Positions 1-64,000 of a DNA stretch of 64,000 nt are shown here, in pieces. Positions within the stretch are counted from its first letter, which is position 1. Each line of letters opens with the position of its first letter. This DNA is from Lachnospiraceae bacterium (GTDB taxonomy: Bacteria > Bacillota > Clostridia > Lachnospirales > Lachnospiraceae): the NCBI GenBank assembly GCA_017938315.1, contig JAGBBV010000010.1, positions 1-64,000 of the forward strand, given 5' to 3'. The notes beneath the pieces are model-generated. The model saw nothing but the letters and a program-made list of their open reading frames with translations, searched no databases and was not told where the DNA came from. Position numbers and translations under genes: made by a program.

Positions 1-258
1 ACCCTTTAAAGAAATATGATAATTAGGTGCATTAAAACATACACAAGCGTCCTTACATAATTGAATTCGTTCTGTACGAGTACCAAATCCGGTACAGAAC
101 GTAATCCATCGAATTCCTTCCGCCTTTGAAGGCGTGATAGTCGTTGTAGTCGGACGGCCATCTGTATCCATCAACGTTAAAGCACAATAACCATCTTCTC
201 CACAATTACTTTGAATAATCTCAGAAGCTTTTTGAATTAGTTGTTCATGTATATTCAT
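1..258 (-). CDS. Pyridoxamine 5'-phosphate oxidase-fold (PPOX) family protein, 3' part cut off by window edge
   Basis: Eighty-six codons are visible on the minus strand and the gene runs off the left end, so the C-terminus is missing. The start ATG at 258 has AGGAGAGG about 6 nt upstream. The translation begins MNIHEQLIQKASEII and continues with CALTLMDTDGRPTTTTI and IRWITFCTG, the pattern of the N-terminal strands of split-barrel FMN-binding PPOX or general-stress-protein-26-like proteins. Such proteins usually bind flavin or heme; the substrate cannot be predicted. The next gene upstream is a WYL regulator in the same orientation, 70 bp away. That pairing is common for this family and suggests the regulator controls it. 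The family call rests on a fragment only. Confidence 0.6.
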   Translation of the reverse strand, partial: MNIHEQLIQKASEIIQSNCGEDGYCALTLMDTDGRPTTTTITPSKAEGIRWITFCTGFGTRTERIQLCKDACVCFNAPNYHISLKG

Positions 259-328
259 TACACCTCTCCTCACTTGTAACTCATTTTTCTCCAAGATATC
301 ACACCAAACACGACACCTGTATGTCATG

Positions 329-1228
329 TTACAAATATTTATTTGAAACAGTTGCAAGGGTATCTTTCATCATTTCCACCATCTCCGGCGGTTCAATTAC
401 TTTCACCTTATCTCCCAAACCAAGGAACCATGGAAGAGCATCTTCTGCACTATTAAATCCCCACTTGGCATATAAACGGCCATCCTCCATTACAGAAAAA
501 GAATTCGGTCCGTATTCCTCCACCAGCTTATACTTTACTCCGGAATCATAAATTGCGGTGACAAAATAATCGTCGGTCATATGCGTACCAAATTGCAATT
601 TTTCATCAGGAATTGCACGGACTTCATAACTCTCTTCGCTAAGTTGCAAATCCCAAAGCCGCCTCAATTTATATAGCCGAAAATCCTGACGTTGCTTACA
701 ATAACCAAAAACATACCAATCAGACCACATGAAATAAATCCGGTATGGCTCAATCAATTTGTCTGCCTCACCCTTATTGTAATAATAGTGAAAAGCAAGA
801 CATTTACGTTCACTAATGCCCTTTTTAATCAACTCAATCTTGGAAGATAAGGAAGATTTATAGAAAGACGCTAAATCTATTGTCATACTATCTATTAATT
901 CAAGCGTGTCCCCTGCACCCATTTTGGATGCCAACTTATCCGCACTTTGAGAAGACGAAACACTATCTAAAGACTTTAAGCCTGTAAAAACTGTAGACAA
1001 TTCCTGCCTTGTAAAAACAGTAGTATCCAATGCAAAACCTTCCATCAGAGAAATTCCACCATTGATTCCTTGGGTCGTAACAATGGGAATTCCTGCACGA
1101 CATATATCCTCAATATCTCGGTTAATGGTGCGTCTGGACACTTCAAACTTCTCTGCCAGATAAGGAGCCGTTACTTTTTCTTTCTGTTGTAATGTAGTAA
1201 TGATGCCAATTAAGCGCTCTATTTTCAT
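329..1228 (-). CDS. YafY-type HTH/WYL-domain transcriptional regulator
   Basis: The 299-residue protein has an N-terminal winged helix-turn-helix of the DeoR/HTH_11 type (residues about 5-55, with SRRTINRDIEDICRAGIP as the recognition part). A central WYL domain follows at about 135-215, with EPYRIYFMWSDWYVFGYC as its hallmark. A C-terminal WCX-like extension lies at about 230-299. WYL domains are thought to bind small ligands or nucleic acids and to control stress or defence genes. Length and domain order match YafY-family regulators. It is transcribed toward the PPOX-fold gene, which is its likely target or partner. No effector can be inferred. Confidence 0.85.
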   Translation of the reverse strand: MKIERLIGIITTLQQKEKVTAPYLAEKFEVSRRTINRDIEDICRAGIPIVTTQGINGGISLMEGFALDTTVFTRQELSTVFTGLKSLDSVSSSQSADKLASKMGAGDTLELIDSMTIDLASFYKSSLSSKIELIKKGISERKCLAFHYYYNKGEADKLIEPYRIYFMWSDWYVFGYCKQRQDFRLYKLRRLWDLQLSEESYEVRAIPDEKLQFGTHMTDDYFVTAIYDSGVKYKLVEEYGPNSFSVMEDGRLYAKWGFNSAEDALPWFLGLGDKVKVIEPPEMVEMMKDTLATVSNKYL

Positions 1229-1330
1229 AAATCAATCCTTATATGTAATCTATTTAGTTAAGTATACCAAAAACACCCTCAAGTTTCCACTTGAGAGTGC
1301 TATCCCATAATCCCTATTCAATTATCCAAA

Positions 1331-1471
1331 TCAACCTGTTTTCAAAACGTTCCTTATTGTTACTTCCGCATGTACGGTTGATTTCGAAATTCCAAACTGC
1401 CTTACGGTGGCATTGTTTTCAATAATATAATTGGCAATAGCGATTGCTCTTTCCTCAATATAATCTTTCAA
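1331..1471 (-). pseudogene. spoIIID: Truncated SpoIIID-like DNA-binding protein relic
   Basis: Forty-six codons from TTG (1469-1471, GAGGGG ribosome binding site 7 nt away) to TGA. The start reads LKDYIEERAIAIANYIIENN, followed by ATVRQFGISKSTVH, an almost exact match to the N-terminal half of SpoIIID, the mother-cell sporulation regulator of Firmicutes. Compared with the family pattern VRQTAKKFGISKSTVHKD, about four codons in the first HTH helix are missing without loss of frame. Beyond the recognition helix the sequence diverges and ends early; the family is normally about 80-90 residues. The HTH is therefore unlikely to fold normally and a functional spoIIID is expected elsewhere. A short real protein is possible but less likely. 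The rest of the 1229-1550 gap shows nothing else. Confidence 0.6.
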
Positions 1472-1550
1472 AGGAAATCCCCTCAGAATACTTTTTTACA
1501 TTCTATGAAAAGCTCTAAAGGGTTATGCCAAGATTTCCAATAAGTCCATG

Positions 1551-2234
1551 CTATCTTGCATTTTGAGTAAACCGGCACGCCGGGAAACCGCTGCAGCCGT
1601 AAAACATCCCAAACTTCCCTTTTCTTAAAATCAGTTCCCTACCACAAGCAGGGCAATTTCTTATGGTTTCTTCCTTCTCCGGATGTTCCTTCATTATTTT
1701 TCCCATTTCTTCGTAGCATAGTTGATTCATCCTACAGTCACACAATGCCCTGTGGGCGCCCTCTGTCGTAACCGAAAAATGCTCCGCTACATCCGTAAGC
1801 TTATGATGGGATAATTGAGGCAGGCATTTTCTTGCTATATATAAAGTATCAATATAATCATTTCTCACTTCCCTGCCAAAGCAGTTCCATGCGGCATCAT
1901 AAACAAAATTGGTATCAAAAGTGTGAATGTTATGTCCTACAAGAACAGAATCTCCGATAAAATCAAGAAACGCTTCCATAGCCTCTTCAATGCCGGGAGC
2001 ATCTGCCACCATATCATCGGTAATGCCGTTCACTGCAGTCGCTGCCTTTGGAATCGGTCTTCCGGGATTCACTAATGTAGAAAATTCCTCTGTGATTTCG
2101 TGACCTTGCACCTTGATGCCTGATATCTCTATAATGTCATCTGTCTGCTGGTTAATGCCTGTTGTCTCTAAGTCAAAAACCACATAATCCTCTATGTATT
2201 TTGTCAATCTTTTTCCTTTGTTTCTCTGTAACAT
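1551..2234 (-). CDS. DEDDh 3'-5' exonuclease (DNA polymerase III epsilon/PolC type) with C-terminal topoisomerase-type zinc finger
   Basis: The 227-residue protein has an N-terminal RNase-T/DnaQ-like exonuclease domain. Exo I is D21-L-E23 in YVVFDLETTG, Exo II lies in VGHNIHTFDTNF, and Exo III is HRALCDCRMN with the His and Asp of the DEDDh signature. The last 40 residues form a four-Cys zinc ribbon (CPACGREL and YGCSGFPAC) like the C-terminal repeat of topoisomerase I, a probable single-strand DNA-binding module. The family degrades 3' ends using two metal ions; the specific role, repair or RNA trimming, is unknown. The upstream sequence AAGGAG is about 12 nt from the ATG. Confidence 0.85.
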   Translation of the reverse strand: MLQRNKGKRLTKYIEDYVVFDLETTGINQQTDDIIEISGIKVQGHEITEEFSTLVNPGRPIPKAATAVNGITDDMVADAPGIEEAMEAFLDFIGDSVLVGHNIHTFDTNFVYDAAWNCFGREVRNDYIDTLYIARKCLPQLSHHKLTDVAEHFSVTTEGAHRALCDCRMNQLCYEEMGKIMKEHPEKEETIRNCPACGRELILRKGKFGMFYGCSGFPACRFTQNAR

Positions 2235-2324
2235 TTCTTCCGAATGCTCCTTGTATTCTTATGTTAAATTTTATCATAATGTAAGAAGTTTTTCCATATT
2301 ACATGTGTTCCTGTACCCCACCGC

Positions 2325-2352
2325 TTGACATTTTCCTCATCCATAGTATACT
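2325..2352 (+). promoter_or_regulatory. Sigma-A-type promoter of queT
   Basis: TTGACA at 2325-2330 and TATACT at 2347-2352 are separated by 16 nt. Transcription would start near 2359, about 70 nt upstream of the queT start codon. Confidence 0.7.
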
Positions 2353-2358
2353 GAAAAT

Positions 2359-2428
2359 CGGTCAGTTCGAAACCTTCCTGACCAATCCGCACAAACGGAG
2401 AAAAAACAAAACTACAGGAGAAAAGAAT
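2359..2428 (+). promoter_or_regulatory. Structured queT leader, candidate preQ1-responsive riboswitch
   Basis: The leader between promoter and queT holds two hairpins. The first is GGTCAG (2360-2365) pairing with CTGACC (2378-2383) around a 12-nt loop that contains ACCTTC. The second is TCCG (2386-2389) pairing with CGGA (2396-2399). An A-rich stretch and ACTACAGGAG (2411-2420) follow, and the last five bases are the ribosome binding site. The first loop could pair with the ribosome binding site as a pseudoknot, the usual preQ1 mechanism for translation control. The A-rich tail resembles preQ1-I and the inserted second hairpin resembles preQ1-II. It fits neither consensus exactly as I remember them, so the class is open. 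Confidence 0.45.
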
Positions 2429-2917
2429 ATGAAAAATCAAACAAACACCAAGGTCATGTTGCTGGTCCATGCAGCTGTGATTGCCGCGCTCTACGTGGTG
2501 CTCACCTTTTTTGCTAATGCACTTGGCTTAGCATCCTCTGTGATCCAAGTCCGCATTTCAGAGGCACTTACGATTCTGCCTTATTTTACCCCTGCTGCCA
2601 TACCGGGATTATTTGTAGGATGTCTGTTATCCAACATTTTAACAGGCTGTGCTTTGCCTGATATTATTTTCGGTTCCCTGGCAACTTTCATCGGGGCTGT
2701 TTTCACACACAAACTTCGCAAAAATAAATGGCTGGCACCAATTCCGCCCATTATAGCCAATGCTGTAATTGTGCCTTTTGTTTTATTATATGCTTATGGC
2801 ATTAGACCCCTTTGGTTTTCTTTTGTTACCGTTACCATAGGCGAGATTATTTCCTGCGGCGTGCTGGGAATGCTGCTGCTATTTACTTTACAAAAATATG
2901 CAAGAAGAATCTTTTAA
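2429..2917 (+). CDS. queT: QueT-family ECF transporter substrate-binding subunit (queuosine precursor uptake)
   Basis: A 162-residue integral membrane protein with about five or six hydrophobic segments, starting MKNQTNTKVMLLVHAAVIAA. Family hallmarks include QVRISEALTILPYF and FVGCLLSNIL, typical of QueT (PF06177), the S-component that captures preQ1 or a related queuosine precursor for the energy-coupling-factor ABC module. The ECF ATPases and EcfT are not in this window and are probably shared. I chose ATG 2429 because AGGAG lies 8 nt upstream; an in-frame ATG at 2303 lies before the promoter and has no support. Expression is likely controlled by the structured leader. Confidence 0.85.
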   Translation: MKNQTNTKVMLLVHAAVIAALYVVLTFFANALGLASSVIQVRISEALTILPYFTPAAIPGLFVGCLLSNILTGCALPDIIFGSLATFIGAVFTHKLRKNKWLAPIPPIIANAVIVPFVLLYAYGIRPLWFSFVTVTIGEIISCGVLGMLLLFTLQKYARRIF

Positions 2918-2937
2918 CATTGATATTCAAAAATAAA

Positions 2938-2983
2938 GGCATATAGAATGTGTAAATCACCACATTCTATATGCCACTTTTTT
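2938..2983 (+). terminator. Rho-independent terminator after queT
   Basis: A perfect 15-bp stem (2938-2952 with 2961-2975) with an 8-nt loop is followed by ACTTTTTT. The convergent DUF4097 gene ends at 3020, so the hairpin probably serves both strands. Confidence 0.85.
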
Positions 2984-3019
2984 GCCATGATCAACTCACC
3001 GGCAAATTTACTCATAAAT

Positions 3020-3991
3020 TTACTTATTCATAACCTTCACACTACCGCTGCCGGCCTTAGCACTCACCTGAATCTCTGCCGCATCTCCTACTACACCTGT
3101 TGCGTGATTGCCTTTCTTATTATAGGAAAGCTTGTCATCAAAATCTGTATGAATATTTCCGCTACCCGTTTCTGCTTCAAAGCTAAAACTCAAATCTTTT
3201 GGCAAAAGCAATTTTACATTTCCGCTGCTGGTCTGCACATTCACATTACCAGTCACTTCATCGGTCTCCACTTTTATGCTGCCACTGTTTGCAGAAAAGT
3301 CACCGTATCCTTTTACGCCAAGTGCATCAATACCTCCGCTGGAAGTAGCTATTTCCATAACTCCCTCTACCTTTTCGACGTCAATATTACCGCTGGTGGC
3401 TGACAGCGCTATTTCTTCTGCAATGATATTATTGCAATGAATGTTTCCGCTGACCGTAGACACATTTAGCTCCTGGGCTTGTGTATCATACCATTTAATA
3501 TTACCGCTGGTGGCCTGCACATCCACCTGATCGGCCACCAATGTGAACGCATCTTCAGCCGTAATGTTTCCGCTCTTGGTTTCAATACTTATATTTTTTA
3601 ATCCCTCTTTGGGTAAATAAACTTCAATCTTCTCCCCGATTCCACCAAAGATAATAATAGTTGACATCTTTTTACCGGTAACCTGTGCCTTACCATCCTT
3701 TATGACACACTCTGCTTTGGCATCTTCCTTACTGCTTAAAAGATATTCTTTAATTACAATCTTATCGCTGTCTCCGGAATATACTTTAATATTTTTGCTG
3801 GTATAAGATACATCCAGTTCATTTATCTGTGATAAAGGTATTTCTATTGTATTTCTAAGTTCTGCCTTTCCCGCTATGATAAAGTCCACGCCCACATACT
3901 CCTTTGCCTTATTAATTGAAAACATGCAAATGATAACGATCAGTGGAATCATAACCACTGTCGCAATCCACATGCCCTTATTCTGCTTCAT
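3020..3991 (-). CDS. DUF4097 family beta-strand repeat protein, membrane-anchored
   Basis: A 323-residue protein with one N-terminal membrane segment (residues about 6-26) and an extracytoplasmic domain. That domain holds at least seven SGNI-type repeats (TKSGNIT, ATSGNIKW, TVSGNIHC, ATSGNIDV, SSGGIDA, SGSIKV, SSGNVKL), the signature of DUF4097 beta-helix proteins such as LiaG and YvlB. These are often linked to envelope stress; the exact function is unknown. I chose the ATG at 3991, which has AGGTG nearby and overlaps the upstream XRE gene by 14 nt, suggesting translational coupling. In-frame ATGs at 4015 and 4051 are alternatives. Confidence 0.75.
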   Translation of the reverse strand: MKQNKGMWIATVVMIPLIVIICMFSINKAKEYVGVDFIIAGKAELRNTIEIPLSQINELDVSYTSKNIKVYSGDSDKIVIKEYLLSSKEDAKAECVIKDGKAQVTGKKMSTIIIFGGIGEKIEVYLPKEGLKNISIETKSGNITAEDAFTLVADQVDVQATSGNIKWYDTQAQELNVSTVSGNIHCNNIIAEEIALSATSGNIDVEKVEGVMEIATSSGGIDALGVKGYGDFSANSGSIKVETDEVTGNVNVQTSSGNVKLLLPKDLSFSFEAETGSGNIHTDFDDKLSYNKKGNHATGVVGDAAEIQVSAKAGSGSVKVMNK

Positions 3992-4832
3992 GTCCGTCAC
4001 CTGCACTTTCCGCATTTTTCCACTCACGTTTTCTTCTGCGGTTTTCCACAATTCCCTGAAAATAACTTACCAATGAATAATAAAGGGGGATGGTCAGGAA
4101 AATTACCCAGCCGGGATGCCACATCATCCAAAAAAATCCCATGCAAAGATATGCCAGAACTACAAGTACCGGATAGGCAAAGTGATGTGCATTCTTCTTT
4201 TCAATAGCCTCTGCGAGGGTATGCCAGATAGGAATCATGAAGAATAAAAGCCATCCCGGATGCCATGCATCCCATGCGCATCCAATAATCAGATATGCAA
4301 TAATAATGATAAATGTAATGGGAAAATGATTATGGTGGGCAATCCATTCCATATCTTTTTTCTCACCATTTACATAAACACCATTTTTATCTACATGAAC
4401 TTCATCACATTTCTGTTTATCCTTTACATGAATGCCGTTCCAGCCCACATGTACTTCACTGTCTTCATCTTTTACGTGAATTCCTTTAAAGCCTACATGT
4501 ACATACTCATCGGCAGAATTATCCCACTGATAACCGGTAGCATCCTTTCCATCATTTCCTTCTGCTCCACCTGTTGTCTGTGAAGATTCTGAATCATAGC
4601 TATCATAATCATCCGGCATGGGAATTTCATCTTCCGTACTTAATAATTCATCTAAAGATACTCCGTAAAGTCTTGCAAGAAGAATTAAATTATCCGTATC
4701 AGGAGATGCTTCCGCACGCTCCCATTTACTGACTGCCTGTCTGCTGATTCCTAATTTAGCAGCTAAAGCTTCTTGGGATAAATTATTACTTTTACGCAAG
4801 TTAACAAGTCTGTTTGCTATTTCAATATTCAT
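3978..4832 (-). CDS. Membrane-bound XRE-family regulator with VHVG-GIHVKD repeats
   Basis: A 284-residue protein with an N-terminal XRE HTH (residues 1-60; SRQAVSKWERAEASPD is the recognition region), then an acidic linker. Three short tandem repeats at about 111-155 follow (VHVGFKGIHVKD, VHVGWNGIHVKD, VHVDKNGVYVNG). Two internally duplicated hydrophobic hairpins at about 170-258 each contain WHPGW followed by a hydrophobic strand. The architecture suggests a membrane-tethered repressor that senses the envelope. It is coupled to the DUF4097 gene downstream, implying shared regulation or physical interaction. The start codon has GGTGAGG about 6 nt upstream. The repeats match no domain I can name. 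Confidence 0.75.
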   Translation of the reverse strand: MNIEIANRLVNLRKSNNLSQEALAAKLGISRQAVSKWERAEASPDTDNLILLARLYGVSLDELLSTEDEIPMPDDYDSYDSESSQTTGGAEGNDGKDATGYQWDNSADEYVHVGFKGIHVKDEDSEVHVGWNGIHVKDKQKCDEVHVDKNGVYVNGEKKDMEWIAHHNHFPITFIIIIAYLIIGCAWDAWHPGWLLFFMIPIWHTLAEAIEKKNAHHFAYPVLVVLAYLCMGFFWMMWHPGWVIFLTIPLYYSLVSYFQGIVENRRRKREWKNAESAGDGHEAE

Positions 4833-4975
4833 TTAGTACCTCACCCTTCCGCACTCTTCCTAAGTGCTTTGTTCCTTTGTGTTCTTTGAGCCGTCTCATG
4901 AGCAGATTATACGAAAACACCCTTGGTTGCACTACCAATTTTAGTTTGAATTTGGGGCAACTTTGGGTTGCATGC

Positions 4976-5008
4976 ATCAGAAAACGCCGGTTTTACGGCG
5001 TTTCTGAT
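4976..5008 (-). terminator. Hairpin downstream of the 5023-7563 gene, probable terminator
   Basis: The sequence ATCAGAAAACGCC(G) pairs with (C)GGCGTTTCTGAT, about 13 bp with one bulged base. The U-tract on the minus strand is short (UUUU in the 3' arm), so termination may be weak. The plus side has A7 then T8. Confidence 0.45.
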
Positions 5009-5022
5009 AAAAAAACTTTTTT

Positions 5023-7563
5023 TTATTTTGAATTTTTATTTCTGATATAAGTAATAAATTTATTACCGTTTTGTTCAAACCATTCTTTGGAATCATTCAT
5101 TCCCATCTTATAAACAGTTCCCGTTTCCGGATTCATCAGCACCGTATTTTGCTCATTAAACCCTATCAGGAGTACTGCCGAACCGTCTTCCATCATAACA
5201 AGCACAGGAATATCTTGGTTTACATAATATAACACCGCATCCAAACTACAATCCGTCAAATCGAGTATCTGATATTCGTCCAGATTATCTACCAGTATTT
5301 CAAATACGGTGTATCCCTGATCAAGCATATACTGGATATTTCTGCTGATTCCTTCAAACGTAAGGATGGTATCCAAACAAACCGCCAGGGAAGTCTTTTC
5401 CTCCGTCATTTGCTGTCCGGTAATTGCCATAATCTGATTTTTGGTACTACGGTTTCCTTTCAGCCACACGTATTCACCCGCTTCGTTTACCACTACACCG
5501 GCTTTCTCATACGCAAGATTCACAGCATTGCCGGGCTTCATAAAAATACCTTCCACACCGTTTTGTCCATACACATAAAATCTTTCATACTCTGTCTGGG
5601 GAGAACGGATGGTAATATTTCTTCCGCCTTCAAATAATACTTCTTTTGGTGTCAAATATTTGATAGAAGCCTCTTCAGCTGCATCTTTCAGTGCAATTCT
5701 CGTTATTTTTTCATATACATCAATTGCCACTCGTTCCACTGTATTTTCCATACCATCTTCTATCTCGGCATTCATGATGTGATCATCCAAAATTTCTTCG
5801 TAATTACCTTCTTCGTCTTTTTGTACACGCTTTAAAATAATCTGATTCTCAGAAACATCACCGCCGGTAATATACACATCCTGCTGTCTATATTCCTTTA
5901 AGACTCCTTCCGTTTCATTCTGAATTTTTACACAGTACATGGGGAAAATAATATTTCCCGTTTCATCCCTTACGATATCGCCTTCCCTTGCCACACCGTA
6001 TATCAAATCCTCCTCCATGAAACCGATGGGGGAAAGTAGCTCGCCGCCTCTTGCTTTAATCTCTGTCTGTTCTCCGGTATTCAAATTCATAAGCACCAAT
6101 TCTTTACTACCGTAATCCTGACTGTCTTTCTGCCAAACCACCATCAGATTACTGTCTGAAACCTGATAGCTTCCTTCTGCCAGATCTGTTGCGACCACCT
6201 CATAAGAACGGCTCATGGAACTGATTCCGTAAATAACATTGTCCAGCATCAGATATAAAATACCTGTTTTATTCACATAGGAAAGCTGCTTAATTTCTGC
6301 CATTAATAAATCCGGTGATTTATAATAGGAGACATAAACCATCTCCTCCGTAGTATTTACAGTGCTGTCATAATAGTAAACCGAGATACCGGTCTGCCCT
6401 TCATGTCTGCCTCTGTTCATATAACCATACACCATAAAGGTTACATTTCCCGCCTCATCTACATTCAAAATTTGAATGTCATGCTTATCGTAAAGCGTAC
6501 GGTCATCGGAATTATCTTCATCGTAAAAACCAAAAAGATATGCTTGCTTATTATCTACAATATTATAGCTAAAGAGTCTGTCGCCTACTACAAAGGCAAC
6601 TACATTTCCGCCTTCGCTTTCGGCAAGAGGTACATCATCTCCCATAATGCCCAGATATAACTTATCCCCGGAATAAACTTGTGCCTTTTCGTCAAATACC
6701 CTATTCATAGTCCGCTCAAAATCCAGAAGATAAATCCGATCCGCGGTGTATCTGATTCTGTAAAACTCTTCCACCCGGTGATATGCCTTCTCACCATCCT
6801 CTTCAATTGAGACAAAATATTTTAATGTGAAACTTCCTGTCTGCGCCGCCAATTCATTAATCTGAATTTTCAGTCCGGTTTCTTTTTCAACTGTCAAGTC
6901 TCCCCACGTAACCTGATGAAAGCTACTGTGAATATTTACTTTTCCAAATGTCGTATTATCACCTTCGGAATTAGACTCTAAATACTTTGTAAGTTCCTTT
7001 GCCTTCTCCTTATCAAAGGTCTTATTATTAAAATCTACAATATAATCCAGTTTTTCCGCCGTATGATAATCTTCTGCCCAAACGACCCTGGTATAATAGC
7101 GGACAGTATTTCCATCCTCTTTTTCCAAAAACAAAATTAATACATACTCTTTATTTGTTTCAATCAAATCCTTTAATGTAAAGCTAATTTGAATTTGATC
7201 GTCTTTTTGCTCAAATTCTTCTATTTCAGTATCTTCAATCAGTCTAGTGCCGTCAACACTTCTCACTTCAAAAGAAATACCGTTTATAATCTGTCCATAG
7301 CAATCTATGGTAAGTGATGTCCTTCTTCCTGCGGCAAGCGGTGTGATACCGTCACGCATATAGTTTATTTCCATATCCTGCGTGTAGCCGTGAAGCTCAT
7401 TAACCTCTCTTCCTGCATACTGTATGCTTACAACGGGAAGTGACGCCTTGGCCATTTCTACGGTAAGGTCTGTATTTCCTTTATTCATAATTTTACTGAT
7501 GGTTAAAAGTGCCGCCAAAAAAACAAATACAATTATGATCACTTTCAAAATTATTTTTTTCAT
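5023..7563 (-). CDS. Unknown large membrane-anchored protein with a C39-peptidase-like C-terminal end
   Basis: The 846-residue protein begins with a signal anchor (MKKIILKVIIIVFVFLAALL), so most of it should be extracytoplasmic. The middle is beta-rich (about residues 330-640), with repeated NLNTGE and GNIIF patterns that suggest a beta-propeller or similar. The last 130 residues resemble the papain-like C39 fold (a segment like LDAVLYYVNQDIPVLVMM, then AVLLIGFNEQNTVLMNPETG). The usual Cys-Gly and His-Ala motifs are not evident: SAVLLIGF stands where HAVV-GYD is expected. I chose the ATG at 7563 because GAGG lies 9 nt upstream; the ATG at 7578 directly abuts the stop of the preceding methyltransferase gene. 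The two are probably co-transcribed. I cannot name a function. Confidence 0.6.
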   Translation of the reverse strand: MKKIILKVIIIVFVFLAALLTISKIMNKGNTDLTVEMAKASLPVVSIQYAGREVNELHGYTQDMEINYMRDGITPLAAGRRTSLTIDCYGQIINGISFEVRSVDGTRLIEDTEIEEFEQKDDQIQISFTLKDLIETNKEYVLILFLEKEDGNTVRYYTRVVWAEDYHTAEKLDYIVDFNNKTFDKEKAKELTKYLESNSEGDNTTFGKVNIHSSFHQVTWGDLTVEKETGLKIQINELAAQTGSFTLKYFVSIEEDGEKAYHRVEEFYRIRYTADRIYLLDFERTMNRVFDEKAQVYSGDKLYLGIMGDDVPLAESEGGNVVAFVVGDRLFSYNIVDNKQAYLFGFYDEDNSDDRTLYDKHDIQILNVDEAGNVTFMVYGYMNRGRHEGQTGISVYYYDSTVNTTEEMVYVSYYKSPDLLMAEIKQLSYVNKTGILYLMLDNVIYGISSMSRSYEVVATDLAEGSYQVSDSNLMVVWQKDSQDYGSKELVLMNLNTGEQTEIKARGGELLSPIGFMEEDLIYGVAREGDIVRDETGNIIFPMYCVKIQNETEGVLKEYRQQDVYITGGDVSENQIILKRVQKDEEGNYEEILDDHIMNAEIEDGMENTVERVAIDVYEKITRIALKDAAEEASIKYLTPKEVLFEGGRNITIRSPQTEYERFYVYGQNGVEGIFMKPGNAVNLAYEKAGVVVNEAGEYVWLKGNRSTKNQIMAITGQQMTEEKTSLAVCLDTILTFEGISRNIQYMLDQGYTVFEILVDNLDEYQILDLTDCSLDAVLYYVNQDIPVLVMMEDGSAVLLIGFNEQNTVLMNPETGTVYKMGMNDSKEWFEQNGNKFITYIRNKNSK

Positions 7564-7578
7564 ATATTTCTGCCTCAT

Positions 7579-8721
7579 TTAAAGGAGTTTTTGCAGGGTA
7601 GGCGAGATATGAAAAAACTCTGTCACATGATGAACATCGCTCTTTCCTTCTTTTCCCTTTTTCACAGCCCTTATCAATATATTCTTAGGCGTGTGTTCCA
7701 TATCAATAAATTCTAAAATTTGCGTCTCATAACCTTTTTCTTCCAGCAGATTAGCCCTAACAGCATCTGTCAGAAGCGCTGACATTCTTTCTTTAATCAA
7801 ACCGTACTTCAGTATGGGAGCAAGCAGTTCATTTTCTATCTGCCCATTCACCTCATGCTGACAACAGGGTACTGACAAAATTACCTTGGCATTCCAGTCC
7901 ACCGCATTCTTTAATGCATAATCCGTGGCTGTATCGCATGCATGCAAAGTAACCACCATATCTACGTCGCCGTTCCCCTGAAACTTCGCAATATCCCCAT
8001 GCAAAAAAGTAAGCTTTTCATATCCATACTTTTCCGCAAGGCTGTTACAGTGTTCGATTACATCTTTTTTCAAATCCAATCCGGTAATACAGGTATCATA
8101 TCCCTGAAGTTCATGCAGATAATAATACAAGGCAAAGGTAAGGTATGATTTGCCGCATCCGAAATCGATAATATGAACCGGCTTGTCCTTTTCAAATACC
8201 GGCAAGATATCCTCTACAAACTCCAAATATCTGTTAATCTGCTTAAATTTATCATAGTGTGCCTTTATAATTTTACCCTCTTTATTCTGCACACCAAGAT
8301 CTATCAAAAAAGGGACAGGCTTTCCTTCCTCCAGAATATATTTTTTACTTCTGTTGTGGGACAGATCCGGCTTTAGCCCTGCCTGTACTGCATCCTTTTT
8401 ATGCACCGCTTTCTTTATCGTAGCTTTTCCTTTTTTGCTTACAAGTACAGTAAGCTTAGCAGAAATACTTTCTGCCTCCAGCTGTTTAAAATCATTTTCC
8501 ATATAGGAAACAATTCGCTCAACTGCCTCCTGTTTGTCCAAATTCTGATGATAAACTTTGGTATCTTTCGATACAGTCTCCTGAAAAAAAAGTTGCTCTC
8601 TTAACAGAATGGGACGTATTTTTACTTTAAAAGCATCTCCCTTTACCCGGGGATTGCTGATAATAATCTGATATAGTGTTTCGTTTAGCATCTCTTCCAA
8701 GTGCTGTCTTAATTCTTCCAC
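7579..8721 (-). CDS. Class I SAM-dependent methyltransferase (Methyltransf_32/METTL25-like)
   Basis: A 380-residue protein. About 165 N-terminal residues lack a recognised domain. The Rossmann-fold methyltransferase starts near residue 180, with motif I IIDFGCGKSYLTF, an acidic end of strand 2 in TGLDLKKDVIEHC and a motif IV-like stretch MVVTLHACDTATDYAL. The next motif, VILSVPCCQHE, is characteristic of PF13679, which contains RNA- and protein-modifying enzymes. The substrate is unknown. Its stop codon abuts the start region of the following membrane protein, suggesting an operon. Confidence 0.75.
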   Translation of the reverse strand: MEELRQHLEEMLNETLYQIIISNPRVKGDAFKVKIRPILLREQLFFQETVSKDTKVYHQNLDKQEAVERIVSYMENDFKQLEAESISAKLTVLVSKKGKATIKKAVHKKDAVQAGLKPDLSHNRSKKYILEEGKPVPFLIDLGVQNKEGKIIKAHYDKFKQINRYLEFVEDILPVFEKDKPVHIIDFGCGKSYLTFALYYYLHELQGYDTCITGLDLKKDVIEHCNSLAEKYGYEKLTFLHGDIAKFQGNGDVDMVVTLHACDTATDYALKNAVDWNAKVILSVPCCQHEVNGQIENELLAPILKYGLIKERMSALLTDAVRANLLEEKGYETQILEFIDMEHTPKNILIRAVKKGKEGKSDVHHVTEFFHISPTLQKLL

Positions 8722-8747
8722 AATATTCTCCGTTTCCTTTTATACGC

Positions 8748-8783
8748 AAAATATAGTCACAACAAACGTCATGACTATATTTT
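8748..8783 (-). terminator. Terminator after the 8808-9203 gene
   Basis: AAAATATAGTCA (8748-8759) pairs with TGACTATATTTT (8772-8783) as a 12-bp stem. On the minus strand the 3' arm ends in TTTT. The stem is AT-rich, so efficiency is uncertain. Confidence 0.55.
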
Positions 8784-8807
8784 ACTGACTTATACCGAAA
8801 ATCACAA

Positions 8808-9203
8808 CTAAAACTTTAAAATCCCGCGGGAACGGTTATGTCTTCTTTTATAGATCTCATAAAACAAAAGAATCTGAATTAAGTCCCCAAGCCACTTTAA
8901 TTTCTCTTCTGACATGGGCTCTGTTTCTTCCTCGCTATTTGCATTTTCTTCCCGCCTCACTCTGTCCGTAATTTCCATGGACAACTTATATAACTGCCAT
9001 CTGTCCGGATATTCATCATAAATCAGACTGCCTTCGTAGTCCAATTTATCCAAAATAGACGCAATTAATTTCTGATAACGCTTGGCGTCTGCCGGATACA
9101 TCTGCTGTAAATATTCCAGATCACGCATAATGGCATCGTCTTCCTGATAATACATAGGAAGGGGATAGGTCATATAAAAAGGCAAAATTCTTCTTTCATT
9201 CAT
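8808..9203 (-). CDS. Unknown 131-residue cytoplasmic protein
   Basis: The protein starts MNERRILPFYMTYPLPMYYQ and is mostly charged helix, with RDLEYLQQMYPADAKRYQ near residues 27-44 and a C-terminal LIQILLFYEIYKRRHNRSR. There is no signal peptide or membrane segment and I recognise no family. The coding character is good: a single long frame, typical codon use and its own downstream hairpin. It sits alone between the methyltransferase unit and the end of the atp operon. No function is proposed. Confidence 0.65.
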   Translation of the reverse strand: MNERRILPFYMTYPLPMYYQEDDAIMRDLEYLQQMYPADAKRYQKLIASILDKLDYEGSLIYDEYPDRWQLYKLSMEITDRVRREENANSEEETEPMSEEKLKWLGDLIQILLFYEIYKRRHNRSRGILKF

Positions 9204-9312
9204 TTTGCAATCTCTTTCTATGTTTCTTTACCCCTATCATATGATATTTTTACTTTTTTCGTACCCTTTCCCCGTCAGAATATCTAAAGCTGTATTCCCT
9301 CATGTCCATAAT

Positions 9313-9346
9313 AAACAGAGGGCAAGTTATCACCTGCCCTCTGTTT
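9313..9346 (-). terminator. Terminator of the atp operon
   Basis: AAACAGAGGGCA (9313-9324) pairs with TGCCCTCTGTTT (9335-9346). It lies just past the atpC stop codon, and the 3' arm on the minus strand ends in TTT. Confidence 0.75.
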
Positions 9347-9349
9347 TAA

Positions 9350-9754
9350 CTACTTCAGTACATGAATACGGGCCATCGCTCTTGCAAGGGCTGTTTCAGC
9401 ACGCATTAAATCGGTTTCCGGTGTCTTGGAGTGTAATCTCTCCTCTGCACGTCTCTTTGCTTCCAATGCACGATTCTCATCAATTTCATCGGGCCACTCA
9501 ACGATTTCCGCCAAAATCACCACTTCATCCTGCAAAATTTCTGCAAAACCTGCATGAAGTGCCGCTTCCTTCTGGCCATCCTCTTCCGTTATGGTGAGAA
9601 TACCGGGGCTTACAATTACCGTTGTAGGTACATGCTTTTTCAAGATACCGATTTCACCTTCGGTGGTGTTAAACTCCACCATGGAAACCTCTCCCTTATA
9701 AAACACACGGTCGGGAGTAATAATTTTTAGTGAAAATAAATTATTATCTGCCAT
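9350..9754 (-). CDS. atpC: F1 ATP synthase epsilon subunit
   Basis: A 134-residue protein with the N-terminal beta-sandwich (KIITPDRVFYKGEVSMVEF and EGEIGILKKHVPT) and a C-terminal helical hairpin rich in Ala, Arg and Glu (DENRALEAKRRAEERL). This is the rotor subunit that links gamma to the c-ring and can inhibit ATP hydrolysis. Length is normal. It is the last gene of the operon, 16 bp after atpD. Confidence 0.95.
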   Translation of the reverse strand: MADNNLFSLKIITPDRVFYKGEVSMVEFNTTEGEIGILKKHVPTTVIVSPGILTITEEDGQKEAALHAGFAEILQDEVVILAEIVEWPDEIDENRALEAKRRAEERLHSKTPETDLMRAETALARAMARIHVLK

Positions 9755-9770
9755 TTACATTCCCCCGTTC

Positions 9771-11234
<1,464 letters not shown>

Positions 11235-11252
11235 TTAGGACAAATACCAAGC

Positions 11253-12107
11253 TTATGAAATCGCGTTGGCACCTGCAATAATTTCTGTAAGTTCCTGTGT
11301 AATGGAACCCTGACGTGCTCTGTTATAAAGCAAGGTCAGACTGTCTATCATTTCTTCCGCATTGCTTGTTGCGGAATCCATCGCCTGCATTCTGGCACCG
11401 TTTTCACTGGCAACTGACTCTACCATACCGCCATAAATCAGGCTTGTAATATATTTGGGAATAATCAGCTCAAGAGCTTCCTCATCCTCAGGTTCAAAGT
11501 TCATCAGCGCCTTGTCATCTGCATCCTGCTCTTCTTCCTTTTCTACTTCTACGGGAAGTAATTTCAGAAGTGTAGGAATGTGTACCACTGTGTTCTTAAA
11601 TGCGGTATAGGCAAGGTAAATTTCACTGATTTCACCTTCTGCAAAGGCTGTAAGGACATCCTTACAGATCTTCATCGCATCTGCATATGCAGGTTCATCA
11701 ATGGCATCGGAATAATCCGCCTTGATTTCGTATGATTTCTGCAGTGCGTCCTTTCCTTTTTTACCGATGGCGTAAATACACAAATCTTCGTCAGCCAATT
11801 CCCCTCTGGTAATCAGTTTGATTACATTGGAATTATAACCGCCTGCCAAGCCTCTGTTAGAGGTAATGACAATCACAGCCTTCTTGCCACCCTCTCCGGG
11901 CTTTAAGTATCTGTGCTCTAAGTTTTGTGTTCTTGCCAAAATAGACTGCACCGTTTGATACATACAACGGAAATAATTATCCGATTTTTCTGCATTTGCC
12001 TTTGCTCTTTGCAGTTTAACAGTAGAAACAAGCTTCATCGCTTTGGTAATCTGCTGGGTGCTTTGAATACTGCTCTTGCGCCTTTTTATGTCTCTCATTG
12101 AGGCCAT
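11253..12107 (-). CDS. atpG: F1 ATP synthase gamma subunit
   Basis: A 284-residue protein with the signature N-terminal helix MASMRDIKRRKSSIQSTQQ followed by ITKAMKLVSTVKLQRAK. The C-terminal helix holds MQAMDSATSNAEEMID, and both pair as the central rotor shaft. The central Rossmann-like part is normal (VIVITSNRGLAGGYN). A short acidic insertion around residues 190-212 (EKEEEQDADD) is a local peculiarity. Gene order and spacing (27 bp from atpA) are standard. Confidence 0.96.
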   Translation of the reverse strand: MASMRDIKRRKSSIQSTQQITKAMKLVSTVKLQRAKANAEKSDNYFRCMYQTVQSILARTQNLEHRYLKPGEGGKKAVIVITSNRGLAGGYNSNVIKLITRGELADEDLCIYAIGKKGKDALQKSYEIKADYSDAIDEPAYADAMKICKDVLTAFAEGEISEIYLAYTAFKNTVVHIPTLLKLLPVEVEKEEEQDADDKALMNFEPEDEEALELIIPKYITSLIYGGMVESVASENGARMQAMDSATSNAEEMIDSLTLLYNRARQGSITQELTEIIAGANAIS

Positions 12108-12134
12108 AGCTTTTCACCTTTTCTTTCTACTGTT

Positions 12135-13649
<1,515 letters not shown>

Positions 13650-13679
13650 TTACGCACCTTTCTTTTTATTTCGTTTACC

Positions 13680-14225
13680 TTATACATTTATTTTGAGCAA
13701 TTGCTTTCTCATTTCAAACAGGCTGCTGCGGATACTGCTGTCCACAATTCTGTCGCCGATTCGAATAATCATACCGCCAATCAAATCCTCATCCACGGAA
13801 AAATGCATTTCCATTTCTTTATAGGTGGTAGTGGCAAGCAATCGCTGTTTTATTTCTTCTTTCTTTGCTTCGTTTAGCGTAATGGCTGTGCTTACATAAG
13901 CCACACCGATTCCTTTCAGGCGCTTTACTTCATCTACAAAGTATGTCAGAATGGCATCTATTTCACTATATCTGTCTTTGCTGACTACCAAATGTAAAAA
14001 GCCTTTTAATTCTTCCGAAATTCTTCCTTTAAACACTTCATTTAAAACTGCAAGCTTTTCATCCTTTAAAATCTTGGGATGATTCATCAGTTTATTAAAA
14101 TCGGGATTCTCATCAAGAATTTCTTTCAGTGCTACCACTTCAGCAAGGAATTCATCTTCTTTTCCTTCCTCAACAGCCAGTTCAAACAAAGCTTCTCCAT
14201 ATGTTTTGGAAACTAGCTTAGCCAT
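13680..14225 (-). CDS. atpH: F1 ATP synthase delta subunit
   Basis: A 181-residue protein with the OSCP-type N-terminal helical bundle (KTYGEALFELAVEEGKEDEF, LMNHPKILKDEKLAVL) and the conserved C-terminal DEDLIGGMIIRIGDRIVD. It connects the b stator to the alpha subunits. The start overlaps the end of atpF by 13 nt, indicating translational coupling. Confidence 0.95.
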   Translation of the reverse strand: MAKLVSKTYGEALFELAVEEGKEDEFLAEVVALKEILDENPDFNKLMNHPKILKDEKLAVLNEVFKGRISEELKGFLHLVVSKDRYSEIDAILTYFVDEVKRLKGIGVAYVSTAITLNEAKKEEIKQRLLATTTYKEMEMHFSVDEDLIGGMIIRIGDRIVDSSIRSSLFEMRKQLLKINV

Positions 14226-14731
14226 GTGTTTTCACCTATTTCTTTCAATGTTTCATTGATTAAACTTTCCTGTACATTGGTATCAATGGATGCCTTCACT
14301 ACCTTACCGGCCATGATGGATGCAAGCACTACCATTTCACGCTTCACATCATCTGCTGCCTTTTGTTTTTCCAGTTCGGCTTCCACTTTGGCTCTTTCAA
14401 TAATACGAGCCGCCTCTTCCCGGGCCTGTGTCACGATTTTATTTTCGTTTGCAAGGGCTTTCTTTCTGGCTTCACTTAAGATTTCATCCGCTTCTTTTTC
14501 GATGTTCTTTAATTTGCCTTCATATTCTGCTTTCAAAGCCGCTGCATCTTCCATGTCCTTTGCAGCATTATCCAGCTCTCCCTTAATCTTATCCTGCCTC
14601 TTTTTTAGGAACTCTCTCGCAGGATTAAAAAGGAAATAAGAAGCAAAAAGGAACAGTACGAAAATGGCAATCATCATGAGAACCGCGTCCGCAAGTAATT
14701 GCAGGTCCAGGTCAAACAATCTGGGTTCCAT
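14213..14731 (-). CDS. atpF: F0 ATP synthase b subunit
   Basis: A 172-residue protein with one membrane helix at about 13-35 (LADAVLMMIAIFVLFLFASY). A long charged coiled coil follows (KKRQDKIKGELDNAAKDMED, EADEILSEARKKALANENK) and forms the peripheral stalk. The N-terminal stretch before the helix is short, as usual. It overlaps atpH by 13 nt. Confidence 0.95.
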   Translation of the reverse strand: MEPRLFDLDLQLLADAVLMMIAIFVLFLFASYFLFNPAREFLKKRQDKIKGELDNAAKDMEDAAALKAEYEGKLKNIEKEADEILSEARKKALANENKIVTQAREEAARIIERAKVEAELEKQKAADDVKREMVVLASIMAGKVVKASIDTNVQESLINETLKEIGENTWLS

Positions 14732-14769
14732 TCGTAAATCTCCTTTCTTCTAACTTTTTATCCTCCGGA

Positions 14770-15066
<297 letters not shown>

Positions 15067-15069
15067 TTA

Positions 15070-15789
15070 TTACTCTGTTGTGCATGCATCTGTAATATAT
15101 GTCATGGTTAACATACAGAATACGTATGTCTGAATTGCTCCGGAGAACAAGTCAAAATACACATGCAATGCTGCGGGCCATGCGATTGCCACTTTAGAAA
15201 GAAGTGCATATATGAGAGCCATAATGGCTGTACCCGACAAAATATTGGCAAACAGACGTAGTGACAATGAAATAGGCACTGCAAAATCACTCACAATATT
15301 AATGGGTGCCCATATCGGCCACGGATCACACAATCCTTTCAGCACGCCTGAAACCTTCTGGTGTTTAAACTTGTTAAAATGAATTAACGTAAAGGTAATA
15401 ATACCCAGTGCAAAAGTCACACCATAGTCAGCGGTCGGCGGCCTAAGCCCCAAAAGACCGGATATGTTACTTATCAATATAAAGATAAAAATGGTTCCTA
15501 TATAATTGCGGAATGTAACAGCATGCTTGCCCATAACTCCGCCTATCATTCCATCCAGCATCTCCACGATAAGTTCAACCACGTTCTGAAAACCTTTTGG
15601 CACTTCCTCCGCTTTTTTCATGGCGCGGTTTGCTGCCAGACAAAATCCCATGATAATTAACATTACAAACAGGACACATACATGTGTGGTAGTGATCCAG
15701 ACTGTTTGTCCGAATAATTCATAGGAAAAGACGCCGTGAATCATAAAATCCACTTCTGTACTCTCCGACAACAGGATTCCCTGCTCCAT
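15070..15789 (-). CDS. atpB: F0 ATP synthase a subunit
   Basis: A 239-residue membrane protein with about five or six helices. It contains the essential Arg helix SLSLRLFANILSGTAIMA and the earlier NVVELIVEMLDGMIGGVMG segment. It forms the two ion half-channels next to the c-ring. The start has AAGGAGG about 7 nt upstream. The gene lies after the two small accessory membrane genes. Confidence 0.95.
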   Translation of the reverse strand: MEQGILLSESTEVDFMIHGVFSYELFGQTVWITTTHVCVLFVMLIIMGFCLAANRAMKKAEEVPKGFQNVVELIVEMLDGMIGGVMGKHAVTFRNYIGTIFIFILISNISGLLGLRPPTADYGVTFALGIITFTLIHFNKFKHQKVSGVLKGLCDPWPIWAPINIVSDFAVPISLSLRLFANILSGTAIMALIYALLSKVAIAWPAALHVYFDLFSGAIQTYVFCMLTMTYITDACTTE

Positions 15790-15801
15790 ACTTTCACCTC
15801 C

Positions 15802-16245
15802 TTATTCCTGCACTGCGTCAGGTTCTTCTATAAGGTCAGGGAGAATTTCCTCCCCATAAATACGTCTGCTGATTTTTTTGGTAAGAGGCTGCATATACGC
15901 AGACACTTTCAGTCCCATGACACCCAGAAACGCAGATAACGGATTGACAACCCCTGAAACGGCTACTGTCACAATCACTGCTACAATCACTACGTAGCGG
16001 ATGACATTCTGCCTGCCCAGATATCCCACTGCAGATTTCTCTTCCAAATCAAGCCCTTTGTCAAGCGTCCACCACATGTGAAACGCCGCAAACGCCGCTG
16101 TTATGATTCCTACCCAAAGTCCCAAACTGTAGGAGAGCTTGTCCTTCGGCAAAAATACAAACAGCTGACAAAGGCCTCCAAAAATCAGTATTCCCACTTC
16201 CAATTCGAAAAGTGTTCTATTTATCCCCAGTACTATCTTTTTCAT
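15802..16245 (-). CDS. ATP synthase subunit I-like membrane protein
   Basis: A 147-residue protein with four hydrophobic segments (GILIFGGLCQLFVFL, LGLWVGIITAAFAAFHMWW, VIRYVVIVAVIVTVAVSG, LSAFLGVMGLKVSAYM). Position between the AtpZ-like gene and atpB, size and topology fit the AtpI family, which helps c-ring assembly and possibly Mg2+ or Ca2+ handling. It overlaps the preceding gene by 29 nt. Sequence conservation in this family is low, so the assignment rests on context and topology. Confidence 0.75.
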   Translation of the reverse strand: MKKIVLGINRTLFELEVGILIFGGLCQLFVFLPKDKLSYSLGLWVGIITAAFAAFHMWWTLDKGLDLEEKSAVGYLGRQNVIRYVVIVAVIVTVAVSGVVNPLSAFLGVMGLKVSAYMQPLTKKISRRIYGEEILPDLIEEPDAVQE

Positions 16246-16531
16246 AATCCTTATCCTTCATACTAACTTTTTTGCGGTTTTTCCTTCCCTGATGAACATA
16301 AGCTTCGCTGTCCGCCTCTTTGCTGAAAATGGTGCGGGCAAAACGAAAACAATTATACCCTCCGGCTACGGCTCCCACAAAAAACAGGATAACAACAAGA
16401 TAGGATGTGCCTAATTTCTTATCCAGAAAAATCCCCAGAAAAGAACATAACAAGACAGGAACCAACATGTTTATACCGAATTGTGTAATCATCGTCAGAG
16501 ACTGGTATACATTCCGATTAAATTTGAACAT
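16217..16531 (-). CDS. AtpZ/AtpI family protein, first gene of the atp operon
   Basis: A 104-residue protein with two membrane helices (ITQFGINMLVPVLLCSFLG and YLVVILFFVGAVAGGYN) separated by FLDKKLGTS, then a basic tail with FRFARTIFSK. This is the F0F1-ATPase-associated AtpZ pattern. I chose the ATG at 16531, with GGGAG 4 nt upstream, over the TTG at 16546. A promoter at 16592-16620 lies just upstream, so the operon starts here. Confidence 0.8.
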   Translation of the reverse strand: MFKFNRNVYQSLTMITQFGINMLVPVLLCSFLGIFLDKKLGTSYLVVILFFVGAVAGGYNCFRFARTIFSKEADSEAYVHQGRKNRKKVSMKDKDYEKDSTGDK

Positions 16532-16591
16532 GTCTCTCCCTCTCAAAACTGTTTATTCACAGATAAAAATACCGATTTGCATCACTAATTG

Positions 16592-16620
16592 ATTATACCT
16601 ATTTTTCCCTTGAATGTCTA
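16592..16620 (-). promoter_or_regulatory. Promoter of the atp operon
   Basis: On the minus strand TAGACA (16615-16620) and TATAAT (16592-16597) are separated by 17 nt, a near-consensus sigma-A promoter. The start would be near 16585, about 55 nt before the first start codon. Confidence 0.75.
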
Positions 16621-16636
16621 GGGAAAATCACGATTA

Positions 16637-17569
16637 TTAACACACATTATACCCGTTTTTTTCCAGATACTTTTTGATACCCTCTGTAAGAGACGTGGAC
16701 GGAAGCGGCACATTGGCGGATTTCAATTTTGATAAATCATAAATCCGGTGACACAAATGTCCTTCATAGCCGGGATGTTCCTCCAAATACCCTTGAAGCG
16801 GCACTTCCCGCGTCTTGACCGGAACCCCTAAAAGTTCACCGATGATTTCATAATATCTTTTATTTTCCACTGCTTCCGGTCCGCCTATACAAAAAATCTG
16901 CCCATAGGTATCCGGCTTATCCACACAGTCTAGCATCGCTTTTGCAAGATCATCCACAAAAATAGGCTGGGTCAGATAAATTCCGCCTCCCACCAGCCGA
17001 ATTTCTTCTCCTTGCAATATTTTATCCGCGAGTCCTTCCTGCCTGCTGTGTTCCGGATAACAGCCAAGCAAAAATCCCGGTCCGTAAATATGCCCCGGCC
17101 TGAAAACCGTAATGTCCATATCTTTATTTTGAGCCTCAAAATACTGCAAAAATATATGTTCCATCTTCCGTTTATTTCCGGCATAACTGCACTCTCCCGG
17201 TGTTCCCGTCTCTTCCACAAATATTCCTTCTTCTGTTTGCGGTGTCTTTTTATACCGGAAATCATAAACAGAATCTGTAGAGATAACCACCAGACGCCTG
17301 CTCACCCGGCTAAGCACTTCCAAATCCTGTTTTGCATGATTTTCATTCATACAAATGCAATCAAATACCACATCAAAAGTAAGACCTACATTTTCAATTG
17401 CCGATGTGAAAGTATTCGCATCCTCCCGGTCTGCCGTAATCGGATTAACTCCGGCCGGAAGTGTTCTTTTCCCTCTGGTAAGCGCCCATACTTCATAGTT
17501 TTCCTGTGCAAGTGTGGCAAGGCGTCCGCTAAGACCGCCGCTTCCGCCGATAATCAATGCTTTTTTCAT
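16637..17569 (-). CDS. NAD-dependent epimerase/dehydratase (extended SDR) family protein
   Basis: A 310-residue protein with an N-terminal Rossmann nucleotide-binding motif (MKKALIIGGSGGLSGRLA, GGxGGxxG type). The catalytic region has VVISTDSVYD and a Tyr-x3-Lys motif in CSYAGNKRKME, followed by the FRPGHIYGPG stretch typical of sugar-nucleotide epimerases and atypical SDRs. The substrate is unknown. I chose the ATG at 17569 because GGAGG lies 8 nt upstream; the upstream ATG at 17584 has no site. It ends 17 nt upstream of the atp promoter region and seems to be a single-gene unit. Confidence 0.8.
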   Translation of the reverse strand: MKKALIIGGSGGLSGRLATLAQENYEVWALTRGKRTLPAGVNPITADREDANTFTSAIENVGLTFDVVFDCICMNENHAKQDLEVLSRVSRRLVVISTDSVYDFRYKKTPQTEEGIFVEETGTPGECSYAGNKRKMEHIFLQYFEAQNKDMDITVFRPGHIYGPGFLLGCYPEHSRQEGLADKILQGEEIRLVGGGIYLTQPIFVDDLAKAMLDCVDKPDTYGQIFCIGGPEAVENKRYYEIIGELLGVPVKTREVPLQGYLEEHPGYEGHLCHRIYDLSKLKSANVPLPSTSLTEGIKKYLEKNGYNVC

Positions 17570-17679
17570 ATCACAAACCTCCATTTTACTATTATAGCAA
17601 ATCAGTTGACTTTATACAAAATTCAAGATAAGATTTTAAAAAGTGCTTTTATGGGCACGCACATACAAGGAGAGTTTTT

Positions 17680-18159
17680 ATGACAAATCCCACATTATAT
17701 CGCAGAAGAATTATTCCTAACGAATGTATTCTCTTAAAGGATGACATCATCTTATCCTGTGACGAAGAACGGATTATTACCAAGTGGAATGCCCTGCACC
17801 CCAAAAAAGATTTGCACCATGGTGCATCCTGCTACTTCCTGAAGGAAGGATTTAAGGTCAGCAAATTCTGCCGGGAAGACAACTCCCTGCTTTACTGGTA
17901 CTGCGATATTGTGGATTATAATTATGACCCTGCGGAAAACAAATTAATTGTTACGGATTTATTGGCTGATGTAATTATTTATCCCGATGGCTTTGTGAAG
18001 GTCGTAGACCTGGACGAACTGGTAACCGCACTGGAAGATCGCTCCATATCTCTTGATACCCTAAAGGCAAGTCTGAATAAACTTGACAAGCTTTTACATA
18101 TCGTTTATTCCGGAGACTTTTCTACTTTGTCAGATTACATCAAGGATGCCACGAATTAA
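17680..18159 (+). CDS. DUF402 family protein
   Basis: A 159-residue protein containing the DUF402 core: YWYCDIVDYNYDPAENKLIV followed by TDLLADVIIYPDGFVKVVD and DLDEL. The family includes nucleoside tri/diphosphate phosphatases (Ntdp) acting with divalent metals. The D-rich DLLADV and PDG motifs that contribute to the metal site are present. AAGGAGAG lies about 7 nt before the ATG. It is transcribed opposite to its neighbours and ends at a bidirectional terminator. Confidence 0.8.
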   Translation: MTNPTLYRRRIIPNECILLKDDIILSCDEERIITKWNALHPKKDLHHGASCYFLKEGFKVSKFCREDNSLLYWYCDIVDYNYDPAENKLIVTDLLADVIIYPDGFVKVVDLDELVTALEDRSISLDTLKASLNKLDKLLHIVYSGDFSTLSDYIKDATN

Positions 18160-18184
18160 AACCAGACAAGTTAGTTGCATAATA

Positions 18185-18217
18185 AAAGGAACGGTACTTA
18201 CCGTTCCTTTCAAATTT
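18185..18217. terminator. Bidirectional terminator between DUF402 and SleB-type genes
   Basis: AAAGGAACGGTA (18185-18196) pairs with TACCGTTCCTTT (18199-18210). T-rich flanks lie on both sides (CAAATTTTT on plus, TTTTATT on minus). The convergent genes end at 18159 and 18228. Confidence 0.8.
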
Positions 18218-18227
18218 TTATATACTA

Positions 18228-19391
18228 TTAATAGAAGATATGTCCACCGATTTGAATACCTGTAAGCCCTTCGATAGGTGTTCTGAAAAACAGACAATCA
18301 CCAACTGTGGTAGCTCCTGCCATAGCTTCATCCGCTGCCTTATAACAGGCCGCCGTGGCATGATCTTCTGCAAGAGCAAGTGCAAGGCGTCCGCTTCCCG
18401 CCGGTGAAAATTGTCTTTTCTGATAGATTACCCCTACCACTGTATCGGGGAATACTGCACTTCTCACACGGTTCATAACTACCGCGCCTACCGCCACCTG
18501 TCCTTCATAGGGCTGATTACCGGCCTCGCAGTAAATTAAATTGGCAAGCAGATATCTGTCACCATCTGCAAAAGTAATATCCGAGAAGTCTCTCCATGCC
18601 GATTGCGCGGCAAGTCTTGACAATCTCCGTTCTTCTTCCAACTGTTTTTGGAGCTTTTCTATTTCATTCTGCTGCTCCTCCAACTGTTTTTCATAAGCAA
18701 TCATTTCTGCTTCTGTTTCCGAAATTTCACTTTCATATCCTGAAATCTGACCTGATGTCTGACTGACCAGACCGGACACACGGCTTTGCTCCGCTTCCAC
18801 TTCTACCTTTAATGCATCCAATTCTTCTTTTTCTGTAATCAGAAGTGCTTCTTTCTCCTCAATCGTAGCCCTTGTCGCCTGATACAAAGTAAGCTGCTCC
18901 CTATCATAAGCAGATAATTGTTCAATATAATCATTGCGATTGAGCATATCCGAAAAATTAGCTGCTCCGAAAAACATCTCCAGAACCACAAAATCTCTTT
19001 TCTCATACATGAACTGAATCCGCTTTTTCATGGCTGCGTATTGCTCTTCTTCCACAGTCTTTGCCTCTGCAAGTTCGATACCTGTCTGTTCAATTTCCGC
19101 TTCTTTGGTCACAATCTGTGCTTCCAAATCTGCAAGGTTTTCGCTTACTGCTGTAAGTTCTGTATTGAGCGTATTGAGCTGCCCCCGAAGACCTTCTGTT
19201 GTTTCCTTAAGTCCCGTCAGTTCTTCTTCCGTCTCATTAAGCGCCGTCTGGGTCTTTTCTTTTTCTTCTTTGGCTTTATTCAGTTTTTCTTCTGTATCCT
19301 TTACATCCGCATAAACTGTTGTGGGAATGGTGCATGCCAGCAACGCGACTGCCGTCATGATGGCAATCAACTGCTTTCGTGCTCCTTTCAT
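18228..19391 (-). CDS. Secreted SleB-type cell wall hydrolase with PcsB-like coiled coil
   Basis: The 387-residue protein has a signal peptide ending near TTVYA (residues 1-28). A long coiled coil at about 30-245 follows (KLNKAKEEKEKTQTALNETE and similar), with a PcsB/CwlO-like segment QFMYEKRDFVVLEMFFGAAN. The C-terminal Hydrolase_2 domain at about 270-387 starts YLLANLIYCEAGNQPYEGQV, holding the catalytic Glu, and continues AVGAVVMNRV. SleB domains cut peptidoglycan, in spore cortex or vegetative wall. The coiled coil would tether or gate the enzyme. I chose the ATG at 19391 (AGGCGG 8 nt upstream). In-frame codons to 19475 would overlap upp. Confidence 0.85.
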   Translation of the reverse strand: MKGARKQLIAIMTAVALLACTIPTTVYADVKDTEEKLNKAKEEKEKTQTALNETEEELTGLKETTEGLRGQLNTLNTELTAVSENLADLEAQIVTKEAEIEQTGIELAEAKTVEEEQYAAMKKRIQFMYEKRDFVVLEMFFGAANFSDMLNRNDYIEQLSAYDREQLTLYQATRATIEEKEALLITEKEELDALKVEVEAEQSRVSGLVSQTSGQISGYESEISETEAEMIAYEKQLEEQQNEIEKLQKQLEEERRLSRLAAQSAWRDFSDITFADGDRYLLANLIYCEAGNQPYEGQVAVGAVVMNRVRSAVFPDTVVGVIYQKRQFSPAGSGRLALALAEDHATAACYKAADEAMAGATTVGDCLFFRTPIEGLTGIQIGGHIFY

Positions 19392-19416
19392 CCGCATCAC
19401 CGCCTTTATCTTCCAT

Positions 19417-20046
19417 CTACTTGGTTCCGAATATTCTGTCTCCGGCATCTCCAAGTCCCGGCACAATATAGCCATGGTCGTTTAACTTTTCATCAAGTGC
19501 TCCAATATATATATCCACATCAGGATGTGCTTCCTGCATAGCTTTTACCCCTTCAGGTGCTGCAATAATACACATAAAATGTATCTTCTTACAGCCTTTA
19601 TCCTTAAGCATCTGAATCGCCGCCACAGAAGATCCTCCTGTTGCAAGCATGGGATCCACCACAAAAACCTCTCTTTCTGCACAGTCCGCAGGGAGTTTGC
19701 AGTAATACTCTACCGGTTTTAAAGTCTCCGGATCACGGTACAGGCCGATGTGTCCAATCTTCGCAGCCGGAATCAGGGAAAGCATTCCGTCCACCATACC
19801 AAGTCCCGCACGCAAGATGGGAACAATTGCCATCTTCTTGCCCTTCAATTCTTTTACTGTGGTTTTACAAATAGGAGTTTCAATTTCCACATCTGTAAGT
19901 TGTAATTCTCTTGTTGCTTCATAACAAATAAGCATTGCAATCTCACTGATTGTCTGTCTGAAATCCTTCGTTCCTGTCTCAATTCTTCTGATGTAACCAA
20001 TCTTATGCTGAATCAGCGGGTGATCCATAACTACTGCTTTTGCCAT
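19417..20046 (-). CDS. upp: Uracil phosphoribosyltransferase
   Basis: A 209-residue protein of standard length. The PRPP-binding loop is [18 protein letters not shown], the N-terminal part has [13 protein letters not shown] and GTKDFR, and the uracil-binding C-terminal region is [11 protein letters not shown]. It converts uracil and PRPP to UMP in pyrimidine salvage. It lies in a rpiB-upp arrangement near atp genes, as in Bacillus. Confidence 0.95.
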
Positions 20047-20100
20047 TTTTCTACCTCCGTACTTTTTAACCTTCTCTTTTCACATTATCCTTTTTGTTTC

Positions 20101-20532
20101 TTAACCTTCTATTTTGGAAATTCGTCTGATATGATTTTCTCCTTCAGAAAATTCTGTATCAAGGAATGTATCCACTATCTCAAGCGCAAGATTTTTACCT
20201 GTAAATCCACCACCAAGTGCCAACACATTGGCATCATTATGAAGTCTTGTCATTTTCGCAAGATAAGGATCCGTGCAAAGTGCACACCGGACTCCGGGAA
20301 CCTTATTGGCTGCTATGGAAATGCCAATCCCTGTGGTACAAACCACGATTCCTTTTTCACACTCTCCGCTCGCCACTGCTTCTGCCGCAGCACGTCCAAA
20401 CTCTGGATAATCGCAGGAACTCTTATCAAAACATCCAAAGTCCTTACATTCAAGACCTCTTTCTTTCAGGTGTTCCATAACCTGTACCTTTAAATCATAT
20501 CCACCGTGATCACTTCCGATTGCTATCATCAC
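20101..20532 (-). CDS. rpiB: Ribose 5-phosphate isomerase B
   Basis: A 143-residue protein beginning MMIAIGSDHGGYDLK. The catalytic Cys lies in VVCTTGIGISIAANK, and the substrate loop has GVRCALCTDPYLAKM and HNDANVLALGG. It interconverts ribose 5-phosphate and ribulose 5-phosphate. The RpiB/LacAB family also includes allose and galactose phosphate isomerases, but the housekeeping neighbours favour RpiB. Confidence 0.93.
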   Translation of the reverse strand: MMIAIGSDHGGYDLKVQVMEHLKERGLECKDFGCFDKSSCDYPEFGRAAAEAVASGECEKGIVVCTTGIGISIAANKVPGVRCALCTDPYLAKMTRLHNDANVLALGGGFTGKNLALEIVDTFLDTEFSEGENHIRRISKIEG

Positions 20533-20557
20533 AAATCCTCACTTTCTTCATTCTCTC

Positions 20558-21625
20558 TTATTCATTATTATCATCAGTTACACTGATTACATGATGCCCT
20601 GCCGCTTTTAACAGCCTGTTCATGATGGCTTGTCCAATCCCTTGACTTGCAAAAGATTCAGCGTACATAACCTGGACACTTTCCTCATCAAACTCACGTA
20701 ATATCCGGAACAAATGTCTGGCTATGGCATTCTCATCCTTCCTGCTTCCCACACTCTTTACCACATCTGCAAGATAGCTATCCGCCGACTCATCCGTTGC
20801 GATTACACCGGTTTTCAGTCCTTGGCTTCGGGATTCCTCTATCTTTTGATTAATATAGGAAACAACATCCTGTTGTGTTCCTTCCACCACTGCAAGGCTG
20901 CCTTTCGGTGCATAATGACGGTATTTCATGCCCGGTGCCTTGGGGGCTTCCTTTGATCCGCTGTCCAGTAGCGTCCTGTCAACCTCTACATCTCCCACCG
21001 TTTCCCTAAGCATCTCTTCCGTAATATATCCGGGACGCAACAGCATGGGATTTTCTCCTGACAAATCGATAATGGTAGATTCCAATCCGATGTTCACTTC
21101 CCCGCCATCTATAATCATATCTACACGGCCATCCAAATCTTCAATCACATATTTGGCTATCGTAGGGCTTGGTCTTCCGGAACGGTTTGCACTGGGAGCT
21201 GCCACATATCCTCCCGCCGCCTTAATAAGTGCCTGTGCCGTTTTATGTGCCGGCATTCTTACTGCTACCGTTTCCAGTCCTCCGGTAGTGGCATAGGGTA
21301 CCAGCCCTGACTTTTTAAAAATCATGGTAAGGGGGCCCGGCCAATATTTTTCTGCCAATTTGTATGCCTCATCTGGAATCTCTTCCACAATTGCAGCAAG
21401 GAAGTCCATATGGGCAATATGCACAATCAGCGGGTTGTCGGAAGGTCTGCCTTTTGCCTCATAAATCTTCGCTGAAGAGGTTTCATTTAAAGCATTTCCT
21501 CCAAGTCCATACACCGTCTCCGTAGGAAAGGCCACCAAACCGCCCTGCTTTAAAATCTGTCCTGCTTCTTCTATCACTGCTGCATCTATCTTGTTTTCAT
21601 CTACAATGACAATCTTCGTCTTCAT
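20558..21625 (-). CDS. L-threonylcarbamoyladenylate synthase (Sua5 type)
   Basis: A 355-residue protein with a YrdC-type catalytic domain (KQGGLVAFPTETVYGLGG, AKGRPSDNPLIVHI, APSANRSGRPSPT) and a C-terminal Sua5 domain after the linker APGMKYRHYAPKG. It makes TC-AMP from Thr, bicarbonate and ATP for tRNA t6A37. The full two-domain length distinguishes it from short TsaC. It is cotranscribed with rpiB (25 bp apart). Confidence 0.93.
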   Translation of the reverse strand: MKTKIVIVDENKIDAAVIEEAGQILKQGGLVAFPTETVYGLGGNALNETSSAKIYEAKGRPSDNPLIVHIAHMDFLAAIVEEIPDEAYKLAEKYWPGPLTMIFKKSGLVPYATTGGLETVAVRMPAHKTAQALIKAAGGYVAAPSANRSGRPSPTIAKYVIEDLDGRVDMIIDGGEVNIGLESTIIDLSGENPMLLRPGYITEEMLRETVGDVEVDRTLLDSGSKEAPKAPGMKYRHYAPKGSLAVVEGTQQDVVSYINQKIEESRSQGLKTGVIATDESADSYLADVVKSVGSRKDENAIARHLFRILREFDEESVQVMYAESFASQGIGQAIMNRLLKAAGHHVISVTDDNNE

Positions 21626-21682
21626 CTGTTATTTCCTCTGGCAATCAGCCATTTATACTCTATCACATTTTTCTCTGTTTGA

Positions 21683-22399
21683 CTAGTGCAGGGCACTTAG
21701 ATATTTCATAATTCCCATGTGTATTTTAAAAGCAATTTTTTCCTGATAAAAAGGTGTAATCAGCTTATCAGCCTCACCGGCATTTGACAAAAAACCACAC
21801 TCCGCTATCACTATCGGTTTATTTGTTTTTTTCAGAAGATAATAGCTGTCATTACCCTTTGCCTTCCTGTGATTTTCCGGGTCAAGTTCCCTAAGGGATT
21901 CCTGTATCAGTTCTGCCAGAAGTTTACTCTTTTCGCTGGTAGCATAATAAAATACCTGTGCTCCTTTCACATACTCTTCATGGTAACTGTTTTGGTGAAT
22001 ACTCACAATAAGAAGCGGGTCTGTCTCTTCAATCAGCTGTAAACGTCTTTTCATATCCTGCACTTTTTTATTTGACGCATTTTCATCATATAAGCCACTT
22101 GCATCCTCCCTAGTCATCACCACATTAATTCCCTCTGTTTCCAAAAATGTCTTCAGCATCTTTGCAATCTGCAAATTAACATCCATCTCAAGTGCCTGAT
22201 TAATCCCCACCTTTCCGGGGTCTGCACCGCCATGTCCCGGATCAATCACCACACATACTTCTTTCTCCGGTAAAACCATCTTATCACTTACTTGCCTACT
22301 ATTTACATATACAGCTCCCCTACCTGCTATCATATACATGGATACTAAAAGAATCCCTGCCATAAGCAAATGTAAAATTCTGTTTTGCTTCTCTGTCAC
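21683..22399 (-). CDS. N-acetylmuramoyl-L-alanine amidase, CwlD-like
   Basis: A 238-residue protein with an N-terminal membrane or signal segment (LLMAGILLVSMYMIAG) and an Amidase_3 domain. Zinc ligands are in VVIDPGHGGADPGKVG (His) and LIVSIHQNSY (His), with the intervening Glu in KALEMDVN-like NQALEMDVNLQIAK and the catalytic Glu in IVIAECGFLSN. Size and topology match CwlD, the sporulation amidase needed for muramic-delta-lactam in cortex. Other Amidase_3 roles are possible. Confidence 0.85.
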   Translation of the reverse strand: MTEKQNRILHLLMAGILLVSMYMIAGRGAVYVNSRQVSDKMVLPEKEVCVVIDPGHGGADPGKVGINQALEMDVNLQIAKMLKTFLETEGINVVMTREDASGLYDENASNKKVQDMKRRLQLIEETDPLLIVSIHQNSYHEEYVKGAQVFYYATSEKSKLLAELIQESLRELDPENHRKAKGNDSYYLLKKTNKPIVIAECGFLSNAGEADKLITPFYQEKIAFKIHMGIMKYLSALH

Positions 22400-22436
22400 T
22401 TAAGTGCCTCTAACTACCGCTTTTGTAATATGTATG

Positions 22437-22468
22437 AAAAAAAAGCTGCAGGTATAACCCACAGCTTG
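22437..22468 (-). terminator. Terminator after the GH18 gene
   Basis: On the minus strand AAGCTGTGGG pairs with CCTGCAGCTT (two wobble pairs) around TTATA and is followed by eight T residues. Confidence 0.75.
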
Positions 22469-22487
22469 TCCGTATATCCGGCAATTC

Positions 22488-24185
22488 TCAATTATTTAAA
22501 TAGCCCACTATCTCATCCCAAATCTCCGGCTTCTCAAATCCAAGTCTCCAACTCGCCACACCACCAATGCCATATTTGTCCATAATGGTAAGTTTGACCT
22601 GAATGGATTTTTCGTCTTCCAGCCACACCTGATGAATGGTATCACCCACTGTATATTCTCCGTAATTCTGGCACGTCTCATCATCCCATTCTATCTCGAT
22701 TTCGTGATTTGCTACATATTCCTCTGCCATTTCCATGCCAACTGCCTGGCTGCTGATGCTATCAGGCGTAGTTTCCCAAATGCGGGTGTAAAAAGGGAGG
22801 GCATTAATCACTTTGTTTGCAGGCACTTCCGCTACCGTCTGGGCGATTCCGTCTTCCACAAAATCGATAGATGCTACACTTCCGGCCACTTCACTGCCCG
22901 CATAATGTTCATCATATCCCATGATAATTACGTAGTCAGCTACAACGCCCTGTTCTTTTCTGCCGTAATGGTCATTGTATCCTTTCGGCACATAGTTATC
23001 CACTGACAGTACAATTCCGTGCTGACGACAGGGAATGGAAAGTTCCCTTATAAACTGTACATAATGCTCCCCGCAATCCACACTGATTTGTTCGAAGTCC
23101 ACATTAATGCCGTCTATCCCTTTTTCCAACACTTCATTTATCAGCTTATCTATCAAATTTGCACGTATGGTTGTGGATGATAATATTGCGTACATATCAA
23201 TGCTGTCCCTGTACTCTATATTCTCAATCAGTGCCCACACTTCCATGCCCATCTCATGGGCTGTCTCCACATAGCTTTTGGATGCAAAGCTGGTGTAATT
23301 TCCTTCATTGTCGCAAATTTTAAACCATGTAGGTGAAATTACGTTAAGCCCCTTTGTGTTTCTTGTCACTTCATATATGGTATCATTTCCGGCTTCTCCG
23401 GCAACCACATGCCACCCCATGTTAATCTTGTAGTCTCTGGTAACACTGGTGTACTGTGGTTCTTCATAGTCTGTTACCGGAATGGGAAGTTCACTTCTTA
23501 CATCTCTCAGTCTCTTATTTTCCACATATCCCATAATAGAATCCTTGGTCTTTACTTTTGTCCAGGTTTCCATTTGTTCGAGCACGGTAACCTTATCTCC
23601 TGCGGATACATCTGTCAGAATTTCGCTTTTTACTCCGCCCCGCAATCGCACAGCCGTGTCTTTTTTAATTTCTGCCACCTGCATGTCTTCCCATACTGTG
23701 TCCAGTTGAATACGGTTGGGTTCGACAAAGGCTTCATAACCGAAGTTTGTATACTCCTTCACATAATCAATTGCAATATAAAGTATATCGCCTTCAAAGC
23801 GGGAAAGAACGTATCCCATATCTTCGCTTGTAAGACTATCCTCTCTTATACTGCTTCCAATGCTTGTACGCATCGTATCATCGGGAAGAGAATATAATAA
23901 AAGATTTTCATTCTTATCCACATAAAATCTGTCGTTTAAATATTTATGCACAGTATCAATGTCAAAATAATAAACACCATCTATCAGTTTGGCACGCTCT
24001 TCTATAATTTCGTTCTGCAGAACAACCGCCACATCCGAATCACTACTGATTTCATAATACGCATTAAGATCTGCCCGTTCCTTAGAATAGGAATATTTAT
24101 CTATAATCATGCCTCCAAAGCTTACGCATCCTATAATGATAATCAGGACGATCGCAAGAACTACCGGAATTATTTTTTTCTTCAT
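22488..24185 (-). CDS. Glycoside hydrolase family 18 protein with SH3 domain
   Basis: The 565-residue protein has an N-terminal membrane anchor (IIPVVLAIVLIIIIGCVSFG) and a copper-amine-oxidase-like beta region to about residue 165. A bacterial SH3 domain at about 170-230 contains VRLRGGVKSEILTDV and SIMGYVENKRLRDV. The GH18 catalytic barrel starts near residue 245, with DGINVDFEQI holding the acid/base Glu of DxxDxDxE and MGYDEHYAGS downstream. It probably acts on peptidoglycan outside the cell, like the spore-associated GH18 proteins YaaH or SleL. It lies upstream of the CwlD-like amidase but behind its own terminator. Confidence 0.85.
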   Translation of the reverse strand: MKKKIIPVVLAIVLIIIIGCVSFGGMIIDKYSYSKERADLNAYYEISSDSDVAVVLQNEIIEERAKLIDGVYYFDIDTVHKYLNDRFYVDKNENLLLYSLPDDTMRTSIGSSIREDSLTSEDMGYVLSRFEGDILYIAIDYVKEYTNFGYEAFVEPNRIQLDTVWEDMQVAEIKKDTAVRLRGGVKSEILTDVSAGDKVTVLEQMETWTKVKTKDSIMGYVENKRLRDVRSELPIPVTDYEEPQYTSVTRDYKINMGWHVVAGEAGNDTIYEVTRNTKGLNVISPTWFKICDNEGNYTSFASKSYVETAHEMGMEVWALIENIEYRDSIDMYAILSSTTIRANLIDKLINEVLEKGIDGINVDFEQISVDCGEHYVQFIRELSIPCRQHGIVLSVDNYVPKGYNDHYGRKEQGVVADYVIIMGYDEHYAGSEVAGSVASIDFVEDGIAQTVAEVPANKVINALPFYTRIWETTPDSISSQAVGMEMAEEYVANHEIEIEWDDETCQNYGEYTVGDTIHQVWLEDEKSIQVKLTIMDKYGIGGVASWRLGFEKPEIWDEIVGYLNN

Positions 24186-24210
24186 AAGTAACTTCCTCCA
24201 ATCGTCCTTA

Positions 24211-24239
24211 ATTATAACAAACTATTTTCTTATCGTCAT
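24211..24239 (-). promoter_or_regulatory. Probable promoter of the GH18 gene
   Basis: On the minus strand ATGACG (24234-24239) and TATAAT (24211-24216) are 17 nt apart. The -35 matches four of six positions. Transcription would start near 24204, 18 nt before the start codon, which leaves only the ribosome binding site GGAGG in the leader. Confidence 0.45.
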
Positions 24240-24437
24240 TACAAATTTTATTAATATTGTCTGAATTTTTGTTTTTTATGCCGGCAGCCGTTTGCTTACT
24301 TTTCATAATATTTTTCCTATTTAAATGCATATATTTAACTATCGGCCGCTATATGGGGGTATGCACGCAGACAGCATCTATAAAATACTGATAAATGCAC
24401 TTTTTCAAACTACTACCGGAATTTCAGATAGGCGGCT

Positions 24438-24656
24438 TTATTGAAATGTAACTCTGTCATATCTGATTTCTTTTATTTTCCCATCGTTGTCAGTCACATA
24501 ATCAGGCATATATAGGGTATCTTCATTCACACAGTTTTTTTCTATATATTCCGAAGTGGTCGGTGTACCATCCAGATACAGCCTGACACCTGCTTTTTCC
24601 CACTCTGACAACTTATTTTTCAGGGAACCGAAACCTTTTTCTTCTTTTTCAGTCAT
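24438..24656 (-). CDS. Small unknown protein of 72 residues
   Basis: The ATG at 24656 has GGGAGA 4 nt upstream; ATG 24668 is an alternative start. The sequence is charged (MTEKEEKGFGSLKNKLSEWE, then TPTTSEYIEKN and MPDYVTDNDGKIKEIRYDRV) with no membrane segment and no Cys pair. Codon use is like that of neighbouring genes. I recognise no family. It stands alone upstream of the GH18 gene. Confidence 0.5.
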   Translation of the reverse strand: MTEKEEKGFGSLKNKLSEWEKAGVRLYLDGTPTTSEYIEKNCVNEDTLYMPDYVTDNDGKIKEIRYDRVTFQ

Positions 24657-24790
24657 AGTCTCTCCCATCTGTTTTAAGATTTATCTGCAAACATCCAAAA
24701 GGAAACGTGATATGCCGAAAATGAAATAAACCTTAAAACTGATTATATTTTTACTTTTGATGACGATAATATAAATAGAAGAGATGCCGG

Positions 24791-24952
24791 ATGGTATCAA
24801 AAACCGCTTGCGAAATTTCAAAAGTGAATTATAATGTGAATACTGCGAGAAATATTCGCGACAAGCACAATAGCCTGTAAGACTTCAATATTAAATCAGA
24901 GCATGAAGCTCTTTCAATTCATGAAGTGATGAAGATTACAAAATCTTCTTAA
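24791..24952 (+). pseudogene. Short degenerate ORF, possible gene relic in the 24657-25254 gap
   Basis: The ATG at 24791 opens 29 codons (MVSKTACEISKVNYNVNTAR and so on) to a TAA at 24878. The same frame then continues 23 more codons (DFNIKSEHEALSIHEVMKIT, then KSS) to TAA 24950. A single C-to-T change (CAA to TAA) would explain the internal stop. The family is not recognised, and the low complexity of the region makes this uncertain. Otherwise this gap of about 600 bp is AT-rich with no gene I can support. Confidence 0.25.
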
Positions 24953-25172
24953 TGAAATAAATGCTTAGAATAAAAATGTAAAAATATGTAACATCATGCC
25001 TCCTTACTGATACAAAATTTATCCGGAAGCATCTCTTGAGTGTTATTATAGTAGTTTTTACCAATTTTTGCAATATATTTCTGTAATTTTTTATATATTT
25101 TTAATAAAAACAATGTTTCTATTTCATTTTGAATATATTTATTAAATTTTTTGAAACACTTATCCTGTCCTA

Positions 25173-25201
25173 TTGACTTAAATTCCAACAAAGTATAATA
25201 T
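25173..25201 (+). promoter_or_regulatory. Probable promoter of mecA
   Basis: TTGACT (25173-25178) is followed after 17 nt by TAATAT (25196-25201). A consensus TATAAT at 25194-25199 is also present but only 15 nt away. Transcription would begin near 25208. Confidence 0.5.
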
Positions 25202-25254
25202 TATTGTAACCAAACGGCAGGATAACAGTATCATAATAGTAAGGATGTGATAAT

Positions 25255-26055
25255 ATGAAAATCGAAAAAGTGAATGATCACCAGATTCGCTGTACCCTGA
25301 CCAGAGAAGATCTTGCTGACAGGGAACTGAAATTAAGCGAACTTGCTTACGGTACCGAGAAAGCCAAAGACTTATTCCGGGATATGATGCAGCAAGCTGC
25401 ATACGAATTCGGTTTCGAAGCCGAAGATATCCCGCTGATGATAGAAGCCATTCCGTTAAATTCCGATTGTATTGTTCTCATTATCACCAAGGTGGAAGAC
25501 CCTGAGGAATTGGATACACGTTTTTCCAAATTTGCTCCCTCTGTCCATGAGGATAGCGAAATTGTGGATGAAGTCCTTGATTCCATCACCGAAGGTGCAG
25601 ACGACATTCTGGATTTATTCAAGAAAATACAGAACAAACACGGGCTGACGAAAGAATCCCATGCAGAGAATACACCTCCTGCCGATTCACCTGCTATAGA
25701 TGGAACAGTGGATTCTTCCTTCAAAAAAGCCTTGCAGAAAAAACTTGATAAGACTTCTTCTGAGAATCTTATCCGCATCTGTTCTTTCCGGTCGCTTCAC
25801 GAAGTTATAAAATTGGCTCATATTTTATACGGATACTATGAGGGAAATAATTCCCTGTATAAAGCAAAGGATGATTCTTACATTCTGGTGATTACGAAAA
25901 GCGGACACTCACCTGCAGAATTTAATAAAATTTGCAATATTCTTTCCGAATACGGCACGCCGCTTAAGTCTCTTCCGGCTTCGGAAGCCTACATGGAAGA
26001 ACACTACGAGCCGATTCTTAAAAATTCTGCTCTGCAATCTTTATCGGCTGTATAA
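25255..26055 (+). CDS. mecA: MecA-family adaptor protein
   Basis: A 266-residue protein whose N-terminal domain starts MKIEKVNDHQIRCTLTREDL and contains FRDMMQQAAYEFGFEAEDIP, the MecA N-terminal signature. A variable acidic linker spans about 90-165, and the C-terminal domain (SFRSLHEVIKLAHILYGYY) matches the ClpC-binding half. MecA targets substrates such as ComK to the ClpCP protease. No clpC is in this window. It is preceded by AAGGA and followed by a strong terminator, so it is monocistronic. Confidence 0.9.
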   Translation: MKIEKVNDHQIRCTLTREDLADRELKLSELAYGTEKAKDLFRDMMQQAAYEFGFEAEDIPLMIEAIPLNSDCIVLIITKVEDPEELDTRFSKFAPSVHEDSEIVDEVLDSITEGADDILDLFKKIQNKHGLTKESHAENTPPADSPAIDGTVDSSFKKALQKKLDKTSSENLIRICSFRSLHEVIKLAHILYGYYEGNNSLYKAKDDSYILVITKSGHSPAEFNKICNILSEYGTPLKSLPASEAYMEEHYEPILKNSALQSLSAV

Positions 26056-26067
26056 AAGACACTTCAA

Positions 26068-26106
26068 AAATCCGATGACACTCCAATTATGTCATCGGAT
26101 TTTTTA
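26068..26106 (+). terminator. Terminator after mecA
   Basis: AAATCCGATGAC (26068-26079) pairs with GTCATCGGATTT (26091-26102), a 12-bp stem with an 11-nt loop, then T residues. Confidence 0.85.
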
Positions 26107-26206
26107 TTGTTTTTGCCCAAAATAGCGTCTAATTTCTTGCCGTTTTATGTAAATAATGATAAACTATTGTCATATAAAATCAAATCAAAGAGAAGGGATT
26201 AAAATT

Positions 26207-27712
26207 ATGGACATGTTTGCAACATTTTGGGCTTTGGTTCCGCCTATTGTAGCCATTATTTTGGCACTCATCACAAAGGAAGTTTACAGTTCTTTATTTG
26301 TCGGCATTGTAGTTGGCGGACTGTTCTACTCCGGTTTTTCTTTTGAAGGAACCTTGACACATATTTTTAACAATGGTTTTGTTGCCGTACTCTCTGATGC
26401 ATACAATGTAGGCATCTTAATATTCTTAGTGATTTTAGGGGCCATGGTTTGTCTGATGAACCGTGCCGGCGGAAGTGCTGCTTTCGGACGTTTTGCCAAA
26501 GAAAAAATCAAATCACGTACCGGCGCACAGTTAGCTACTATTGCACTGGGTGTACTTATTTTTATCGACGATTATTTCAACTGTCTTACCGTAGGAAGCG
26601 TTATGCGTCCTGTGACAGACGAGCATAAAGTATCACGTGCCAAACTGGCTTACTTAATTGATGCCACTGCAGCTCCTGTTTGTATCATCGCACCCATTTC
26701 TTCCTGGGCTGCCGCTGTATCAGGCTTCGTGGAAGGCGAGGATGGTTTTTCGCTCTTTATCAGTGCCATTCCCTATAACTTCTATGCACTTCTTACCATT
26801 TTCATGATGGTGGCTTTGGTAATCATGAAAATAGATTTCGGACCCATGAAAAAGTATGAAGATAATGCTTTAAATGGCGATATTTTCTCTGACAGCAAAA
26901 CAGATGCTGCAGAATCCGTTTATGTAAATATGAAAGGCAAAGTGATTGATTTGGTTATTCCGATTATCACATTAATTATTTGCTGTGTCATCGGTATGAT
27001 TTATAGCGGTGGGTTCTTTGAAGGTGCCAGCTTTATCGAAGCATTCTCCGACTGTGATGCATCCGTAGGACTTGCCCTTGGCAGTATTTGTGCATTAATC
27101 ATTACCATTATCATCTACTTAATCAGAAAAGTGTTAAACTTCTCCGATTGCATGGAATGTATTCCTGCAGGATTTAAGGCTATGGTTCCCGCCATCCTTA
27201 TTCTGTCATTTGCCTGGACTTTAAAGGCTATGACCGACAGCCTTGGTGCAAAGGAATTTGTTGCTACAGCTATGGAACAGAGTGCAGGTTCTCTTATGAA
27301 CTTCCTGCCCGCTATTATTTTCCTGGTGGCATGCTTCCTTGCTTTCTCTACGGGAACGTCCTGGGGAACATTCGGAATTCTGATTCCCATTGTTGTAGCC
27401 GTATTCTCCGGTTCCAACCATGAACTGATGATTATTTCCATCTCCGCTTGTATGGCAGGCGCCGTATGTGGTGACCACTGCTCGCCTATTTCAGATACCA
27501 CGATTATGGCAAGTGCCGGAGCCCAGTGCAAACATGTCAACCATGTTTCCACTCAGCTTCCTTATGCACTTTTGGTAGCGGCGATTTCCTTTGTGACATA
27601 CATCATTGCAGGCTTCACCCAGAATGCATGGATTTCCCTGCCAATAGGTATTGTTCTAACTATTGCTGTATTGTTTGTGATTAAAAAAATGTTGAAACCG
27701 ATTGATAGTTAA
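26207..27712 (+). CDS. nhaC: NhaC-family Na+/H+ antiporter
   Basis: A 501-residue integral membrane protein with about 11-12 helices. The conserved LIFIDDYFNCLTVGSVMRPV and GDHCSPISDTTIMASAGAQC are hallmarks of the NhaC family. Some family members exchange organic anions instead of protons, for example malate or lactate with Na+. I chose ATG 26207 with AGAAGGGA upstream; the ATG at 26156 would place the ribosome binding site inside the gene. A hydrogenase-like chemoreceptor follows only 37 nt downstream, probably in one transcript. Confidence 0.88.
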   Translation: MDMFATFWALVPPIVAIILALITKEVYSSLFVGIVVGGLFYSGFSFEGTLTHIFNNGFVAVLSDAYNVGILIFLVILGAMVCLMNRAGGSAAFGRFAKEKIKSRTGAQLATIALGVLIFIDDYFNCLTVGSVMRPVTDEHKVSRAKLAYLIDATAAPVCIIAPISSWAAAVSGFVEGEDGFSLFISAIPYNFYALLTIFMMVALVIMKIDFGPMKKYEDNALNGDIFSDSKTDAAESVYVNMKGKVIDLVIPIITLIICCVIGMIYSGGFFEGASFIEAFSDCDASVGLALGSICALIITIIIYLIRKVLNFSDCMECIPAGFKAMVPAILILSFAWTLKAMTDSLGAKEFVATAMEQSAGSLMNFLPAIIFLVACFLAFSTGTSWGTFGILIPIVVAVFSGSNHELMIISISACMAGAVCGDHCSPISDTTIMASAGAQCKHVNHVSTQLPYALLVAAISFVTYIIAGFTQNAWISLPIGIVLTIAVLFVIKKMLKPIDS

Positions 27713-27749
27713 TTTATAAAACAAAGATGTAAAGGGAGGAATTGTTGTC

Positions 27750-29675
27750 ATGAGTAAAGTATTAGTAAAATTGGAAAAATGTGTGGGTTGTAATGCATGT
27801 GTCAGGGCATGTCCCGTTGAAGACGCCAATCGCATCGTCAAAGATGAAAACGGCACTCTTACCATTGAAATTGACACCGACAAGTGTATTAAATGCGGTG
27901 CCTGCATTAAAGCTTGTAACCATGGCGCAAGAGGTTTTGAGGATGATACACAGCAATTTCTCAACGACTTGAAAAAGGGCGAGAAAATCGCCGTTATCGT
28001 CGCTCCTGCTTTTAAGGTTTCCTTTGACAAGGATTGGCCGGCTGTTCTTCAATGGCTACACGACGCCGGTGCCTACGGTGTTTATGATGTCTCTTACGGT
28101 GCTGATATTTGTACTTGGGCACACCTCCGTCATCTGGAGAAAAATCCCGGTGCCAAAGTAGTGACCCAGCCCTGTGCAGTTATCGTAAACTATGCTCAAA
28201 AACATAAACACGAATTACTGGATTACTTATCCCCCATCCATAGCCCTATGCTGTGCGAAGCTGTTTACTTACGTAAATACCAGAATTTCAACGGAAAAAT
28301 TGCCGCTCTTTCTCCGTGCATCGGTAAAGGTGATGAGTTTTCCCAGACCGCCCTTGTACAGTATAATGTGACCATGGATCAATTGAAACAATATTTCCAA
28401 AGTAACAATATTAATCTTTCCAATATTAAGGTCGAAAAAGGATTTGATTTGGAACCAGGTATGGAAGGTGCTATTTATCCCAAACCCGGCGGTCTTGCTG
28501 CCAATTTACTCTATCATAATCCGACTGTATCAATTCTCGGAACAGAAGGACCCCAGCGGGTTTACCATGAACTCGAAACTTATTTAAAATCTTCTGACGA
28601 GGATAAGCCGGCTGTTTTGGATGTACTCAACTGTGAATATGGTTGCAATGAAGGCCCCGCAGTAGGAAAGGAATATAATTTTATCCGTGCCAACGCAATT
28701 ATGCATTCGTTACAGCAAAGCACTCACGCCGAACGTCTAAGCGCAACCAAAAAAGGACGCGATAAACAATTTGCTTATTTTGACAGCACATTGAAAATAG
28801 AAGATTTCCTGCGCACCTACAAACGTGAAAACGTAAATAAAATAGTTGTTACCAAACAGGACCTTGACCTCGCCTATGAACGTCTCGGAAAGAAAACGGA
28901 AGCAGAACAAAACTTTGATTGTCACGCATGCGGATTCAGCAGTTGTAAAGAGATGGCTTGTGCCATTGCAAGAGGCTTAAATCTCCCGGAAAACTGTCAC
29001 CAGTATGCCATGGCCCAAATGGAAAAAGAACAGGAAGCAATTGCTCTTGCAAATGCACAGGTGCAGGAGATGACTACAGACCTTCAAAAAATCGTAGCAG
29101 ATTTAAATCAACACATGAATGAAGTACATATAGAAGCTGAAAATATCAGTTCTGCCGGTAATGCAAGCAAAGATGAGATGAACAAACTTATCACATACAT
29201 GAACAGTTTGTCGGCATTAAATACTGAAATTCTGGAAGCTATGAAGAATATTAATGTCAGTGTGGATAACTATAGGGAAATGTCCCAAAATGTCGAAAAG
29301 ATTGCACAAAACATTAATCTACTCTCACTGAATGCAAGTATTGAAGCTGCCAGAGCCGGAGAATTAGGACGTGGATTTGCCGTAGTTGCCTCCAACATCC
29401 GTTCTTTATCAGAAGAATCAAAGGGCTCTGTTGCAAATGCACAGGCAAACGACTCTGCAATCAATCAGGTTATGTCAGATGTCAACGATACTCTGGGTAA
29501 CTTTACGGCTAATATCAATTCGCTTACCGATGCAATTAACGAAACCATCGCGGGAATCCAAGAAATTTCATCCCGCAGTGAATCCATAAACGGATCCGTT
29601 GAACAGATTGCCGAAATTGCAAGTACCATTACCACCATGATTGAAAAAACAAACCAGTTATCAAATTCTATTTAA
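27750..29675 (+). CDS. Soluble [FeFe]-hydrogenase-like redox module fused to a chemoreceptor signalling domain
   Basis: The 641-residue protein has three parts. Two [4Fe-4S] ferredoxin motifs lie at residues 11-56 ([12 protein letters not shown] and [12 protein letters not shown]). A hydrogenase large-subunit-like domain spans about 75-320, with H-cluster Cys equivalents C142 (TQPC), C190 (SPC), C295 and C299 (NCEYGC). A four-Cys FeS motif ([10 protein letters not shown]416) comes next. A chemotaxis signalling domain spans about 440-641, with its tip at [20 protein letters not shown]. There is no membrane segment. The usual TSCCP reads TQPCA, so the proton-transfer Cys is missing; a sensor rather than an efficient hydrogenase is likely. 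It follows nhaC closely and ends at a strong terminator. It probably senses H2 or redox state and signals to CheA. Confidence 0.85.
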
Positions 29676-29687
29676 ACGATAAAATAT

Positions 29688-29723
29688 AAAAGGTGTCCCC
29701 GACCAAAAGCGGGGACACCTTTT
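29688..29723. terminator. Bidirectional terminator
   Basis: A perfect 14-bp stem (29688-29701 with 29710-29723) ends in TTTT on both strands. It lies between the convergent hydrogenase-chemoreceptor and DUF1858 genes. Confidence 0.88.
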
Positions 29724-29751
29724 ATATTACCTCTAACTGCATTTGTATTTT

Positions 29752-29943
29752 TTATAAAGCTTCAATCTTCGCCATCAAATCATCCACGTTCATTCCGTGA
29801 ACCATAGCAGCTTCCTCAAGACTTTCGCCCTGTGCGGAAGGGCATCCCAAACAGTGCATACCTGCTTCCAATAAAATAGGTGCAACAGCCGGGTTTGTCC
29901 TTAAAATTTCTCCGATTGTCATGTCCTTGGTAATCTGTGCCAT
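29752..29943 (-). CDS. DUF1858 family small protein
   Basis: A 63-residue protein of the DUF1858 family: [20 protein letters not shown], then [20 protein letters not shown]. The C-x2-C pair in MHCLGC is typical; the family often accompanies hybrid-cluster or redox proteins, but its role is not known. I chose the ATG at 29943 because AGGAGG lies 9 nt upstream; two in-frame ATGs further up have no site. It is divergent from the pyruvate formate-lyase operon and convergent with the hydrogenase-chemoreceptor. Confidence 0.85.
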
Positions 29944-30065
29944 CTGTAACAACCTCCTTCTATCAGTCATTGCAATATTTAGTATAATACTTTCCCCACT
30001 GCATGGCAAGAATATTTCTTCTTTTCATTTTTTGGCTTTGTATAGAAAAAAGTACATTCCCTTGC

Positions 30066-30094
30066 TTGACCTTGAAAGTCTTGTAACATATAAT
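30066..30094 (+). promoter_or_regulatory. Promoter of the split pyruvate formate-lyase operon
   Basis: TTGACC (30066-30071) and TATAAT (30089-30094) are separated by 17 nt, nearly consensus. The leader is about 65 nt long and ends in the strong ribosome binding site AGGAGG at 30150-30155. This agrees with high expression of PFL. Confidence 0.8.
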
Positions 30095-30165
30095 AAAAGT
30101 ACGGTATCAGCATAGTTTTTTATGCATAAATAAATTTAAATTTTTAATTAGGAGGCTTACGCAAA

Positions 30166-32205
30166 ATGAGACCAGAATGGAACAATTTTGTAGCAGGCAA
30201 GTGGGAGAACGAAGTTAACGTACGTGACTTCATTCAGAAAAACTATCATCCTTATGATGGCGATGAATCCTTCTTGGCAGAAGCTACACAGGACACCAAA
30301 GACTTATGGCAGATGGTACTTGAATTACAGAAAAAGGAACGTGAAGCAGGCGGCGTACTTGATATGGATACAAAGGTTGTATCTACTATTACATCACACG
30401 CTCCCGGTTATCTTGACAAATCCAAAGAAAAAATCGTTGGATTCCAGACAGATAAGCCCTTCAAGCGTTCTCTTCAGCCTTACGGCGGTATCAGAATGGC
30501 AGAAAAAGCTTGTTCTGACAACGGTTATGAAGTAGATGCTGAAATCAGCGAATTCTTCTCAACCCACAGAAAGACACATAATGCAGGATGTTTCGATGCT
30601 TACAATGAAGAAATGAGAGCTTGTCGTTCTTCTCACATCATTACAGGTCTTCCTGATGCTTACGGACGTGGACGTATCATCGGTGACTACAGACGTGTTG
30701 CTTTATACGGTATCGACTTCTTAATTCAGGACAAACTTGCTCAGAAAGAATCTACAGGACGTGTTATGACAGATGATGTTATCCGTCTTCGTGAAGAAAT
30801 CTCTGAGCAGATTGTTGCTTTGAAGATGATGAAGGAAATGGCAGCATCTTATGGTTGCGATATTTCCAAACCCGCTACTAACGTTAAGGAAGCTATCCAG
30901 GCTACTTACTTTGGTTATTTATGTGCAGTTAAGGAACAGAACGGTGCTGCTATGTCCCTTGGACGTACATCTACATTCCTTGATTGCTACGCAGAAAGAG
31001 ACTTAGCTAACGGAACATTTACAGAATCTGAAATTCAGGAATTCGTTGATCACTTCATCATGAAATTACGTTGCATCAAATTTGCCCGTACACCTGAATA
31101 CAATCAGATTTTCGCAGGTGACCCTGTATGGGTAACTGAATCCTTAGCAGGTGTTGGTGTTGACGGACGTCACATGGTAACAAAGATGAGCTTCCGTTAC
31201 TTACACACATTGACAAACTTAGGTGCCAGCCCTGAACCTAACTTAACAGTTCTCTGGTCACCCAGACTTCCTGAAAACTTCAAGAGATACTGTGCAAAGA
31301 TGTCCATCTTAACATCTTCCATCCAGTATGAAAACGATGAACTTATGAGACCTGACCACAGTGATGACTACGGTATCGCTTGTTGTGTATCTTCCATGGT
31401 TATCGGTAAGGAAATGCAGTTCTTCGGAGCACGTGCTAACCTTGCTAAATGTTTACTTTACGCTTTAAACGGCGGTGTAGACGAAGTTACCAAGAAACAG
31501 GTTGGTCCTAAATATCGTCCTGTTGAAGGTGATGTTCTTGACTATGATGACGTTATGAGCAAATTCATGGATATGGTTGAATGGCAGGCTGATGTATATG
31601 TAAATACACTTAACATCATTCACTATATGCATGACAAATACTGCTATGAAAGAGCTGAAATGGCACTTCATGACAGAGACGTTAAGAGATACTTCGCAAC
31701 AGGTGTTGCAGGTCTTTCCATCGTAGCTGACTCCTTATCAGCTATTAAGTATGCTAAGGTTGAAGTTATCAGAGATGAAGACGGCGTTATCGTTGACTTC
31801 AAGACAACAGGTGACTTCCCTAAATACGGTAACGATGATGACCGTGTAGATAGCATTGCTCAGGAAGTTGTTACTAAGTTCATGACAGCTATCAGAAGAC
31901 ATCATACTTACAGAAACGGTGTTCCTACAACATCCATCCTTACAATTACTTCCAACGTAACATATGGTAAGGCTACAGGTAACACACCTGACGGACGTAA
32001 GAAAGGACAGCCTTTTGCACCCGGTGCTAACCCGATGCACGGACGCGATACTCATGGTGCAGTAGCTTCCTTATCTTCCGTTTCCAAACTTCCTTTCAAG
32101 GATGCACAGGATGGTATTTCCAATACCTTCACTATCATCCCCGGAGCTCTTGGTAAAGAAGATCAGGTATTTGCAGGTGATATTGAAATCGATTTAAACA
32201 AATAA
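30166..32205 (+). CDS. pflB: Pyruvate formate-lyase core subunit lacking the glycyl-radical domain
   Basis: A 679-residue protein that matches formate acetyltransferase from its N-terminus ([20 protein letters not shown]) through the catalytic Cys pair C406-C407 in [20 protein letters not shown]. It continues to [20 protein letters not shown] and then ends [15 protein letters not shown] with a TAA. In ordinary PflB (about 740-760 residues) the glycyl-radical domain follows this point in the same chain. Here it is encoded by a separate gene at 32466. The stop is followed by a full ribosome binding site for the next gene, so this is not a simple frameshift. The reaction is pyruvate plus CoA to formate plus acetyl-CoA. 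The core alone cannot carry the radical. Confidence 0.93.
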
Positions 32206-32240
32206 GAGCAAATTGACATCTTTCCTTAAGGAGGTACGCT

Positions 32241-32444
32241 ATGGACGAGAAAACAATGATTGATGACCTTGTAAAAATGCTTGATTCCGGCATGGCTATG
32301 GGTGTAGGACACATCAATGTTGACACCGATTCTACAAGCGATAAATCTAAAGAAGTTCAGACTATGGGATGCTCGGATTGTTCCAGAACTCCTCTGGCTT
32401 GTAGCGTTCCTACCTTACAGGACGGATTAGACGATTTTCACTAA
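32241..32444 (+). CDS. Small protein resembling the first part of a glycyl-radical domain, with Cys-rich tail
   Basis: A 67-residue protein with AAGGAGG 6 nt upstream of its ATG. Residues 6-30 (MIDDLVKMLDSGMAMGVGHI and NVDTD) align without gaps to the start of the 81-residue radical protein ([20 protein letters not shown]), with nine identities by eye. The part that would hold the RVSGYA glycine loop is absent. Instead the tail carries C44, C47 and C54 (GCSDCSRTPLAC) and an acidic end LQDGLDDFH. It lies between the PFL core and the radical subunit in one operon. It might dock on the core as a placeholder or redox switch. I do not know a described family. Confidence 0.75.
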   Translation: MDEKTMIDDLVKMLDSGMAMGVGHINVDTDSTSDKSKEVQTMGCSDCSRTPLACSVPTLQDGLDDFH

Positions 32445-32465
32445 AATAACAGGAGGTAAACAATC

Positions 32466-32711
32466 ATGGCAGCAGTAAGTGCAGCACAGGTAGATAACCT
32501 GGTTTCATTATTAGATGGTTATTCAGTAAAAGGTGGACATCACCTTAACGTTAATGTATTAAACAGAGAAATGCTTTTAGATGCTCAGCAGCATCCTGAA
32601 AACTATCCTCAGCTTACAATCCGTGTTTCCGGATACGCTGTTAACTTCATCAAGTTAACACCCGAACAGCAGGCTGACGTTATTTCCCGTACATTCCATG
32701 AATCCATCTAA
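32466..32711 (+). CDS. Free-standing glycyl-radical domain of pyruvate formate-lyase (GrcA-like)
   Basis: An 81-residue protein with AGGAGG 9 nt before the ATG. It corresponds to the C-terminal 80 residues of Pfl[21 protein letters not shown], then EMLLDA and the radical loop [12 protein letters not shown] with G56 as the radical site. It ends [14 protein letters not shown]. In E. coli a similar small protein (GrcA/YfiD) rescues oxygen-damaged PFL. Here the domain is the only one encoded in the operon, because the core gene lacks its own. It must assemble with the core and be activated by PflA (37691-38446). Confidence 0.93.
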
Positions 32712-32739
32712 TTAGGACTCGTAATTTAAAATGTATAGC

Positions 32740-32773
32740 AAAACTCCGGTTGATTATTCAACCGGAGTTTTTT
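32740..32773. terminator. Bidirectional terminator after the pfl operon
   Basis: AAAACTCCGGTTGA (32740-32753) pairs with TCAACCGGAGTTTT (32758-32771) around the loop TTAT, then TT. The convergent XRE gene ends inside the loop. Confidence 0.88.
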
Positions 32774-32978
32774 CATCTCTCTGAAATTCCATAATATCGC
32801 CGGGCTGACAGTCCAGCACATCACAAATTGCATTTAACGTAGAAAATCTGATTGCGCTGACCTTTCCCGTTTTTATATTGGATAGATTGACATTTGCAAT
32901 CCCTACTTTTTCAGCCAACTCGTTTAACGACATCTTTCTGTCTGCCATCATTCTGTCAAGTCTTAATATAATCGCCAT
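32754..32978 (-). CDS. Small XRE/Cro-type HTH regulator (YozG-like)
   Basis: A 74-residue protein that is all HTH: MAIILRLDRMMADRKMSLNE, LAEKVGIANVNLSNIKTGKV, then SAIRFSTLNAICDVLDCQPG. This matches the short YozG-type regulators that are usually encoded next to DUF2975 membrane proteins, as here (14 nt downstream of one). It probably represses its own operon. Confidence 0.85.
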   Translation of the reverse strand: MAIILRLDRMMADRKMSLNELAEKVGIANVNLSNIKTGKVSAIRFSTLNAICDVLDCQPGDIMEFQRDEKTPVE

Positions 32979-32992
32979 ATCACACCTCCATC

Positions 32993-33529
32993 TTATAATG
33001 TTTCATCAGACAGCTTCTGAAGTTCACATCCATACTCAAAAATATGAAGCACACACCAAAGAGCAAGTCCTGTGATTAGTCCAATTAGCAAGCTGTTTAA
33101 AGCAGAAATAACTGTAATAATGATAAAGGCAATCTTCATGTCTTTTACTATTGCAGGTACAAACGGCGAATAGCTTTCCTTCAGATCTTTAAAAATCTTT
33201 CCAATAAAGTGAAATATTACTGCCGTTCCAAATAAAATCAAACCTCCTGTAGCAACATAAGCCACAAAAACATAGGCTGTGTATCCATTTTCCAATATGT
33301 CTCTTGTCATCTCATCGCTCATACCGTCAAACACTTCGCTAATTGCTACCGCTCCGCTACTCACTTCGTTTGCCACCTGTTCATTAATTTGATTTGCAGT
33401 TGCAAGACATATGATGCCTGCTACAATAATAATTACTCCCATCACAATACAAAAAATCTTTGCAATATTAGTTACTAACAAAACCTTCTTACTTGTCTTT
33501 TGAATTTTTTCAATCATTTGCTGATTCAT
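32993..33529 (-). CDS. DUF2975-like membrane protein
   Basis: A 178-residue protein with four hydrophobic segments (IFCIVMGVIIIVAGIICLAT, VFVAYVATGGLILFGTAVIF, MKIAFIIITVISALNSLLIG, ITGLALWCVLHIFEYG). Size, topology and the downstream YozG-like regulator fit the DUF2975 family; the function is unknown. I chose the ATG at 33529 (GAGGG about 9 nt upstream) over 33544. Confidence 0.7.
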   Translation of the reverse strand: MNQQMIEKIQKTSKKVLLVTNIAKIFCIVMGVIIIVAGIICLATANQINEQVANEVSSGAVAISEVFDGMSDEMTRDILENGYTAYVFVAYVATGGLILFGTAVIFHFIGKIFKDLKESYSPFVPAIVKDMKIAFIIITVISALNSLLIGLITGLALWCVLHIFEYGCELQKLSDETL

Positions 33530-33683
33530 AATCTTTTCCCTCATCTCTTTCTTTTTTTACTTTTATTATGTTTTTCGGTTGCATGCATTTCCCTTTGATG
33601 ATGTTATCATAGCACCGACAAATATGTTTGTCAATATATTTTTAATGTTTTTCGTTAAATTTATTATTTTTATCATTCTTATA

Positions 33684-33720
33684 CAAAAATCGCATAAGTG
33701 AATTACTTCACTTATGCGAT
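33684..33720 (-). terminator. Terminator after the tandem diguanylate cyclases
   Basis: ATCGCATAAGTGAA (33689-33702) pairs with TTCACTTATGCGAT (33707-33720), a 14-bp stem. On the minus strand it is followed by TTTTT. It ends the 33753-35615 gene. Confidence 0.85.
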
Positions 33721-33752
33721 CCATTAAATGCTCGATTAACAGAAAAAATATG

Positions 33753-35615
33753 TTATTTTCTCTCTACTTTTTTATTTTTCTTTTGCGTATACATTCTTTT
33801 ATCTGCCATCTGTATACATGCCATAAGTGGCAAATTCTTCTCTTCATTAATACAGCAAATTCCAAAGCTTGCTCCAAATGGGTATTTTTCTTTAACAAGT
33901 TCCGCCTCTTCGCTAATTGCCTTATTAAATAATTCCGAGAACTCTAAGTGGCGGTCTCTGCTATCGGAAACCAAAAGCATTACAAATTCGTCACCACCAA
34001 TTCTGGCACACACTTCTTCTTCATTTGCAAGTTTCTGCATTACCCTCGCCAGTCGCGTCAGCGCATCATCTCCCATGGCATGTCCAAAGGTATCATTAAT
34101 ATATTTAAGTCCATCCATATCGATACTGACAATGCTCAAATAGCGCTTATCTTCTTTGGTAGTTTTATATAATTCTCTCAGTTTGCTTTCATAGCCTCTC
34201 CGGTTATAAATGCCGGTCAGTGTATCCAGTAAATACATCTTTTTGATTTCTTCCAAACCAATTACTTCCCGGTGCATTGAGGCATCTTCTATGGCATTCG
34301 CAAGAGCCACTAAGTATGCCTGCAGGAACGAATTCGGCCATTCATTCTCATTAAAGATAACCGCTACATATCCAACGCATTTACTTTGGCGATGAACCGA
34401 AAACATCATATACATCTGTGATTCATCTGTTTCAAGATATTTAGAAGGTAATAATTCCCCCCTAGGAAACATCTCTTCGCACTCCACAGTACGTTGATTA
34501 TCAGAAAAGATTCTTTTTAGAATCATATTTTGGGAATAAAATGTGTTTTCCAAGCGGCTATTTTCATCGCACAAACATATATAGAATTTTTTATACCCAA
34601 TATTCTTTGCATAGTTTTCTGCTACACGCAGATACTCTTTCTCTTCATAGACACCCTGTAACTCAGTAGTCATAAAAACAATTCTTTGGATTTGTGTTTG
34701 CTGTACATATATCTGATGTAACATATCCGCCCACTCTTTATATGCACTTTGGACACCGCATCCGCAACTTCTTCCAAAAACCAACTCTGTCTGAATTTTT
34801 TCTTCCACCGGCTGTTCTCTATGATTTACTAGATTATCAATCATATCAACAGCTTTCTGTGCCATCTTGTTAAAAGGAACATTAATGGTCGTTAATGATG
34901 GAATATTCTGTCTCGCTTCCACGGTATTATCATATCCTGATACACAAACTTGCTCCGGAATAGATATTCTTCTCTTTTTCAACTCTTCACAAACAGAAAA
35001 AGCCATATAGTCATTTGAACAGATAATAGCCTGTGGATAAGTACTGCGTCCTTCCATAAACCAGTCTACAGCTTCTTTCCCTTTATCACGCCAGAAATTA
35101 CCATTAAACACCATATGCTCTGTAACTTCTATATCCGCTTCCTTCATGACGTTTAAGAAACCTTTATATCTGGCCTGCGCATCCGGTGCTTCTGCTTTTC
35201 CTTTCATAAAGCAAATATCCCGGAATCCATGTTCATAAACAAAGTGTTTTGTTATGTCTTCCATCGCTTTCACATCGTCAATCACTACACTGTAAAAGCC
35301 TTGTTTCCCTGCCCTTAAGTAAACTACCGGACACTTAGCATATTTCTTTAAACGCTCTTCAAGAATCCCACTCATTCCGGCAATGTCAAAAGTGTCGTCA
35401 CATACAATGATGCCATCAAGAGCATCAAAAACAGCAAGCTCTGTAGAACTGATTTCTCCTTGTGTATACATGATATCATTGCCGTAGGAACCATATGATG
35501 CCAGCACGAAAACGTCATAATTTAATTCTTTTGCTCTTTGATAAATAGATGCCAATGCCACCTTTGCATAAGTGGCAGTTGCTTCACCCATATATACTCC
35601 GATTCTTTTTCTCAT
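33753..35615 (-). CDS. Cytoplasmic diguanylate cyclase with LacI-type sensor domain (copy 1)
   Basis: A 620-residue protein. It starts directly with a LacI/periplasmic-binding-type sensor (RIGVYMGEATATYAKVALAS; FRDICFMKGKAEAPDAQARY; residues about 1-285) without the usual HTH or a signal peptide. A CGC motif (RSCGCGVQ) and a middle region of about 150 residues follow, then a GGDEF domain at about 455-615 with an intact RIGGDEFVML active site. No RxxD inhibitory site is seen upstream of it. It should make c-di-GMP in response to a small ligand, perhaps a sugar. The ATG at 35615 has GGAGG 7 nt upstream. It is a tandem paralogue of the next gene. Confidence 0.85.
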   Translation of the reverse strand: MRKRIGVYMGEATATYAKVALASIYQRAKELNYDVFVLASYGSYGNDIMYTQGEISSTELAVFDALDGIIVCDDTFDIAGMSGILEERLKKYAKCPVVYLRAGKQGFYSVVIDDVKAMEDITKHFVYEHGFRDICFMKGKAEAPDAQARYKGFLNVMKEADIEVTEHMVFNGNFWRDKGKEAVDWFMEGRSTYPQAIICSNDYMAFSVCEELKKRRISIPEQVCVSGYDNTVEARQNIPSLTTINVPFNKMAQKAVDMIDNLVNHREQPVEEKIQTELVFGRSCGCGVQSAYKEWADMLHQIYVQQTQIQRIVFMTTELQGVYEEKEYLRVAENYAKNIGYKKFYICLCDENSRLENTFYSQNMILKRIFSDNQRTVECEEMFPRGELLPSKYLETDESQMYMMFSVHRQSKCVGYVAVIFNENEWPNSFLQAYLVALANAIEDASMHREVIGLEEIKKMYLLDTLTGIYNRRGYESKLRELYKTTKEDKRYLSIVSIDMDGLKYINDTFGHAMGDDALTRLARVMQKLANEEEVCARIGGDEFVMLLVSDSRDRHLEFSELFNKAISEEAELVKEKYPFGASFGICCINEEKNLPLMACIQMADKRMYTQKKNKKVERK

Positions 35616-35639
35616 ATGCAAACCTCCACAAGAGAAATT

Positions 35640-37517
35640 CTAACCTTCGCTAACTGACGCCTCTTTCTCCTTTTTATTCTTCTTTTGCATATACATTCTC
35701 TTATCAGCCATTTGTATACATGCCATCAACGGCAAGTTCTTTTCTTCATTAATGCAACAGATTCCTAAACTTGCTCCGAATGGATAAGGTTTTCCAAAGC
35801 GTTCCGCTTCTTCCTTAATTGCCTTATCAAACAAAGCAGGAAAATTCAGGTGACGGTCTCTGCTCTCAGATAGTAGTAGCATTACAAATTCGTCCCCGCC
35901 AATTCTTGCACACACTTCATCTTTATCGGCCAACGACCTCATTACTATTGCAAGACGGGCCAGTGCCTCATCTCCTTCTGCATGACCATAATTATCATTG
36001 ATGTATTTAAGCCCATCCATATCGATACTGACAATGCTTAGGTAACGTTTGTCATCGTTTAAATTATCATATAATTCTCTCAGTTTATTTTCGTATCCTC
36101 TTCTGTTGTAAATTCCTGTAAGCGGATCCAACATATATATCTTTTTAATTTCTTCCAATCCCAATACTTCCTGATGCATTCTGGAGTCTTCAATGGCATT
36201 GGCAAGAACTACAAGGTATGCTTGCAGGAATGAATCCAGCCATTCCTTTTCATCAAGGATAATTCCCGTATAACCAAAGCACTTGGTTTTGTAGTGAATG
36301 GAAAACAAGAAATAAGCCTCCGGTTCATCCTCATTAAGAAATGTTTTAGGAAGCAGTTCACTTCTGCAAAACTTTTCCTCACACTCTGTTGCACGTTGGT
36401 TTGCTGTCATTATCCTCTTAAGAATCATGTTCTTGGAGTAGAATTCATTTTCTCCTCTGCTCTCCTCATCACAGAAGCAGAAACACATCTTCTTATGGTT
36501 AATATTCTTAGCATAATTTTCAGCAATACGCAGATAATCCTTTTCCTCGTAGGTTCCCTGCAGTTCTGTGGTCATAAATACAATCCTCTGTATCTGTGTA
36601 TGCTGAATATAAATCTTACGTGACATTTCCGGCCACTCTGTATACTCTTCCTGCACACCACAACCGCAGCTTTTCCTGAACACCATTTCCGTTTGCACTT
36701 TTTCAACTCTTTCCTGTTTTCTTCCATTGCAAACGTTATCTATCATTTCGACTGCTTTAATTGCCATCTTATCAAAAGGAATATTGATGGTTGTCAAAGA
36801 AGGGATATATAATCTGGCTTCTTCCAAATTATCATACCCTGAAACACATACTTCTTCCGGCACTGATATTCCCCGTTTCTTTAACTCTTCACATACTGAA
36901 AGTGCCATAAAGTCATTAGAACAAATAATAGCCTGTGGATATTTTTCCCGGCCTTCCATAAACCAATCCACAGCTTCTTTTCCCTTGTCACGCCAATAAT
37001 TCCCTTGGAAAACCATATGCTCGGTAACACCGATTCCCGCTTCATCCATTACATTTAAAAAGCCCTGATAGCGGTCTTTGGCATCCTGGTACTCTTTTTT
37101 TCCTTTCATAAAGCAAATATCCCGGAATCCATGGTCATAGACAAAGTGTCTGGTCACATCCTCCATGGCCTTAACATCATCTATCAATATATTATAAAAT
37201 TTTTCCTTAGGTACTCTCAAGTATACTACCGGGCATTTTGCTTCTTTTTTAAGACGCTTTTCAAGTGCCACATCCATACCTACAATATCAAAGGTATCAT
37301 CGCACACAATAATTCCGTCCAGTGTTGACAAATCAGGCAATTCTATCATGCCCATCTCACCTTGGGCATACAAAATATCGTCACTATATAGCCCAAAGGA
37401 TGCAAAGACAAAAACATCATAATTAAGCTCTTTGGCTTTTGTAAAAATTGCATCCAGCACAACTCTTTGGTAAGTTGCCGCTGCCTCTCCAATAAAAATT
37501 CCGATTCGTCTTCTCAT
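35640..37517 (-). CDS. Cytoplasmic diguanylate cyclase with LacI-type sensor domain (copy 2)
   Basis: A 625-residue paralogue of the downstream gene, alike along its whole length: RIGIFIGEAAATYQRVVLDA; FRDICFMKGKKEYQDAKDRY; RKSCGCGVQ; RIGGDEFVMLLLSESRDRH. The most variable stretches are in the sensor half, so the two copies may see different ligands. There is no HTH and no membrane segment. The ATG at 37517 has GGAGG 8 nt upstream. It is divergent from pflA and only 25 bp before copy 1, so the two are cotranscribed. Confidence 0.85.
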   Translation of the reverse strand: MRRRIGIFIGEAAATYQRVVLDAIFTKAKELNYDVFVFASFGLYSDDILYAQGEMGMIELPDLSTLDGIIVCDDTFDIVGMDVALEKRLKKEAKCPVVYLRVPKEKFYNILIDDVKAMEDVTRHFVYDHGFRDICFMKGKKEYQDAKDRYQGFLNVMDEAGIGVTEHMVFQGNYWRDKGKEAVDWFMEGREKYPQAIICSNDFMALSVCEELKKRGISVPEEVCVSGYDNLEEARLYIPSLTTINIPFDKMAIKAVEMIDNVCNGRKQERVEKVQTEMVFRKSCGCGVQEEYTEWPEMSRKIYIQHTQIQRIVFMTTELQGTYEEKDYLRIAENYAKNINHKKMCFCFCDEESRGENEFYSKNMILKRIMTANQRATECEEKFCRSELLPKTFLNEDEPEAYFLFSIHYKTKCFGYTGIILDEKEWLDSFLQAYLVVLANAIEDSRMHQEVLGLEEIKKIYMLDPLTGIYNRRGYENKLRELYDNLNDDKRYLSIVSIDMDGLKYINDNYGHAEGDEALARLAIVMRSLADKDEVCARIGGDEFVMLLLSESRDRHLNFPALFDKAIKEEAERFGKPYPFGASLGICCINEEKNLPLMACIQMADKRMYMQKKNKKEKEASVSEG

Positions 37518-37606
37518 ATGTAAACCCTCCAAAAAAGAATCCCTCTTTATAATTTTACTCTTATTAAAAAGGAATTACAACCGCTATTTCCCATATCCAT
37601 GATTTA

Positions 37607-37635
37607 TTGGCAAATTTGCTTTTTTTTGATATACT
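37607..37635 (+). promoter_or_regulatory. Promoter of pflA
   Basis: TTGGCA (37607-37612) and TATACT (37630-37635) are 17 nt apart. Transcription would start near 37642, about 50 nt before the ATG. The divergent cyclase gene starts at 37517. Confidence 0.7.
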
Positions 37636-37690
37636 ATATTTGTTTATTATGTTGATAAACAAAATAGACATTTTTCGAGAGGAGTTTTTT

Positions 37691-38446
37691 ATGCAAGGCA
37701 GAATTCATTCACTGGAAAGTTTCGGAACCGTCGATGGTCCCGGCACAAGGTTTGTTGTGTTTGTGCAAGGATGCCCCATGCGCTGTGCCTATTGTCACAA
37801 TCCCGACACATGGGCGATGAATGGCGGTACATTAATGGATCCGGAATACATTTACGAACAATACAAAAGAAATGAAAGTTTTTATAAAAACGGCGGAATT
37901 ACTGTAACCGGCGGTGAGCCTCTTATGCAGATTGACTTTTTAATTGACTTATTTACCATTGCTAAAAAGGACAACGTGCATACTTGTATTGACACTTCCG
38001 GCATCGCTTATAATGAAAACAACGCGCCCCTTATTGAAAAGTTAGATAAGCTTATGGCGTTAACAGATTTGGTTATGCTTGATATCAAACACATTGACCC
38101 CGAAAAGCACATGGAACTGACATCCCAACCTAATGAACAGATTTTAGCATTTGCGAAATACCTGAATAAAAAAAATGTGGATATGTGGATTCGCCATGTA
38201 GTTGTTCCCGGCCTTACCGATGATGACAAGTATCTTTTTGATTTAGGCTATTTTATCGGACAGTTCTCTAACTTAAAAGCATTGGACGTGCTCCCTTATC
38301 ACACCATGGGAGAAAACAAATACGAGAAGCTTAATATGACTTATAAATTAGCAGGTGTTCCTGCTATGGACAAGAAAAAAGTAGTCGAAAAGAAAGAAGT
38401 GATTCTTGATGGCATCCGCAAGCGGCGCATGGAAATGACATCATAA
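37691..38446 (+). CDS. pflA: Pyruvate formate-lyase activating enzyme (radical SAM)
   Basis: A 251-residue protein with the radical-SAM motif C-x3-C-x2-C in GCPMRCAYCHNPDTW. It also has the GGE motif ITVTGGEPLMQ and the start MQGRIHSLESFGTVDGPGTR typical of PFL activases. It uses S-adenosylmethionine and a [4Fe-4S] cluster to place the radical on Gly56 of the separate glycyl-radical subunit. ATG 37691 has GAGAGGAG 6 nt upstream; in-frame codons to 37607 lie in the promoter. It is about 5 kb from the PFL genes rather than adjacent. Confidence 0.95.
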   Translation: MQGRIHSLESFGTVDGPGTRFVVFVQGCPMRCAYCHNPDTWAMNGGTLMDPEYIYEQYKRNESFYKNGGITVTGGEPLMQIDFLIDLFTIAKKDNVHTCIDTSGIAYNENNAPLIEKLDKLMALTDLVMLDIKHIDPEKHMELTSQPNEQILAFAKYLNKKNVDMWIRHVVVPGLTDDDKYLFDLGYFIGQFSNLKALDVLPYHTMGENKYEKLNMTYKLAGVPAMDKKKVVEKKEVILDGIRKRRMEMTS

Positions 38447-38479
38447 AATACTAATTTTTATTTGTTAAATTTTTATCGT

Positions 38480-38508
38480 TTTACTTGTATTCTCCATCCG
38501 TTTATATT
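38480..38508 (+). promoter_or_regulatory. Probable promoter of the ferredoxin gene
   Basis: TTTACT (38480-38485) and TATATT (38503-38508) are 17 nt apart. The leader of about 45 nt ends in AAGGAGGA at 38543-38550. Confidence 0.55.
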
Positions 38509-38557
38509 AAAATAGGAGTTAGGATTAATAAGCAAAACATTTAAGGAGGATAATATT

Positions 38558-38728
38558 ATGGCTTACGTTATTAGTGACGCTTGTATTTCTTGTGGTGCTT
38601 GTGCAGGTCAGTGTCCTGTTGGTGCTATTTCTGAAGGAGACGGCAAATTTGAAATCGATGCTAACACATGCATTAGCTGTGGTTCTTGTGCAGGTGGATG
38701 TCCTGTTGGTGCTATTTCTGAAGAATAA
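38558..38728 (+). CDS. 2[4Fe-4S] ferredoxin
   Basis: A 56-residue protein with two clusters of C-x2-C-x2-C-x3-C: DACISCGACAGQCPVGAI and NTCISCGSCAGGCPVGAI. The sequence is a near-perfect internal duplication, as in clostridial ferredoxins. AAGGAGGA lies 7 nt before the ATG. It carries electrons for pyruvate oxidation, hydrogenases or activation of PFL. It directly follows pflA but has its own promoter and terminator. Confidence 0.95.
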   Translation: MAYVISDACISCGACAGQCPVGAISEGDGKFEIDANTCISCGSCAGGCPVGAISEE

Positions 38729-38749
38729 ATTTCACAAGGATTTAAGAAG

Positions 38750-38779
38750 GCGTTCAATCATATGATTGAACGCTTTTTT
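38750..38779. terminator. Bidirectional terminator overlapping the end of the MerR gene
   Basis: GCGTTCAATCA (38750-38760) pairs with TGATTGAACGC (38763-38773), followed by TTTTTT on plus and preceded by A/T-rich sequence. The minus-strand MerR-family gene ends with its TGA at 38758-38760 inside the palindrome. Confidence 0.75.
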
Positions 38780-39438
38780 CTTAAAAATCCCATTCTCTTT
38801 TCTCCCGGGTTTTCTTCTATGTTTTCTTGCTGTTTATTTTTCCATTCTTTTCCGCTTTTTTTCCTATTCCTAGAACGTATTAATTCATCAATTTGACGGT
38901 AATGCTCTTCCTGCCTCTCCAAACGCACGACTTCTCTTTCATCCTCCCGCTCTTCCTGCAGCCTGAACTGATAATCCAATTCTTTCAGCAAGCTTTCTTT
39001 TATTTGCTCGCACATTTCATGGTTATTACTCCTCACCGCCTCCACTATCATATTTTGCAAAAGTTGCTGCAAACGTAAGCTTTTCGCCTCTTTGCTTTCC
39101 TCCTGCAATGGCATAAACTGTCCTTTATTTACCACCACTACATGACGTTTCATATCAGGTACACTGTCCATTTCACACGCCCCTTGTGTAGATGCCATCA
39201 CATCCGCCGTCCCTCTGTCAAGTAAGGTTTTGATTGCTTTTAGTTGCAATCCCTGCTCCTTTAAATCACGCACCTCGATGAACCGGTCAATATCCTCCCC
39301 GGTATAGTAGCGGTGTCCAAGTTCATTCCTCTTAATAGGCAGTCCAAGTTCCTCCTCCCAGTATCTAAGTACATGGGTTTCTACCTTTACCTGTTTTGCC
39401 GCATCTGAAATTAAATAAAATTTTTCTGTCTGTTTCAC
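38758..39438 (-). CDS. MerR-family transcriptional regulator
   Basis: A 226-residue protein with an N-terminal MerR HTH (KFYLISDAAKQVKVETHVLR, YWEEELGLPIKRNELGHRYY, residues about 4-75). A linker and a C-terminal charged coiled coil (EEREDEREVVRLERQEEHYR) follow, ending in a basic tail. I chose the GTG at 39438 because AGGAGG lies 7 nt upstream; an ATG at 39576 would overlap dnaB on the same strand. The effector and targets are unknown. Confidence 0.8.
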   Translation of the reverse strand: MKQTEKFYLISDAAKQVKVETHVLRYWEEELGLPIKRNELGHRYYTGEDIDRFIEVRDLKEQGLQLKAIKTLLDRGTADVMASTQGACEMDSVPDMKRHVVVVNKGQFMPLQEESKEAKSLRLQQLLQNMIVEAVRSNNHEMCEQIKESLLKELDYQFRLQEEREDEREVVRLERQEEHYRQIDELIRSRNRKKSGKEWKNKQQENIEENPGEKRMGFLRKKRSII

Positions 39439-39533
39439 TCTATTTCCTCCTTTTTCTTCAAAAACTGACATATATACAAAAAGAGAACTCACCTTACGGC
39501 TTGTCCTCTTTTGTGTTCTGATTTTATTCACTT

Positions 39534-40874
39534 TTATCGTTCTAAATTTGCAAACTTCGTATAATCCGGAAGCCATACAAGTTCAACAGTACCAATGGGA
39601 CCGTTTCTCTGCTTTGCAATAATAATTTCTGCAATTCCCTTTTTCTCTGTGTCCTTATTATAATAATCATCTCGATAAATAAACATAACCACGTCGGCAT
39701 CCTGCTCAATAGCACCTGACTCACGAAGATCTGATAGCATGGGTCTGTGATCCGGTCTCTGCTCTACCGCACGGCTAAGCTGTGACAACGCAATTACCGG
39801 AACGTTCAGTTCCCTTGCAAGAGCTTTTAAAGAACGGGAAATATCAGAAATCTCCTGCTGCCTGGAATCGCTTCCTCTTCCGCTTCCCGACATAAGCTGT
39901 AAGTAGTCAATGATAATCATCTGCAGATTATGTTCCAATTTATACTTTCGACATTTTGAACGAAGTTCTGAAATACTGATACCGGGTGTGTCATCAATAA
40001 TCAGGCTTGACTTTCCGATTACACCGGCACTTTCAATCAGTTTTTCCCATTCCGCATCAGATAAGTTACCTGTACGCAGGTGCTGGGAGTCTACTCTGGA
40101 TTCTAAGGAGAACAGACGGTTTACTAACTGTTCTTTACTCATTTCCAAACTGAAAATAGCTACAGTCTGGTTTAATTTAAACGCTACGTGCTGTGCTATG
40201 TTAAGAACAAATGCAGTCTTACCCATAGAAGGTCTAGCCGCCACCAAAATAAGATCAGATGGCTGCATTCCTGCAGTTCTGTAATCCAAATCTATAAATC
40301 CTGTGGCCACACCGGTAACATTTCCTTTGTTCTTAGATGCCTTTTCAATCTTGTCCATGGCATTCATAACAACTTGTCTGATAGGCACAAACTCCCCGGT
40401 ATTTCTTCTCTGTACCAATTCAAACACCCGTTTTTCCGTATCTTCCAAAATTACTTCCAGATTTTCTTTCCCTGTATAGCAAGTATTTGCAATCTCTTCA
40501 TTTAATCGGATCATTCTGCGAAGAGTTGCTTTCTCTGCAACAATCCCCGCATAGTATTTAATGTTTGCAGACGTTGGCACAGCAGTAATTAAGTCTCTGA
40601 TAAACTCAAGACTACTGACTTCCGGTGGTACATCCTTCTCTTTCAGGCGATCCTGCAGGGTCACCAAATCCACCGGTTTTCCTTCATCATTCAATTCCAC
40701 CATGGTATCAAACACCACACCATATTGTCTGCTGTAAAAATCTTCACCTGCTATAATTTCTGATGCTACCGTAATTGCTTCCCTATCCATAATCATGGAA
40801 CCTATTACGGACTGCTCTGCTTCAATACTGTGTGGCAATACCCGTTTTAAAAGCATTTCTTCTGTTGCTGCCAT
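39534..40874 (-). CDS. dnaB: Replicative DNA helicase
   Basis: A 446-residue protein with the N-terminal DnaB domain (VLPHSIEAEQSVIGSMIMD) and the C-terminal RecA-like motor with Walker A in LVAARPSMGKTAFVLN. It also has VAIFSLEMSKEQLVNRLFS, and Walker B in LQMIIIDYLQLMSG. It unwinds DNA at the replication fork. The rplI gene lies 18 bp upstream, the usual Firmicutes order. Confidence 0.96.
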   Translation of the reverse strand: MAATEEMLLKRVLPHSIEAEQSVIGSMIMDREAITVASEIIAGEDFYSRQYGVVFDTMVELNDEGKPVDLVTLQDRLKEKDVPPEVSSLEFIRDLITAVPTSANIKYYAGIVAEKATLRRMIRLNEEIANTCYTGKENLEVILEDTEKRVFELVQRRNTGEFVPIRQVVMNAMDKIEKASKNKGNVTGVATGFIDLDYRTAGMQPSDLILVAARPSMGKTAFVLNIAQHVAFKLNQTVAIFSLEMSKEQLVNRLFSLESRVDSQHLRTGNLSDAEWEKLIESAGVIGKSSLIIDDTPGISISELRSKCRKYKLEHNLQMIIIDYLQLMSGSGRGSDSRQQEISDISRSLKALARELNVPVIALSQLSRAVEQRPDHRPMLSDLRESGAIEQDADVVMFIYRDDYYNKDTEKKGIAEIIIAKQRNGPIGTVELVWLPDYTKFANLER

Positions 40875-40892
40875 CGGCTCATACCCCTCGCC

Positions 40893-41342
40893 TTATTTAA
40901 GTTCCGTTACCTTCACTTTAAGTTTCCCTGTCACCTTCGGGTGAAGTTTTACGGAAACCTCATAAACTCCAAAATTTCTAATTGCTTCCGGCAATTGAAT
41001 TTTTTTCTTATCAATTTCTTTCATACATTGTTCTTTGTAAGCTACCGCAATTTCTTTGGATGATACAGAACCAAATGTTTTACCGCCTTCACCGGCTTTT
41101 ATGGAAACAATCACTTCGTCCTTTTCCATTTCAGCTGCAAATGCCTGTGCTGCTTCAAGTTGTTCCTTGGCTACCTTTTGTTCGTTTGCTTTTTGAAGCT
41201 TTAAGTCATTCATGTTTTTTCCGTTTGCTTCCACTCCTAGCTTCTTTGGAAGCACGTAATTTCTTGCGTATCCGTCATTAACGTCTACAATATCACCTTT
41301 TTTACCAAGACTTTTTACATCTTGTAACAAAATTACTTTCAT
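40893..41342 (-). CDS. rplI: 50S ribosomal protein L9
   Basis: A 149-residue protein of standard length with the signature MKVILLQDVKSLGKKGDIVD, then DGYARNYVLPKKLG. A long helix and the C-terminal domain (LHPKVTGKLKVKV) follow. It binds the 23S rRNA L1-stalk region. It lies between gdpP and dnaB. Confidence 0.97.
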   Translation of the reverse strand: MKVILLQDVKSLGKKGDIVDVNDGYARNYVLPKKLGVEANGKNMNDLKLQKANEQKVAKEQLEAAQAFAAEMEKDEVIVSIKAGEGGKTFGSVSSKEIAVAYKEQCMKEIDKKKIQLPEAIRNFGVYEVSVKLHPKVTGKLKVKVTELK

Positions 41343-41364
41343 TTGTAGTTACCTCCGGTTCCTT

Positions 41365-43425
41365 TTATATAACAAGGTCTCCCTCTTCTATCATCTTATC
41401 TAAATTGCCTTTCAATATACCAATTCCTTCAGGAAGAGAAATGCCTTGGAGCTGGCAACCTGCGGTGCCTAAGTGTCCGCCGCCACCCATCTTTTCCATA
41501 ATAACCTGCACATTAACTTCATCGATGGAACGTGCACTGACAAATATCTCATTCTGATATTCTGTCAAAACAAAACTTGCCTTCACGCCATTAATATTTA
41601 AGAGTTCATTGGCAGCTTGTGCTCCCACCACGGTAGGACTTTGAATATCTACACTGGTACAAGTAGATATCGCAAAGGCATTGCGATAAATTTCAGCCTG
41701 ACTTACCGTATCTGCTTTGGCTTTGTAGTCATTTGCATCTTCCCTGAAAAGTTTTCGTACTCTGGTTACATCAGCACCGTTTCTTCTAAGGAATGCAGCC
41801 GCCTCGAAGGTTCTCACACCGGTTTTACTCATAAAGTTATTGGTATCAATCATAATGCCGGAATACATACAATCCGCTTCTTCCGAGGTCACTTTAATGC
41901 TTTCTCCGATATATTGCAACACTTCAGAAACCATTTCACATGCTGATGAAGCATATGCCTCTATATAGGAAAGAGTTGCATTCTCAATTACTTCCGTCCC
42001 CTGCCTGTGATGGTCTAAAACAACAATGGATTTGCACATCTTAAGAAGTTCCGGGCACTCCGTAATGCTGGGTTTATTTACATCCACCACTACAAGCACC
42101 GTATTTCCTCCCGCAAGCTCAATAGCCTGCTGGCTTCCAATAATCATATCTTCCTCATATGCATCACTATTTTTAAACAAATCTATCATAGGTTTTACTG
42201 AGGTAGTAATATCATTAATAACAATATGAACTTCCCTGTCTAAGGTTTTAGCAATCCGATAGATACCTACAGAAGCGCCGAAACTATCTACATCTGCAAG
42301 CCGGTGCCCCATAATAAGTACTCGTTCCTTTGCAGAGATAATTTCACGGAGTGCCTGTGCCTTTACACGTGCCTTTACCCTTGTGTTCTTTTCTATTTGC
42401 TGACTCTTACCACCAAAATAAATAATGTTATCCGGCGTCTTGATAACTGCCTGGTCGCCGCCTCTGCCCAGAGCCAGGTCAATTGCATTTCTGGCAAATT
42501 CATAATTCTGTGCATAGGTCAGACCATCGAGCCCTAAACCAATACTGATAGTTACCGCCATCTCATTTCCAATATTAACTGTTTTTACGTCTTCCAAAAT
42601 GTCAAACTTGGTTTCTGCCAGCTGTTCTATGGTTTTCTTTCTGAGAATCACCATATACTTATCTTTTTCAATCTTTTTACAAATACCATCAATTGCCGAG
42701 ATATATTTATTTACTTTTCTGTCGATTAATGCTGTAAGTAAAGAACGCCTTACCTCTTCGACGCTTTCCAAGGCTTCTTCATAATTATCCAGATAAATCA
42801 TACCAACAACCAGACTTTGATCGTCTACTTCCTGTAATGCAATACGCAGTGCCGTTTCATCAAACAAGTAAAAGGCAATCAGACTGCCGGTATATCCTGT
42901 AGAATCTATAATATCACTGTTCTCCGCCATTTCCTTCATGGAAATTCTTTTCATCTTTACCATATAGTTACGGCCTTCATAAGTAAGGTCAAGTTCTGCC
43001 TCTGAAGATTCTGACGGCAACTTCTCTCTGGTAATAGAAGGAAACAGGGAAGTAATGGATTTTCTATAGTCCTTATCTCTATGTACCACATTTTCAAAAC
43101 CGGCATTGGTCCAAATGATCCGTCCGTCCTCATCAAGCACGGCATATGGTAACTCCAGTTCCCTAAGGAGTACCTTCTGAATCTGTCCGTACTGTGTGGC
43201 AAAGCTCACCAGTTCATTCATGATAATAGGTTTATTATAAAAAAGCATCAATAGGGTAATTGCAAAATAAAATAAAGCAAAACAAGTCACCACAAGTCCT
43301 GCCGATACATCAAACAGATATACCACCATATTCACGGCAACAAGCAAAAAGCCCATATATAGTGATGTCTGGGTAAAACTTTTCAGTCTGCCTTTTAATT
43401 TTACGTTTCTTTTCTTTGCGGTCAT
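41365..43425 (-). CDS. gdpP: Cyclic-di-AMP phosphodiesterase GdpP
   Basis: A 686-residue protein with two N-terminal membrane helices (about 20-55), a PAS-like domain (LPYAVLDEDGRIIWTNAGFE), and a degenerate GGDEF domain. DHH/DHHA1 domains follow, with VLIMGHRLADVDSFGASVGI, VVVDVNKPS and VVLDHHRQGTEVIEN, and the C-terminal GGGGHLGTAGCQ. It degrades c-di-AMP and thereby influences potassium and cell-wall homeostasis. I chose the ATG at 43425 (AGAGG about 10 nt upstream) over 43542. Order gdpP-rplI-dnaB is typical. Confidence 0.93.
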   Translation of the reverse strand: MTAKKRNVKLKGRLKSFTQTSLYMGFLLVAVNMVVYLFDVSAGLVVTCFALFYFAITLLMLFYNKPIIMNELVSFATQYGQIQKVLLRELELPYAVLDEDGRIIWTNAGFENVVHRDKDYRKSITSLFPSITREKLPSESSEAELDLTYEGRNYMVKMKRISMKEMAENSDIIDSTGYTGSLIAFYLFDETALRIALQEVDDQSLVVGMIYLDNYEEALESVEEVRRSLLTALIDRKVNKYISAIDGICKKIEKDKYMVILRKKTIEQLAETKFDILEDVKTVNIGNEMAVTISIGLGLDGLTYAQNYEFARNAIDLALGRGGDQAVIKTPDNIIYFGGKSQQIEKNTRVKARVKAQALREIISAKERVLIMGHRLADVDSFGASVGIYRIAKTLDREVHIVINDITTSVKPMIDLFKNSDAYEEDMIIGSQQAIELAGGNTVLVVVDVNKPSITECPELLKMCKSIVVLDHHRQGTEVIENATLSYIEAYASSACEMVSEVLQYIGESIKVTSEEADCMYSGIMIDTNNFMSKTGVRTFEAAAFLRRNGADVTRVRKLFREDANDYKAKADTVSQAEIYRNAFAISTCTSVDIQSPTVVGAQAANELLNINGVKASFVLTEYQNEIFVSARSIDEVNVQVIMEKMGGGGHLGTAGCQLQGISLPEGIGILKGNLDKMIEEGDLVI

Positions 43426-43556
43426 GCTCTTCGTACCTCTCCCAATACGGTCATGGATATAATTACACTTTTTAAGTATAACATTTTTTATATAAAGTTT
43501 CCATACCCTTATTTTGTTGCTTTGTAGCTTATTCTGCCACATTTACGCGATAAATA

Positions 43557-43587
43557 AAAGCAGCTCCCTTTCTATGGGGAGCTACCA
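43557..43587 (-). terminator. Terminator after the Na/Pi cotransporter gene
   Basis: On the minus strand GTAGCTCCC pairs with GGGAGCTGC around an 8-nt loop and is followed by TTTTATTT. Confidence 0.8.
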
Positions 43588-43595
43588 TCTCATTT

Positions 43596-45254
43596 TTAGT
43601 CTTCATCTAAAATTTCTTCTGCAATGTTAGTACAGTTGGTACCAATTCTATCCAGATTCATCAGCACTCCTGAAAAAGCACCTGTAAGTTCCGGCTTGCA
43701 ATCATTTTTCTTCATACGTTTTACATGGTTCTTATTAAATTTGCGCTCCATCTTTCGAAGTTTATCCTTAGCGTCCAAAAGTTCTACTGCCAACTCCTTG
43801 TCATTTGTCTCTGCTATCGCTTTCGCCTTTTGCATCATTCCGATTACAAAATCAAAGCATCTGTCAAGTTCTTCCATGGCCATATCCGAGAACTCATATT
43901 CATCAAAGATTTTATCCCTTGTAATCTTGGATATATCCGCACATCTGTCACGGATCTTATCAACATCATTCACTACATACATAAGCGCTGCGGCTTCTGT
44001 AGTCATCTCTTCCGTAAGACCCCCACCCGCAAACAGGGCCGACATATATTGTACGATTTCATGATTTACTCTCTCAAGCCAAGTAGCACTTTCATCTGCC
44101 TTCTTTAAAACTTCCGTATCTCCGCTTATAAAGCTTTTCTTCACATCCTGCAATAAAATTTGTACATTTTCAAATAGAGCTTTCACTTCCTGGGTTGCAA
44201 GATGCATAGCAGCCACCGGCTGGTTTAATACTCTGCTGTCAAGATATAAAGGTTCCGTTCTAATTTCATTCGGTTTATCAGTTCCCCGTACAATAAAGTT
44301 CACTATCTTTACCATAACCGGAATAAGTGGCAACCAAATCAGCGTATTAATAATGTTAAAAGACATATGTGCATTTGCAATCTGCCTTGCAATCACATCC
44401 ACTTCATTTCCTTTTGGCGAAATGAAGCGTACAAACTCAGCAAACCCAGGAACGATCCATATAAATACAGCGGCACCCGCAATATTGAATACACTATGTG
44501 CTACCGCTGTACGCTTTGCATTTTTAGACTGTCCGACACATGCCATAAGAGCTGTAATTGTTGTACCTATATTATCACCGAGAAGAATGGGAATGGCTCC
44601 CGCAAGGCCGATAGCACTACTGATACCATCTGCTGCCGGTTGTGCTGCAAAGCTCTGCAGTACTGCAATTGTTGCACTACTGCTCTGTACAACTAAAGTC
44701 ATCACCGTACCAAGAAGCACTCCCAAAATTGGAATATTGGATACACTTTCCATCAAATTCACAAATACCGGACTGTTTGCCAGCGGCTTCATAACGCCGC
44801 TCATGGTTTCTATTCCCACAAACAACAAACCGAAAGCAAATATTGTCTGACCTATACTTTTCACTTTTTCTTTTTTACTGATAAAAAACATAAAGAAACC
44901 GACAAATACAAACATCCAGATATAATCACTGATTTTAAATGCTATCAACTGTGCTGTCATGGTAGTACCGATATTGGCACCCAAAATAACCGAAATTGCC
45001 TGCGGCAGGGACATAAGGCCTGCACTTACAAATCCGATTACCATGACTGTGGTTGCCGAACTGCTTTGCAAAACTGCCGTAACAAGTGCACCTGCAAGCA
45101 CTCCCATCACAGGATTTTTAGTCAACACACCGAGAATTGTTTTCATTTTTTCTCCGGCTGCTTTCTGAAGGCATTCACTCATCATGTTCATACCATAAAT
45201 AAATAATGCAAGCCCCCCAAACAAACCGAACACAGTCTGCATGATATCTTTCAT
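43596..45254 (-). CDS. Na+/phosphate cotransporter family protein with PhoU-like domain
   Basis: A 552-residue protein. The membrane part has two inverted QSSSAT repeats (VLQSSSATTVMVIGF and VVQSSSATIAVLQSF), the substrate site of NptA/SLC34 transporters. The C-terminal 200 residues form a PhoU-like helical bundle (AADESATWLERVNHEIVQY-like). It imports phosphate with sodium, which fits a Na+-based membrane economy. I chose the ATG at 45254 because GGAGGAG lies 4 nt upstream. Confidence 0.9.
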   Translation of the reverse strand: MKDIMQTVFGLFGGLALFIYGMNMMSECLQKAAGEKMKTILGVLTKNPVMGVLAGALVTAVLQSSSATTVMVIGFVSAGLMSLPQAISVILGANIGTTMTAQLIAFKISDYIWMFVFVGFFMFFISKKEKVKSIGQTIFAFGLLFVGIETMSGVMKPLANSPVFVNLMESVSNIPILGVLLGTVMTLVVQSSSATIAVLQSFAAQPAADGISSAIGLAGAIPILLGDNIGTTITALMACVGQSKNAKRTAVAHSVFNIAGAAVFIWIVPGFAEFVRFISPKGNEVDVIARQIANAHMSFNIINTLIWLPLIPVMVKIVNFIVRGTDKPNEIRTEPLYLDSRVLNQPVAAMHLATQEVKALFENVQILLQDVKKSFISGDTEVLKKADESATWLERVNHEIVQYMSALFAGGGLTEEMTTEAAALMYVVNDVDKIRDRCADISKITRDKIFDEYEFSDMAMEELDRCFDFVIGMMQKAKAIAETNDKELAVELLDAKDKLRKMERKFNKNHVKRMKKNDCKPELTGAFSGVLMNLDRIGTNCTNIAEEILDED

Positions 45255-45314
45255 AAGCTCCTCCAAATTCTTTCTTACATATTATTTACTAAAATCTTTT
45301 CCAATATCAATTAT

Positions 45315-45346
45315 AAAAGGTGCTATGTAAAATCCGATAGCACCTT
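45315..45346 (-). terminator. Terminator after the EAL gene
   Basis: AAGGTGCTAT pairs with ATAGCACCTT around a 10-nt loop (45317-45346). On the minus strand it is followed by TTATAATT. Confidence 0.65.
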
Positions 45347-45387
45347 AATGTAAAATCCATGTAAAATTTGAAGGAACCTCTGTAAGC

Positions 45388-47667
45388 TTATTCCGAATAA
45401 AGCATTTTCTCATATGCTTCTACCGGAATAGGCCTTGAGAAATAATATCCCTGCATCTGATCACAGTTTAGCTTTAGCAAATAGTCAGCCTGTTCCTTGG
45501 TTTCAACACCCTCCGCAATCACTGACATTCCCATCTCGTGTGCCATTCTGATGACACTGTCCAAAATACGCTCTTTTCTGGTTCCGATTCCACCGGCTGC
45601 CAAGAAACGCAAATCTGTTTTTAAAATATGAAGGGGAACATCCTTTAACATATTTAGCGAAGAATATCCGCTTCCAAAGTCATCCATTTCCACCACTATA
45701 CCATATTCCTGCAATTTGCTGATTTCGTTGATGAGCTGTTGGGGATTATCCATATATGCTGATTCTGTAATCTCCACCCGAATCATATGCGGCTGTAAGT
45801 CATATTTTTTAAGTAATCCGATAATCTTCTCTGCGATGGAACCTTTCAGCAAATCAACCCTGGAGACATTAACGGAAATGGGGAATATTTCTCGTCCCTC
45901 ATCCAGCCACTTGCGTTGCAACTTGCAAACCTGTTCCCATATGTTTTCATCAAGTCTGATAATAAAACCGTTTGTCTCAAATATAGGAATAAAATCTGCC
46001 GGCGAAACAAGTCCTTTTCCCGGTCTGTCCCAGCGCACAAGTGCTTCTGCACCGCATATCTTGCCATCCCTATAGTCATATTGAGGTTGCAGATAAATGA
46101 TAAATTCGCCATCCTCCAATGCCTGTGACATAGAGGTGATAATTTCCTGTTCCTTTACATTCTGTTCTTGAATCTTATCATCATAAAAAGCTATATAGTT
46201 GTCGTAATTACCCTTTATAGTTTTTTGTGCAATCTGTGCATAATCCACCATTCTGGCTACAGGCATGTCTAAATGGTTGATTACATATACTCCGCAATGA
46301 ATATAAAGTTCAACGGGTATAATACGCTTTTGTTTATACTCCTTTGTGTTCAGTGCCATAATAATGTTCTTATCATAGGGAACAAACAAAACAAACTTAT
46401 CTCCACTAATCCTTGCACATAGCCCTTTATACTTGTCTGCAAAGTCCCAAAGATTTTTGGCCATGGAACGGAGAAGTTCATCCCCCACATCATATCCAAA
46501 CATCTCATCAATCAACTTAAACTTATAGATATCCATATAAATCAGGCAATACTCTCCCGGATTTATATCTTCTAACCGCTTCCCTACTTTCTCATAAAAA
46601 GGTTTTTCACGCAAGAGACCTGTCAAATCATCATGCTCAAAGCGGTAATTAATTTCACGTCTCTTCTTAACCTCCTGAATAACCAATCCGTGCTCCCTGA
46701 ACACCAGATACACAATAATAATCAGAATGGATGCCATAAGTATCAGCATGGTAATATAAGATCCACCTGCCATTCTCATGACTTCGTCATAAACCTGTGC
46801 TTTTTGAAGGACTGTTACCACAAACCAATCATTAATTCCTATCGGTACATATGTGGTATGGCGCCTGTCATCACGGTATTGATAAAGTGCCTGCCCGGCC
46901 ACTCCATTTTTCAGGTCCTGCTGAACCTGCTCTTTGCTACTCTTAAAAAATTCAGACTCCTCTAATACATCCATAAACCCACCGGTTTTCGTAATTCCCG
47001 GTTCATAGCCTTCCATAATTTCTTCCGCTTTTTTAGTACCGACTATATACTTGCCTTCAGAGTCACAGAGATATGCCAAGTTGGTAAGTCCGGAAAAACA
47101 CTCTTCAAACAAAGCCTCAAAATCTTTCTTTTCATAGGTTCCAATTAATATACCTTCTATTTCATCATCAATTCTGACCGGCACCATAAGACCAACCTTA
47201 ATATCCGTATCAATTCTGCTGTAATCCAGTACTTGAATTAACGATTCGCCCTGCATAACCCTTTTATAATAGTCCCTGTCGGATACATTAATTTCCGTGC
47301 CATCATTACGACAAAGGGTACCATCCGGATATACAAAACTCACAGCGTAATATTCTGTGTTATAAACCCACTTATCCAATTTTTCAACCAGTCTCTGTTT
47401 ATCAGAAATGTTCTCTTTCGTAAAAGAAGCAGCATAGCCATCCAGTATGGCATACTGTCTGTTTGTTTCTGCGCGCAACAGTTCTGCATGCTCTTCCACC
47501 TGTAGCTTAAACGTAGACTGCATTTGTTCTGCAGTAGACTTCCAATCTGTAATGGTGCTGATAACCGTTACTGCTAAAATAACCCCTAAAAGCAATGCCA
47601 AAAACGCCAGATATCGTTTTCTGATTTTGATTGCTTTCGTCTTTTTCTCCCTTTTTTTCTCTTTCAT
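45388..47667 (-). CDS. c-di-GMP phosphodiesterase: Cache sensor, degenerate GGDEF, EAL
   Basis: A 759-residue membrane protein. A basic N-terminus and a first helix (LAFLALLLGVILAVTVIS) lead into an extracellular dCache-type sensor (residues about 45-290), then a second helix (YITMLILMASILIIIVYLVF). The GGDEF domain's active site reads ISGDKF, so it is probably inactive. The EAL domain is intact (GAEALVRWDRPGKG, VNVSRVDLL, EITESAY, DDFGSGYSSLNML, AEGVETKEQADY). It should break down c-di-GMP in response to an external ligand. It is monocistronic and oppositely acting to the diguanylate cyclases at 33.7-37.5 kb. Confidence 0.9.
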   Translation of the reverse strand: MKEKKREKKTKAIKIRKRYLAFLALLLGVILAVTVISTITDWKSTAEQMQSTFKLQVEEHAELLRAETNRQYAILDGYAASFTKENISDKQRLVEKLDKWVYNTEYYAVSFVYPDGTLCRNDGTEINVSDRDYYKRVMQGESLIQVLDYSRIDTDIKVGLMVPVRIDDEIEGILIGTYEKKDFEALFEECFSGLTNLAYLCDSEGKYIVGTKKAEEIMEGYEPGITKTGGFMDVLEESEFFKSSKEQVQQDLKNGVAGQALYQYRDDRRHTTYVPIGINDWFVVTVLQKAQVYDEVMRMAGGSYITMLILMASILIIIVYLVFREHGLVIQEVKKRREINYRFEHDDLTGLLREKPFYEKVGKRLEDINPGEYCLIYMDIYKFKLIDEMFGYDVGDELLRSMAKNLWDFADKYKGLCARISGDKFVLFVPYDKNIIMALNTKEYKQKRIIPVELYIHCGVYVINHLDMPVARMVDYAQIAQKTIKGNYDNYIAFYDDKIQEQNVKEQEIITSMSQALEDGEFIIYLQPQYDYRDGKICGAEALVRWDRPGKGLVSPADFIPIFETNGFIIRLDENIWEQVCKLQRKWLDEGREIFPISVNVSRVDLLKGSIAEKIIGLLKKYDLQPHMIRVEITESAYMDNPQQLINEISKLQEYGIVVEMDDFGSGYSSLNMLKDVPLHILKTDLRFLAAGGIGTRKERILDSVIRMAHEMGMSVIAEGVETKEQADYLLKLNCDQMQGYYFSRPIPVEAYEKMLYSE

Positions 47668-47756
47668 ATACCCCTCACCTTTATAAATGTCATACTACTG
47701 CAATAATTATGTACGCAATTTAGTAACCCAAATTAAATTATAACACAATTCGACAA

Positions 47757-47791
47757 AAAAGCCAACTACTCTCAGCGAATAGTTGGCTTTT
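47757..47791 (-). terminator. Terminator of the rpsF-ssb-rpsR operon
   Basis: AAAAGCCAACTA (47757-47768) pairs with TAGTTGGCTTTT (47780-47791). On the minus strand it is followed by a T-tract from the A6 run. Confidence 0.85.
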
Positions 47792-47830
47792 CAATATTAT
47801 TATTTCTTATTAATTAGTAATAACTTCTAA

Positions 47831-48094
47831 TTAATCCTGAACGTAAGGCATAATTGCTACGTGACGTGCTCTCTTGATTGCTACAGTAAGAGCTCTCTGA
47901 TGCTTAGCACAGTTGCCTGTAATTCTTCTGGGAAGGATTTTTCCTCTCTCAGATACGTATCTTTTTAATTTATTTACATCTTTGTAATCAATTACGTTAT
48001 CTTTTCCACAGAAAACACAGACTTTTTTTCTTCTGCGCATTCCGCCTTTTCTTCTCATGGGAGAATCAGACTTTTCTGCTTTATTAAATGCCAT
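47831..48094 (-). CDS. rpsR: 30S ribosomal protein S18
   Basis: An 87-residue protein with the S18 core ([52 protein letters not shown]). An N-terminal zinc-ribbon-like part [11 protein letters not shown] is common in Clostridia. It is the third gene of rpsF-ssb-rpsR; S18 pairs with S6 in the ribosome and in leader binding. Confidence 0.96.
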
Positions 48095-48145
48095 GATAAT
48101 TGCCTCCTATCTTATTATCCATGATTGTTAACCATGTCCAACTTC

Positions 48146-48589
48146 TTAGTTAAAGGGCAGTTCCTCGTCAATTCCGTCAGGAATATTCATGAAACCGTCA
48201 CCTGCGCCACTGGGTTGTGGCATGCTGCTTCCACCTCCGGTATAGCCCCCATCGCCACCGGATGAATTTTTGCTCTCAGCGAATTCCTGCTCTTCTACCA
48301 CTACATCCGTAGTATAAACCCTCACACCGTCTTTATTGGTGTAGCTGCCTGTCTGGATACGGCCTGTGATTGCTACCTTAGTACCTTTTCTGAAGTACTT
48401 CTCAGCGAACTCACCTGCTCTTCCAAATGCAACGCAACCGATAAAGTCTGCTGACTGATCATCACCATTACGGTTAAATCTGCGGTCAACAGCAAGTGTA
48501 TATCTGGCAATCGCTGTAGCATTTTCTCCCTGTGAATATCTCACTTCGGGATCTCTTGTTAAACGCCCCATAAGTATTACTTTATTCAT
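48146..48589 (-). CDS. ssb: Single-stranded DNA-binding protein
   Basis: A 147-residue protein with the OB-fold start MNKVILMGRLTRDPEVRYSQ, ARYTLAVDRRFNR and KGTKVAITGRIQTGSYTN. A Gly/Ser-rich linker and an acidic C-terminal tip (DGIDEELPFN) bind partner proteins. It lies between rpsF and rpsR as usual. The tip ends FN rather than F. Confidence 0.95.
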   Translation of the reverse strand: MNKVILMGRLTRDPEVRYSQGENATAIARYTLAVDRRFNRNGDDQSADFIGCVAFGRAGEFAEKYFRKGTKVAITGRIQTGSYTNKDGVRVYTTDVVVEEQEFAESKNSSGGDGGYTGGGSSMPQPSGAGDGFMNIPDGIDEELPFN

Positions 48590-48643
48590 ACATTCTCTCC
48601 TTGTCGTATCCCGTGTGTGTTTATCACATCACACTTATACATT

Positions 48644-48934
48644 TTATTCCTCGTCTTGTTTTACGATTAAAAATCTTAAGACATTGTCCATGATACGAAC
48701 ACGGTTTTCGATTTCGATGGGTGCTGAAGTTTCAGCTTCGAACTTAATGAAGTAATAGAAAGCTTCTTTCATCTTCTGAACTTCATAAGCCAATCTCTTC
48801 TTACCCCAGTCGTCAACCTCAGTAATTGTTCCGCCGAATCTTTCGATTAAAGCTTTACATTTGTCAACTACTGCTGCTCTTTCATCATCTTCGATTTTCG
48901 CACTAACAACAACGGCTAATTCATATTTGCTCAT
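48644..48934 (-). CDS. rpsF: 30S ribosomal protein S6
   Basis: A 96-residue protein with MSKYELAVVVSAKIEDDERA, then the S6 signatures VDDWGKKRLAYEVQKMKEAF and YYFIKFEA. It binds S18 and the 16S rRNA platform. It is first in the operon, behind a structured leader. Confidence 0.96.
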   Translation of the reverse strand: MSKYELAVVVSAKIEDDERAAVVDKCKALIERFGGTITEVDDWGKKRLAYEVQKMKEAFYYFIKFEAETSAPIEIENRVRIMDNVLRFLIVKQDEE

Positions 48935-48974
48935 GCTTCGTTACCTCCTTTTGGTCTCTGGCCCCTGCCTGACA

Positions 48975-49018
48975 GGAGCAAGGAAAATTTACTCCCTGTT
49001 AAGGGAAATATTTGCTCC
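48975..49018 (-). promoter_or_regulatory. Structured leader upstream of rpsF, candidate S6:S18 regulatory RNA
   Basis: On the minus strand GGAGCAA (49012-49018) pairs with TTGCTCC (48975-48981), enclosing CCCTTAACAGGG (a 4-bp hairpin). Further pairing around CTGTCAGGCAGGGG follows downstream, before AAGGAGG and the rpsF ATG. Bacterial rpsF leaders often bind S6:S18 for autoregulation, but I have not matched the conserved core here. Confidence 0.4.
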
Positions 49019-49054
49019 GCTTATGCGAAACAAAACAACATATCACGAGTTAAT

Positions 49055-49083
49055 ATAATATCATAGTCTTTTTAGTTTTGCAA
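49055..49083 (-). promoter_or_regulatory. Promoter of the rpsF-ssb-rpsR operon
   Basis: On the minus strand TTGCAA (49078-49083) and TATTAT (49055-49060) are 17 nt apart. Transcription would begin near 49048, giving a leader of about 114 nt. Confidence 0.65.
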
Positions 49084-49113
49084 GCATTTCTCCGCATTTT
49101 TTCTGCATTTTTT

Positions 49114-49302
49114 CTACTTTTCTTCTTTGCGGGCAATCTCCTTTACATTCTTCTCTACCTGTTTTCTGGGTGTCATGATTTGATGCCCGCAACCCACACA
49201 TTTTAATCTAAAATCTGCACCAATCCGCAGCACCTCCCACTCCTTACTTCCACAAGGGTGAGGCTTCTTTAATTTCAAAACATCTCCAACCTGAATATCC
49301 AT
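49114..49302 (-). CDS. DUF951 family protein
   Basis: A 62-residue protein that matches DUF951: MDIQVGDVLKLKKPHPCGSK, EWEVLRIGADFRLKCVGCGH, QIMTPRKQVEK. Three Cys (one PHPCGS, one pair CVGC) could bind zinc. The family is found near rpsF in many Firmicutes; the function is unknown. It is likely cotranscribed with neighbours upstream. Confidence 0.9.
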   Translation of the reverse strand: MDIQVGDVLKLKKPHPCGSKEWEVLRIGADFRLKCVGCGHQIMTPRKQVEKNVKEIARKEEK

Positions 49303-49348
49303 ATAGTTAAATCCCTTCCGACATGACTCTTCATTTCTTATTCATCAT

Positions 49349-50065
49349 TTATAATTGCGAAAAAATTTCTCCGATACTGCCCTGTACCACTAAATCCGCC
49401 ACCGAGTCTCTGGCAGTAGATGTTTTATTTACCAAAACCAATTTGTTTCCTTTATAATAATCAATCAAGCCTGCTGCCGGGTACACCACCAGCGAAGTAC
49501 CTCCAATAATCAATACATCTGCATTACTGATAAAACTGATGGAATCTGACAAAGTCTGATTATTAAGCCCTTCCTCATACAAAACCACATCCGGCTTAAC
49601 CGTTCCGCCACAATCATCACACTTTGGAACACCATCGGCATGTAACATATACTCGGCATCAAAAAATTTACCGCAGCGTTCACAATAATTGCGAAGAACA
49701 CTTCCGTGAAGTTCCAACACCCGCTTACTTCCTGCTGCCTGATGAAGTCCGTCAATATTCTGTGTAATGACCGCTTTTAACTTTCCTTCCTGTTCCCACT
49801 GTGCCAGTTTTTTATGTGCCGCATTGGGTTTCGCTGTAAGGCATAACATTTTATCCTGATAAAAACGGAAAAATTCTGACGGGTTTCTTCTATAAAAAGT
49901 ATGACTCAGAATTGTTTCCGGCGGATAATCGTATTTCTGATTATAAAGTCCATCCACACTCCGGAAATCAGGAATGCCGCTCTCGGTGGAAACTCCGGCA
50001 CCACCAAAAAATACGATGTTATTACTGTTATCAATAATTTCCTTTAACTTCTCAACAGCTGTCAT
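49349..50065 (-). CDS. NAD-dependent protein deacylase (sirtuin)
   Basis: A 238-residue protein with the NAD site GGAGVSTESGIPDFRS, the catalytic region ITQNIDGLHQAAGSKRVLEL (His in LELHGS), and a four-Cys zinc module (CERCGKFFDAE and CDDCGGTVKPDVVLYEE). It removes acyl groups from lysines using NAD. I chose the ATG at 50065 with AAGGAG 9 nt upstream. It lies 37 nt downstream of the MATE gene. Confidence 0.93.
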   Translation of the reverse strand: MTAVEKLKEIIDNSNNIVFFGGAGVSTESGIPDFRSVDGLYNQKYDYPPETILSHTFYRRNPSEFFRFYQDKMLCLTAKPNAAHKKLAQWEQEGKLKAVITQNIDGLHQAAGSKRVLELHGSVLRNYCERCGKFFDAEYMLHADGVPKCDDCGGTVKPDVVLYEEGLNNQTLSDSISFISNADVLIIGGTSLVVYPAAGLIDYYKGNKLVLVNKTSTARDSVADLVVQGSIGEIFSQL

Positions 50066-50102
50066 AGCTACCGGCTCCTTTCCGTCTGACACCCTTATCC
50101 TT

Positions 50103-51470
50103 TTATAATTCTGATGCTACCTTTATTTTCTTAATCCATTTGCCGCTTTTTAGTCTGATCACACACCATACTGCTTTTATTACCTGATCAATTTTTAAGA
50201 AAAAGTAAATCCAAAAGGCCGGCAAATGTAAAACAAGACCTGCCAAAATACCAAGGGGAACCGATGCCACCCACAGGAAAATATTATCTGCCAGCATCAG
50301 CATTTTAGTATCTCCGCCGCCTCTGAGTACCCCTTTAGTCATAATACTGTTAGTGGCCTGGAACACAACAATAATACAAATGGACAACATTAGTTCCTTT
50401 GCTATTTCCTGTGTCTGGGGTGACAAATTATATGCACGGATCATAGGTCCGCTGATCAGCATAATGATTCCTGCCGCAAGTAGTCCGAACACAATACCAA
50501 TACCCAGAAATGCGTATCCCTGCCTGTGTGCCTTTTCCCGTTCTCCTTCACCTAATGTATAACCGGTAACAATCGCACCTGCCTGGGAAAATCCCTGAAT
50601 CATCACAGAGCTTAACTGCTGGGTTACTGCAGTTACAGCATTGGCTGCAACAAAACTCTCACCCAATCTTCCTATCACCATAGCCACAGAATTATTTCCA
50701 AGTGCCAAAATTCCGTCACTGACGAGCACCGGTATGCTGATACGGATATATTCTTTCCATAATTTCCCTACCGGAGCAAATAAATCCTTAATTCTGAAGC
50801 AAATCTCTTTATCCTTCAAGAAAAGATATCCACAAATTACGGAAAATTCAAATATACGGGCAATTAATGTGCCGATTGCTGCACCTGCAACTTCCATCCT
50901 GGGAGCACCCAATCTCCCGAAAATAAATATGTAATTGGCACCTACATTCACAAAGAAGGCAGCTATGGATGTATATAGCGGAATTCTTACCTGACCCACA
51001 TTGCGAAGAACAATGGTGCTGGTAAGGGAGAAACCAAGTAAATAGTACGTCACCACAGAATATTCCAAATATCTGGCACCATTTGAGATAATGGCTTCTT
51101 CCACCGTATAAATCTTCATAATCTGCTCCGGCAAAAAGATAGTTGCCACGCAAAATAGTGTTGACATGACAAGGCAAAGCCTAAGCATAATAGAAACTGT
51201 GCCTTTTAACGATTGGCTGTCACGCATTCCATAGTAGCGTGCCACCAAGACAGATGCGCCCATGCCGATTCCCATGCAAAAAATGTGAAAAATATTAATA
51301 AACTGGTTTGCCAGCGATACCGCAGATAACTGTGTTTCTCCTACCATCCCAATCATGATAGTATCCATCACATTCACACCATTGGTTATTAACCCTTGAA
51401 GTGCAATGGGAATCGCGATACCCGCTACCTTTTTGTAAAAATCTTTATCGTTTACATATAACTTCTGCAA
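50103..51470 (-). CDS. MATE-family efflux transporter
   Basis: A 455-residue protein with 12 membrane helices. It contains the MATE patterns AIPIALQGLITNGVNVMDTI, MIGMVGETQLSAVSLANQFI and GGGDTKMLMLADN near the C-terminus. It exports cationic drugs or metabolites, driven by Na+ or H+. The start is TTG (51470) with AAGGGG 9 nt upstream. It could be cotranscribed with the sirtuin. Confidence 0.92.
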   Translation of the reverse strand: MQKLYVNDKDFYKKVAGIAIPIALQGLITNGVNVMDTIMIGMVGETQLSAVSLANQFINIFHIFCMGIGMGASVLVARYYGMRDSQSLKGTVSIMLRLCLVMSTLFCVATIFLPEQIMKIYTVEEAIISNGARYLEYSVVTYYLLGFSLTSTIVLRNVGQVRIPLYTSIAAFFVNVGANYIFIFGRLGAPRMEVAGAAIGTLIARIFEFSVICGYLFLKDKEICFRIKDLFAPVGKLWKEYIRISIPVLVSDGILALGNNSVAMVIGRLGESFVAANAVTAVTQQLSSVMIQGFSQAGAIVTGYTLGEGEREKAHRQGYAFLGIGIVFGLLAAGIIMLISGPMIRAYNLSPQTQEIAKELMLSICIIVVFQATNSIMTKGVLRGGGDTKMLMLADNIFLWVASVPLGILAGLVLHLPAFWIYFFLKIDQVIKAVWCVIRLKSGKWIKKIKVASEL

Positions 51471-51490
51471 CTTAAAATGCCCCTTAAAAT

Positions 51491-51525
51491 AAAAAACTGA
51501 ACTTAGCAGTGCAAAGTCCAGTTTT
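51491..51525 (-). terminator. Terminator after the acyltransferase-hydrolase fusion gene
   Basis: On the minus strand AAAACTGGACTT pairs with AAGTTCAGTTTT (one G-U pair) around a 9-nt loop and is followed by TTATTTT. Confidence 0.8.
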
Positions 51526-51551
51526 ATTTTAAATCTTTTTTATTTTTCTGT

Positions 51552-53663
51552 CTAGTGTAGCCCGTCTATAAATTCCTTCGTTTTCTCTGCAATGGCGGGG
51601 GTTGTATAGTAGGCAAAATATGGCGTTCCGGCGAGAACCTCTATTTTTTGTATATCCGGATTAGAAATCACATTTTCATGAAGCTTCATCCAGTCCAAAT
51701 CGCCATACACATTTCCCTTACAGCTGTAATTAGCAAGCAAAAACAATACCGGCATATCATCCCCATATGTTTTTCCAAACAACGGTTTTGCATTTTGATA
51801 TTCATTCGCAGCTTCTTCCACGGCATTTCTATTAGCCAAATTATCCACCCACATTTCCTCAATCACTTCAAGTTCCGCTTTTCTGCTATAGCGGAATATG
51901 CTTCTGTAGGCATTAAACCACATTCTGGAGAAACCGGTGGATGCAAATAACTTTTCTGCATAATAAGATACTTCATTTGTTCTTTTTAGGTATCTCTCAT
52001 ATTCTTGTACCGTCATTTGCCGTATCCGGATTGTTTCCTCCACCTGCCCTGCCACATAAGTATCCAAAGCTACCACGGCTTCCACTTCCTCCGGATAAGC
52101 CTCTGCATATAGCTGTGCATAAAGTCCCGCTGAATGATACGGCATTAAGATGTAAGGTCCCTTTTCGCCCAAGTCGCGAAGCGCCGTGTGCACTTCATAT
52201 ACAAGGTTTTCCGCTCTGCGTTCCTTATCCGTCGTATCACTGTATCCACAGCCAAACTGATCCAGAATAATTACCTTATAGTTTTCTGCCAAAGTATCTG
52301 CCAACGGCTTTAATGTAACAGTGGGACAGACATCCCTAAAACTGCTAAGCAGCACAATTGTATGCTCTCCTTCTCCGCTCACATAGGCCGCCATCTTTTT
52401 TTCGTCTACTTCTGCATAGATAATATTTTCTTCTCCGTACTTTGTCACCTTTTCTTTCATATTGCCGCTTTTTTTGTGACTTGTCACAGCAAAAAACAAT
52501 GTACTTACCAAAAATATTCCAAGGAAAATAAATGCTATTTTCTTCAGGTAACGGCACATATCCCGCACGCCTTCTCTTTTATTATCCAAAAAGGTAAACA
52601 CTAGTTTGTGCAGGAAATGCAAGCCAAAGGCAAGGGGAACGGAAATTACAAATACCACCAATGTATATACTGCTACGTTTCTAATATAATAAAGCGGTTC
52701 AATTTCTTCCTTGATAAAGCTATAGCCAAACAACTGTACAAAAAGACCGTGGACTAAATACAATTCCAGGGTAAAACTTCCTATAAATGTAAGAACCCTG
52801 TTACCAATTTTTAATTTCATTCCCAACATAAGTACAAAGGCAACAAATGAAGTGGCTGCTATCATCTGCAGCATAAGACTTCCCCATCTGTTTATCATAT
52901 TCTCCGAGAACATAAATGAAATCACGGTCAGCAGAATAGATAAGATTACATACAGCATATATCTCTTTTTTATTTCTGCAAGTATTTTTTCTTCATATTT
53001 TGCAAACAAAAGACCAACCAAAAACAAAATAACTGTATTGTACCACCAGTCACCATATATCCACCAGTCACAGTAAAGCATGTATAGAAGTATGATTATG
53101 CCTAATACTGCTATTGCAAATTTTTCTTTTTTGCAAAAACGGAACGCAACATAAAAACCTATGTAAAGAACCATTAGTGCAAATATAAACCATGCATAGG
53201 TGTTAAACAAATCCGGTCCGCCCACGCTAAAAGGATGTGCAAACCAGGTAATTTTATCTCCCATCCGCATTCTAAAATACAAAAAGAAAAAGCTGGTTGT
53301 CACAAATGCTAAAATAAGGGGTAAAATGCGGCGCGCAAAAAATCCTGTTAAATAATTTTCTTTTGTAAGATAACTCTTGTAAAGACCGTAGCCCGAGCAA
53401 AACAAGAAAACTGCAACAAATAGATATCCTATCGGTACAAAAAAGTCCAGACCGTGAACGATATATTCTTCTTTTAACCAGGGTGCACATGTTTTTTGAC
53501 CCAAATGATGAAATATAATGCAAATAGCAAAGAATCCCTGTATGGCTTTCGTTTGGGTTAACGACATAAAATCATCATTCCATGCATTTTTCCCATACAG
53601 CTTTGAGCCGTAAAGCAGTAAAAGTAATAATAACGGATAAAAAATATAAACAATGTAGTCCAT
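51552..53663 (-). CDS. Membrane acyltransferase fused to an alpha/beta-hydrolase domain
   Basis: A 703-residue two-part protein. Residues about 1-365 form an acyltransferase-3-like membrane domain with ten or so helices and the conserved early His pair in ICIIFHHLGQ. After another membrane helix (IAFIFLGIFLVSTLFFAV) an alpha/beta-hydrolase domain starts near residue 405 (TIVLLSSF, VIILDQFGCGYSD). Its nucleophile elbow is MPYHSAGLYAQLYA. The GxSxG first Gly is Tyr, and no clear catalytic His is seen near the end (GTPYFAYYTTPAI). The membrane part could transfer acyl groups to surface glycans, and the hydrolase part could bind or trim them. The fusion is unusual. Confidence 0.75.
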   Translation of the reverse strand: MDYIVYIFYPLLLLLLLYGSKLYGKNAWNDDFMSLTQTKAIQGFFAICIIFHHLGQKTCAPWLKEEYIVHGLDFFVPIGYLFVAVFLFCSGYGLYKSYLTKENYLTGFFARRILPLILAFVTTSFFFLYFRMRMGDKITWFAHPFSVGGPDLFNTYAWFIFALMVLYIGFYVAFRFCKKEKFAIAVLGIIILLYMLYCDWWIYGDWWYNTVILFLVGLLFAKYEEKILAEIKKRYMLYVILSILLTVISFMFSENMINRWGSLMLQMIAATSFVAFVLMLGMKLKIGNRVLTFIGSFTLELYLVHGLFVQLFGYSFIKEEIEPLYYIRNVAVYTLVVFVISVPLAFGLHFLHKLVFTFLDNKREGVRDMCRYLKKIAFIFLGIFLVSTLFFAVTSHKKSGNMKEKVTKYGEENIIYAEVDEKKMAAYVSGEGEHTIVLLSSFRDVCPTVTLKPLADTLAENYKVIILDQFGCGYSDTTDKERRAENLVYEVHTALRDLGEKGPYILMPYHSAGLYAQLYAEAYPEEVEAVVALDTYVAGQVEETIRIRQMTVQEYERYLKRTNEVSYYAEKLFASTGFSRMWFNAYRSIFRYSRKAELEVIEEMWVDNLANRNAVEEAANEYQNAKPLFGKTYGDDMPVLFLLANYSCKGNVYGDLDWMKLHENVISNPDIQKIEVLAGTPYFAYYTTPAIAEKTKEFIDGLH

Positions 53664-53793
53664 CTTATTCCCCCATTTTCTTTTCTGTCTCCCATCTTAT
53701 CAATTCACTTTACCTGTGTATATCAAAATATAAAGATTTATGATATAATATTCATGTAGTTTTTATCACACTATCCACTATGAGGCATTAAAA

Positions 53794-54555
53794 ATGAGGA
53801 AAAGAGCACAGATTACTCCAAAAGACGTACAGCATCTGCTAACATTAAAACTGGACAGCGGTTTTGCACACTATTCACAGAACGAAGACATGAAACGATA
53901 TGAATATATGATTATGGGAGATATGCGAAGTGTAGAAGAAGCGAGAAAAACATTTATTGCTGCAAGACAGGGCTGTCTTTCCAAAGACCCTATCCGCAAT
54001 CTGAAATATATGTTTGCCATTTCTACAGGGCTTGCTTCACGTTTTGTAGTAGAAGCAGGCCTTCCCATCGAGGTAGCATATTCCATCAGCGACTTATATA
54101 TACAAAAAATGGATGAATTAAATACAGAATCAGAAATAACAGAATTGCAATGCGAAATGCATGCTCACTATACAAGAGAAATGCAAAAACTACGCAAGCA
54201 AAACGCGTTATCACGCCCTGTCAACCAATGTATCGAATATATTGATTCCCATTTAAACGAACACATAACACTTGCTGTTTTATCAGCACAAATTGGACTT
54301 TCCGCAGGACACCTATCTGCTGTATTTAAAAAAGAAATGAATCAAACCATTGGGGATTACATCACCAAAGCACGTATTGAAAGCGCAAAAAATATGCTGA
54401 ACTATTCTGAGTACACGTACTCACAAATCAGTTCAGCACTTGCTTTTTCCTCTCAAAGCCATTTCACGAAAGTTTTCCGTGAAAAAACCGGATACACACC
54501 TAAAGAATATCGTATGAAATTTTATGTAAAGAGCATCTCTTCTCTTAAGTCCTAA
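53794..54555 (+). CDS. AraC-family transcriptional regulator
   Basis: A 253-residue protein whose C-terminal 100 residues form the double HTH of AraC/XylS (EHITLAVLSAQIGLSAGHLS, then YTYSQISSALAFSSQSHFTK and VFREKTGYTPKEYR). The N-terminal 130 residues are helical and not a cupin, a pattern seen in many Clostridia. GAGG lies 8 nt before the ATG. It converges with the XRE/S24 gene with an 11-nt overlap. The effector is unknown. Confidence 0.88.
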   Translation: MRKRAQITPKDVQHLLTLKLDSGFAHYSQNEDMKRYEYMIMGDMRSVEEARKTFIAARQGCLSKDPIRNLKYMFAISTGLASRFVVEAGLPIEVAYSISDLYIQKMDELNTESEITELQCEMHAHYTREMQKLRKQNALSRPVNQCIEYIDSHLNEHITLAVLSAQIGLSAGHLSAVFKKEMNQTIGDYITKARIESAKNMLNYSEYTYSQISSALAFSSQSHFTKVFREKTGYTPKEYRMKFYVKSISSLKS

Positions 54556-55231
54556 CCACGCCGATGCAGGTTCCGATGTACTCAATTTCATTCATGCGTT
54601 TTAACACAATATCCGCACCTTCGCTATGCAAACATTTTAAACGGTATTGACCTTCTTCTTCCACAAACTTTCTGATATATGCACGGTCAGTTTTATAGAA
54701 AGCGGCATATTCCCCGTTTCTCGGGAAACGGTTTTCAAATAACAGAATGTCATCTTTACAGTATACCGGTAGCAAATCGTTATTCGGAATCGTGATGGCA
54801 ATATACGCTTCATCGATGACCGTATCGATATAAATCACTTCACTGTTTTCATAAATAAGTCCACTTCTGACATCACCCCTGGGAACCAGACATGGGATTT
54901 GATGTTTCCCGGTTCTTTCACGGTCTGCTTTTGCCGCTGTAGCCTCATATCTGGATACCACTTCAATAATGCTTTTCCCATGAGGCCCACATGCCCGGTA
55001 ATTCTGCAGCAATAACCTTTCCTGAGGTGTATGATTGCACTGCCCCATCATACAGTTGACGCTTAAGTTAAATGCTTTTGCCATCTTCATGACAGTTGAC
55101 ACTTTCGGGTCGTTGGTCTTTCCGTAATAAACGTTTCTGACTGTTTCCATAGGAAGGTCCGCTATATCGGCAAGTTGCTGAAGAGACCATCCCTTTTCAT
55201 ATAACAGTTCTTTTAACCGCGCACTTATCAT
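54545..55231 (-). CDS. XRE-type regulator with S24-like (LexA/CI) domain, catalytically degenerate
   Basis: A 228-residue protein with an N-terminal HTH (MISARLKELLYEKGWSLQQL, ADLPMETVRNVYYGKT) and a C-terminal S24-peptidase-like beta fold at about 125-225. The Lys region RAYIRKFVEEEGQ is present, but the usual GDSMEP serine motif reads PNNDLLPVY, so self-cleavage is unlikely. Related proteins regulate phage or stress genes. It overlaps the convergent AraC gene by 11 nt. Confidence 0.75.
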   Translation of the reverse strand: MISARLKELLYEKGWSLQQLADIADLPMETVRNVYYGKTNDPKVSTVMKMAKAFNLSVNCMMGQCNHTPQERLLLQNYRACGPHGKSIIEVVSRYEATAAKADRERTGKHQIPCLVPRGDVRSGLIYENSEVIYIDTVIDEAYIAITIPNNDLLPVYCKDDILLFENRFPRNGEYAAFYKTDRAYIRKFVEEEGQYRLKCLHSEGADIVLKRMNEIEYIGTCIGVVRT

Positions 55232-55388
55232 ATTGTAAATTCCCCTTTTATGAAATAATCCTATTTATTTCTATAAAAAATATGCGGTAAAAACGTCTTT
55301 CTGTCAACGAAATATTTTTATTTTTTATATTTTTTTAACTCAAAACCGCTAAAAATGTCAAAAAAATTGCGATTTTTGTCAAGTTTGG

Positions 55389-56066
55389 TCATTTTACAAT
55401 TCCACCATGAAAATTACACTCATAGATTTTATTTTTCCTGTAATATATTTCTTCCTGCCCCTGAAACCAAATAAACTCTCCTGACACTTGACAATGATAA
55501 AGATAGTCTCCCTTTTCATATACTTCCGGTCCTCTGTAAGGCCTCTCTTCCGGAACTGCCATAAGCGCTTCCTTTAAGAAATCGCCGCTGAAATTTTCTC
55601 CGATTACACGCCCGGCATAATTCATACTCCAGATTGGCACATCATGCAACCAGACAGCCTCTTCTCCCACAAAACATTCTCCGCCAAGATAAGTATCATA
55701 ATATTTATATCCTGTACTGTTTTCATAGCTCAAGTCATGGGAACCCAGTCTGCATGGCTTTACTTCCGGTGCTTTGGCAGCATATGTATTCCTCTTTGCC
55801 AATAAAAGAAAATCTATTGTTTCGTCAATATCCAAATCATCTCTTGCAGAAAGAACAAGATTACATTCATCACTTTCTTTTACTATCCGGTCAATGGTCA
55901 CCCCATACAATTCACTCAGCAATATTAATCCGTTTAATTCCGGCACAGCCTGTCCCGTTTCCCACTTGCTGACAGTTTGTCTTGCAATACCCAATTTATC
56001 TGCAAGTTGTTCCTGCGAATAGCCGTTTTCTTTCCTTAAAAGTTGTAATTTTTCCTGTAAAACCAT
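55389..56066 (-). CDS. XRE-family regulator with DUF5680 domain
   Basis: A 225-residue protein with an XRE HTH at residues 1-65 (GIARQTVSKWETGQAVPELN). A C-terminal DUF5680 domain follows at about 80-225 (TIDFLLLAKRNTYAAKAPEV, DLSYENSTGYKYYDTYLGGE, CFVGEEAVW, WSMNYAGRVIGE). The function of the domain is unknown; it may bind a metabolite. The gene stands alone. Confidence 0.85.
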   Translation of the reverse strand: MVLQEKLQLLRKENGYSQEQLADKLGIARQTVSKWETGQAVPELNGLILLSELYGVTIDRIVKESDECNLVLSARDDLDIDETIDFLLLAKRNTYAAKAPEVKPCRLGSHDLSYENSTGYKYYDTYLGGECFVGEEAVWLHDVPIWSMNYAGRVIGENFSGDFLKEALMAVPEERPYRGPEVYEKGDYLYHCQVSGEFIWFQGQEEIYYRKNKIYECNFHGGIVK

Positions 56067-56231
56067 AGAAAACCACCTCCCAATGCAATCATGCTATTAT
56101 TATAGCAAACGGACTTTTTTATAACCACCATTTTAAGGTTTCAAAAATGTCACTATATGATTGCAAAAGGAAAATGGTTTCCCTATCAATATTCCCCTTA
56201 TTCGCTTTTTATTTCCCTATTCTGCAAGAGC

Positions 56232-56552
56232 TTATTCAACTGTAACAGCAGTACCGCTGGCGGTCACCATTAACATTCCGTTGTCTGCACCGAGCACTTC
56301 ATAATCAATATCAACACCTACCACAGCATTTGCACCCATTTGCATTGCTCGCTGCTCCATTTCCCTAAGTGCATTTTCTCTGGCATTTACAAGCTCTTCT
56401 TCATAACTTCTTGACCTACCACCAAAAACATTACTAAGAGATGCTGCGATATCTCTTACAAAGTTTACACCGGAGATAACCTCTCCGAAGGCAATCCCTT
56501 TATACTCCACAATTCTTTTTCCTTCTACCGAAGGTGTTGTTGTAATAATCAT
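56232..56552 (-). CDS. YbjQ family (DUF74) heavy-metal-binding-like protein
   Basis: A 106-residue protein with the YbjQ pattern [40 protein letters not shown]-like, RSRSYEEEL and [16 protein letters not shown]. The family forms pentameric rings and is annotated as metal-binding by structure; a physiological role is not firm. I chose the ATG at 56552 (GGAGG 8 nt upstream). It follows the small membrane gene by 33 nt. Confidence 0.9.
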
Positions 56553-56585
56553 TCTTTTATCCTCCATGTAAATAATAATTTTTTC

Positions 56586-56810
56586 TTAAATTCCCGGTAC
56601 TAATAACTTGAAACCATTTTTAAATAGCCAAAGGCCGACCGGAATTAAAATCAGTGTGCAACAACAGGCCAATCCGATTGCCCACATTGCCAAAGATAAC
56701 GGTACTTCTATAAACAACCAGAAGCATGCTGCAAACAATGCACCTGTCACTTTAAATCCAAGCCAAAGCATTCCGCATAAAAATGCCAAACCAATTAAAA
56801 ACCCTATCAT
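56586..56810 (-). CDS. Small membrane protein of unknown function
   Basis: A 74-residue protein with two or three hydrophobic segments (LIGLAFLCGMLWLGFKVTGA, LFAACFWLFIEVPLSLAMWA, LACCCTLILIPVGLWLF). GGAGG lies 4 nt before the ATG. It is cotranscribed with the YbjQ gene. I recognise no family. Confidence 0.65.
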   Translation of the reverse strand: MIGFLIGLAFLCGMLWLGFKVTGALFAACFWLFIEVPLSLAMWAIGLACCCTLILIPVGLWLFKNGFKLLVPGI

Positions 56811-56992
56811 ATGTCCTCCCTTCCGATGTAGGTCACCCTTTCTAAAATTAGGGGTTTTTCCTTATCTGTTTATAGTATATAATAGAGATGTTGTAAAAAA
56901 CATGTTAAAAAATGCGACTTAAAGCATCTTATTTCGCCAATAAGTGCGAAATACCTGCATATAGCACAAAAGGGGAAAGGAACCAATATCTT

Positions 56993-57475
56993 ATGGGGAG
57001 AAAGTCTACAAAAGAAAACAAAAACATGTATCAAACCAGCCGCGAGGCTGCCAATTTAACCCGCGAAGGTGCAGCTGAACTACTTACATATATATCCTCT
57101 GACAGAATTGAAAAAATAGAAAGCGGGAAATCACTTCCGCATCCGGATGAAATTCTCGCCATGGCTGATTGTTATAAAAATCCTTCTTTATGTAATTATT
57201 ATTGTTCCCATGAATGTCCTATCGGCCAGCAATATGTTCCGGAAGTAAAGATAAAAGAGCTTTCTCAAATTACCCTTGAAATGCTTGCCTCGCTCAATTC
57301 TATGGAAAAAGAGAAAAGCCGTTTAATCGAAATTACTGTTGACGGTGCTATCACAGAAGATGAAATGAAGGACTTTGAACAAATTCAGGAAAAGCTTTCA
57401 CAAATTTCCCAAGCTATCGGCTCCCTTCAATTATGGGTGCAAAAGGCAATTATTGATGGAAAGATTTCCCGGTAA
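56993..57475 (+). CDS. XRE-like HTH protein, 160 residues
   Basis: The HTH is at about residues 10-70 (YQTSREAANLTREGAAELLT, ISSDRIEKIESGKSLPHPDE). A CysCys region (LCNYYCSHECPIGQQYVPEV) that could bind metal follows, and then a C-terminal helical coiled coil (DEMKDFEQIQEKLSQISQAI). This is a compact regulator type found in Clostridia, often near mobile or accessory genes. I chose ATG 56993 with GGAA about 10 nt upstream; the ATG at 56912 lacks a site. Targets are unknown. Confidence 0.75.
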   Translation: MGRKSTKENKNMYQTSREAANLTREGAAELLTYISSDRIEKIESGKSLPHPDEILAMADCYKNPSLCNYYCSHECPIGQQYVPEVKIKELSQITLEMLASLNSMEKEKSRLIEITVDGAITEDEMKDFEQIQEKLSQISQAIGSLQLWVQKAIIDGKISR

Positions 57476-57500
57476 CATTTTCTTTCGCTTTATGCAACAG

Positions 57501-58118
57501 CTATTTACCAAAATCAATCCGTACCAGTTTCTTGCCATTGGGCAATACGCGTTCTGATGTTTGAAGCATCCGGTAGTTTATTTCATCCATACTACTAATC
57601 AAAGGTTTTTCTTCCATTTGATGATGAACCTCATCCAAACAATCAAAAGCATGTATGTAGGGCGAATCCGAAACAAAGGACTCGCCTTCGTTTATTTGTA
57701 TAATGCAGGAGATATACTTGGGATTTACTGTTTTAACTACCCTCTGGAAACAATCATAACCAATGTATTCCACCAAAAGATTTGCTATTAACAATTCTGC
57801 ATAGGGAAGTTTCCCTGTTTCATTCAACAAATCTACACAAATAGTTTCCAGCGTTTCTCCTAAATTCAAATATCTTTCTCCACATTCCTCAAGAAAATCT
57901 TCATTTACATCCACACCATAAACTTTCTTTATCTTTTCTTTTTCAATATGCTGAAGGCCGTTTCCTCCGGCTACGCCGAGAATCATAATTGTCTCTATGT
58001 CGTATGCTTCAAATTGTTCTTTCATCATCTCATTTAATACCTGAAGCTGATATACACTGTCCAATTTCATATGATTTTCATAATCGGATAAATTGATTTG
58101 TTTCCATGGGTTTTTCAT
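57501..58118 (-). CDS. Class I SAM-dependent methyltransferase
   Basis: A 205-residue protein with motif I in IMILGVAGGNGLQHIEKEK, an acidic strand-2 end in VYGVDVNEDFLEEC, and a motif IV-like AELLIANLLVEYIGYD. The second half has CIIQINEGESFVSDSPYIHA. The substrate is unknown. It lies 4 nt downstream of the flavodoxin-fold gene, so they share a transcript. Confidence 0.8.
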   Translation of the reverse strand: MKNPWKQINLSDYENHMKLDSVYQLQVLNEMMKEQFEAYDIETIMILGVAGGNGLQHIEKEKIKKVYGVDVNEDFLEECGERYLNLGETLETICVDLLNETGKLPYAELLIANLLVEYIGYDCFQRVVKTVNPKYISCIIQINEGESFVSDSPYIHAFDCLDEVHHQMEEKPLISSMDEINYRMLQTSERVLPNGKKLVRIDFGK

Positions 58119-58122
58119 AATA

Positions 58123-58752
58123 TCACCTCTCTATAATAATTGATTCCCCTTTAGATTTATCTCCACAAAAACTTTTCCCCAATTCATAAGCTTTCTGAAG
58201 ATGAACCGGCTCAGTCGCTTCCCCAAGTTCCTCGTTCCAATGGGTAATATTATCAAAAATAACCATTTGTTTTTCTATTGCTCTAGTACGAATTCTATCT
58301 CCTAACATTACGGTTTCCATTGCACTCTTTTCTCCGGTCTCTTCAAGACTTTCTAAAGATTTTCCTGCACAGGCAATGAACAAAGCCTTATCAAGCACCT
58401 TCATTTCTGGATTAGGAGCATAGGCGAATCCCGTACTCCAAACTCTGTCAAACCAACCAACTAATTTTGCAGGCGCTTCCGTCCAAAAAATCGGATAAAT
58501 AAATGCAATAGCATCACTTGTTTGGATTTTTTCCTGCTCCGCTTTCACATCCTCCGCAACGGGAAGTTCTGCCCGATAATAAGTTTCTCTTAAATACTCT
58601 TCTTCTGACAAGTCCGTTTTAAAATCCATCTCATATAAATCAGATATTGTAACTTCATGACCGGCATCCTGTAAGCCTTTCAAAAACTTCTCATATACCC
58701 GATATGTAAAACTTGTCTTACTGGGGTGGCAGTAAACAACTAATACTTTCAT
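58123..58752 (-). CDS. Flavodoxin-fold NAD(P)H oxidoreductase
   Basis: A 209-residue protein of the Flavodoxin_2 family (KefF/MdaB/NQO1 type). It has MKVLVVYCHPSKTSFTYRVY, AIAFIYPIFWTEAPAKLVGW and FDRVWSTGFAYAP. It reduces quinones or azo and nitro compounds using FMN or FAD. I chose the ATG at 58752 because AGGAGG lies 6 nt upstream; earlier codons overlap the GNAT gene. Confidence 0.88.
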   Translation of the reverse strand: MKVLVVYCHPSKTSFTYRVYEKFLKGLQDAGHEVTISDLYEMDFKTDLSEEEYLRETYYRAELPVAEDVKAEQEKIQTSDAIAFIYPIFWTEAPAKLVGWFDRVWSTGFAYAPNPEMKVLDKALFIACAGKSLESLEETGEKSAMETVMLGDRIRTRAIEKQMVIFDNITHWNEELGEATEPVHLQKAYELGKSFCGDKSKGESIIIER

Positions 58753-58762
58753 AATCTTCCTC

Positions 58763-59311
58763 CTACAACACCTTACACATAATAATTTCATCCCGGTAAG
58801 TTCCATCTTCATATTTCAGTGCACGGAAATGTTTTCCTGTTTCTACAAATCCACATTTTTCATACAATCTTCTGGCCCTCCCATTTCCTTCCACCACTTC
58901 AAGTTCCACCTGTTCGTATCCGATTTCCTTTGCAAGCTCTAGCAAATATGTAAGCATGGCTCTTCCGATTCCCAGATCCCAAAATTCCTGCGTAAGTGCA
59001 ATTGCCAAACTACATCTGTGAATAATTTTTCTTTTATCTCCAAGCCCGTTTATACTACAGTTTCCCGCAACTCTGCCATCCACCTCAGCCATCATCATAA
59101 CAGACTTCTCATTTTCCAATATATTCCCCAGTATTTCCCTTTCACTTTCTACAGTAAATTTCACTTCATCGGGGTATCGAAGCAGGTACGGTGTCTCGCC
59201 AGCCGTCACCTTCATGTACTCTATCATAGCGCTTGCATCATCGGGATGTGTGGGACGCAGTACACATTTTCTGCCGTCCTTTAATGTAACATTTCTATTT
59301 TCAAATCTCAT
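58763..59311 (-). CDS. GNAT-family N-acetyltransferase (1 of 4)
   Basis: A 182-residue protein with the GNAT acetyl-CoA site QEFWDLGIGRAMLTYLLELA (motif A) and the C-terminal NGRARRLYEKCGFVETGKHF. Residues 1-30 (NVTLKDGRKCVLRPTHPDDA) form the first strand. The substrate is unknown. It lies 10 nt upstream of the flavodoxin gene. Confidence 0.88.
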   Translation of the reverse strand: MRFENRNVTLKDGRKCVLRPTHPDDASAMIEYMKVTAGETPYLLRYPDEVKFTVESEREILGNILENEKSVMMMAEVDGRVAGNCSINGLGDKRKIIHRCSLAIALTQEFWDLGIGRAMLTYLLELAKEIGYEQVELEVVEGNGRARRLYEKCGFVETGKHFRALKYEDGTYRDEIIMCKVL

Positions 59312-59341
59312 TGATTTATACTCCTTTATTTCAAAAACATA

Positions 59342-59851
59342 TTATTCGATATGCAATCCATAAAATGATGCGTCAAAGGTTTCACTTCCATCATATCTTG
59401 AATATTGTCCATAATGTGTAAACTCAAATCCACACTTTTGAAGAACCTTTCCTGATGCCACATTTTCATTGGCATGTATCGCATAAAAATCCTTCGCATC
59501 CAGATTTTGAAATGCCCACTCTATCATTGCTTTTGCTGCCTCGGTCGCATATCCCATTCCCCAAAATTTCCGGTTCAGATTATATCCCAGCGCATATGCT
59601 GCTCTCTCTTCAGAAAAAGTGATGGAACCCGAACCGATTACCTTCTTAGCATCCTTTAAATAAAAACCAAACTCGTTTTTATCTTCCAATAAAGATGTAA
59701 TCCACTCCTCTGCCTGATGTACATTCTGATATAGGGCATAAGGCATATATCTATTTACAATCGGGTCTGCCACCCATTCAAATACATCTTTTGCATCTTC
59801 TATTACTAACGGTCTTAATATTAATCGTCCTGTCTCTATTAATCTATTCAT
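59342..59851 (-). CDS. GNAT-family N-acetyltransferase, RimJ/RimL type (2 of 4)
   Basis: A 169-residue protein beginning MNRLIETGRLILRPLVIEDA, a hallmark of the RimJ/RimL subgroup. The acetyl-CoA site is NRKFWGMGYATEAAKAMIEW and the C-terminal motif NVASGKVLQKCGFEFTHYGQ. Likely substrates are protein N-termini or small amines. It is 22 nt from the next gene of the cluster. Confidence 0.88.
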   Translation of the reverse strand: MNRLIETGRLILRPLVIEDAKDVFEWVADPIVNRYMPYALYQNVHQAEEWITSLLEDKNEFGFYLKDAKKVIGSGSITFSEERAAYALGYNLNRKFWGMGYATEAAKAMIEWAFQNLDAKDFYAIHANENVASGKVLQKCGFEFTHYGQYSRYDGSETFDASFYGLHIE

Positions 59852-59873
59852 ACGAAGTCACCTCATACATTTT

Positions 59874-60407
59874 CTATTGGTCTGTAGCCTCTTTCCGGCT
59901 TGCTTTAAGCTCTAAGATTTTCCATTGCTCTCCTAGAATAGGCAAAATAATTTCTTTCTCCAATGGTACATCCTCAAATCCTGCAGCCTTATAGCAGTGG
60001 TATGCGGCAGGATTGTTGTCGAATACACCTAATGTTGCTTTCTCAGCGTTAAATACATCAAACACAAATTTTTGTGCCAGTTTCAGCATTTCTTTTCCAT
60101 AGCCCATACCGCGTTTTTTATCATCTACTATGACAAATCCAAAGCGCACTATCTTCTTTTCTTTATCCATGAATCTCAGAATCAGATGTCCTACCACCCC
60201 TGTTTCATCAAAAGCTGTCATTGGATAAAAATTATCCTCTTCCTCGCAGTCTCCATTGTATTCCATGTATTTTTCATTCATATCCTCCGCTGTAATGGGA
60301 TATTTCTCAAATCGATCCGAACACCATTTCCGGAAAGCTACTTCATCCTTTATCCATGTAACAATGGTTTCTGCATCGCATGGTTTATATGGTCTTAATC
60401 TAAGCAT
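59874..60407 (-). CDS. GNAT-family N-acetyltransferase (3 of 4)
   Basis: A 177-residue protein starting MLRLRPYKPCDAETIVTWIK. It contains DKEKKIVRFGFVIVDDKKRG followed by MGYGKEMLKLAQKFVFD, the acetyl-CoA loop, and then FDNNPAAYHCYKAAGFEDVP. The substrate is unknown. Confidence 0.88.
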   Translation of the reverse strand: MLRLRPYKPCDAETIVTWIKDEVAFRKWCSDRFEKYPITAEDMNEKYMEYNGDCEEEDNFYPMTAFDETGVVGHLILRFMDKEKKIVRFGFVIVDDKKRGMGYGKEMLKLAQKFVFDVFNAEKATLGVFDNNPAAYHCYKAAGFEDVPLEKEIILPILGEQWKILELKASRKEATDQ

Positions 60408-60422
60408 TTCTCCACCTCATTT

Positions 60423-61115
60423 CTATTCGGCTATCATATCCACCAAAGTCTTAATATGTATTTTCATGGTATCCAGACAAGGCACCGGACTGACTTCATC
60501 ATTTAACAAAAGAGGAAGTTCCGTACATCCAAGTATAATTGCTTCAATTCCATTCTCTTTTTTCATACGTTCAATAATCGCCTGAAAGCTTTCCAGGGTG
60601 TCTTCCTTCACAATGCCAAGTTCCAGTTCTGCCCCAATCTTGTGATTTACAAATTCCATTTCCGCTTCTGTAGGAACAACAATTTCAATATTGCTGTCTT
60701 CAAAAGGCTTTTTAAAAAACTCACCTGTCATAGTAAAAATTGTCCCCAGAAGTCCAATCTTTTTCATATTTAACCGGATTGCTTCATCACGTGTTGCTTC
60801 AATAATACTTACCAAAGGAACTGATGACTTCATTTTTAATCTGTCAAAAACTATATGCGGAGTATTGGCGCTAAGTGCTACAAAATCCGCTCCACTTTTT
60901 ATCAGATTATTGATGGCACGCATCAAATATGTAACAAGTTCATCATAGTTTTCATCTTTACAAAGCTGCAGAACCTCAAATACATTTACACTCTCAATTG
61001 TCAAATTCGGAAAGAAATCTTTTCCCACTTTTTTCTGCACACCATATACAATATCATGATAATACGGAATTGTTGATTCCGGTCCCATGCCACCTACTAA
61101 GCCTAACTTTTTCAT
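60423..61115 (-). CDS. Aspartate/glutamate racemase family protein with one active-site Cys replaced
   Basis: A 230-residue protein with the family start MKKLGLVGGMGPESTIPYY. The two half-sites are ALSANTPHIVFDRLK and ILGCTELPLLL. In typical members the first half-site is C-N-T; here Ala stands at that position, while the second Cys is kept. A two-base racemase seems unlikely; a one-sided or altered activity is possible. I chose the ATG at 61115 with GAGAGG 8 nt upstream; ATG 61121 is an alternative. It lies inside the GNAT cluster. Confidence 0.82.
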   Translation of the reverse strand: MKKLGLVGGMGPESTIPYYHDIVYGVQKKVGKDFFPNLTIESVNVFEVLQLCKDENYDELVTYLMRAINNLIKSGADFVALSANTPHIVFDRLKMKSSVPLVSIIEATRDEAIRLNMKKIGLLGTIFTMTGEFFKKPFEDSNIEIVVPTEAEMEFVNHKIGAELELGIVKEDTLESFQAIIERMKKENGIEAIILGCTELPLLLNDEVSPVPCLDTMKIHIKTLVDMIAE

Positions 61116-61132
61116 ACTCATTACCTCTCTTT

Positions 61133-61648
61133 TTACAATTCTATTTTATAAATATCCGCCTCTTCACCTTCAAACTCAAAACTACGTTCATAAACTCCGC
61201 CGTTCTTCACAATGGTTTTTATAGAAGGTTCATTACTTCTCTCCACGGAAAGATGGAGTTCTTTAAGCCCTGCGGCTCTTGCCACTTCCTTTAATTGTCT
61301 GAGCATTTCCGTTGCGTAGCCTTTTCGCCTTTTAGAAGGTCTGACGCTGTAGCCGCTGTTTCCGAAGTCCTTCAGAAAATCGTTTAAGGTATGTCTAAAA
61401 TCAATGATTCCGATTATGTCATCGTTATCGTCTACCGCAAAAAAGGTATCCGTGACGACCCAATTGGGATTTACGGTTTCCTGCTTAGTATTATTTGTTA
61501 CAGATATAAGCCACTCTTCATAATCTTCTGTTTTATCAAGAAGTTCACTTCCGTTGATAATAAATTCATTATGGTCAAAATGCTCTTGTCGATAAGCAAT
61601 TGCTTTCTCTTTCCACCCTATTGTTGGTCTGATTAATTTAATGTTCAT
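61133..61648 (-). CDS. GNAT-family N-acetyltransferase (4 of 4)
   Basis: A 171-residue protein starting MNIKLIRPTIGWKEKAIAYR, with GYSVRPSKRRKGYATEMLRQ as acetyl-CoA motif A and SVERSNEPSIKTIVKNGGVY near the end. I chose the ATG at 61648 because AAGGAG lies 7 nt upstream. It is the first gene of the GNAT/racemase block and is 18 nt from the racemase-like gene. Confidence 0.88.
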   Translation of the reverse strand: MNIKLIRPTIGWKEKAIAYRQEHFDHNEFIINGSELLDKTEDYEEWLISVTNNTKQETVNPNWVVTDTFFAVDDNDDIIGIIDFRHTLNDFLKDFGNSGYSVRPSKRRKGYATEMLRQLKEVARAAGLKELHLSVERSNEPSIKTIVKNGGVYERSFEFEGEEADIYKIEL

Positions 61649-61721
61649 CTTCTTTCTCCTTTTCACAAATAAATAATGCATGGTTGCTGAGTGCCGTCTC
61701 CACTCAAAAATATTTTAGAAT

Positions 61722-61759
61722 TAAAAAAGTTGATATCCGCATTTGCAAACATCAACTTT
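61722..61759 (-). terminator. Terminator of the small 61.8 kb transcription unit
   Basis: On the minus strand AAAGTTGAT pairs with ATCAACTTT around a 16-nt loop (61726-61734 with 61751-61759) and is followed by TTTAATTC. Confidence 0.65.
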
Positions 61760-61802
61760 CACTTCAACCTTGTCATAAATTAATTACATATAAAAAACCA
61801 AA

Positions 61803-61928
61803 TCACATTCGAAGTAATGTTTGCGTATGAAAAATCAAACCTGTATGTTCCATCATCTTGACAATAATGGTCACCACGTCTTTGGCCATAAGTGAAATTG
61901 TAGATAACTGTTTCACTTTTGCAAACAT
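61803..61928 (-). CDS. Small ORF in its own transcription unit
   Basis: A 41-codon ORF (MFAKVKQLSTISLMAKDVVT and so on) with AAAGGAG 7 nt before the ATG, behind a strong promoter (61962-61990) and before a terminator (61722-61759). A second, longer frame (61935 to 61780, 51 residues, with NFTYGQRRGDHYC and CQDDGTYRFDFSYANITSNV) overlaps. Its composition looks more protein-like, but its ribosome binding site abuts its ATG. Either a peptide or a small RNA may be the product. No family is recognised. Confidence 0.4.
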   Translation of the reverse strand: MFAKVKQLSTISLMAKDVVTIIVKMMEHTGLIFHTQTLLRM

Positions 61929-61961
61929 TGCGCATCTCCTTTGCTTTTGTAAATTTTTATT

Positions 61962-61990
61962 AAAATAACACCTTAAAAACAAATTGTCAA
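61962..61990 (-). promoter_or_regulatory. Strong promoter of the small 61.8 kb unit
   Basis: On the minus strand TTGACA (61985-61990) and TATTTT (61962-61967) are exactly 17 nt apart. It precedes AAAGGAG and a short ORF. Confidence 0.7.
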
Positions 61991-62070
61991 TACATTTTTA
62001 TATATTTTACTCAAAATTTCATTCAAAAAAACAGCGCATCACATTAACATCTGCAATACGCTGTCTGCTA

Positions 62071-62238
62071 TTACCGCTTATATTTTGATATGATTTTATA
62101 AATTCCTTGTGTAGAAAGATTATATTCTTCGGACAACTCAGTCGCTCTTTTTTCATCCGTATGTTTCTGTTCTTGGAATATAATCACATTCTCCGTTTTT
62201 CCGAACCCGTGCTGTAATTGCTTCCCACCCACAATAGT
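62071..62238 (-). pseudogene. Small HTH relic (Mor-like C-terminus)
   Basis: An open stretch of 55 codons to TAA at 62071, without a good start; GTG at 62187 has GGAGAAT upstream. The end reads KRATELSEEYNLSTQGIYKI and ISKYKR, like the recognition helix of small Mor-type regulators. The upstream part (VGGKQLQHGFGKTEN) has only a faint resemblance. It is probably a truncated regulator gene. Confidence 0.35.
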
Positions 62239-62261
62239 TCAAAGGACTTCCAATATTAACA

Positions 62262-63491
62262 TTACATCACATAACTATCCGCATTTACCATTTTTGTATC
62301 GGATAATCTTTTGATAACTCCACCGATATCATCTATTCCGTTTTCGTTCTCAAAAGGTCTGCCTACTTTTCCTACATTCACGGCTACCGCCTGCACTGCA
62401 CTTTCCTGCTCAGCACTACAAGAGATAAGCGCACAATTCATAACTGTAAGTTTTTCCAGCATCATTTCAGGCGTAACATCTTTTTCAATTACAACCTTTG
62501 CCACGTTACTGACCTCAATTCCCTCGGGAGCATTGTCAAACAAACTCTTATCAATTTTCACTCTCGGCATATTTTTCATCTTAAGATTATTTTTGGAAAT
62601 TATCAGTTCCTTGTACTTTGCATCAAGCTTTTTAAAATCTGCTTCCTGCTCTGCCTGCAAAGTAACGCTACCAATAACATCCAATTTTTCAATCTGATTA
62701 CATAAGTTGTTCATATCCGCGTTGGCATCCAACTCAACATTGCCATATACAAGTATACAGCCACCTTCGGTAGCAACAAGTGTTTCATTTAACAGCGTAT
62801 CTCCATACACAAGTTCCATTTCATCGGAAAACACAACAAACTCTACACGTTCGTCAAATACAACTGCACAATCTTCAACCTTACTTTCCGGCAAAATCAG
62901 CTTTTGAGTAATAAACCTGATATTCTTTGCAGCAAGCTTTGCACTATCAACGTCTTTATCCTTAATAATTACGGTATTTTCTGCATAATACTTTGTGCCT
63001 TCCTTTGCACGAAGGGGAAAATACTTATCCATTACAAATTCGCTGTCCAGCATCACACAATCATCGGGATAAGACTTAGCAGAGCCGTTAATAGTCATGC
63101 GGTTCAAAAATCCACTTAGACTCTTAGGATATTTTATAGAACCGTTCACTACAATTTCCACATATTTCTTTAAAATCTCTTCTGTTTCTGGTTCAATCAT
63201 AAGATTACCGTCTACAACAAGAATTGTATTTTCTGCATCGCCTGTCTCCCCTGTAATCTCATAGGAACCACTCACTGTTTTAACAAAAGCCTCTACGCCA
63301 TCTGCAAGTTCTACCATTTTGTCATGATTCAGTGTAACCGGCAATCTGTTTAACATACCTTTACTGCTCTCGCTGACAATCACAACGTCAGCATTAATCA
63401 TTATCTGCTCGTAATGACTGTACTCTTCCTCTTTCATCTTTCTGGTATCACAAACATCACAATTCAATATATAATTTTTTTTCTTAAACAT
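62262..63491 (-). CDS. Unknown beta-rich protein coupled to an ECF sigma factor
   Basis: A 409-residue protein without a signal peptide or membrane segment. It starts MFKKKNYILNCDVCDTRKMK, with one C-x2-C pair. Several stretches repeat the pattern of short strands ending in Gly-Asn or Gly-Ser (ILVVDGNLMIEP, IVVNGSIKYP, MTINGSAKSYP, ILVYGNVELDA, LDVIGSVTLQA), as in beta-solenoids or bactofilin-like folds. The start overlaps the sigma-factor stop by 8 nt with GGAGG upstream, so translation is coupled. It could be an anti-sigma factor or a structural partner. No family is recognised. Confidence 0.65.
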   Translation of the reverse strand: MFKKKNYILNCDVCDTRKMKEEEYSHYEQIMINADVVIVSESSKGMLNRLPVTLNHDKMVELADGVEAFVKTVSGSYEITGETGDAENTILVVDGNLMIEPETEEILKKYVEIVVNGSIKYPKSLSGFLNRMTINGSAKSYPDDCVMLDSEFVMDKYFPLRAKEGTKYYAENTVIIKDKDVDSAKLAAKNIRFITQKLILPESKVEDCAVVFDERVEFVVFSDEMELVYGDTLLNETLVATEGGCILVYGNVELDANADMNNLCNQIEKLDVIGSVTLQAEQEADFKKLDAKYKELIISKNNLKMKNMPRVKIDKSLFDNAPEGIEVSNVAKVVIEKDVTPEMMLEKLTVMNCALISCSAEQESAVQAVAVNVGKVGRPFENENGIDDIGGVIKRLSDTKMVNADSYVM

Positions 63492-63954
63492 ATCCTTTTC
63501 CTCCTAAAGCATCTTGTAAATGTTTTCTGGCAGAAGAAAGTTTGGAGCGTACCGTTCCCGGCGGTATTGCAAATATTTCCCCTATTTGTTTGGAATTGTA
63601 TCCCTGTAAATACCGCATCGTAAATAACACACCTTCCATGTCAGGAAGTGAATTCAGCAGATCTTCCCACTCAATGGCAGTCATTTCTTCTGATTCTTTC
63701 CGGCTTTCCGGATGCTCGTCTACAATGGTCTCTTTCGATGTATGTCGCAACTGATCGATGTGCAAATTCCTTAGCGTTCGATACAGCCAGGATCGTCTCT
63801 GTTTTTCCGCAAGCAAACCCAGCAATTCTTCATTTAACATCGCGCGCAAAAATGCTTCCTGAACCAATTCCTCAGCAGTTTGCTGACTTCCTGTCATACC
63901 TTGACACCATCTGACAAGCTCCAAATGATATTTTTCATAAAGCTCTTCTATCAT
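63484..63954 (-). CDS. ECF-type RNA polymerase sigma factor
   Basis: A 156-residue protein with sigma-70 region 2 (QQTAEELVQEAFLRAMLNEE, SWLYRTLRNLHIDQLRH) and region 4 (LPDMEGVLFTMRYLQGYNSK, QIGEIFAIPPGTVRSKLSSA). Size and the absence of regions 1 and 3 place it in the extracytoplasmic-function class. AAAGGAA lies about 8 nt before the ATG. It overlaps the downstream gene, and its own upstream control region is cut by the window edge. Confidence 0.92.
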   Translation of the reverse strand: MIEELYEKYHLELVRWCQGMTGSQQTAEELVQEAFLRAMLNEELLGLLAEKQRRSWLYRTLRNLHIDQLRHTSKETIVDEHPESRKESEEMTAIEWEDLLNSLPDMEGVLFTMRYLQGYNSKQIGEIFAIPPGTVRSKLSSARKHLQDALGGKGYV

Positions 63955-64000
63955 CTTCTGTGTTCCTTTCTTTTGCCTTTCACTTATAAGACGAATGAAA

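What the first reader, a model, noticed from the sequence alone, without database searches (positions are those of the whole stretch)
30166..32711. Pyruvate formate-lyase split into a core and a free glycyl-radical domain
The 679-residue core has the catalytic Cys pair but stops exactly before the glycyl-radical domain, which is encoded by its own gene 260 bp later (RVSGYA, G56). All three operon genes have strong ribosome binding sites, so this is a designed split and not a sequencing frameshift. A detachable radical subunit would allow replacement after oxygen damage and control of activity by subunit stoichiometry. GrcA/YfiD in E. coli is the closest known parallel, but there it supplements an intact PFL. 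I do not recall a description of this obligate split, though I could not search.
Basis: partly seen in the sequence, partly recalled or inferred. Interest (0 to 1): 0.85.

Follow-up and report, generated by a model that had tools for sequence, protein, structure and literature searches.

The report
Three-piece pyruvate formate-lyase in gut bacteria
Many gut bacteria of one family make a key fermentation enzyme in separate pieces: a body without its radical-carrying end, that end as its own small protein, and often an unnamed cysteine-tailed protein that imitates half of the end and may act as its placeholder.

Summary
Window 30166-32205 encodes a pyruvate formate-lyase (PFL) core that ends where the glycyl-radical domain should begin; 32466-32711 encodes that domain as a free 81-residue protein. 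No other PFL was found in the genome. It is not a frameshift: 114 of 299 sampled family genomes, about one per genus, carry a split locus, and 106 of these showed just one PFL match. NCBIfam already holds the radical protein as "GrcA3", and two PDB chains are PFL cores without the domain, so the split is not wholly unknown. Nine searches of an openly licensed library showed no description.

Its first half is homologous to the docking half of the radical domain; its second half replaces the glycine loop with a cysteine tail. It is in all 80 near relatives kept. Core tails carry cysteines only where MID is absent: 0 of 72 loci with MID, 36 of 42 without. My reading: a glycine-less decoy radical domain that holds the empty core and helps seat GrcA3. 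Homology and swap are shown; docking and function are inferred, and structure prediction failed.

The parts
30166..32205 (+). PFL core (split pflB), 679 aa, lacks the glycyl-radical domain; ends ...[12 protein letters not shown]
   Evidence: TIGR01255 model positions 2-665 of 744, PF02901 E 3.3e-216; only PF02901 match found in the genome
31381..31386 (+). codons of the catalytic cysteine pair C406-C407 (E. coli C418/C419)
   Evidence: IACCVSS motif located; equivalence from established knowledge of PFL
32241..32444 (+). MID: 67-aa protein; residues about 2-32 copy the docking helix and strand of the radical domain, residues about 38-60 form a cysteine tail (C44, C47, C54) in place of the glycine loop
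   Evidence: hhalign of 149 MIDs (100 after its own filtering) against GrcA3: probability 95.6, E 1.2e-8 over 32 columns; present in 80 of 80 near loci; median dN/dS 0.09 in 24 usable pairs of 51; no Pfam or PDB match, and in NCBIfam only a weak GrcA3 match (E 0.075) to its N-half
32466..32711 (+). GrcA3: free glycyl-radical domain, 81 aa
   Evidence: NF038360 157.5 bits (curated cut-off 158), E 6.5e-47; PF01228 E 1.1e-22
32631..32633 (+). codon of the radical glycine G56 (RVSGYA)
32740..32771 (+). probable intrinsic terminator after the three genes
   Evidence: -21.7 kcal/mol, z -6.6; the simple scan did not list it, I think because the stem runs into the T run
37691..38446 (+). pflA, PFL activating enzyme (radical SAM), 5 kb downstream
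   Evidence: TIGR02493 293.9 bits, the only match over the cut-off in the genome; gene ends read

Best explanation
A working PFL made of parts. The core supplies the barrel and the catalytic cysteines. GrcA3 supplies the glycyl radical in trans: PflA makes the radical on G56, and GrcA3 sits in the empty radical-domain slot, as E. coli GrcA/YfiD does on oxygen-cleaved PFL, but here obligately. The third part is a cysteine tail, either fused to the core's C-terminus or carried by MID. MID is a radical domain that kept its docking half and lost its glycine loop. I propose that MID docks in the slot of the empty core, puts its cysteines at the mouth of the active site, protects the empty core and serves as the recognition element that brings in and seats GrcA3, then yields its place. 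Shown: the parts, their homology, their conservation, the absence of another PFL match, and the swap between MID and a cysteine tail on the core. Inferred: docking, protection, hand-over and any redox role of the cysteines. Confidence: about 0.85 that the split enzyme is the functional PFL, about 0.6 that MID docks on the core, about 0.35 that its cysteines act as a redox-gated plug rather than mainly as a recognition element. The number below is for the statement as a whole.
For: (1) Core plus GrcA3 cover the PFL model, and no other PFL was found in the genome. (2) All 136 short-frame GrcA3 hits that one search listed were examined: 114 lie beside a PFL core, in 114 different genomes of 299. 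Of these 114, 106 showed one TIGR01255 match, one (G022, core cut by a contig end) none, 7 more than one. (3) MID's N-half is homologous to the radical domain's docking half, and MID is under purifying selection. (4) Mutual exclusion: of 72 split loci with MID none has a cysteine in the core tail; of 42 without MID, 36 have two or more (Fisher p 9e-24, relatedness not corrected). The labels A, B, C need at least 11 changes on the core tree, in which 41 of 133 inner branches are firm. (5) The cysteine element belongs to the split: of 34 intact PFLs examined (14) only L226 has two or more cysteines there, and it looks like a re-fusion of core, cysteine tail and GrcA3 (core beside L035_A, support 77-92; radical domain beside L196_B, support 78). 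(6) PMC8683613 (sections 5 and 7 part 1): E. coli tPFL, which like this core lacks residues 696-733, shows no measurable YfiD binding and 32-fold less activation, yet is as active as wild type once activated. A natural split should need something to make good that loss, and MID's first half overlaps the start of that stretch (alignment). (7) PMC12338860 (passages): E. coli PflB-G734A makes formate, at an intermediate level, when GrcA is present, so a trans radical protein can suffice in vivo.
Against: No structure: both AlphaFold jobs gave pLDDT 37-39, so docking is untested. 6 of 114 split loci have neither MID nor two cysteines in the core tail (L039, L127, L128, L149, L150, L162), so the element is not strictly needed; in L127, L149 and L150 a pflA-like gene lies between core and GrcA3. 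Two of 72 MIDs (L021, L140) lack the second part of the cysteine motif, and only 17 of 36 fused tails match the full motif. The fused tails lack the docking half, so docking by mimicry cannot be the whole function. No expression data. The 22 extra GrcA3 copies could serve other enzymes. One search scored at most three candidates per genome and capped its list of matches.
Confidence: 0.5

Rival explanations
1. MID and the fused cysteine tails are recognition elements only: they raise the affinity of GrcA3 or PflA for the core, as residues 696-733 of E. coli cPFL do for YfiD, with no plug or redox role.
For: PMC8683613: loss of 696-733 abolishes measurable YfiD binding but not catalysis. The fused tails have no docking half, so they need not enter the slot. 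The three loci with a pflA-like gene between core and GrcA3 have neither element.
Against: Does not explain why the most constant residues are cysteines followed by P-T/N-L, nor why MID also copies the docking strand, which would compete with GrcA3.
Confidence: 0.28
2. MID is a thiol or metal-binding regulator (oxygen or redox sensor) that acts on the enzyme or on PflA without occupying the radical-domain slot.
For: Cysteines are the most constant part: 72 of 72 family MIDs have at least two. The fused tails keep cysteines without the docking half.
Against: The docking half of MID is conserved as well (GHxN in 71 of 72) and homologous to the radical domain. Cysteine number and spacing vary, which is loose for a metal site.
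Confidence: 0.15
3. MID is a fading remnant of the original radical domain with no function.
For: It is a shortened radical domain between the two genes; a few loci lack it.
Against: Median dN/dS about 0.09 with synonymous sites near saturation (24 usable pairs of 51); own ribosome-binding site; invariant residues across 26 diverse MIDs; complementarity with the fused tail.
Confidence: 0.03
4. The split locus is a spare-part system and an intact PFL elsewhere is the real enzyme, or the split is a sequencing or assembly frameshift.
For: Seven of 114 split genomes have a second TIGR01255 match (G060, G085, G119, G132, G265, G284, G296); in G060 the contig begins inside the core, so its two matches may be one gene in two pieces.
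Against: No intact PFL found in this genome; 106 of 114 split genomes show one match and one shows none; the same organisation in near loci from many assemblies.
Confidence: 0.03

Closest known systems
E. coli GrcA/YfiD with oxygen-cleaved PFL (and phage T4 Y06I)
   Same: A free glycyl-radical domain activated by PflA and used in trans by a PFL body; NCBIfam equivalogs TIGR04365 and NF008341 match the window protein at 102-104 bits
   Different: There it repairs an intact PFL; here no intact PFL was found. YfiD is 127 aa with a disordered N-terminus; this one is 81 aa without it. I saw no MID counterpart in what I read of PMC8683613 (abstract, sections 5 and 7 part 1, passages).
NCBIfam NF038360, autonomous glycyl radical cofactor GrcA3
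   Same: The window protein matches it over positions 2-78 of 78 (157.5 bits). In 30 of the 30 loci that one search returned for other genomes a PFL core lies upstream, so this named family looks in practice like the radical subunit of split PFL
   Different: The name implies a spare part; the window protein lies 0.5 bit under the curated cut-off
PDB chains 38la_A (687 aa) and 38lb_A (739 aa), 'Formate acetyltransferase'
   Same: PFL cores whose sequences show no radical domain; 38lb runs on for about 44 residues that include cysteines
   Different: Organism, title, date and whether the truncation is natural are not shown by the tools; neither chain was matched by GrcA3 (E up to 0.001) or MID (E up to 10)
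Canonical intact PFL (TIGR01255, E. coli PflB)
   Same: Core aligned over its length; catalytic cysteine pair; radical loop RVSGYA
   Different: One chain of about 750 residues against two or three chains here

Membership tests
PFL1 (TIGR01255, formate C-acetyltransferase) | score over the curated cut-off | tested here: met
   1106 bits against 994.2 for the core alone
PFL1 (TIGR01255, formate C-acetyltransferase) | adjacent catalytic cysteines | tested here: met
   C406-C407
PFL1 (TIGR01255, formate C-acetyltransferase) | glycyl-radical domain in the same chain | tested here: not met
   core ends at model position 665 of 744; domain encoded by a second gene
PFL1 (TIGR01255, formate C-acetyltransferase) | pyruvate plus CoA to formate plus acetyl-CoA | not testable with these tools
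   needs an assay
GrcA/YfiD spare-part cofactor (TIGR04365, NF008341) | score over the curated cut-off | tested here: not met
   101.7 against 170 and 104.2 against 145 bits
GrcA/YfiD spare-part cofactor (TIGR04365, NF008341) | works beside an intact PFL that it repairs | tested here: not met
   no intact PFL found in the genome; it may still work like GrcA
GrcA3 (NF038360) | score over the curated cut-off of 158 | tested here: not met
   157.5 bits, so a borderline miss; 100 of 299 family genomes have a match over it
GrcA3 (NF038360) | full-length match, short free radical domain | tested here: met
   positions 2-78 of 78, 81 aa
Glycyl-radical domain (PF01228), for MID | score over cut-off and radical glycine loop | tested here: not met
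   no Pfam match up to E 1; only the N-half is homologous, and the sequence has no RVSGYA loop

The most novel reading that the evidence does not exclude
A natural three-component glycyl-radical enzyme. A glycine-less decoy of the radical domain, MID, occupies the active-site entrance of the empty core, guards it with cysteines that react to oxygen or to the catalytic cysteines, and is exchanged for the radical-bearing GrcA3, so that activity is set by competition between a decoy and a live radical subunit. In other lineages of the same family the guard has moved onto the core's own C-terminus.
Probability: 0.33. Interest if true: 0.87.

Novelty: new variant of a known kind. Interest (0 to 1): 0.7.

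Why it matters
PFL is a central enzyme of anaerobic sugar fermentation, and this family (most named relatives are labelled Lachnospiraceae) is a major group of the gut. If about four in ten of its sampled genera run PFL as separate pieces, annotation and metabolic models that look for full-length pflB may misjudge them, and the radical protein filed as a 'spare part' is the real subunit. It also gives a natural test of a long-standing question in glycyl-radical enzymes: how the radical domain leaves its slot to meet the activase and returns, and what keeps the empty enzyme safe. A conserved decoy of that domain would be a new way to control a radical enzyme.

Tried and rejected
Frameshift or assembly error: rejected. 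Intact PFL elsewhere in the genome: not found. Fusion by programmed frameshift or read-through: no dedicated test; the genes have their own ribosome-binding sites and lie in differing relative frames in different loci, so I do not favour it.

Structure prediction: two AlphaFold jobs on natural DNA read through the stops between the genes, so that core and MID (L087) or core, MID and GrcA3 (L076) form one chain. Both failed (pLDDT 37.1 and 39.0), probably because the alignments held only 22 and 19 near-identical rows. A Foldseek search of the second model gave E. coli PFL and YfiD first, with TM-scores under 0.5, so no usable geometry; 38la and 38lb are not among the 50 rows shown.

Re-fusion of intact PFLs: in the core trees seven intact PFLs (L225-L231) lie inside the split clade, but the AU test does not reject all split cores as one clade (p 0.263), and the radical-domain tree keeps six of the seven with other intact PFLs (few columns for 150 rows). 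Only L226 is kept as a likely re-fusion. Two short rows (L199, L224) were left out of the tree, and further rows were dropped before those (104 rows; 68 rows).

A common neighbour for the 22 extra GrcA3 copies: none shared by all; two groups of seven loci each share upstream frames.

Script errors found: a regular expression missed MID in L088 and L116 and the core of L083 (it has an inner stop), and mis-sorted four family loci (L122, L132, L149, L150); these were corrected by eye. One GrcA3 pair gave dN/dS 1.69, probably an ungapped misalignment; the median is 0.10.

Literature: nine searches that ran of the openly licensed library. In their listings (capped; one search matched 4,786 papers and listed 20) and in the passages read I saw no obligate split PFL and no MID. 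Most subscription papers are not in that library. PMC11528403 and PMC12150765 were seen as passages only and do not mention it there.

Full report
What is in the window. The three genes at 30166-32205, 32241-32444 and 32466-32711 lie head to tail; each has an AGGAGG-type ribosome-binding site (read), and a strong hairpin followed by T's stands after the third at 32740-32771. A promoter-like site lies at 30066-30094 (11 of 12 matches), but such sites are no more frequent here than in shuffles. The first gene is a PFL core that satisfies the PFL model (1106 bits, cut-off 994.2) while ending at position 665 of 744. The third gene covers positions 665-744. The catalytic cysteines are C406-C407 and the radical glycine is G56 of the small protein. 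The genome (G000, 40 contigs, about 97% complete) has one PF02901 match, this core, one activating enzyme over the PFLA cut-off, 5 kb downstream, and a second free GrcA3 on another contig, downstream of a Crp-type regulator gene.

How common it is. One search kept the 80 best of at least 587 relatives in genome contigs (90-97% identical over the best segment); most titles say Lachnospiraceae, and among the named ones are Parablautia intestinalis, P. muri and Acetatifactor muris. MID is present in 80 of 80, GrcA3 in 78; the two others are cut by a contig end (L070, L086). One core, L083, carries an inner stop (1 of 79 checked). The 22 are extra copies in genomes that also have the split locus. 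One search found a PFL-1 match in 222 of the 299 genomes, scoring at most three candidates per genome. Of the 114 split genomes, 106 showed one match, one (G022, core cut by a contig end) none, and 7 more than one. In a sample of 398 genomes of the phylum, which holds only a handful of this family, full-length MID appeared in the window's genome and one other of the same family. The short-frame GrcA3-like hits listed outside the family were three: one looks like a PFL parted by contig ends (G325), one like a PFL broken within a contig (G495; sequence not inspected), and one is a separate split enzyme described under things noticed.

The middle protein. MID is 67 residues here. An alignment of 149 MIDs compared with GrcA3 gives hhalign probability 95.6 and E 1.2e-8 over 32 columns at the start, that is the docking helix and the strand before the glycine loop. 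The rest has no such match; in its place stands a tail whose consensus is GC-x-DC...LAC-x-VPTLH.G.D. In an alignment of 26 diverse MIDs the invariant residues are G23, H24, C47, C54 and P57, numbered on the window protein. Over the 72 family MIDs, 72 have at least two cysteines, 71 have GHxN, and 70 have the full tail motif; L021 and L140 end after the first cysteine pair. MID evolves under purifying selection: median dN/dS 0.09, but only 24 of 51 pairs gave a finite dS, since synonymous sites are near saturation; GrcA3 0.10 (49 pairs), core 0.05 (50 pairs). Pfam and PDB gave no match, and NCBIfam gave one weak hit to its first half, GrcA3 at E 0.075.

The swap. The 114 split loci fall into three kinds: 72 with a separate MID gene (A), 36 without MID but with two or more cysteines in the core's own C-terminal tail (B, for example ...DLDIDRIEECGNQACNIPNIMESIDNE), and 6 with neither (C). 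None of the 72 type-A core tails has any cysteine. The classes were sorted by a script that uses cysteine count to tell B from C, so the informative comparison is A against the rest: 0 of 72 against 36 of 42 (Fisher p 9e-24; relatedness is not corrected for). On the core tree the labels A, B and C need at least 11 changes, so the swap probably happened repeatedly, though many branches are weak. Type-B tails lack the docking half, and 17 of 36 match the full motif. Of 34 intact PFLs looked at (14), one has two or more cysteines before the radical domain: L226, whose core groups with a split relative at support 77-92 and whose radical domain groups with another at 78, as expected of a re-fusion that kept the tail.

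Mechanism. That a free radical domain can serve PFL is established for E. coli. PMC8683613 (abstract, sections 5 and 7 part 1, and passages) shows that tPFL, cut at residue 695, is as active as wild type once activated, also with truncated YfiD, but that loss of residues 696-733 cost measurable YfiD binding and 32-fold in activation with full-length YfiD. PMC12338860 (passages) shows that a PflB without its glycine makes an intermediate amount of formate in vivo when GrcA is present. The natural split core resembles tPFL and GrcA3 resembles truncated YfiD, so something should replace the missing recognition element. MID's first half overlaps the start of that stretch, and its gene sits between the two. 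I therefore commit to this: GrcA3 is the obligate radical subunit, and MID (or the fused tail) is a placeholder and recognition element for the empty core, with the cysteines possibly guarding the active site. The last step is the weakest. The fact that fused tails do without the docking half, and that six loci do without both, shows that the element is helpful rather than indispensable.

Limits. No structure could be predicted. The tree topology within the split group is weakly resolved, and the AU test leaves open whether the nested intact PFLs are re-fusions. Organism names of the family sample are not given by the tools; the window's genus is inferred from genome G264, of the same genus, whose contig C33 has the length of the Parablautia intestinalis contig RAYQ01000023.1. 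There are no expression or protein data here.

Known or new. NCBIfam holds the radical protein as GrcA3, and two PDB chains are PFL cores without the domain, so the split is being met by others. In the listings of the nine paper searches that ran and the passages read I saw no description of it, and MID has no name in the libraries searched. I file the whole as a new variant of a known kind: a PFL with a trans radical subunit and a new third part.

Noticed in passing
L273 373-2670 and 2760-3020 (G499:C22, another family of the same phylum): What looks like an independent split in a different, PFL2-like glycyl-radical enzyme: a 765-residue frame ends before the radical domain, and a separate frame, whose ATG at 2760 follows GGGGGTG, encodes a radical domain (RVAGYSAYF). 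A transporter-like frame precedes and a sugar-binding-protein-like frame follows (names recalled). One genome only, so a frameshift is not excluded.
   Followed up: partly
G000:C39:12370-12597 (L001) and 21 further loci: 22 split genomes carry an extra GrcA3 away from the core (21 with MID, 1 with a cysteine tail). In the window's genome it follows a Crp-type regulator gene, and seven loci share a related upstream frame. Possibly a regulated spare copy.
   Followed up: partly
L127, L149, L150: In three split loci a pflA-like gene (named by eye) lies between core and grcA3, and neither MID nor a cysteine tail is present.
   Followed up: no
L226 (G096:C26): Intact PFL with a cysteine motif (CGCEEVTC) in the linker before a GrcA3-like radical domain; looks like a re-fusion of a split enzyme.
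   Followed up: partly
L083 (JAFUKH010000096.1): One in-frame stop inside the core of an otherwise normal split locus; decay or assembly error not distinguished.
   Followed up: no
window 33753-35621 and 35640-37532, minus strand: Two tandem paralogous proteins with a LacI-like sugar-sensor region and a GGDEF-like region (domain names recalled, not scanned) between the PFL genes and pflA.
   Followed up: no
window 27750-29675: Protein that starts with ferredoxin-like cysteine clusters and ends like a chemoreceptor signalling domain (recalled, not scanned); an unusual combination just upstream of the PFL genes.
   Followed up: no
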